A DNA stretch of 26,328 nucleotides from IMG/VR virus record IMGVR_UViG_3300027896_000190, positions 1 to 26,328 of that record. One strand, 5' to 3'. Below the pieces are notes generated by a model. It searched no databases. It was not told the DNA's origin and worked only from the letters and a program-made list of their open reading frames with translations. This DNA is from a virus. How positions within the stretch are numbered: the stretch's first letter is position 1; every line of letters starts with the position of its first letter. Made by a program: the position numbers and the translations under genes. Of the stretch, positions 1-26,328 are shown in pieces.

Positions 1-495
1 GCGGTTAAAACTTGGAGTTCATTAAAACAGGTAGCTAATGAAGCTGGTGCTCAACTATTAAATGAGTTGCGTAAGAACATTATGATTCAGAAAAAGGTTG
101 CTACTGGTGATTTATTAAGAAGTTTAAAATATAAAGTCGTTCCAAGTGGTAGTAATTGGAAGGTTATGTTGACTGGTAATAGTTATATTGGTGTATTAGA
201 TACTGGTAGAAGAAGAGGTTCTAAACCACCACCAGTAAGTGCTATATTAAAATGGATGAGTGTTAGAAAGATTAAACCGAGAGATGTAAGAGGTAGATTT
301 GTTAAACCACTTGGTATGGCAATAGCGATTGCTAAGAAAATAGGCAGAGATGGGATTAAAGGGCAACCACATCACATTATACAAAACTCATTAAAGATAT
401 TAAATACGAATAGTGTTCAATCTAAGTTAAGAGAATATATAGTTAAAGATATACAAAACCAATTGATATTAACATTAAAAAACAAAAATAAATAA
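1..495 (+). CDS. HK97 gp10-like tail completion (neck) protein, 5' partial
   Basis: The frame is open from base 1, so the gene begins before the window. The ttg at 67 is an internal codon rather than a convincing start, because coding-quality sequence in the same frame precedes it. The visible part (about 164 residues) has a TGDLLRSL motif, then a segment with VLDTGRRRGSKPPPV and an ILKWM helix, a basic middle and a helical C-terminus. This resembles HK97 gp10-type proteins, small basic proteins that join the head to the tail tube (family knowledge). The next gene starts on the base after its stop codon, so the two are probably co-translated. Placement beside tail-tip genes fits a tail-joining role, but the assignment is by pattern only. 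Confidence 0.6.
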   Translation, partial: AVKTWSSLKQVANEAGAQLLNELRKNIMIQKKVATGDLLRSLKYKVVPSGSNWKVMLTGNSYIGVLDTGRRRGSKPPPVSAILKWMSVRKIKPRDVRGRFVKPLGMAIAIAKKIGRDGIKGQPHHIIQNSLKILNTNSVQSKLREYIVKDIQNQLILTLKNKNK

Positions 496-2076
496 ATGGG
501 AACTTATAACATATTAGCCAATCCAGAAAAGTATTCACCAGTGAATGCTCCAATGTGGATAGAAAGTAATTACTCAGACAACTCGTCCGTTGATTTTAAA
601 TATCTATATGAAGTATATAATGTAGATCAAGGAACAGGGATTACTTATTCATTGGGTAATTTTAGAATACCACCAAGACCAAATGGTAATGGATTATTCA
701 CACCTAATAAGATATTAAGAAGTGAAGTTAGTTATAATATAGGTCCATTTGCTACTCAATCAATCGCAGCAAGTCAATCTATCACGAGATGGGGTTATTC
801 ATATGGGTTTGAGTATAATCCAGGTGTTACATTCTCAGGTTTAACGGCATCAGCATCCCCATATGCTGGTAAAACATTAATAGGATATACAAATGGATAC
901 CCACACGTTACTGGAGTATTTCAAAATGGTGATTATATTAGATTAGAATTCAACTCAACAGTTGCTATACAAGGATATTATGGTGGTGATCATACAATTC
1001 TTGATGTTGTAGAGTTTGGTGGATATTCTTTTATAGCAATAGACTTAGATTATAATCCAGATTTAGACCCAACACAATCAGGTGGTATAGAACCAAACGG
1101 AACAATTACAAATTTAGCTAGAGCTGTTGGTGATACTGGTGGAACATCTTATTCTTTTAACGGAACAAGACAATATGAAGAGATAGGTAGAACGTTTAGT
1201 AATTACAATGTATTCAAATCAACTTCATTAATCCCAGTAAATGGTTCGGCAGATGCTTCTATGACTTGTTATCCACTAACTAACTACCCATACTTTACAA
1301 ATAAAAGAGTTCTCTCTAATAATTATGAGATACTTTCGTTTATGATAGATGATGTTCATCCATATATAAATGGTTCATCATACTTAGTTAGTGAGTGGTA
1401 TGCGAGATATACACTATATACAGAAACTAATTCAACGGTTAAACAATTTGGTTATTATATAGGACAAAATGAATCAACAGATACTGGAAGACAATGGCAC
1501 CGATACGATATACCTGTTGGATTACAAAATCTACTCGATGGTGGGTATATAAATATTGGTGATGTTTCTAATACAGACCATTGGACTGTTGAATTGGTTT
1601 ATATTGATCACACATCATATGTTCAGATTACAAAGATGTTAAAAACATATCAGTTGTATATAGATTGTAGTCCTAATAATCATATTAGATTAGCATTTCA
1701 AAATAGAGGTGGTGGTTTTGATTACTTTAACTTTAATTGGAAATCTGTTAATTCATTAACAACGGCTAAAACAGAGTTTAGAAAAGTTCTTGATTGGAAT
1801 TATAATGTTGGTGATAGACAAGATACGGTGTTGGCACAAAAGGCACAAGAGACTTGGACTATATCAAGTGATTTTATATCTGATATAGAATCTAAATGGT
1901 TAAAAGAAATAATCACTTCACCAGAAGTTTATGTAGTGGATGAAGTAAATAAAATATATATACCAATCATAATTACAAACACAGACTATGTTGTTAGAAC
2001 GAGATTAAATGATAAACAATTCTCAATTTCACTTAGTTATAAACTGGCTTATGATATAAACTTACAAAACTCATAA
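496..2076 (+). CDS. Predicted tail-tip/baseplate protein (526 aa)
   Basis: The ATG follows the previous stop codon with no gap, and one base separates its own stop from the next gene. The protein is rich in Asn, Tyr, Thr and Gly and has no signal peptide or membrane segment, as expected for a beta-rich virion protein. The last ~100 residues have a distinct character: a Trp-containing acidic segment (WTISSDFISDIESKWLKEI), then SPEVYVVDE, IPIIITNTDY and a final strand-rich stretch. I associate this arrangement with tail-associated proteins of Bacteroidota phages that sit before the tail-hub gene. It could be a distal tail protein or another tail-tip component. No enzymatic motif was seen. The structural role is likely; the exact role is inference. 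Confidence 0.5.
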   Translation: MGTYNILANPEKYSPVNAPMWIESNYSDNSSVDFKYLYEVYNVDQGTGITYSLGNFRIPPRPNGNGLFTPNKILRSEVSYNIGPFATQSIAASQSITRWGYSYGFEYNPGVTFSGLTASASPYAGKTLIGYTNGYPHVTGVFQNGDYIRLEFNSTVAIQGYYGGDHTILDVVEFGGYSFIAIDLDYNPDLDPTQSGGIEPNGTITNLARAVGDTGGTSYSFNGTRQYEEIGRTFSNYNVFKSTSLIPVNGSADASMTCYPLTNYPYFTNKRVLSNNYEILSFMIDDVHPYINGSSYLVSEWYARYTLYTETNSTVKQFGYYIGQNESTDTGRQWHRYDIPVGLQNLLDGGYINIGDVSNTDHWTVELVYIDHTSYVQITKMLKTYQLYIDCSPNNHIRLAFQNRGGGFDYFNFNWKSVNSLTTAKTEFRKVLDWNYNVGDRQDTVLAQKAQETWTISSDFISDIESKWLKEIITSPEVYVVDEVNKIYIPIIITNTDYVVRTRLNDKQFSISLSYKLAYDINLQNS

Positions 2077-2077
2077 T

Positions 2078-5000
2078 ATGGCACAAGCAAGATTAGAAAT
2101 TATATTAAACATAGGTGGGACGAGATGGACACTTGATACATCAGGAGTTGATACCGTTCCAATTACCTTTAACGTTCAAGATATCAGAGATATAACCTCA
2201 ACACAAGGTTCATATTCAAAGAGTATTGTTATACCAGAGACACCACATAATAGAATGGTGTTTAATAACATTACAGATTTAAACTCTAATAGTTCTTTTG
2301 ATCCTAATTTAAGAAATAGAGCATACATATTAGTTGATAGTCAAATGATTATGGAAGGATACTTCCAATTAACTGAATTTACTATTGATAAGAATTTACA
2401 TAAGAATGGTTTAACTCTTGTAGTTTTCTCTGATAATAATGATTTCTATACACTCTTAAATGAAGACTTCTTGGTTGGTAATGATAATCCTAATTTAGAT
2501 TTGGATTTGAGTAATATAAACCACAAATGGAATATAGATGATATAAGAGCATCTTGGGGAACACCATCAGCTATACCAGGAGGCGGAATCACATATGCGG
2601 ATAGAGATTATACTTGGGGATATTATTACCCACTTATTGACTATGGTTGGGATTGGAGTCTAAGTGATATAAACGGCACTAATACTACATATAAAAAATT
2701 ATCTAATGGGACAAAAGTCATAGACCAATTCGCAGAGGTTCAAATAGATCAAATGTTCCCAGCTATCTACGCAAGAGTTATATGGGATGATATATTCAAA
2801 GGTGTTGGTTTCAAATGGAAAAGTGAATCATTACCACTGATTGGATTTAATGATTTAATCATACCATTTAATAACACTATAATAACAAGAAGCACTAAAC
2901 AATTACATCAATCTATTTTTAGAGCATCTATTAGCACTGCTAAGAGTATTTATTTACCAAAAGATTATTGGTTTAGTCAGTGGAATCAATATACAAATGA
3001 TAGACAAGATGAGGGATATGTAGATGCTACTATACAATCTAATAATATAACAACAACTACAACGGTTCCGTTTAACGATACAACAACCGATCCTAATGGT
3101 GATCCAAATAATTTATGGAATACAACAGACTTTCATTATACAAACACAACCGGTGAACCACAGAAAATAAGTTTCGGATTTGATATACAAGTAAAGAACT
3201 TATGGTTCTATACAACAGGGACTATACCAAGTTTTAGAATATTTACAAACGACTTAGCATACGCTCACAATAATCCACAAACATATAATGCGACAGTTGA
3301 TGGATATGAGTTTAGAATTGATACAGACAGTCCCAATTTATATTCTGAGACATCAACAGATAATGGTTGGACTTTAAATAAACAAGCTACCGTATTCGGA
3401 CTTAAAGGTGATGTAATAGATATATCAGGACTTCCATTAAATGGGTTCCAATACTGGCACAAAAAGTTTATGAGTGATGAGATTGTATTACAAGCTGGTA
3501 GTAAAGTATGGGTGGTTTACAACTACACAATGTTGGGAACTGGTTATGCCACACATATATTCCCATATTATACTAATTATTCATACTTAGGTTATGATTA
3601 TGTTTATCAAGCACCAGCACCACATTGGTGGTCTAATGACCCAGCACCTATATTTAGAATAAATGCTGGGACTAAAATAGCTGAAATTCAAATAGGTAGT
3701 TTCATATTTTCACAATCGGATAGTAATGTTATACCATATCAAACAATAGATATGAATACTATTATACCTCAACAAGTTAAGAAAAGAGATTTTATATTAT
3801 CCATTATTAAAATGTTTAACCTTGTAGTTGAACCAGATAAAGATAATCCAAGAACACTTAATATAGAAACAAGAGATTATTATTATTCACACGGTAAATT
3901 AAAAGATTGGAGTAAAAAGATAGACTTAAATGATGAGATGTCTACTATTGTTATTGGAGATACACAGAATAAAAGAATAATCTTAAAGTATAAAGATGAT
4001 AAAGATTATTATAATGATTACTATACAAAGAGTTATAACCAATCGTTCGGTCAATATATTTTTAATAACCCTAATCAATTTGTTGTAGGTGATAATGTAA
4101 TGGAACTTCAGTTCTCACCAACACCTATCACGACACTTGGTAAGACTTTTCTTGATACATCAGTAGCAGGAGCAACTGTTAGTAATATAATTATACCTAA
4201 AATAGAGTTTTTAGATAATAATTCAGTTAAAACAGGGACTTCTAATATGAGAATTCTTTATAAAAAGTGGGTTGGTTTAACAGCAAGTGATAATTGGTAT
4301 ATAAATTACTCAGGATATACAGCATCACACTCTGGTATTAAACAATATGGATATCCATATGCTGGTTATTTAGACGATCCATACTACCCAACAAAAGATT
4401 TGAACTATGGACAAGTATATCCAGCCTTTAAAGAGACTAATACAACTATAAATACACTATATTATGCCTATTGGAAACAACAATTGGAAGAAATGGTTGA
4501 TAAAGATAGTAGAATATTAACAGCATCTTTCTATTTAACACCAGAAGATATAGTTGATTTCAGGTTTAGTGATACAATCTTTTTAGATTTCGGTGATGGT
4601 GGGCAATATTACAGAGTAAATAAGATTACAGACTACGATCCATCTAATATCGTCACTTGTAAGGTAGAATTATTCAGAACTAAACACGTTACGGTTCCTA
4701 AACCAATAACTTTACCAGTAGTTCCAGCATCAAAACCTACTAAAATCAAATTAACACCTTGGAAACCATCACCAGCATGGAAAAATTATAATAATATATA
4801 TGATAGTAATAATGTTGTTAATGGAGTAGATAACAATGTTAACTTCGGACCTTCATTTATTAATGGTGATTGGAACTCGATAGCAGCTCAAAACACAATT
4901 ACGAATGGTGGACATAACACTATTAATTCTAATAGCACTTTCACACACGGTGATTATAACACTACTTACAATGATGTTAGTGATAGTTTCATTGCTGGTG

Positions 5001-5374
5001 ATTATAACACTATACAAGGCGGTAGTTTCGTTACTATATTCGGTTCAAATAATAAAGTAATGCCGATTGCGGGATCACCTAAACCAGAAAACGTGGTTAT
5101 AATTGGTAATAATCAAAGAGTTAGTGAACCTAATAGAATACAATTAGCTCAACCAACTATACTTGTTAATAATTGGGTTCTTGCTGGTAAGGATGAGATA
5201 TTAAATATGTTTAGTGAGAATAGTATAATAAATTATATTTCATCTGGGAGGGATGCTGTAAGAGATTGGGGAGCTCAGAACAATATAAATATTGCTAGTG
5301 CTGGAAGAGATGATTTATTGTATGATAATAATACTTTACCAATTGCTAAATCCCCATACACACCTTACTATTAG
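2078..5374 (+). CDS. Large tail-hub/tail-tip protein with C-terminal beta-roll repeats (1098 aa)
   Basis: The N-terminus (residues ~1-135) contains VPITFNVQDIRDI and GSYSKSIVIPETPHNRMVFN, the start I recognise from large tail-hub proteins of Bacteroidota phages. Around residues 565-640 is a second typical segment: RDFILSIIKMFNLVVEPDKD, IETRDYYY, DWSKKIDL, then YKDDKDYYNDYY. Residues ~870-890 are a Pro/Lys-rich hinge. Residues ~904-1010 are a run of short repeats with Asn-Asn or Asn-Thr turns and alternating Gly (INGDWN, THGDYN, IAGDYN, IFGSNN, IIGNNQ), resembling left-handed beta-roll repeats of YadA-type trimeric adhesin heads. The protein probably sits at the tail tip and carries or contacts fibres. 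A minus-strand open frame inside it (3265-3462) looks like a shadow. Confidence 0.65.
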   Translation: MAQARLEIILNIGGTRWTLDTSGVDTVPITFNVQDIRDITSTQGSYSKSIVIPETPHNRMVFNNITDLNSNSSFDPNLRNRAYILVDSQMIMEGYFQLTEFTIDKNLHKNGLTLVVFSDNNDFYTLLNEDFLVGNDNPNLDLDLSNINHKWNIDDIRASWGTPSAIPGGGITYADRDYTWGYYYPLIDYGWDWSLSDINGTNTTYKKLSNGTKVIDQFAEVQIDQMFPAIYARVIWDDIFKGVGFKWKSESLPLIGFNDLIIPFNNTIITRSTKQLHQSIFRASISTAKSIYLPKDYWFSQWNQYTNDRQDEGYVDATIQSNNITTTTTVPFNDTTTDPNGDPNNLWNTTDFHYTNTTGEPQKISFGFDIQVKNLWFYTTGTIPSFRIFTNDLAYAHNNPQTYNATVDGYEFRIDTDSPNLYSETSTDNGWTLNKQATVFGLKGDVIDISGLPLNGFQYWHKKFMSDEIVLQAGSKVWVVYNYTMLGTGYATHIFPYYTNYSYLGYDYVYQAPAPHWWSNDPAPIFRINAGTKIAEIQIGSFIFSQSDSNVIPYQTIDMNTIIPQQVKKRDFILSIIKMFNLVVEPDKDNPRTLNIETRDYYYSHGKLKDWSKKIDLNDEMSTIVIGDTQNKRIILKYKDDKDYYNDYYTKSYNQSFGQYIFNNPNQFVVGDNVMELQFSPTPITTLGKTFLDTSVAGATVSNIIIPKIEFLDNNSVKTGTSNMRILYKKWVGLTASDNWYINYSGYTASHSGIKQYGYPYAGYLDDPYYPTKDLNYGQVYPAFKETNTTINTLYYAYWKQQLEEMVDKDSRILTASFYLTPEDIVDFRFSDTIFLDFGDGGQYYRVNKITDYDPSNIVTCKVELFRTKHVTVPKPITLPVVPASKPTKIKLTPWKPSPAWKNYNNIYDSNNVVNGVDNNVNFGPSFINGDWNSIAAQNTITNGGHNTINSNSTFTHGDYNTTYNDVSDSFIAGDYNTIQGGSFVTIFGSNNKVMPIAGSPKPENVVIIGNNQRVSEPNRIQLAQPTILVNNWVLAGKDEILNMFSENSIINYISSGRDAVRDWGAQNNINIASAGRDDLLYDNNTLPIAKSPYTPYY

Positions 5375-5392
5375 GGAAGAAATAAAAATAAA

Positions 5393-5398
5393 TATATA
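5393..5398 (+). promoter_or_regulatory. TATATA element 4 nt before fibre gene start
   Basis: TATATA is followed by ACAT and then the ATG at 5403. It is one of eight such elements at near-fixed distance from a start codon. It supports the choice of 5403 as start. Whether it works in transcription or translation is not known. Confidence 0.45.
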
Positions 5399-5402
5399 AC
5401 AT

Positions 5403-7673
5403 ATGAGTATTATTAGACAGAACTCTCGTGTTTCACACCACACACTAACGGATACTGGAATAACATTTAGTGTTCCAAGCCAAGAAGATTTCACAATATC
5501 AGGTTCAGGTTCTTGGGGTGTTACAGACTTAGCATATTCTGAAATTGGAGTTGCTGAAACTGATGGTAGAGCATTCATTAGAATAGGTAATGACATTAAA
5601 GAGTTCCAATTTACAACAGAATCACATATTCCGCAAAAAGAATTAGTAGATACATTTGGAACAAGACAAGATGCTATTGAAGTTGATGTTCAAGGGGTTA
5701 ATTTCGGAACAGGAATTAGATCTATTGATGGTCCAACAGAATCACATATGTATTTTGACCCTAATAACATTGTAGTTCATTCTGGTAATGGATCAGGTAT
5801 TACTTATGATGCTGACTATTCATCCACATTTACAAATAATTCATTAGTAACAAAGGCATATGTTCTTTCACACGGAGGTGGTGGAACAGGATCAGGAGCA
5901 CAAGGTGCAACTGGAGCAACAGGAGCAAGTGGAACTTCAGGTAGTTCAGGAACATCTGGAACGAGTGGAGCACAAGGTGCAACTGGATCACAAGGTAATT
6001 CAACAACAATATATTTATATAAAGGAAAAACAAGTGCTACTTCGGGTAATCCAAACCCAGGTTATATTATATGGAACAACGCAACGCAAGTAAGTTCTAC
6101 GCAGATAAACATATCTCATTTAACCGATGATAATTTAGACATTGATATTCTATTATCATTCCTCACAAACGGACAACCTATATACATTCAAGATAGAAAC
6201 AATAGTGGTGATTATCAGAAGTGGAAGATAAACGGAACTCCAACTCAGGTAATCGGCGCGAATAATTATTGGACCCTTCCTGTTACTTTCCTTAGTTCAT
6301 CAGGAGCAGGAACAACAAACTTCGCAAATAACACAGCATTATTTATTGGCATATTCGCACCATCCGGAACGAGTGGAACATCTGGTTCAAGTGGGACATC
6401 CGGAACTTCAGGTAGTTCAGGAACAAGTGGTGCTAATGGATCATCTGGAACAAGTGGTTCATCAGGGACATCCGGAACAACAGGAACTTCAGGTAGTTCA
6501 GGAACAAGTGGTGCTCATGGATCATCTGGAACAAGTGGGTCTTCCGGAACTTCAGGTAGTTCAGGTTCAAGTGGAACGAGTGGTAGTTCGACACCAACAG
6601 GAAACTTAAACCAAACATTAGCAAATGGAAATTGGGGTGGCTCACATTCTATCTATATGCAGAACTCATATAAGATCGGAACTATTGCTGCTGGACCTGG
6701 TTCAATTAAAAATCAACAAATAACTTTTGGTGGTGATGGTGGTTATTTACCTTCAAGATTACAATTGGATACTGCGGGAGCAACTGGTTTTGGTAATGCG
6801 GGTAATTCATTTAGATTCTCATTAGATGATAATAATAGCCAATGGGCTTTCAACAACAATGGTTTATTAACTGCAGACGTAGCATCAATCGTTCTTACGA
6901 ACACAGGTAATATACAACTAACATCTTGGGACACTATAACAACAACATCGGGATCATTAAAACAAAATATAATAAACGGTTCATTTACATCACAAGTTGT
7001 AGCAATGGATGATATAAACAGAAACATACAACACTCTATTCAGGACTTAGCAAGTTCTGACTACTCATTGATGAACCAATATACAACAAATATATTGGTG
7101 ACTGGTTATACGGGTTCGTTTCAAGGTTTAAAATATAACGCTGATTATTCAGCAAATTACACATCAAGATCATTAGTTGATAAAAACTATGTTGATACAA
7201 AAGTTGCTGGTATTACTGGTAGTGGTGGTGGTCTTACTGGCTCTGGAACTGCTAATTATATTTCTAAATTTACATCAACAGGTGTTCTTGGTAATTCTAA
7301 TATTATAGATTATGGTTATCCATTAGGAGTTGGTATAAATTATGCACCACAAGCAGGAACTCAATTATCAATAGGTAATGCTGTGTTAGTTGATACTTTA
7401 TACGCACTTAATAACTATGCTACTTCATCAACAACAAGAGCCGGTTATTTTGTAAATTATGCTAATAGTGGAACAGGTTCTAAAATAGGTATTCAAGTTT
7501 CAGTTCCAAGTGGTTCTAACAACTACGCACTTATAATCAATGACGGTAGAGAAGCATCAGGTAAGGTTCTTACATCGGATGCTTCGGGTAATGCTTATTG
7601 GAGTGTAGCACCATCGACTGGTATAAACTACGGTCAGGTATATGTAATGGCAACAAATAATTTCTTAATATAA
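5403..7673 (+). CDS. Collagen-like tail fibre protein (756 aa)
   Basis: This is a modular fibre. Two copies of a motif of the form Y-x-ADYS-x4-T-x2-SLV-x-K-x-YV lie near residues 132-152 and 575-600; this fibre repeat is common in Bacteroidota phage and surface proteins. Two blocks of Gly-X-Y triplets (residues 165-197 and 322-396, mostly GTS, GSS and GAT) flank a small globular segment with many aromatic residues. The triplets lack proline but have collagen periodicity, so a trimeric shaft is likely. The C-terminal part has GTANYISKFTSTGVLGNSNI and GKVLTSDASGNAYW, typical of the ends of such fibres. No S74 self-cleaving chaperone was recognised. The role is probably host binding at the tail tip, next to the adhesin-like genes. 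Confidence 0.75.
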   Translation: MSIIRQNSRVSHHTLTDTGITFSVPSQEDFTISGSGSWGVTDLAYSEIGVAETDGRAFIRIGNDIKEFQFTTESHIPQKELVDTFGTRQDAIEVDVQGVNFGTGIRSIDGPTESHMYFDPNNIVVHSGNGSGITYDADYSSTFTNNSLVTKAYVLSHGGGGTGSGAQGATGATGASGTSGSSGTSGTSGAQGATGSQGNSTTIYLYKGKTSATSGNPNPGYIIWNNATQVSSTQINISHLTDDNLDIDILLSFLTNGQPIYIQDRNNSGDYQKWKINGTPTQVIGANNYWTLPVTFLSSSGAGTTNFANNTALFIGIFAPSGTSGTSGSSGTSGTSGSSGTSGANGSSGTSGSSGTSGTTGTSGSSGTSGAHGSSGTSGSSGTSGSSGSSGTSGSSTPTGNLNQTLANGNWGGSHSIYMQNSYKIGTIAAGPGSIKNQQITFGGDGGYLPSRLQLDTAGATGFGNAGNSFRFSLDDNNSQWAFNNNGLLTADVASIVLTNTGNIQLTSWDTITTTSGSLKQNIINGSFTSQVVAMDDINRNIQHSIQDLASSDYSLMNQYTTNILVTGYTGSFQGLKYNADYSANYTSRSLVDKNYVDTKVAGITGSGGGLTGSGTANYISKFTSTGVLGNSNIIDYGYPLGVGINYAPQAGTQLSIGNAVLVDTLYALNNYATSSTTRAGYFVNYANSGTGSKIGIQVSVPSGSNNYALIINDGREASGKVLTSDASGNAYWSVAPSTGINYGQVYVMATNNFLI
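5895..5993 (+). repeat. Collagen-like Gly-X-Y repeat, first block (11 triplets)
   Basis: Eleven in-frame triplets (GAQ, GAT, GAT, GAS, GTS, GSS, GTS, GTS, GAQ, GAT, GSQ) at residues 165-197 of the fibre protein. The DNA shares a short core (ggaacttcaggtagttcagg, from 5931) with the second block. Confidence 0.85.
6366..6590 (+). repeat. Collagen-like Gly-X-Y repeat, second block (25 triplets)
   Basis: Twenty-five in-frame triplets at residues 322-396, nearly all GTS or GSS, with single GAN, GTT and GAH units. At DNA level a near-identical segment of more than 60 nt starts at 6402 and again at 6483, an 81-nt (27-codon) period. Another copy of the core starts at 6547. This indicates recent in-frame duplication. 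Confidence 0.85.
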
Positions 7674-7690
7674 AAAATAAATAAATAAAA

Positions 7691-8107
7691 ATGGCAGGTA
7701 ATACTACACCAATCTTTTCAAAAGTGGGAGACATACAATGGTCTAACACTCTAACAACAGCTAATACAACAACAGATTTAACAACTGGAACAACTTATTC
7801 AGTTTTTACAACAGATGCAACCAATGGTGGTTATGTTCAAAAATTAAGATTTAGACCTCTTGGAACAAACGTAGCAACTGTTGCAAGAATTTGGTTGAAT
7901 AATGGCTCTACAACATCAACAGCAGCTAATAATACATTATGGGATGAGATTTCATTAGCGGCTACAACTGTATCACAAACATCTTCATTATCAGTTTATG
8001 AAGTTCCAATCAACGTGGCTTTACCTCCTGGGTATAAAATCTATATCACATTAGGAACTGCTGTATCGGCTGGTTATGATGTTATAGCGATAGGAGGAAA
8101 ATATTAA
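7691..8107 (+). CDS. Small virion-associated beta-rich protein (138 aa)
   Basis: The start is preceded by an A-rich leader typical of Bacteroidota. The protein is Thr/Asn-rich and has no membrane segment. It contains GGYVQKLRFRPLGTN, ARIWLNNG, a DEISL segment and a closing LPPGYKIYITLGTAVSAGYDVIAIGGKY-like end (last ~28 residues). I know this layout from small beta-sandwich proteins encoded among phage tail-fibre genes, where they are usually annotated as hypothetical. It could cap a fibre or decorate the virion. The structural assignment rests on context and composition only. Confidence 0.5.
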   Translation: MAGNTTPIFSKVGDIQWSNTLTTANTTTDLTTGTTYSVFTTDATNGGYVQKLRFRPLGTNVATVARIWLNNGSTTSTAANNTLWDEISLAATTVSQTSSLSVYEVPINVALPPGYKIYITLGTAVSAGYDVIAIGGKY

Positions 8108-8113
8108 TATATA
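8108..8113 (+). promoter_or_regulatory. TATATA element 4 nt before 8118 start
   Basis: TATATA, then AATT, then ATG. It begins immediately after the previous stop codon, so the whole intergenic gap is essentially this element. Confidence 0.45.
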
Positions 8114-8117
8114 AATT

Positions 8118-8300
8118 ATGGAATATATTTTATGTGAATTTAACTATGGATATAGCGGTCAATTTTATCAAAAAGTTGAAAATGGTATTGTGATAAATAA
8201 CCTTTCCTTAACTGGGGAGGTTATACCTTTACCAGAAGGCATTCCATATGGTTCGGAAGTAATTGATACGAACCCAGACTTACCCTATTGGGCAAAATAA
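8118..8300 (+). CDS. Small protein of unknown function (60 aa)
   Basis: Not recognised. The ORF starts 10 nt after the previous stop codon with a TATATA element 4 nt upstream, and its stop is 9 nt from the first glycine-rich adhesin gene. The protein begins MEYILCEFNYGYSGQFYQ and ends NPDLPYWAK, with a Gly/Pro-rich turn region in between. It has no membrane segment and no Cys pair. Its place between a small virion protein and adhesin-like genes suggests a fibre accessory protein or chaperone, but nothing in the sequence proves that. Confidence 0.55.
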   Translation: MEYILCEFNYGYSGQFYQKVENGIVINNLSLTGEVIPLPEGIPYGSEVIDTNPDLPYWAK

Positions 8301-8309
8301 ATAATAAAT

Positions 8310-9230
8310 ATGCAGTTTTTAAATCATATAACAGATGCTAACTTAAACATACAAACATTTTATTATAAAGGTAATAATGATTGGCAGATGTGGAACAAAC
8401 CAGAAGGCGTTAAGAACCTTTACATATTCTGTCTTGGTTCTGGATCAGGTGGTGGACCTGGTGTTTCAGCAGCACTTGGTTCAGCTAAAAGAGGTGGAGG
8501 AGGTGGCGCAGCTGCAGCTTGGAGTATTTTATTTACATCAGCTGACCAAATGCCAAGCACACTTTATATTCAACCTGCGGCACCTGGTCTTGGTGGAACA
8601 GGAATAAGCAATGGTGCTACGGGATCATTATCTTATGTTTCTGTTCAACCAAATACTACTGGTATAAACTTAATTTTACAATCAGGAGCTACATCACCTT
8701 CACCTGGTCAATCAGGAACAAATGGTGGTGCTGGAGGTTCTGCTGGAACAGTATGGACTGGTAGTGCTTTATCATATGGGTTACTAACGGGTTCAGCACC
8801 TGGAACTGGTGGTAATGGATCTGCTGCAACTATATCAACCCCTGGTGTTGATATAATACCAACTTCAATAGTAAGTGGTGGTGCATCAGGTGGATCAACG
8901 AACGTTTCTAATGCTGGTTTTGATGGTGGTGGTGTTCAATCGCAAGGCTATTGGTCTCCTAACTATCTAACGACTGCTGGGCCAGGAAACAGTAGTGGAA
9001 CAGCGAGCAATGGGGCGTCGGCTCCATTAACAGGATTGTTGAACTTAATATCTACAAGAACTAATCTATTTTTTGCAGGTGGTGCTGGTGGTGGCGCTTC
9101 TGGAACTGCTACGGGTGGATCGGGTGGAAACGGATCTTATGGTTGCGGAGGTGGAGGAGGTGGTGCTGGTATAACTGGTGGTGCTGGTGGTAATGGAGGA
9201 CCAGGAATTGTTATAGTGGTAGCGTGGTAA
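8310..9230 (+). CDS. Glycine-rich tail adhesin-like protein, copy 1 (306 aa)
   Basis: First of three adjacent paralogues. The N-terminus has FYYKGNNDWQMWNKPEGV, leading into IFCLGSGSGGG. The body alternates poly-Gly tracts with Ala/Ser/Thr segments, and it ends NGSYGCGGGGGGAG and then GIVIVVAW. An aromatic-Gly-Trp-Asn-Lys-Pro entry followed by Gly-rich repeats is common in phage receptor-binding proteins. Comparable Gly-rich tracts form polyglycine-II helical bundles in gp38-type adhesins of T-even-like phages (family knowledge; similarity of fold here is inference). There is no signal peptide. The products probably bind the host surface at the fibre tip. Confidence 0.65.
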   Translation: MQFLNHITDANLNIQTFYYKGNNDWQMWNKPEGVKNLYIFCLGSGSGGGPGVSAALGSAKRGGGGGAAAAWSILFTSADQMPSTLYIQPAAPGLGGTGISNGATGSLSYVSVQPNTTGINLILQSGATSPSPGQSGTNGGAGGSAGTVWTGSALSYGLLTGSAPGTGGNGSAATISTPGVDIIPTSIVSGGASGGSTNVSNAGFDGGGVQSQGYWSPNYLTTAGPGNSSGTASNGASAPLTGLLNLISTRTNLFFAGGAGGGASGTATGGSGGNGSYGCGGGGGGAGITGGAGGNGGPGIVIVVAW

Positions 9231-9235
9231 ATTAA

Positions 9236-9241
9236 TATATA
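9236..9241 (+). promoter_or_regulatory. TATATA element 4 nt before 9246 start
   Basis: TATATA, then GATT, then ATG. It lies between the first and second adhesin-like paralogues; the first and third copies have no TATATA at this position. Confidence 0.45.
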
Positions 9242-9245
9242 GATT

Positions 9246-10148
9246 ATGATAGATGTATTTAACGTATTAGATAATAGTAATAGCCAGATTTACTATGCAA
9301 CTGGAAACTGGCAGACTTGGAACAAACCAAGTAATTGTAAATTTGTTTCATTATTCGTATTAGGTGGTGGAGCAGGTGGTGGTGGAGGACAACAAGGAAC
9401 CGCGACAAGAAGAGGTGGTGGTGGAGGTGGCTCTGCTGCTTATTCATATGGTATTATACCAGCTCCTTTCGTTCCTGATATTCTTTATATTCAACCAGGT
9501 TTTGGTGGTGATGGTGGTATTGGTGGAGCATCATCTACAAATGGTTCTGCTGGTAGTTTAAGTTATGTTTGCACTAATCCAACTCAATCTGGAACATTTA
9601 GTATTATTTTAAAATCAGGGTTAGCAGCACCAACTGGTGGTTTATCAGGAGCAAACCTCGGAACAGCTGGTGGTGCTGGAACTGCATTTGATGGTTCTGG
9701 ATTAGCAGCTTTTATGATGGCTGGTTCAACACCAGGTCAAGCAGGTGGTCTTGGTAATCAATCTGCTAATGGTGCTGATATAACAATTACTTATATAACT
9801 ACTGGTGGTGCTGGTGGAGGTGGAACAAACTTAAATACGACAGCATATAATGGTGGTTCAATAATCGGAACTGGGTCAAATTATGGTGTAGCTGGTGGTT
9901 TAACAGCTTCTGGTTTAACTGGTAGTTCAGGATTCACTACATTAAATGTAAATAATTTATCATTTCAAAAGTTTTCAATGTTTTTCAATGGTGGAGCTGG
10001 TGGAGCAGCTTCTTTATTAGCAACTGGTGGACAAGGTGGTGATGGTTCTTATGGTTGTGGTGGTGGAGGTGGTGGTGCCGGAGCTACTAACCTTGCTGGA
10101 AATGGTGGACAAGGTGGTGATGGTATAGTAATAATAACCTGGTGGTAA
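9246..10148 (+). CDS. Glycine-rich tail adhesin-like protein, copy 2 (300 aa)
   Basis: Paralogue of the genes on both sides. It opens with IYYATGNWQTWNKPSNCK and a FVLGGGAGGGGG tract, and ends GDGSYGCGGGGGGAG and GIVIITWW. The start and end modules are close to those of its neighbours, while the middle (~residues 90-250) differs. This is expected where a conserved attachment region and C-terminal core frame a variable receptor-contact region. A strong TATATA-N4-ATG start may give it separate expression. The function is inferred from composition and context. Confidence 0.65.
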   Translation: MIDVFNVLDNSNSQIYYATGNWQTWNKPSNCKFVSLFVLGGGAGGGGGQQGTATRRGGGGGGSAAYSYGIIPAPFVPDILYIQPGFGGDGGIGGASSTNGSAGSLSYVCTNPTQSGTFSIILKSGLAAPTGGLSGANLGTAGGAGTAFDGSGLAAFMMAGSTPGQAGGLGNQSANGADITITYITTGGAGGGGTNLNTTAYNGGSIIGTGSNYGVAGGLTASGLTGSSGFTTLNVNNLSFQKFSMFFNGGAGGAASLLATGGQGGDGSYGCGGGGGGAGATNLAGNGGQGGDGIVIITWW

Positions 10149-10163
10149 AAAAACAATAAAAAT

Positions 10164-11081
10164 ATGTTAGTAGCAAATAATTTATGGACTGGAGATTTTA
10201 ATAGACAAATCTTTTATGCTAATTCAACAGGTGGAACTTCATCTCAAATTTGGAATAAACCACCTAATAGTAAATTAATCTATATCACTTGTATTGGTGG
10301 TGGAGGCGGTGGAGGTGCTGGTAGAACTGGTGCCTTAAATACTGGTGTTGGTGGAGGTGGTGGAGCTGCCTCTGGTTATACAACTGCTGTATATTCAGCT
10401 TATATGTTGCCAGACCAACTTTATGTTACTGTTGGTAATGGTGGTATTGGTGGAACAGCTAATGGTAATGGTGCTTCTGGTGAAGTTTCATTTGTATCTG
10501 TAAGACCTGATAATATATCATATAATATTATTGCTAAAAGTGGTGATGCCGGTGCAGGTGGAGGTGCCGCAGGTGGTTCATCTACTGGTGGTGCTGGTGG
10601 AACATTAGGTTCTGCTTGGACTTATACATCTTTTGCTTTTGGATCATTAGGATTGATTCAATCTGTTCCTGGTCAATATGGTGCAAATGGTGGGTCTCAA
10701 ATAAGTGCCGGTGGTGATATAACTATTTCATTACCTATTTCAGGTGGTGCTGGTGGTGGTGGTCAAAATGGAGCATCGACAGCTTATAACGGTGGTAATA
10801 TATTAGCTTCTGGTTTCTTTAATGGTGTATCAGGAGGATTAAATATAGGAGCTACTGGTGGAGGTGGTTTTAAATTATTGCCTGATCCAAAAAATAACTT
10901 ACCTATGTTATTCACAGGTGGTGCTGGTGGTGGTGCTACTTTCTCTACAACCGGTCTTGGTGGTGGTGGAGGTAATGGTTCTTATGGTTGTGGTGGTGGT
11001 GGAGGAGGTTCTGCTTATCAACAAACTGGTGGACCTGGTGGTAAAGGTGGTGATGGTATAGTAATAATAGTTGCTATATGA
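10164..11081 (+). CDS. Glycine-rich tail adhesin-like protein, copy 3 (305 aa)
   Basis: Third paralogue. It has IFYANSTGG followed by QIWNKPPNSKLIYITCIGGG near the N-terminus. Gly-rich repeats lead to NGSYGCGGGGGGS and GIVIIVAI at the end. Its start is preceded by an A-rich leader (aaaaaaacaataaaaat), not by TATATA. The last ~35 codons are very similar to the other copies, and the central part diverges. It ends the fibre module; the next gene is the tape measure after 47 nt. It probably encodes an alternative or additional host-binding tip. Confidence 0.65.
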   Translation: MLVANNLWTGDFNRQIFYANSTGGTSSQIWNKPPNSKLIYITCIGGGGGGGAGRTGALNTGVGGGGGAASGYTTAVYSAYMLPDQLYVTVGNGGIGGTANGNGASGEVSFVSVRPDNISYNIIAKSGDAGAGGGAAGGSSTGGAGGTLGSAWTYTSFAFGSLGLIQSVPGQYGANGGSQISAGGDITISLPISGGAGGGGQNGASTAYNGGNILASGFFNGVSGGLNIGATGGGGFKLLPDPKNNLPMLFTGGAGGGATFSTTGLGGGGGNGSYGCGGGGGGSAYQQTGGPGGKGGDGIVIIVAI

Positions 11082-11100
11082 GAATAAAAAATAAAATTAT

Positions 11101-11117
11101 ATTTTCTTAAAGAAAAT
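11101..11117 (+). promoter_or_regulatory. AT-rich inverted repeat before tape measure gene
   Basis: ATTTTCTT-A-AAGAAAAT is a near-perfect 17-nt palindrome with 8-nt arms, in the 47-nt gap upstream of the tape measure gene. It could be a protein-binding site or a small hairpin. It has no T-run that would make it a clear terminator. Confidence 0.3.
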
Positions 11118-11128
11118 AACCCTATATT

Positions 11129-13795
11129 ATGGCAGATAATAAAATTGAAATAGATATATTAATAAATGCGGCGAAGAGTGCTAAAACTGTTGGTGAGTTA
11201 AGAACCAATTTAGAAAAATTAAAGGTAGCTCAACAAAATGTAGATAAATCTACTAAAACTGGGGCACAAGATTTTGATAAATTAACTAAAGCAATTGATA
11301 ATAACAACAAGAAAACTGTTGAAATGATTATTGATCAGGCTAAGGCTGCTAAGAATGTTCGTGAACTTAGAAGTGCAATGAAAGAATTGACATTTGCACA
11401 AGAGGAAGTTGATAAAAATTCCCCAGATTTTGCTGAATTAGGTGAAGCAATAAATCATGTAGAGGGAAGGTTAGGAGATTTGGGTGACTCAATGAAAACT
11501 TTATCAGGATCTGGAGTTGAGCGACTTACGGGTTCAACCAACTTATTAGCTGAGGGTTTTCAGAACTTAGATTTAGATAAAATTAAGATAGCTTTGCAAG
11601 GTATGAAGCAATTACCTGGTGCTCTTTCAAAAGAATTTGATGGATTAACAAAAACTATTAAAAAATTAAATTTTAAATCACTTGGATCTTCAATGAAAAC
11701 ATTAGGAGAGAGTGGTGTAGGTCAATTAACTAAATCAATAGTTCAAATGGGTAAAGCTATTTTAACAAATCCTGTTTTAATATTGCCTGCTGTGTTAATT
11801 ACTCTTATTGCTGTATGTGTTAGGTTTTATGATAAGATTATTCCTATTAGAATGGCATTTGATGCCGTTGGTAAAGCGGTAGATGTTGTGGTCCAATCAC
11901 TTAAAGACTTTTCAGATATGCTTGGTCTAACTAATTTTGCTGATGAAAAGGCTGCAGAACAATCATTATCAAATTGGGAGGCAAGAAAGAACAAATTAAC
12001 TGAAACTTATGATGCTGAAATTGCCAAAGCAAATGCTGCTGGTAAAAATACATTTTTATTAGAAAAACAAAAGTTAAATGCTACACAACAAGCCGTTACC
12101 GGGCAAATAAATGCTTTAAATAAATTAAAAATTGCTAATGGTAAATTAACAGCAGATCAGATTAAGCAATTAAAAGAATTGAAAGCAGAATGGAGATCAT
12201 TAACAAATGAAGAAGCCGTCTTGGATATTAAAAATGCAAAAGATACGGCTGATAAAAAGGCTGAGATTGCTAAAAAATCTGCTGATGCTGCCAGAAAGAA
12301 TGCTGAGGACAGAAAGAATGCTGATGAAAAACTTAGACAAGATAGACTTAATAGAATAACAGCAGACATAGAAGATGAAAAAAAGAGAGAAGAAAAAACA
12401 TTACTTCTTAATAATATTGCTAAGAAAAAGGAAATTGATGAAAGTAAAGCAAGTAGTCAAGAAAAGTATAATTCTAAAAAATTCTGGGATGATAAATACT
12501 ATGATGATCTTGGTAAAATACAAGATAAATATAGAAAGTTAGATAAAGTTAGAGAGGCTAAACTAAAAGCTGATGAAGCCGCTAATGCCGAATTCAAAGC
12601 TGGTTTATTAGAGGAACAATTTACAGTTGAAAGTGAATATAATGAAAAGGGATTACTAACAAATCAATATGTTTCAGAGGGTGAAATTAAATTATTTAAA
12701 AATAAGTTAGATACTGAACAAAACTTTGAAGTTGTTGCATTAAAAAACTCAACAGAGTTTGCTAAGATGAATCAAAGAGAGAGAGAAATAGCTATTCATA
12801 AAATCTCTAACGATTATCAATCAAAAAGAGAAGCTCTTGATAAACAAATAAAAGATGAAGTAGAGAAAGCAAAGATAGAGGATCTACAAGAAGAAAAATT
12901 ACATTATGAACAAGAATTAGCCTTATATGAGGAAAGTTTTGATTTCAAAATATCTAAATTAGATGAATATATTAAAAAAGAGAAAGAAGAAGAGTTAGGT
13001 AATATTGATTTTAAGGAAGATATTGAGCAACAAAAAGAAAAGATAGATGATAAATATAAAAAATATAGAATTGATGAAATTGAAAAATTAAAACAACAAG
13101 GAAAAGCAAGTGATGAAGAAATATTAAATTTTAAAATTAAAATGCTTGAAACTGAAAAAAATATGGAGATAGTTAATGCTGGGGAAAATCAGGATGAAAT
13201 TTTGAAAATTAAACAAAAATATGCTAAACTTGAAGAGGATTTGATGACAGAAACTGCTAAAAAAATAAAAGAAAAAACAATGGCTACTATATCAGCAGGA
13301 CTATCAGCAGTAAATGGACTTGTTGGAGAAGCCGCAGCTCTAAATCAACAACAAGAAGCAACTACATTAGCAAATACTAAACTAACTGGTAAGGCACTTG
13401 ATAAGTTAAAGCATGATCAATTTAAAAAAGATCAAGCATATGCTAAAGCACAAGTAATAATGAACACAGCGATCGGTATTACAACTGCGATGACACAAGA
13501 TCCACCACTGGACTTCATTCTTGCTGGTGTTGCTGTTGCTACAGGTGCTGCTCAATTAGCAACAATTGCTAATACTAATTATGTATCTGATACTTCATCA
13601 ACTCCAAGTGCACCAACATCAGCAAGTAGTGGATCATCAACAACTTCTATGAGCACACCACAGTTCTTTACATTAGGAACTAAAAATCAACAAGCACCAA
13701 TTCAAAAAGTAGTTGTTGTTGAAACAGATATAACAAAAACACAACAAAATGTAGCATCAATACAAGCGAAGGCTACACAAAGTTTAAAACCATAA
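11129..13795 (+). CDS. Tail tape measure protein (888 aa)
   Basis: A long, highly helical, Lys/Glu/Ala-rich protein without Cys-based domains. Residues ~11-45 and ~67-100 look like an internal duplication (KTVGELRTNLEKLKVAQ versus KNVRELRSAMKELTFAQ). A hydrophobic segment lies at ~211-232 (NPVLILPAVLITLIAVCV), the membrane-like segment usual in tape measure proteins. Residues ~270-740 are almost continuous coiled coil. Residues ~745-815 are Ala-rich, with KAQVIMNTAIGITTAM and LAGVAVATGAAQLATIA, an end I recognise from tape measures of Bacteroidota phages. The protein would fill the tail tube, set its length and take part in DNA delivery. It implies a tail of moderate length. Confidence 0.85.
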   Translation: MADNKIEIDILINAAKSAKTVGELRTNLEKLKVAQQNVDKSTKTGAQDFDKLTKAIDNNNKKTVEMIIDQAKAAKNVRELRSAMKELTFAQEEVDKNSPDFAELGEAINHVEGRLGDLGDSMKTLSGSGVERLTGSTNLLAEGFQNLDLDKIKIALQGMKQLPGALSKEFDGLTKTIKKLNFKSLGSSMKTLGESGVGQLTKSIVQMGKAILTNPVLILPAVLITLIAVCVRFYDKIIPIRMAFDAVGKAVDVVVQSLKDFSDMLGLTNFADEKAAEQSLSNWEARKNKLTETYDAEIAKANAAGKNTFLLEKQKLNATQQAVTGQINALNKLKIANGKLTADQIKQLKELKAEWRSLTNEEAVLDIKNAKDTADKKAEIAKKSADAARKNAEDRKNADEKLRQDRLNRITADIEDEKKREEKTLLLNNIAKKKEIDESKASSQEKYNSKKFWDDKYYDDLGKIQDKYRKLDKVREAKLKADEAANAEFKAGLLEEQFTVESEYNEKGLLTNQYVSEGEIKLFKNKLDTEQNFEVVALKNSTEFAKMNQREREIAIHKISNDYQSKREALDKQIKDEVEKAKIEDLQEEKLHYEQELALYEESFDFKISKLDEYIKKEKEEELGNIDFKEDIEQQKEKIDDKYKKYRIDEIEKLKQQGKASDEEILNFKIKMLETEKNMEIVNAGENQDEILKIKQKYAKLEEDLMTETAKKIKEKTMATISAGLSAVNGLVGEAAALNQQQEATTLANTKLTGKALDKLKHDQFKKDQAYAKAQVIMNTAIGITTAMTQDPPLDFILAGVAVATGAAQLATIANTNYVSDTSSTPSAPTSASSGSSTTSMSTPQFFTLGTKNQQAPIQKVVVVETDITKTQQNVASIQAKATQSLKP

Positions 13796-13808
13796 AATAA
13801 TTATTTAT

Positions 13809-14717
13809 ATGAAAAAGAAATATAACGATGCTGAATATCCATTATTTGAAATAGTAGTAGATGATAGTGAAAACACAGGGATTAGATTACTATCTATAGT
13901 GGATCAACCAGCAATTGAGATGAAAGGTATTGCGTTCAGTGCAGAGGGTGCTACAAAAGGTTATGAATTCCAAGCGCAAGCAGATAAACAAATAATAGTT
14001 GGGCCAGCTATGATCCCTAATATGAAAATATTAAGAAAAGATGATGATGGTAATAAGTATTATATGATATTTAAACAAGATACTATTGAGAAAATGGTCC
14101 AAAAGTTTAATTCATCTGGCAACAATAGAAGAATTAATGTAGATCATTCTACTAAAATGGTTGATGCTTATATTATGGAGAACTGGTTAGTAGCAGATAG
14201 TTACTATGATAAATCAAGAATGTATGGATTTGATGTTCCAGTTGGGACTTGGATGGTTTCTGTTAAGATAGAAGATCAAGACTTCTGGAAGAATGAAGTT
14301 AAAGATTTAGGTAAGTTCGGATTTTCTGTTGAAGGTATAATGGGTAAAAGACCAATGAAATATAGTTCTGTTGATGAGTTAGTGGATAGTTTATCAGATG
14401 AGGATGTAATAACTTTAATGGAAGAATTCAAAACATATAAAATAAAAGCAAAGTCTTCTTCTAATATAGATAGAATGAAATATGACGATCAAACAAATGT
14501 TCTAACAGTTGAATTTAATTCAGGAGATGTATATACATATTTGGATGTGCCTTATGATAAGTTTTTAAATGTATTTAAAGGTGAAGCATCTTGTAGAACA
14601 GAAGGAAGTAATGAATATGGCTCTTGGTATGTTGGTAAGAACCCATCTATTGGCGCGGCGGTTCATAAGTTTTTGGTTGAGGGTAACTATTCTTATAGAC
14701 CTGTTGGTGTTATATAA
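13809..14717 (+). CDS. Prohead protease (XkdF-like) with C-terminal KTSA-like domain (302 aa)
   Basis: Residues ~55-185 match XkdF-like phage proteases: IIVGPAMIPNMKILR, a VDHS motif (His113), WLVADSYYDKSRMYGFDVPVGTWMVSVKI (~126-154) and a FGFSVEG motif with Ser173. His and Ser are the probable catalytic residues, by analogy with the herpesvirus-type protease fold. The region from ~217 to the end matches the KTSA domain: SSSNIDRMKYDDQTNVLTVE, then SGDVYTYLDVPYDKF and a final YSYRPV, with an apparent insertion between ~253 and ~292. KTSA proteins usually stand alone, so this is a fusion. The gene lies directly before the scaffold-like and capsid genes, the usual place for a maturation protease. 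Confidence 0.75.
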   Translation: MKKKYNDAEYPLFEIVVDDSENTGIRLLSIVDQPAIEMKGIAFSAEGATKGYEFQAQADKQIIVGPAMIPNMKILRKDDDGNKYYMIFKQDTIEKMVQKFNSSGNNRRINVDHSTKMVDAYIMENWLVADSYYDKSRMYGFDVPVGTWMVSVKIEDQDFWKNEVKDLGKFGFSVEGIMGKRPMKYSSVDELVDSLSDEDVITLMEEFKTYKIKAKSSSNIDRMKYDDQTNVLTVEFNSGDVYTYLDVPYDKFLNVFKGEASCRTEGSNEYGSWYVGKNPSIGAAVHKFLVEGNYSYRPVGVI

Positions 14718-14805
14718 CTATTCTCACGCAAAATGAGAAAAAAATAATAAATTATATATTGCATTGAAGGGAATTTAAAATCTCTATAAAAAAATAAAAA
14801 AACTT
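14718..14805 (+). promoter_or_regulatory. 88-nt AT-rich gap before scaffold gene
   Basis: The gap contains a small hairpin (TTCTCA at 14721-14726 pairing with TGAGAA at 14734-14739), an ATTATATATT segment and an A-rich leader. It may hold a promoter for the capsid genes. There is no T-run after the hairpin, so I do not call a terminator. Confidence 0.25.
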
Positions 14806-15480
14806 ATGAAGAAAGAAGAAGCATTGGGTAAAATCCGCGAATCTTTGAAGAAGTTGATGTCTTTTAGTGAAACTGTTATAGCAGAAGAAGTAAAGAAATT
14901 TGAATCAGTTACCGCAAATGATGGAACTATAATTTCTTATGCTGACGGTTCTAACTTAGAGGTGGGAACGGATGTTTTTGGTCAAGACGCAGATGGTAAT
15001 GAAACACCATTAGCAGATGGAACCTATGAGTTGGAAGATGGTAGAACATTAGTAGTTGCTAATGGTGCTGTTAGTTCAATCGCAGAAGGTGCTGAAGCTA
15101 ATAATGGTGAGGAAACTCCAATGGATGACGCAAAAATGGATTCTGCTACACCTGGATCACCAGCAACTGATACCGATACACCTGCTGAGGAAGCAGCTGA
15201 AGGTGAAAGTTCTGTTGAGGATAGAGTTACAGCATTAGAGAACACAATGGCTGAGATATTAGAGTTGTTACAAGGTATGTCATCTGCACAAGAAATGGCT
15301 ATGAGTAAAATTCAAGAGATTGCTGAAGCACCAGCAGTAGAAAGCATTAAAGTTGGTAAAACTTTAACTAATAATTTTTCATCACATAATTCCGATATGG
15401 AAGAATTGAGAGAAATTAAGAAAAAATACAACATTGGTAATAGTGGCTATGGTTTCAACGCTACAAGATCTACCAAATAA
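14806..15480 (+). CDS. Capsid scaffold-like protein (224 aa)
   Basis: The N-terminus is helical and charged (KKEEALGKIRESLKKLMSF). The middle contains DGTIISYADG and DGTYELEDGRTLVV, an acidic beta-rich module I recognise from scaffold-type proteins encoded between protease and major capsid genes in Bacteroidota phages. It is followed by a low-complexity Ala/Glu/Thr segment and a predicted coiled coil (SVEDRVTALENTMAEILELL, about residues 135-155). The C-terminus is basic (REIKKKYNIG), consistent with contact to capsid subunits. The protein is strongly acidic overall. It probably guides capsid assembly and is removed by the upstream protease. Confidence 0.65.
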   Translation: MKKEEALGKIRESLKKLMSFSETVIAEEVKKFESVTANDGTIISYADGSNLEVGTDVFGQDADGNETPLADGTYELEDGRTLVVANGAVSSIAEGAEANNGEETPMDDAKMDSATPGSPATDTDTPAEEAAEGESSVEDRVTALENTMAEILELLQGMSSAQEMAMSKIQEIAEAPAVESIKVGKTLTNNFSSHNSDMEELREIKKKYNIGNSGYGFNATRSTK

Positions 15481-15497
15481 AAACAAAATAAAAAAAT

Positions 15498-16472
15498 ATG
15501 TCAAGTATTAATTTATCAGGGTTGTCAGTTTATACAGATCAGTTGAGCCAATCCTTAGTGAAAGAATCCGTATTAGGAGGAACTACACAAAAATACGTTA
15601 CGATAATTCCTAACGTTAAGTATTCAACAGCGTTGAATAAAATTACTTCATCTTTTGTTGCAGCTGCAGGTGGTTGTGGTATTATCAACCCACAAGGAAC
15701 TGTTTCTATTCAACAAAATGCATTGACTGTAAATCAAATTAAAATCGAAGAATCTATCTGTGAGGATGATCTTCAAAACTACTGGTTAGGTGCTTTAATG
15801 CAAAATGGTTCTTATACAGAAACTTTAGCACCAGATCAATTCGCTAAAATCTATGCTGCTGATAAAGTAGATAAGTTACAAGCGTATATTGAAGATTTAT
15901 TCTGGAAAGGTTCTCCATCTAACCACTATTCAACTGATCCTAATTTAACATTAGCAACAGGTGTATTAGAGTTATTAGATTACACTTCTGCTACTAACTC
16001 AGTAGTATCTGGAAATGGAACTTTCTCTACGAACGTTACAATGACTCCAGCAAACGCAATTACAATCGTAGATTCTATGGTTTCTGCATTGAACACTTCT
16101 GCTTCTCAAATCTTAACTGAGAATGACTTAACATTGTTCTTATCTTATTCAGATTTCAACGCATTAGTTACTGCATTAAGAACTGCAAACTACTTCCACT
16201 ATGGTGTAGGTCAAGAAGATGACGGAGCACAAAGATGGGAATTTATGTATCCAGGTCTTCCAGTAAGAATAGTTGCTACAAGAGGTTTAATTTCAACTAA
16301 CAAAAGAGTTTTAACTGATGCTCACAACTTAGTATTAGGAACAGACGTTATGGAAGATTTCAGCAAATTCCGCATTTGGTATGAAATGCTTTACGACCAG
16401 GTCTATTTTCGCTCGAAATTTAAAGTAGGTGTTGGTGTATATTACTTCCAAAACATCGTTTATTTTAAATAA
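15498..16472 (+). CDS. Major capsid protein (HK97-fold type, 324 aa)
   Basis: Length and sequence match major capsid proteins of Bacteroidota phages. The N-terminus has LSVYTDQLSQSLVKESVLGG and VTIIPNVKYSTALNKI, followed by a Cys/Gly pair (GGCG). Next are VNQIKIEESICEDDLQNYWL and an IEDLFWKGS segment, then a core with LTLFLSYSDFNALVTAL and YPGLPVRIVATRGL, and an end with DFSKFRIWYEML and KVGVGVYYFQNIVYF. The large N-terminal extension seen in some HK97-type proteins is absent, which fits use of a separate scaffold. Codons here include more C-ending forms than in neighbouring genes, as expected for a highly expressed product. Confidence 0.85.
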   Translation: MSSINLSGLSVYTDQLSQSLVKESVLGGTTQKYVTIIPNVKYSTALNKITSSFVAAAGGCGIINPQGTVSIQQNALTVNQIKIEESICEDDLQNYWLGALMQNGSYTETLAPDQFAKIYAADKVDKLQAYIEDLFWKGSPSNHYSTDPNLTLATGVLELLDYTSATNSVVSGNGTFSTNVTMTPANAITIVDSMVSALNTSASQILTENDLTLFLSYSDFNALVTALRTANYFHYGVGQEDDGAQRWEFMYPGLPVRIVATRGLISTNKRVLTDAHNLVLGTDVMEDFSKFRIWYEMLYDQVYFRSKFKVGVGVYYFQNIVYFK

Positions 16473-16487
16473 TAAATAAAAACTATA

Positions 16488-16523
16488 TTGATTGAATGGG
16501 GTTGAAAGACCCCGCACAATCAA
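16488..16523 (+). promoter_or_regulatory. Two-part stem-loop between capsid and tail tube genes
   Basis: The outer stem is TTGATTG (16488-16494) with CAATCAA (16517-16523). A 3-by-3 internal loop (AAT/GCA) follows. The inner stem is GGGGT (16498-16502) with ACCCC (16509-16513), closing a TGAAAG loop. No T-run follows, so intrinsic termination is unlikely. It could protect the 3' end of the capsid mRNA or mark a processing site. Confidence 0.5.
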
Positions 16524-16544
16524 ATAAAATTAAAAATAAAAATT

Positions 16545-17057
16545 ATGAGTTGTTTATTAACATCAGGATATTCATTGGGATGTAAGTCACAAGCAGGTGT
16601 TCAAAAGGTTTTTATTGGATCTTGGAATGATACTTCTATGACTTTCACAGCTGATGGGTCAGGACAAATAACTGCTATGGCAGGTGCTACTGTATCTTTC
16701 TATACATTCCAACAAACAATTGAAACTGCTTCCTTTACTGCTCCTGCTGAGATCAATAACGAGAATAACGCAATCCAATACAACCAAACATTAGCAATCA
16801 CTGTTACTGGTATGACTGCTTCTTTGATTAACCAAATCAAAACATTAGGTCAAGGTGTATGGAGAGTTATAATCTTGGATAAAAATGGAAACTATTTTAT
16901 GATGGGCTTCCACGGACCAGCACAAGTTTCAGCATTAGAATCCTCTTTAGGTAAAGCAGGAACAGACTTAAATGGTGCTACTTTAACTTTCACAGCGAAA
17001 GAAGATAGTCCAATCGTTCAAGTATCATCTGCGGCTGCGCTTTCAGTAATCGCGTAA
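16545..17057 (+). CDS. Probable major tail tube protein (170 aa)
   Basis: A compact, beta-rich protein of the right size for a tail tube subunit. Features are TASFTAPAEINNENNAIQYN, an ITVTGMTASLINQIKTL segment, VIILDKNGNYFMMGFHGPAQ, then a Gly/Asp step ending in DLNGATLTFTAKE. I know this series (a D-x-NG strand pair, then small Gly-rich turns, then DLNG-x-TLTF) from tail tube proteins of Bacteroidota phages. It follows the capsid gene directly and precedes a strong terminator, consistent with high expression from the same transcript. A capsid decoration protein is the main alternative. Confidence 0.5.
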   Translation: MSCLLTSGYSLGCKSQAGVQKVFIGSWNDTSMTFTADGSGQITAMAGATVSFYTFQQTIETASFTAPAEINNENNAIQYNQTLAITVTGMTASLINQIKTLGQGVWRVIILDKNGNYFMMGFHGPAQVSALESSLGKAGTDLNGATLTFTAKEDSPIVQVSSAAALSVIA

Positions 17058-17106
17058 TACCAATTAAAAACTATAAAACCCTACCAATCGGTGGGGTTTT
17101 TTGGTA
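17058..17106 (+). terminator. Intrinsic terminator after tail tube gene
   Basis: An 11-bp stem AAAACCCTACC (17075-17085) with GGTGGGGTTTT (17090-17100), one G-T wobble, an AATC loop and a six-T run at 17097-17102. An outer 6-bp stem TACCAA (17058-17063) with TTGGTA (17101-17106) extends it. It begins right after the stop codon and should end the capsid-tail tube transcript. Confidence 0.85.
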
Positions 17107-17126
17107 TAGAGAAAAAATAAAAATAA

Positions 17127-17134
17127 TATATATA
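17127..17134 (+). promoter_or_regulatory. TATATATA element 5 nt before 17140 start
   Basis: TATATATA, then AAGAT, then ATG, in the 33 nt between the terminator and the next gene. This is the only one of the eight elements with a 5-nt spacer. Confidence 0.45.
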
Positions 17135-17139
17135 AAGAT

Positions 17140-17319
17140 ATGAGAATTAAAGAAGAAAGTTTAGACCAATATATTACAGCACCTGTATCAGGAGTTATAA
17201 TATATGTAAGAGAGATAGATCCAGAGTTCTATCCATTTTTATACAAATCATACCCTGAATTATTCGAGGTTGAAGTTGTAGAACCAGTAAAAACAAATGA
17301 AGATGATAGCAATGTGTAA
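17140..17319 (+). CDS. Small acidic protein of unknown function (59 aa)
   Basis: Encodes a 59-residue protein starting MRIKEESLDQYITAP, with a compact segment IYVREIDPEFYPFLYKSYPE and an acidic tail (ELFEVEVVEPVKTNEDDSNV). It is not recognised, but the aromatic/Pro-rich core and the well-placed start after a terminator and TATATA element make it a credible gene. The end overlaps the next small gene by 17 nt in another frame. It has no membrane segment or Cys pair. The place between the tail tube and portal genes suggests a small virion-assembly protein, which is inference only. Confidence 0.6.
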   Translation: MRIKEESLDQYITAPVSGVIIYVREIDPEFYPFLYKSYPELFEVEVVEPVKTNEDDSNV

Positions 17320-17434
17320 ATATTGCGAGAACACCGCTACAATGGGTCACTGGGATGATAAAGAAACTTGGAAAAGACCTTTAACTTGCGAAGAGTGCGG
17401 TGAATTAGAACAGGATTGCGAATGCTGGGATTAA
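17303..17434 (+). CDS. Tiny zinc-ribbon-like protein (43 aa)
   Basis: Encodes six Cys in 43 residues: Cys5-x2-Cys8, Cys29-x2-Cys32 and Cys39-x-Cys41, with a Trp/His/Asp-rich linker (MGHWDDKETWKRPL). Two CxxC pairs 20 residues apart are the layout of a small zinc ribbon. The start at 17303 overlaps the previous gene by 17 nt; a second ATG at 17312 (MCKYC) would shorten it by three residues and also keeps all Cys. Such mini zinc proteins can bind nucleic acid or act as adaptors. No family was recognised. Confidence 0.6.
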   Translation: MIAMCKYCENTATMGHWDDKETWKRPLTCEECGELEQDCECWD

Positions 17435-17448
17435 AAAATAAATAAAAT

Positions 17449-17856
17449 ATGCTATATATAGACTACTTAAATAACAATACTTGGAGTGTTCTAAGTTTAG
17501 GACCTCAATGTGCTAATCCTAAATACTCTTATTTTCTATTTAGAGCAATAGATAAAGATAGTAAAGAAGAGTATTTATTTTTATCTCCCGATTATTCAAC
17601 AAATCCTGAATACTACAACAGATTTCTAATAGTTTCATCAACCGCGAGTGATCCTATGAATGGGGTTATAAATGCACCTGCCAGTCAATATACATTAGAG
17701 GTATATGAGACTCCAGTAAGTGAATTAGATATATCCAAAGCATATGGTTTAGTAAATGTAGATATATTAAATATAGTTGGAACACATTCAAATATAGAAA
17801 CTTATAATAATTCGGGAACACCAATAAATGTATATAAAAATCAAAATAGAATATGA
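17449..17856 (+). CDS. Unknown protein upstream of portal (135 aa)
   Basis: Not recognised. It starts 14 nt after the zinc-ribbon-like gene, and its stop overlaps the portal start by 4 nt, so translation is probably coupled to portal synthesis. The N-terminus (MLYIDYLNNNTWSVLSLGPQ) and the stretch YSYFLFRAIDKDSKEEYLFL suggest a beta-sandwich. TLEVYETPVSELD and an Asn-rich C-terminus follow. There is no membrane segment and no enzymatic motif. Coupling to the portal suggests a structural or assembly role; an Ig-like virion protein is one possibility, without direct support. Confidence 0.55.
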   Translation: MLYIDYLNNNTWSVLSLGPQCANPKYSYFLFRAIDKDSKEEYLFLSPDYSTNPEYYNRFLIVSSTASDPMNGVINAPASQYTLEVYETPVSELDISKAYGLVNVDILNIVGTHSNIETYNNSGTPINVYKNQNRI

Positions 17857-19187
17857 ATAATAAAAAAACAATAGAGGATATAGAATTTGATGGTGACTTA
17901 AAAGGTATTCCATTGAGTATGCACACATTCAATGATATCGGAAAAGAAGTGCCTCAGTATAAAGAGAGTGTAAATGCATCTAATGACTGGGTTAATTTCG
18001 GAATAGATAATTTAATGCCTAACTATTTAATTAGTTTAATAGATAGTTCTCCTAAACACAATGCAATCATTAACCAAAAGGCTAATATGATAGGTGGGAA
18101 TGGAATTGTTAAAACACACTTATCAAATGAAGCATTATCGTTCATCGCAAATAGTGCAAACGGTATGGATCTTGAAGAGTTATTAGCAAGAATTGCTTAT
18201 GATCTTGAAGTATTTGGTTCATTTGCCATAAATGTTATATGGAGTAAAGATAGAACAAGAATTGCTGAATTAAATTATATATCACCTCAACAATTAAGAA
18301 TACAAGCACCTGATAGTGAGTATCCACAAATAGAAAACTATTGGATATGTAAAGATTGGAAGAACCCAAACAAAAATAAACCTGTTCTATATCCTGGTTT
18401 CTCAGTAATAGATAGATCAAATCCTTCTCAAATCCTTTATGTTAAAAAATATCAAGCAGGTAGATACTTCTATGGATCTCCTGAATATTTATCCGGAGCA
18501 AGGTGGATCTCTATGGAATATGAGATATCAAACTTTCACTTAAATAACATTAAAAATGGTTTTGCACCTTCTTTCTTTATCAATTTCCCAACAGGAATAC
18601 CAACAGATGAGGAAATGAGTTTCAATGATAGAAAACTAACAAAACAATTAGCAGGACCAAAAGGTGGTGGTAAAGCATTCATTACTTACTCAGAAGATAA
18701 AGATAGTGCTCCTTCAATTTCACCATTAGATTCTAATTCTAATGATACCAAATTCATTGATCTTAATGAGATTATCACTGAAGGTATATTAGGTGCTCAC
18801 AGGGTAAATGATCCTGCTTTATTTGGATTAAATACTGGTTTAGATGGTGGATTACAAACTTCACAAACAGCAATGTTAAACTCATTAGAGTTATTCAGAA
18901 CACAATATATAGTTCCACAACAAAGATTTATAGAAAAATGTTTCAATAGATTGGCAAGAATAAACGGTATAACAGATTATATTGAGATTGCTGAATACTC
19001 GTTAAATTTTGCAAAAATGGATGTTTCTATACAAGATGTTCTTTCTATATTAAGTGCTCCTATATCCGATGTGGCTAAAAGAAATATGTTAATAATAAAT
19101 GGTTACACAGAGGAAGATGCTAATAAAATAGTTATATCTCAACCATCACCAGAAGCACCAAAAAATAATCCAACTACAAATGAGTAA
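17853..19187 (+). CDS. Portal protein (444 aa)
   Basis: The portal is the dodecameric ring through which DNA enters and leaves the capsid. Typical segments are SSPKHNAIINQKANMIGG near residues 65-85, then DLEELLARIAYDLEVFGSFA and INVIW. A central part follows with GSPEYLSGARWISMEYEISN, INFPTGIPTDEEM, and LGAHRVNDPALFGLNTG near 310-325. A helical stretch with LELFRTQYIVPQQRFIEKCF (~345-365) corresponds to the region before the clip and stem helices. Length is normal for a portal. The start overlaps the previous gene by 4 nt, and the stop overlaps the connector start by 8 nt. Finding the portal downstream of the capsid gene is unusual. Confidence 0.8.
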   Translation: MNNKKTIEDIEFDGDLKGIPLSMHTFNDIGKEVPQYKESVNASNDWVNFGIDNLMPNYLISLIDSSPKHNAIINQKANMIGGNGIVKTHLSNEALSFIANSANGMDLEELLARIAYDLEVFGSFAINVIWSKDRTRIAELNYISPQQLRIQAPDSEYPQIENYWICKDWKNPNKNKPVLYPGFSVIDRSNPSQILYVKKYQAGRYFYGSPEYLSGARWISMEYEISNFHLNNIKNGFAPSFFINFPTGIPTDEEMSFNDRKLTKQLAGPKGGGKAFITYSEDKDSAPSISPLDSNSNDTKFIDLNEIITEGILGAHRVNDPALFGLNTGLDGGLQTSQTAMLNSLELFRTQYIVPQQRFIEKCFNRLARINGITDYIEIAEYSLNFAKMDVSIQDVLSILSAPISDVAKRNMLIINGYTEEDANKIVISQPSPEAPKNNPTTNE

Positions 19188-19791
19188 TTATGTTCAGTTA
19201 ATCGATACAGATTATATTTTTTCACACACAACTATTGACAAAAATGTTGATGCTGATATACTTGGACCATCAATCATAGTGGCACAAGATACTTCTATTC
19301 AACAAATAATAGGTTATAATTTATTACAAACTATAATGGATATGGTTGCTAATAATGTTATTGATAATCCAGTTAATATAAACTATAAAACACTATTAAA
19401 TAATTATATACAACCAAGTTTAGCACATCATTCAGTATGGTATGCACTACCTGAAATACAATATAGATTAACAAATAAGTCTATATTAAGTAAAACCACA
19501 GATAACGCACAAACTACAGGGTTAGCAGAGTTAAAGTATTTGAGAGATAATGCTAAACACATAGCAGAATTCTACAATCAAAGAATTAGAGAACAGATAA
19601 TTAATAATCCTCAATTATATCCTGAGTATTTCCAAACTGTTGGTATAGATAGAATTGTTCCTAAAAGATCTACTTACTTCAGTGGATGGTCTTCAAGTGG
19701 ATCTCCTAATAGAAGAAAAGGTGATAGTGGTTTTTCTGATCCTGATTGTGCTAACTGCGGGGAGCCGGGAATAAATATATTAAATTGGTAA
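19180..19791 (+). CDS. Head-tail connector/adaptor-like protein (203 aa)
   Basis: Begins within the end of the portal gene (8-nt overlap). Segments QQIIGYNLLQTIMDMV, NYIQPSLAHHSVWYALPEI and GLAELKYLRDNAKHIAEFYN form a mostly helical protein of the type found after portal genes in Bacteroidota phages, where it is thought to be a head-tail connector. The C-terminus carries a Ser/Gly-rich linker and a DCANCGEPG motif, a single CxxC that may bind metal with a partner. The role follows mainly from position and pattern. Confidence 0.55.
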   Translation: MSNYVQLIDTDYIFSHTTIDKNVDADILGPSIIVAQDTSIQQIIGYNLLQTIMDMVANNVIDNPVNINYKTLLNNYIQPSLAHHSVWYALPEIQYRLTNKSILSKTTDNAQTTGLAELKYLRDNAKHIAEFYNQRIREQIINNPQLYPEYFQTVGIDRIVPKRSTYFSGWSSSGSPNRRKGDSGFSDPDCANCGEPGINILNW

Positions 19792-19792
19792 G

Positions 19793-19957
19793 ATGAGAAA
19801 TATATACAAAAAGAATTTAGATAAGTTCAAACAATTTCTAACAGAAGAAGATGAACAAAAGTTTAATGATGTAAGATCTGAGAATAATTATGATGATGAA
19901 GATTATTTTGAGGATGTAATACAAACCAGATTGGTTATAAAAGGAAAATTAAAATGA
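19793..19957 (+). CDS. Small charged protein of unknown function (54 aa)
   Basis: Starts one base after the connector stop and ends one base before the holin start, so the three genes are tightly packed. It begins MRNIYKKNLDKFKQFLTEED and continues with a very acidic patch (NYDDEDYFED), then a basic end (LVIKGKLK). There is no membrane segment or Cys pair. The spacing supports a real coding gene, although the start has no recognisable ribosome-binding signal and may depend on translation of the gene before it. The function is not known. Confidence 0.55.
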   Translation: MRNIYKKNLDKFKQFLTEEDEQKFNDVRSENNYDDEDYFEDVIQTRLVIKGKLK

Positions 19958-19958
19958 A

Positions 19959-20384
19959 ATGAAAACATTAGCATTATTTTTAACATCATTTTTAACATTT
20001 CTAATGCCTATAAAGGCTTTAATTTTAACTGTTATTCTATTTACTATTTTAGATACTATAACTGGAATATATGTTTCTATAAAATTAGAAGGTAGAAAGT
20101 CTTTTAGAAGTGGTAAATTATGGAATATAGTTCCAAAAACATTTATGTATAGTATATCAATAATACTTTCTTTTATGATCGATAAATTTGTTTTTGGTGG
20201 TATGTTATTAGGTATTGGATTTCTATTATCTAAATCATTATCTATATTATTTATTTATATAGAAATTATAAGTATAAATGAGAATAGTATGAAACTTGGT
20301 AATAGATCATTTTTTGAACTTATTAAAGGGTTACTTAGTAGAATGAAGTCTATAAAAAAGGATATAAACAAATTATATGAATAA
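19959..20384 (+). CDS. Holin (phage holin 4 family type, 141 aa)
   Basis: A membrane protein with hydrophobic segments at about 5-40 (probably two passes), 62-78 and 80-103, and a basic, helical C-terminus (LLSRMKSIKKDINKLYE). The motif FTILDTITGIYVSIKLEGRKS followed by SGKLWNIVPKTFMY (~28-65), then IEIISINENSMKLGNRSFFE (~101-120), matches TcdE/Phage_holin_4-type holins, which form pores in the inner membrane and time lysis. An endolysin gene is not visible nearby, so it must lie outside the window or be one of the unknowns. Confidence 0.75.
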   Translation: MKTLALFLTSFLTFLMPIKALILTVILFTILDTITGIYVSIKLEGRKSFRSGKLWNIVPKTFMYSISIILSFMIDKFVFGGMLLGIGFLLSKSLSILFIYIEIISINENSMKLGNRSFFELIKGLLSRMKSIKKDINKLYE

Positions 20385-20441
20385 TTATTATGTATATTGG
20401 TATTTATGAAACTATTGAGGAAGCACAAGATGAAATAAATA

Positions 20442-20497
20442 AACAACTCTAACAAGAGAATTGTTAGATAGACCCAGGACATATGTTCTGGGTTTCT
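20442..20497 (+). terminator. Intrinsic terminator after holin region
   Basis: The stem ACCCAG (20472-20477) with CTGGGT (20488-20493) is extended by pairing within gACATATGTt and followed by TTTCTTC. A weaker upstream hairpin uses AACAACTCT (20442-20450) and AGAG/TTGTT (20455-20465). Together they should end the portal-holin transcript. Confidence 0.65.
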
Positions 20498-20520
20498 TCG
20501 TTGGGACAAATAACTTTTTA

Positions 20521-20526
20521 TATATA
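20521..20526 (+). promoter_or_regulatory. TATATA element 4 nt before 20531 start
   Basis: TATATA, then GAGA, then ATG. It sits 24 nt after the terminator T-rich tail, which makes a promoter role attractive for this copy. Confidence 0.5.
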
Positions 20527-20530
20527 GAGA

Positions 20531-21277
20531 ATGGCAAGAGAAGGATATACAAATGAAGATATAATTGAAAGATTAAGTAAATATACATCAGTAACAGAAT
20601 TAAGAAAAGAGGATTTGAACCTATATAATTTAGGTTTAAAGAGAGGTCTATTAGATAATTTAAGGACAAAAGATGCGAGAAGGACATCTAAAAACCCTTG
20701 GATCGAAGAAGAGTTGATCGAATGGATAAAGATGTTTTCGAGAAGAATGGATCTTAGAAATGATTCACAAGCAAAATACTTAGCATGTATTAGAATGGGA
20801 CTTCAAGAACATTTTCCTAAAAGAACAACTAAGTATGGTAATATAGTTGGAGAAGGACCAACCGCTAAAATGAAAGAAGATCGTGAAATAAGACGATTAG
20901 AGAGACTTAAAAGGAAAAGTGAAGGATCACTTAATAAAAAAGATAAAGATGTCCCAGATAGTCGTAGAAAGATATTTAAAGGTGAGTTCTTAGAGAATGG
21001 TAATACTCGATGCGGTAGATGTTTAGAGGAGAAAGAACCAGAATTAATTGGAAAGAGAAATAGACAGTTATGTAGAAAGTGCTATTTAAAGATCCAGACG
21101 CTTGAAAAAAGCAATAAAGATACTAACCTTTGGAACATAAGAGATGAGTTCTGTAATGTAAGAATACGACATTATGATAAAGTATTTGAAATAGGAATAA
21201 GGGTTGATGAACATACCGAATGGTATTTAACAACTATAGGTTATAGTATGTTGTTTAAAGATGTTTATGAAGAATGA
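20531..21277 (+). CDS. Zinc-ribbon protein with phage-type N-terminal helical motif (248 aa)
   Basis: Residues 6-44 follow a pattern I associate with small helical N-terminal domains in phage-encoded endonuclease-like and DNA-binding proteins: YTNEDIIERLSKYTSVTELR, then LYNLGLKRGLLDNL. Residues 56-95 hold two helices (EELIEWIKMFSRRMD, KYLACIRMGLQEHF), and 112-150 are highly basic. Cys161-x2-Cys164 and Cys181-x2-Cys184 form a likely zinc ribbon inside a Lys/Arg-rich region. A beta-rich C-terminal segment has WNIRDEFCNVRIRHYDKV and HTEWYLTTIGY. No HNH or GIY-YIG catalytic motif was found. It probably binds DNA or RNA; its place before the polymerase suggests replication or control of transcription. 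Small terminase or homing-type protein are alternatives. Confidence 0.6.
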   Translation: MAREGYTNEDIIERLSKYTSVTELRKEDLNLYNLGLKRGLLDNLRTKDARRTSKNPWIEEELIEWIKMFSRRMDLRNDSQAKYLACIRMGLQEHFPKRTTKYGNIVGEGPTAKMKEDREIRRLERLKRKSEGSLNKKDKDVPDSRRKIFKGEFLENGNTRCGRCLEEKEPELIGKRNRQLCRKCYLKIQTLEKSNKDTNLWNIRDEFCNVRIRHYDKVFEIGIRVDEHTEWYLTTIGYSMLFKDVYEE

Positions 21278-21349
21278 GAACGCATCGGGGCTCTTACGAC
21301 CCCTTGCTCCAAATTTAAAAATGAACAAAAAGGGACTTTTAAAATATAA

Positions 21350-21355
21350 TATATA
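21350..21355 (+). promoter_or_regulatory. TATATA element at head of polymerase leader
   Basis: AATATATAG has the same flanks as the start-linked elements but lies about 110 nt before the polymerase ATG and has no start codon 4 nt downstream. If the element is a promoter, this copy would produce a leader RNA containing the 21384-21424 hairpin. Confidence 0.35.
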
Positions 21356-21370
21356 GTATTAAGAAAGATA

Positions 21371-21429
21371 TTTAATCTAACTTCCTTGGTCCAGCAGAGT
21401 AGCTACTGCTGGTGCCTTCCAAGGTTAAA
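21371..21429 (+). promoter_or_regulatory. Large hairpin in the leader of the polymerase gene
   Basis: CCAGCAG (21391-21397) pairs with CTGCTGG (21406-21412) around an 8-nt loop; GTAGCTAC at 21399-21406 is itself a palindrome. CCTTGG (21384-21389) pairs with CCAAGG (21419-21424), and TTTAA (21371-21375) with TTAAA (21425-21429). The asymmetric internal loop contains TGCCTT. No T-run follows. It is G+C-rich in an A+T-rich setting and ends 31 nt before the polymerase start. A cis-regulatory RNA, an operator or a replication origin hairpin are all possible. Confidence 0.6.
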
Positions 21430-21459
21430 TAATAAGGTTATAAAAAATAAGGCATAAAT

Positions 21460-22875
21460 ATGAAAATTGTAACAAAAAACATTGAATTTGACCTATTTGG
21501 TTCAAATTTTCTAACACCAGAAGTAGTAGATCTTCTAAAAACATCAAATAAAATTTATTTAATACCACAAAGTTTATATCAACACTTAAAATTAAAGGTT
21601 GATAATGACATTACTTTAAACACATCCAAATACTGGATAAGTTGTTTAGACTTATATTCTTCTATATTACAAGGTATAAATAGTTCAAAACATCTAAAAA
21701 GCATAAATTGGGAATATAATATAATTATAGAAGAGTGGCAGAGTAATAATATACTTTCTAATCAAAGGGGTAGTTTTAGTAGAGATAAGGGAATAACATT
21801 TACTTATGAGTTTAAAGAAACTAATTCATATTGTTTAATTTCTATAATAGAAGATGATAAAGTAATAAAAGAAAGTATAGATGTTAAATTAGATAGTTAT
21901 TACAAAAAGACTTTATTAAATTGTGATATAGATGTAGATAAAGCAATTTATGATGAGTATATGAATAAAGAAAGTATATCTATTTTTGTAAAGAGAATCT
22001 CTCTTATATTTAATTTCTTAGGTAGAAGATATATTAAAAAAGGTAAGAGAGTAAATAGATGGTATAATTCATTTTCTTCTTTAACATCTACATCAAGAAA
22101 ATATGTTAAAATAGATGGTAAATACTTTTATGAAATGGATTTATCTAATGCTCAACCTTCTTTATTATGTAAATATCTAATGGATAACTATGATAACTTT
22201 GATGAGAAATATATTGAAATGACATCAAATGGTAAGTTCTATGAGAGTATAATGGACTTAGCAAAGGAAATGGGTATAGAAGGAGAGAAAACCTATGATA
22301 GAGACTTAGGATGCCAAACTTTTAAAAGTTTTTCTAATAGAGATCATGTTAAAACATTGTGTTATCAAAATATATTCTTTGGTCAAAATACATCAACCAA
22401 AACATTTGAACTATTTGCTAAATTATATCCTAATACTTGGAGACTTTTAAGTTATGAATTAAATAGTGGTGATGAGAAACTTGCTGGTATATTACAAAAT
22501 ATGGAAGCAAATATATTCTTGAACATTAAACCAAAATGTAATTACTTTACAGTTCATGATGCTATTTATATAAGTGATAAATCCTTTAAAGGTTATGTAG
22601 ATAATAAAGTTAAAGAATTAATGGGCACAGATAAGTTTATTTTAGGATCTAATTTTGAGGAACAAGATAGTAAAAGGGTTAATTATAATATATCTATAGA
22701 TAAGGAAGTTCCATCAACTATTTTTATAATTGAAGATGTTAATAGAAAACCTAAGAATTCTATAAAAAATGATATTAAAATTCTTTTAGAAAAAGGACTC
22801 AAATCGGACCAAATTATAGAAGAATTAGGTATAAGTAGGAAAACATTTTATAAATGGAAGAAAGAATTAAGATAG
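21460..22875 (+). CDS. Compact family A polymerase-like (palm domain) protein with C-terminal HTH (471 aa)
   Basis: Three motifs match the palm of the polA/T7 RNA polymerase superfamily. Motif A is YFYEMDLSNAQPSLL with Asp227. Motif B is RDHVKTLCYQNIFFG with Arg294, Lys298 and Phe307-Gly308. Motif C is FTVHDAIYI with His366-Asp367. The two Asp residues would hold the catalytic metals. A segment before motif A (NRWYNSFSSLTSTSRKYVKI) resembles the lead-in of other stand-alone polA-like proteins. Residues 1-185 are not recognised and show no exonuclease motifs. Residues ~436-471 form a helix-turn-helix (DQIIEELGISRKTFYKWKKE). It is much shorter than DNA polymerase I. DNA replication or primer synthesis is most likely; RNA polymerase activity cannot be excluded. 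Confidence 0.65.
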   Translation: MKIVTKNIEFDLFGSNFLTPEVVDLLKTSNKIYLIPQSLYQHLKLKVDNDITLNTSKYWISCLDLYSSILQGINSSKHLKSINWEYNIIIEEWQSNNILSNQRGSFSRDKGITFTYEFKETNSYCLISIIEDDKVIKESIDVKLDSYYKKTLLNCDIDVDKAIYDEYMNKESISIFVKRISLIFNFLGRRYIKKGKRVNRWYNSFSSLTSTSRKYVKIDGKYFYEMDLSNAQPSLLCKYLMDNYDNFDEKYIEMTSNGKFYESIMDLAKEMGIEGEKTYDRDLGCQTFKSFSNRDHVKTLCYQNIFFGQNTSTKTFELFAKLYPNTWRLLSYELNSGDEKLAGILQNMEANIFLNIKPKCNYFTVHDAIYISDKSFKGYVDNKVKELMGTDKFILGSNFEEQDSKRVNYNISIDKEVPSTIFIIEDVNRKPKNSIKNDIKILLEKGLKSDQIIEELGISRKTFYKWKKELR

Positions 22876-23002
22876 TAAGATTATATAGAATTATATAGAG
22901 AAAGGGGGGCAGGTGGTTATTACTTTGCGGTAATGGGTGACTTTTTTAAAAAAACCGCATTTAAAGCATACCAGTTCAACTTTTTTAATAAAAAAAATGA
23001 AT
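22876..23002 (+). other. Non-coding flank of polymerase: tandem repeat, G-run, weak hairpin
   Basis: Starting five bases after the stop are two perfect copies of ATTATATAGA (22880-22889, 22890-22899). They are followed by GAAAGGGGGGCAGGTGG, the only G6 run noticed in the window. A short hairpin (ATTAC/GTAAT around 22919-22934) precedes TTTTTTAAAAAAA. An open frame of 25 codons at 22933-23010 encodes a basic, Phe-rich peptide, but it overlaps the minus-strand gene and is not called. This could be a replication origin, a terminator region or both. Confidence 0.4.
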
Positions 23003-23170
23003 TTATTTAACTCTTTTAGGATCTGTTTCTGTCATCATATAATACTTCTGATGACGGAGAGGATCACCACACATAATAAATACTTCATCACTTACAAGGT
23101 TGTTTAAATAGATCTGATGTTCTTTTAATTGATCTTTTGATACTACTACTTTTACTTTAACTTCTTTCAT
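23003..23170 (-). CDS. Small minus-strand protein of unknown function (55 aa)
   Basis: Read on the minus strand from the ATG at 23170 to the stop at 23003-23005. The product begins MKEVKVKVVVSKDQLKEHQI and continues LNNLVSDEVFIMCG, HQKYYMMTETD and PKRVK. The alternation of strand and helix, the balanced charge and the A-rich leader (AAAAAATAAAAGTT before the ATG) look like a real small globular protein rather than a shadow. No + strand gene covers this stretch. It would be the only clearly supported gene on this strand, and points towards the polymerase gene. The function is not known; an early regulatory or host-modifying protein would fit. Confidence 0.5.
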   Translation of the reverse strand: MKEVKVKVVVSKDQLKEHQIYLNNLVSDEVFIMCGDPLRHQKYYMMTETDPKRVK

Positions 23171-23182
23171 AACTTTTATTTT

Positions 23183-23263
23183 TTAATTGTTAAACTTATA
23201 GAACAAATCTACGGATTCTTTTCTAATCCACCAAATAAAAAACATCAATAAAATCAAAAACAT
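23183..23263 (-). CDS. Possible 26-aa membrane peptide upstream of the minus-strand gene
   Basis: On the minus strand an ATG at 23263 opens a 26-codon frame, MFLILLMFFIWWIRKESVDL and a short polar tail. It has one strongly hydrophobic helix followed by a basic residue pair, as in single-pass membrane peptides. Its stop lies 12 nt before the start of the 55-aa gene, so the two would form a small divergent operon. Its length makes this uncertain. Confidence 0.25.
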   Translation of the reverse strand: MFLILLMFFIWWIRKESVDLFYKFNN

Positions 23264-23408
23264 GCAACATCATGATATATAAATATAATATAATTTGGTT
23301 TTACCCACCACAATCCTAATGAAATCAATACTTTACTATAAAGAACCGGACTGGAAAAAAGAGATATTTTTAACTTAATATATAATGTATAAAAAATAAT
23401 GAAACAAA
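23264..23408. promoter_or_regulatory. Divergent intergenic region, possible promoter zone
   Basis: This 145-nt stretch separates the minus-strand pair from the rightward small-gene cluster. It has TATATA-type sequence in both halves (around 23276-23293 and at 23379-23384) and ATAATTTGG near 23295, which partly resembles the TAnnTTTG promoter element known in Bacteroidota. A 19-codon open frame (23319-23378) is present but has no supporting signal. Confidence 0.3.
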
Positions 23409-23828
23409 ATGAAAAAACCTTTATTAAAAGAACTTTCGATAGAAGAAAGAGATGTAATACTACCAGTATTGATTAAACTATTCAAAGAAAAGACCGATGA
23501 CAGAACACACTTAACACAAGATAAAATTGTTAAATGGTTCATATCAAATAAAGAAAAGGTAGGGTTCAAGTGTGCTTTTAACCTACAAAGATTTATGAAA
23601 CTAACAAACTATATTAGAGCAAACCGCCTATTACCTCTTTTATCAACTAATGATGGATATTATGTAACACGAAATAAACCTCTAATAAGAGAAACGATCC
23701 AATCGCTAAAAGGACGCATTGAAGCGCAGATCTCCGCAATAGAAGGCTTGGAGTATATGTTGTATCTTTTAGAAGAAGAGGAAGCAAAAAAAGAAATATG
23801 TTCATTAGGTTTCGACTGGGACAATTAA
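23409..23828 (+). CDS. Helical, winged-helix-like phage protein (139 aa)
   Basis: The N-terminus MKKPLLKELSIEERDVILPV is helical. The segment LTQDKIVKWFISNKEKVGF, then FMKLTNYIRANRLLPLL and DGYYVTRN (~34-95), reads like a winged helix: helices followed by a beta-hairpin containing Gly-Tyr-Tyr. The C-terminus is a predicted coiled coil (LKGRIEAQISAIEGLEYMLY). I have seen this pattern in small proteins of phage replication or early regions annotated as hypothetical. It probably binds DNA and dimerises. It is the first rightward gene after the intergenic region, which suits an early regulator or replication accessory protein. Confidence 0.55.
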   Translation: MKKPLLKELSIEERDVILPVLIKLFKEKTDDRTHLTQDKIVKWFISNKEKVGFKCAFNLQRFMKLTNYIRANRLLPLLSTNDGYYVTRNKPLIRETIQSLKGRIEAQISAIEGLEYMLYLLEEEEAKKEICSLGFDWDN

Positions 23829-23836
23829 AAAAATAA

Positions 23837-23842
23837 TATATA
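23837..23842 (+). promoter_or_regulatory. TATATA element 4 nt before 23847 start
   Basis: TATATA, then CAAA, then ATG, in an 18-nt gap after the previous stop codon. Confidence 0.45.
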
Positions 23843-23846
23843 CAAA

Positions 23847-24149
23847 ATGGAATATACAGATGAAGAATTAAAATTATACGGAGAATACTTAGATATAATT
23901 AAAAAGATATGTAAAGACGATGTAAAAGAAAAGTATGCAATGAATATAAGCACACATAGTATTAGCATCGAGAAAATAAACGGAGGAAAGAATAAAAGAG
24001 ATGTTAAATATCAATTCTATAACGAATCCGGTATGACTATGGGAGAAACAATTAAAGAAACTTTAAAGGAAGCACCAACATATGAATCATTCATTCAAAT
24101 GAAAAAGAGAGATCATAGAAGACAACAACTAAAAAAATTAGGAATATAA
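23847..24149 (+). CDS. Unknown small protein, first of three with LGI ending (100 aa)
   Basis: Begins MEYTDEELKLYGEYLDIIKK, a helical acidic start. The middle contains a basic Gly-Gly-Lys-Asn-Lys patch and TIKETLKEAPTYESFIQMKK, and the protein ends RRQQLKKLGI. The stop codon overlaps the ATG of the next gene by one base (taatg). The last residues KLGI recur at the ends of the next two proteins although the rest of the sequences differ. The family was not recognised. Tight coupling suggests these small proteins are made together early in infection. Confidence 0.6.
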   Translation: MEYTDEELKLYGEYLDIIKKICKDDVKEKYAMNISTHSISIEKINGGKNKRDVKYQFYNESGMTMGETIKETLKEAPTYESFIQMKKRDHRRQQLKKLGI

Positions 24150-24388
24150 TGTTGAGTTTAGAAAAAGATTACTCGACCATAAAATTAATGTTGAGAGCAA
24201 AAGAATTAGGATATACAATATATTCATATGTAAATCCAGAAGAAGTATGGAGCACCGCAGAAGAATACTGGAAGCTAAAGAATAGATATAGCGCAACAAA
24301 AGATGATCTAGTATATGAAGATATAAACATAAAAGATTTCGTCAAGCAGATTGAACGAGAAGATAAATTAAATAAACTTGGAATATGA
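24149..24388 (+). CDS. Unknown small protein, second with LGI ending (79 aa)
   Basis: Overlaps the gene before by one base and the gene after by four (ATGA). It starts MLSLEKDYSTIKLMLRAKEL, has an aromatic segment (TIYSYVNPEEVWSTAEEYWK) and ends DKLNKLGI. The predicted fold is mainly helical and there are no Cys residues. The GGA ATA codons for Gly-Ile lie just before the next start and look like a Shine-Dalgarno-type GGA, rare in this genome, so protein ending and translation signal coincide. The function is not known. Confidence 0.6.
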   Translation: MLSLEKDYSTIKLMLRAKELGYTIYSYVNPEEVWSTAEEYWKLKNRYSATKDDLVYEDINIKDFVKQIEREDKLNKLGI

Positions 24389-24600
24389 GAACATATAGAA
24401 AATTATTAGAGATTATAGACAACCCAGTAGTTACAGAAAAAGAAGAATTTACAGAAAGTGAAAAGAAAAAGATAAAAGAAATACATCATTTTAATAAAAA
24501 TATTGATCCTTATGATGAGAAAGATGATAAAATAAAAAAATGGTGTATAGAAAAAGATATTGAAGTAAGAGATAATAAACTAAAAGAATTAGGAATATGA
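24385..24600 (+). CDS. Unknown small protein, third with LGI ending (71 aa)
   Basis: Starts MRTYRKLLEIIDNPVVTEKE inside the end of the previous gene. It is mostly helical and highly charged, with EFTESEKKKIKEIHHFNK in the middle and a final DNKLKELGI. The stop overlaps the next start by four bases. The shared ending and matching junction DNA suggest the three genes spread as a unit or evolved under the same constraint. No known domain was recognised. Confidence 0.6.
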   Translation: MRTYRKLLEIIDNPVVTEKEEFTESEKKKIKEIHHFNKNIDPYDEKDDKIKKWCIEKDIEVRDNKLKELGI

Positions 24601-24689
24601 TATATTTATATTGGTTACTCGACCCAGCAATAGCACCAACTTTGATATTTATTTTTATGGAAATTAAAAACAAACTAACAGAGAAGTAA
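24597..24689 (+). CDS. Small hydrophobic peptide (30 aa)
   Basis: ATG at 24597 overlaps the previous stop (aggaatatga). It encodes MIYLYWLLDPAIAPTLIFIF followed by MEIKNKLTEK, that is one hydrophobic helix with a basic C-terminal tail. The junction DNA is the same type as at the two preceding gene boundaries, which supports translation in spite of the length. It may insert in the host membrane. The cluster ends here; hairpins follow. Confidence 0.4.
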   Translation: MIYLYWLLDPAIAPTLIFIFMEIKNKLTEK

Positions 24690-24699
24690 TATAAACAAT

Positions 24700-24729
24700 G
24701 TGGTTCGTAACCACTCGTTTCATTTTAAT
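24700..24729 (+). terminator. Small hairpin with T-rich tail
   Basis: GTGGTT (24700-24705) and AACCAC (24709-24714) form a 6-bp stem with a CGT loop, followed by TCGTTTCATTTTAATT. It is weaker than the hairpin that follows. An 11-codon open frame (atg at 24698) runs through it. Confidence 0.4.
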
Positions 24730-24732
24730 TTA

Positions 24733-24771
24733 ACAAAAGCCGTTTCTATATTGGGAGCGGCTTTTGTTTTT
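24733..24771 (+). terminator. Strong intrinsic terminator just before the 24783 gene
   Basis: ACAAAAGCCG (24733-24742) pairs perfectly with CGGCTTTTGT (24758-24767), followed by a T-run. The loop is 15 nt and can pair further by wobble. Only 11 nt separate it from the next ATG, so it sits in or next to the leader of the following operon. Confidence 0.8.
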
Positions 24772-24772
24772 A

Positions 24773-24778
24773 TATATA
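24773..24778 (+). promoter_or_regulatory. TATATA element 4 nt before 24783 start
   Basis: TATATA, then GCAA, then ATG. It immediately follows the terminator T-run, so any upstream promoter element here would have to lie within the terminator hairpin. Confidence 0.5.
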
Positions 24779-24782
24779 GCAA

Positions 24783-25133
24783 ATGAAACAATTATTAAAA
24801 ATAATTAAACGGGACAAAGAAGTAAAACCCGCTTTCATCGAAAACAATTCCCAACACCAGATCATACACGGTCATATCCAATTTATATTCACACTCATAG
24901 AAAAATTAGCAACCCCACAATTCCTTCCGGATACTAAACTAATGAATATAGCCCTACATATTAACGAAACTATAATGAGTTTAATAGAATGGTCCTCAGA
25001 GACATATTATCTAATACTAATATCACCATACCTAAATGAAAGATTACAAAGATATAAAGAGATCTCCTTGGATAAGGAATTGTATGAAGCACTACAAAAT
25101 ATAATTGAGATAGAAAAATTAATAATGATATGA
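24783..25133 (+). CDS. Unknown helical protein upstream of sigma-like gene (116 aa)
   Basis: Starts MKQLLKIIKRDKEVKPAFIE. It continues with HQIIHGHIQFIFTLIEKLAT and MNIALHINETIMSLIEWSSE, then LNERLQRYKEI and ELYEALQNIIEIEKLIMI. The protein is almost fully helical with amphipathic segments and no clear membrane span. Its stop overlaps the start of the sigma-like gene by four bases (ATGA), so the two are translationally coupled. That coupling suggests a partner or regulator of the sigma-like protein, such as an anti-sigma or RNA polymerase-binding protein, but nothing in the sequence proves this. Codons are more often C-ending here than in the virion genes. Confidence 0.55.
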   Translation: MKQLLKIIKRDKEVKPAFIENNSQHQIIHGHIQFIFTLIEKLATPQFLPDTKLMNIALHINETIMSLIEWSSETYYLILISPYLNERLQRYKEISLDKELYEALQNIIEIEKLIMI

Positions 25134-25726
25134 AACGAAACGAAATGATTGAAATGATATGGAACGACGAAGCCATCAACGAAGCAATAAAGAATATAGT
25201 AAGTAAGTCCTGCCAAGAAGACTTTAAAGCACACTTTATAGAACAAATAATAAATACATCAGAAGATAAATTAAACGAACTACATAAAAAGAATGAACTT
25301 ATATACTTCGCCGTTAAAGTAATAACGAATCAATGGAGATCTAACTCCAGTTCATTCTGGAAAATATACAGAAACAACGGATCACCCAGAAAAACAAAAG
25401 AAAAACTAATAAACGGACAAATACAACTATCGGAAAACCCCGAGGAAATATACGCAACAATAAACGGACAAAAAGTTATATGCACCAACGATTATGAAGT
25501 CGATGATATAAACCCAGAAGAAACAATAGCCAAAATAAAACTACTCCTATTAGAACAGTATGACGAGTTCCTCGTTAATCAATACCATAAAACATTATTT
25601 GAACTATACCACTTCAAGAAACTTAAACTAAAAGAAATTCAAGATATAACAGGTATAAATATGAAAACTGTATCAAAGTCCGTAATCAAGACACGTCTTT
25701 GGTTAAAAACAAAGTTAGAGAAATGA
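25130..25726 (+). CDS. Sigma-70-like transcription factor (198 aa)
   Basis: Two regions resemble small sigma factors. Residues ~8-80 are helical with LIYFAVKVITNQWRSNSSSF and KIYR, like region 2, which binds core RNA polymerase and the -10 element. Residues ~153-197 have YHKTLFELYHFKKLKLKEIQ, then DITGINMKTVSKSVIKTRLW, matching region 4 with its helix-turn-helix. The linker (~85-130) is charged and variable. Size is near that of ECF-type factors. Phages use such proteins to redirect host RNA polymerase to their own promoters; the TATATA elements of this window are candidate targets (inference). It overlaps both neighbours by four bases. Confidence 0.6.
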   Translation: MKRNEMIEMIWNDEAINEAIKNIVSKSCQEDFKAHFIEQIINTSEDKLNELHKKNELIYFAVKVITNQWRSNSSSFWKIYRNNGSPRKTKEKLINGQIQLSENPEEIYATINGQKVICTNDYEVDDINPEETIAKIKLLLLEQYDEFLVNQYHKTLFELYHFKKLKLKEIQDITGINMKTVSKSVIKTRLWLKTKLEK

Positions 25727-25884
25727 ACGATGGTGTAATAGAAAGTGTATGGATCTCCGAATTAGGATTTCTAATGATAAGAATATATTATCCAAACACC
25801 AAAACCTATACAAGATATAATATGGGTAAAATAGATCGAGATTTAAAACTAAACAACGACTTTGATAAGAGAGGAAAAAAATAA
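25723..25884 (+). CDS. Small protein of unknown function after sigma-like gene (53 aa)
   Basis: The ATG at 25723 overlaps the sigma-like stop by four bases (ATGA). I prefer it to an upstream ttg at 25699, because the ATGA overlap matches other junctions in this cluster. The product starts MNDGVIESVWISELGFLMIR, then IYYPNTKTYTRYNMGK, and ends with a charged tail (LKLNNDFDKRGKK). The strand pattern suggests a small beta-sheet domain. No family was recognised, and coupling places it in the same regulatory unit. Confidence 0.55.
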   Translation: MNDGVIESVWISELGFLMIRIYYPNTKTYTRYNMGKIDRDLKLNNDFDKRGKK

Positions 25885-25889
25885 TTTAA

Positions 25890-25895
25890 TATATA
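25890..25895 (+). promoter_or_regulatory. TATATA element 4 nt before 25900 start
   Basis: TATATA, then AACT, then ATG, in a 15-nt gap after the previous stop codon. Confidence 0.45.
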
Positions 25896-25899
25896 AACT

Positions 25900-26181
25900 A
25901 TGATTACAATAATAACAATAATAAAATGTTTATTACTTGCTAATGTAATAGCAACATTCGCACCACTTCAGTGGATACTTGAAGCACTACCAGATAATAT
26001 GTTTAAATGGTTATTAGTAGTCCTTACATCTTGCTCCAAATGCATCTCATTTTGGATGACCTGGATATACACCGGTGATATATTCATAGCATCAGCAGCA
26101 TACCTAATAATGTCAATGATTACAATAGGATGGAACAATATAACAGGAATGTTTATTAGAAGAATAAATAAAAATAACTAA
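25900..26181 (+). CDS. Small membrane protein with CxxC-xx-FW motif (93 aa)
   Basis: Hydrophobic segments lie at about 2-20, 35-57 and 61-77, with a basic C-terminal tail (RRINKNN). Cys45 and Cys48 lie in TSCSKCISFW, just inside the second segment. A Cys-x2-Cys followed by Phe-Trp at a membrane edge occurs in small membrane proteins of phages, including DUF1360-like ones, usually of unknown role. A signal peptide with cleavage is not obvious. It could act in membrane modification, exclusion of other phages or lysis, but the sequence does not decide. Confidence 0.55.
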   Translation: MITIITIIKCLLLANVIATFAPLQWILEALPDNMFKWLLVVLTSCSKCISFWMTWIYTGDIFIASAAYLIMSMITIGWNNITGMFIRRINKNN

Positions 26182-26182
26182 T

Positions 26183-26328
26183 ATGAGTAAGAAAGAAACT
26201 AAATTCAGTTCGGAAGAACAAGAAAGATTAGCATTACTATTTAGATGGGTCGGGCCAATTAATCAAGAACAACAAGATTATATATTCTGGGCTTTAAAAA
26301 GGTATATAGATCCAGATCATTATAAACC
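26183..26328 (+). CDS. Unknown protein, 3' partial
   Basis: Starts one base after the membrane protein stop and runs off the window after 48 codons. The visible part, MSKKETKFSSEEQERLALLF and then RWVGPINQEQQDYIFWALKR and YIDPDHYK, is helical and charged. The frame is open to the end. No family can be named from this fragment. Confidence 0.5.
   Translation, partial: MSKKETKFSSEEQERLALLFRWVGPINQEQQDYIFWALKRYIDPDHYK

Follow-up and report, generated by a model that had tools for sequence, protein, structure and literature searches.

A minimal superfamily-A polymerase with a helix-turn-helix tail in a small phage, a member of an uncharacterised clade from phages and mobile elements of Bacteroidota

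The 471-residue protein described here, encoded in the window (the whole stretch of DNA analysed, a linear virus record of 26.3 kb with head and tail genes), is almost certainly a superfamily-A polymerase related to DNA polymerase I and reduced to a minimum. The polymerase group in which it falls is uncharacterised and occurs in phages and mobile elements, nearly all from Bacteroidota with some from a few neighbouring phyla. The protein is likely to act in replicating or repairing DNA. The best single reading of that role, which we hold with about even confidence, is a self-targeting primase-polymerase starting phage replication. A preliminary description made from the letters alone had reported a minimal palm protein with motifs A, B, and C and a helix-turn-helix (HTH) tail; the coordinates and length of its open reading frame were recovered unchanged (Table 1), and the observation as a whole was confirmed.

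Table 1. Features of the polymerase gene and its upstream flank (residue numbers refer to the encoded protein)
Feature	Position in window	Strand	Evidence or remark
Hairpin CCAGCAGAGTAGCTACTGCTGG just 5' of the gene	21391..21412	+	Candidate terminator, operator, or origin element
Minimal superfamily-A polymerase gene, 471 aa	21460..22875	+	Open frame, PolA profile match, fold matches
Probable winged-helix domain, residues ~55-115	21622..21804	+	Inferred by alignment to a confidently predicted relative
Three thumb-like helices, residues 146-188	21895..22023	+	AlphaFold model, pLDDT 76-89
Arg200, invariant Arg in the beta-hairpin preceding the palm	22057..22059	+	30/30 aligned; hairpin before motif A in models
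Motif A, D227-L-S-N-A-Q232-P233; Gln232 at the steric-gate Glu position	22138..22158	+	PolA alignment
Motif B (fingers helix), R294...K298...F306-F307-G308	22339..22383	+	PolA alignment, column counts
LQNMEA, residues 345-350, helix with conserved Gln346/Glu349	22492..22509	+	Q 29/30, E 30/30
Motif C, T364-V-H366-D367-A	22549..22563	+	PolA alignment; D 30/30, H 28/30
Low-confidence linker, residues 389-428	22624..22743	+	pLDDT 42-62
C-terminal HTH, HTH_7 resolvase type, residues 429-470	22744..22869	+	Pfam E 7e-6, above cut-off

Catalytic motifs and predicted fold

Searches of Pfam, PHROGs, NCBIfam, and PDB with the single protein sequence recovered the HTH only, and an hmmsearch of PDB with the profile returned nothing real, with arginine kinase and a sporulation protein at chance level. 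Alignment of the family profile with Bacteroidota PolA (PolA from five Bacteroidota genomes and two phage PolAs) gave an E value of 8e-5 and matched all three motifs (A, B, and C) position by position, D227, R294/K298, and H366-D367 aligning with the motif A Asp, the RxxxK, and the HD of PolA, respectively. Across a 30-row alignment of relatives, Asp227, Lys298, and Asp367 were invariant and His366 was kept in 28 rows, while the Arg of the RxxxK in the fingers helix (R294-K298) was present in 20/30 and replaced by Lys in nine. Most of these relatives had been retrieved by a motif A pattern, and thus the invariance of N230, Q232, and P233 in that alignment is biased; in a pattern-free set of 14 members found by profile, D227, Q232, K298, and D367 were each present in all 14 and H366 in 12, with Phe in the other two. 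The retention of catalytic residues in distant relatives indicates that selection maintains the protein for its enzymatic function. The motifs A (Asp227) and C (His366-Asp367) first proposed are in register with PolA, their Asp residues being invariant among the relatives; for motif B, the choice of Lys298 was borne out by its invariance, whereas Phe307-Gly308 turned out to follow a one-residue insertion, and the Tyr766 position is Phe306. Four relatives (L043, L007, L113, and L114) carry Phe instead of the HD His in motif C (F-D-A or F-D-S), and Phe was also seen there in the phage polymerase group divPolA2 (F-D-E).

The AlphaFold model of the window protein had a mean pLDDT of 76.5, with a confident core at approximately residues 145-390 (pLDDT 75-98), and that of the relative L015 reached a mean pLDDT of 90.4 and a pTM of 0.84. 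The structure prediction that the preliminary description had proposed gave a palm topology, so that one of its refuting outcomes, a model lacking a palm fold, did not occur. In this model D227 ends strand 224-228, and H366-D367 form part of the turn that links strand 362-365 to strand 368-371. In Foldseek searches against PDB, family-A DNA polymerases filled ranks 1-42 for the window model (best E 1.6e-4) and also took the top ranks for the relative's model. The best matches in a viral structure library were phage proteins of the same size, including one annotated 'Putative DNA polymerase I' (E 3.5e-12). Foldseek TM-scores were low (mostly 0.3-0.4), partly because the target structures are larger, and the case for a polymerase therefore rests on ranking, motifs, and topology jointly; the superfamily placement first suggested agrees with both the PolA profile match and the Foldseek ranks. 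The possibility of a defence protein of the reverse-transcriptase type was rejected, as a DRT9 structure appeared only at E 0.25 and probability 0.10.

Terminal domains

The polymerase core is preceded only by winged-helix-like and thumb parts, and no Pfam exonuclease match was detected, in agreement with the absence of an exonuclease domain noted earlier. The N-terminal 185 residues, at first called unrecognised, are so only in part, given that residues ~146-188 are thumb-like and that a winged helix precedes this region in a relative. In L015, this domain shows the textbook order of winged-helix elements, with helix 60-77, strand 82-85, helices 86-93 and 97-106, and wing strands 110-114 and 122-127; the window protein aligns to it, with low pLDDT in its own model there. 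These models and alignments suggest that an N-terminal winged-helix domain is probably common to the family members.

The C-terminal HTH is real, with a significant HTH_7 match and confidently modelled helices (432-444, 449-456, and 460-470; pLDDT 77-94). It was present in the window protein only, being absent from the other 29 of the 30 aligned relatives, and is therefore not part of the core mechanism. A 686-aa family member (L102:8023-10080) has a C-terminal NUMOD1 (E 2e-10) and a GIY-YIG-like region (E 1e-3, under the Pfam cut-off), a possible polymerase-nuclease fusion, and C-terminal tails in the family seem to have been gained separately. The enzyme could plausibly choose its own start site, as the preliminary description suggested, and the HTH might select the origin.

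Active site and sugar-selecting pocket

In the PolA profile alignment, Gln232 sits on Klenow Glu710 and Phe306 on Tyr766. These two residues have been termed universally conserved in A-family polymerases (PMC4882331), Glu710 excluding ribonucleotides and pairing with Tyr766 (PMC4882331, PMC9324360); the canonical pair is not present in the window protein. The steric-gate position was Gln in 14/14 pattern-free members, and the Tyr766 position was Phe in nine, Tyr in three, Leu in one, and Asn in one (manual count), so that the choice of sugar is not readable from sequence. The idea that the steric-gate Glu and Tyr766 change jointly was dropped, since Gln is universal and the Tyr position is mostly Phe yet Tyr in some. 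With regard to motif C, Tt72 PolA is active with D615-S616 (PMC9324360), and by analogy an HDS or HDA motif lacking the second acidic residue would be compatible with activity.

The pocket also bears on whether the protein might be a single-subunit phage RNA polymerase whose promoters would be recognised by the DNA-binding domains. The superfamily is shared with T7 RNA polymerase, the ribonucleotide-excluding Glu of PolA is Gln in every member, the search with the relative's model placed a mitochondrial RNA polymerase at rank 21 (E 0.04), and divPolA2 has been proposed as a possible RNA polymerase (PMC11348598). Despite the common superfamily and motif layout, however, T7-like and mitochondrial RNA polymerases matched the structure more weakly than DNA polymerases, which led both PDB searches, the T7 and mitochondrial enzymes being far behind for the window model (T7 RNA polymerase E 0.57), and their N-terminal promoter-binding domain is absent from the window protein. 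Moreover, the steric-gate residue is Gln here, whereas T7 RNA polymerase has Gly, and a small sigma-factor-like protein encoded in the window at 25130-25726 (PHROG 1740, E 0.002, a weak match) suggests use of the host RNA polymerase. A phage transcription enzyme, one of the alternatives named in the preliminary description, is thus modestly disfavoured by the fold searches and, all points taken together, unlikely. On visual inspection, L007, L037, and the small phage G001 have genes resembling the sigma-like gene, for which tblastn gave no significant match.

Distribution and relationship to known polymerases

A first viral scan with the single sequence found no relatives, and alignments were required. 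The alignment-based scan revealed 34 viral loci, and later scans added two viral loci (one of them, L043, new) and 15 genome loci, nearly all from Bacteroidota, with others from Ignavibacteriota, Kapabacteria, and one Akkermansiaceae bin. The family was detected in 17 of 396 Bacteroidota genomes by profile search, and tblastn matched distantly related proteins encoded by huge phages and by a Hymenobacter plasmid. Carriers comprise huge phages, small phages, prophages, a plasmid, and integrative elements. No family model for the clade was found in Pfam, NCBIfam, or PHROGs.

The closest described group is divPolA2 (Yutin et al. 2024, PMC11348598), whose function is given as unclear, possibly an RNA polymerase, and of which AUR84708 is an example, with further homologues in barbaviruses and in Vibrio phage ICP1. 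Sequences gathered starting from AUR84708 gave a profile match (hhalign E 8e-13, probability 97.8, 188 columns) far better than that of PolA. Both groups have the same length class, no exonuclease domain, the same catalytic region, and a GR..y...(n)L...R..l.IDG...c..D block preceding and within motif A; however, the steric-gate position of divPolA2 is mostly Glu or His instead of invariant Gln, its known hosts are Gammaproteobacteria, and it is carried besides a regular DNA polymerase. In a 40-row tree with long branches, rough bootstrap, and a root for drawing only, the family and divPolA2 fell on opposite sides (100/100 support), the window protein lying outside divPolA2 and grouping with L007 and L043 (99/93). 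Sequence comparison therefore points to divPolA2 as a probable sister group of the window clade.

The activity of such proteins, earlier presented as poorly described, is not wholly undescribed, as shown by work on TV-Pol (PMC2579912), on priming by CCPol-MP (PMC7581432), and on divPolA2 (PMC11348598). TV-Pols, named in 2008 and described as transposon genes with Bacteroidetes sequences included (Iyer et al., PMC2579912), resemble the window protein in being minimal superfamily-A polymerases from phages and mobile elements, stand-alone proteins of 400-600 aa without a nuclease and with the hairpin Arg, RxxxK, and two Asp. They differ in their linkage to a D5 helicase, no fusion or neighbour of this kind being seen in the window family, and in an all-helical N-domain in place of the winged helix. 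In the fingers, where TV-Pols have a conserved Asp, G258 and Y261 were invariant and no Asp was among the invariant columns (30 rows; TV-Pol compared by description only). As for TV-Pol-type linkage, the window has no resolvase or integrase, G001 has both, and several elements have integrases. One protein, Ma-LMM01 MAP_030, which we take to be a TV-Pol candidate, showed no significant sequence match. The general TV-Pol features fit the window protein, and some Bacteroidetes TV-Pols of Iyer et al. may belong to the same clade.

CCPol, a distant TV-Pol-kind member, primes DNA de novo with its partner MP, and CCPol-MP is the one case of this kind that has been tested; alone it extends primers without priming, the SSB-like MP being needed (PMC7581432). 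CCPol-MP of SCCmec and the PolA-SSB primases are, like the window protein, A-family polymerases of mobile elements with proposed or shown priming (PMC7581432, PMC10061031). CCPol, however, is closely related to housekeeping PolA and acts together with a helicase and an OB-fold protein, neither of which was found beside the window gene. The CCPol/PolA-SSB layout, in which the polymerase and helicase genes flank one for an OB-fold SSB, was not recognised by Pfam in the window and its three related small-phage genomes, none of which gave a helicase match. As to PolA itself, the palm/fingers fold and motifs A, B, and C are shared, whereas its 5'/3' exonuclease domains are absent from the window protein, and its Glu710 and usually Tyr766 (Klenow numbering) become Gln and Phe in the window family.

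Genome context

The phage from which the window derives is small and of Bacteroidota-type lineage, and is tied to G001, G002, and G003 by portal, connector, protease, or capsid homologues. Its gene order runs from portal (17853-19187) through connector (19180-19791), a holin-type gene (19959-20384), and a zinc-ribbon-like gene to the polymerase and small genes. Elsewhere, three consecutive glycine-rich proteins of ~300 aa each (8310-11081) resemble tandem paralogues, probably fibre proteins, and a tail protein (5403-7673) contains long GTSGTSGSSGTSG collagen-like repeats. Terminase genes are missing from the window, which is therefore a genome fragment from whose record further replication genes may be absent. 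In G001, an integrase gene lies at the start of the record and a host comM-like gene at its end, indicating a near-complete prophage. Pfam scans of the ORFs of these four small phages detected structural genes, terminases, an integrase, and a resolvase, and no helicase, primase, or other DNA polymerase. The upstream hairpin is modest (z -2.16; 5/200 shuffles equally good in a fold of 21350-21460) and not conserved in sequence, no Rfam match was obtained, and a search for a conserved origin, iterons, or origin-like repeats near the polymerase gene found none.

A PolA-like gene downstream of the family gene shares a 4-bp overlap with it in two related contigs of huge phages (L005:3572-6018 and L038:4410-6880), and in most huge phages the neighbours of the family gene are not recognisable as replication genes. 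An AAA_24 ATPase adjoins the polymerase at eight loci and DUF3871 at six (overlapping records counted once), and tyrosine integrases also occur; the AAA_24 loci lie in Bacteroidota integrative elements (L047, L053, L055, L057, L102, L104, L107, and L115). DUF3871 has almost no literature, with one paper mentioning it. In G003 (L062:6246-7067), an ExoX-C-like gene of 88 aa and a DnaQ-like exonuclease gene (RNase_T, E 9e-20) were found, directly downstream of the polymerase.

Relatives in integrative elements and a plasmid, together with the description of TV-Pols as transposon genes by Iyer et al. (PMC2579912), are what a mobile-element polymerase hitch-hiking in phages, of no service to them, would lead one to expect. 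Such a passenger is nevertheless very improbable, because the position after portal, connector, and holin is constant in the window and G002, the gene adjoins this module in G003, this position is kept despite head proteins only ~24-44% identical, and no transposase flanks the gene in the window.

Possible role in replication

Under the preferred reading of a self-targeting primase-polymerase, the N-terminal winged helix and C-terminal HTH would most likely target specific DNA, probably an origin on the phage's own genome, the palm and fingers would initiate and lengthen a short DNA strand on the opened template, and continuation would fall to host enzymes or, in some relatives, to a phage PolA. 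Catalytic activity, de novo priming, a preference for dNTPs, and origin binding are all presumed in this scheme. It is supported by the palm/fingers/thumb fold with motifs in PolA register, by the lack of any other replication enzyme recognisable by Pfam in four related small phages, by the PolA overlap in two huge phages, by the integrase/AAA_24/DUF3871 linkage, and by the priming of CCPol with MP. Against it stand the lack of an identified MP-like partner or helicase beside the gene, given that CCPol alone does not prime, the restriction of the C-terminal HTH to the window protein, the fragmentary window, the mostly unrecognisable huge-phage neighbours, and the absence of origin-like repeats nearby.

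Some of these points would also suit an accessory, primer-dependent DNA polymerase for gap filling, repair, or recombination-dependent synthesis, which is possible although rather unlikely. CCPol by itself depends on a primer (PMC7581432), divPolA2 phages also carry a regular PolB and repair was suggested by the authors (PMC11348598), and both the AAA_24 linkage and the downstream exonuclease gene of one relative, placed as if for proofreading in trans, are in line with such a function. However, an accessory enzyme would hardly be the sole recognisable replication enzyme of small phages, and repair polymerases rarely have DNA-binding domains at both ends.

A stronger form of the initiator proposal, to be taken as tentative and on balance doubtful, is a one-polypeptide A-family primase-polymerase that would be placed at the origin by its DNA-binding domains and in which the Gln pocket would start chains, perhaps with ribonucleotides. 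To our knowledge, known primases almost all belong to the DnaG or AEP families, and priming by the A family rests on CCPol-MP. If this proposal is true, one polypeptide would prime with no need of a distinct primase, an SSB partner, or a helicase, and would serve as the replication initiator throughout a group of Bacteroidota phages and integrative elements. A widespread clade with its own DNA-binding domains, an altered sugar pocket, and no visible partner makes it directly testable whether the palm of an A-family enzyme primes unaided, and would point to the likely initiator of replication in small phages of the Bacteroidota lineage that have no otherwise recognised replication gene.
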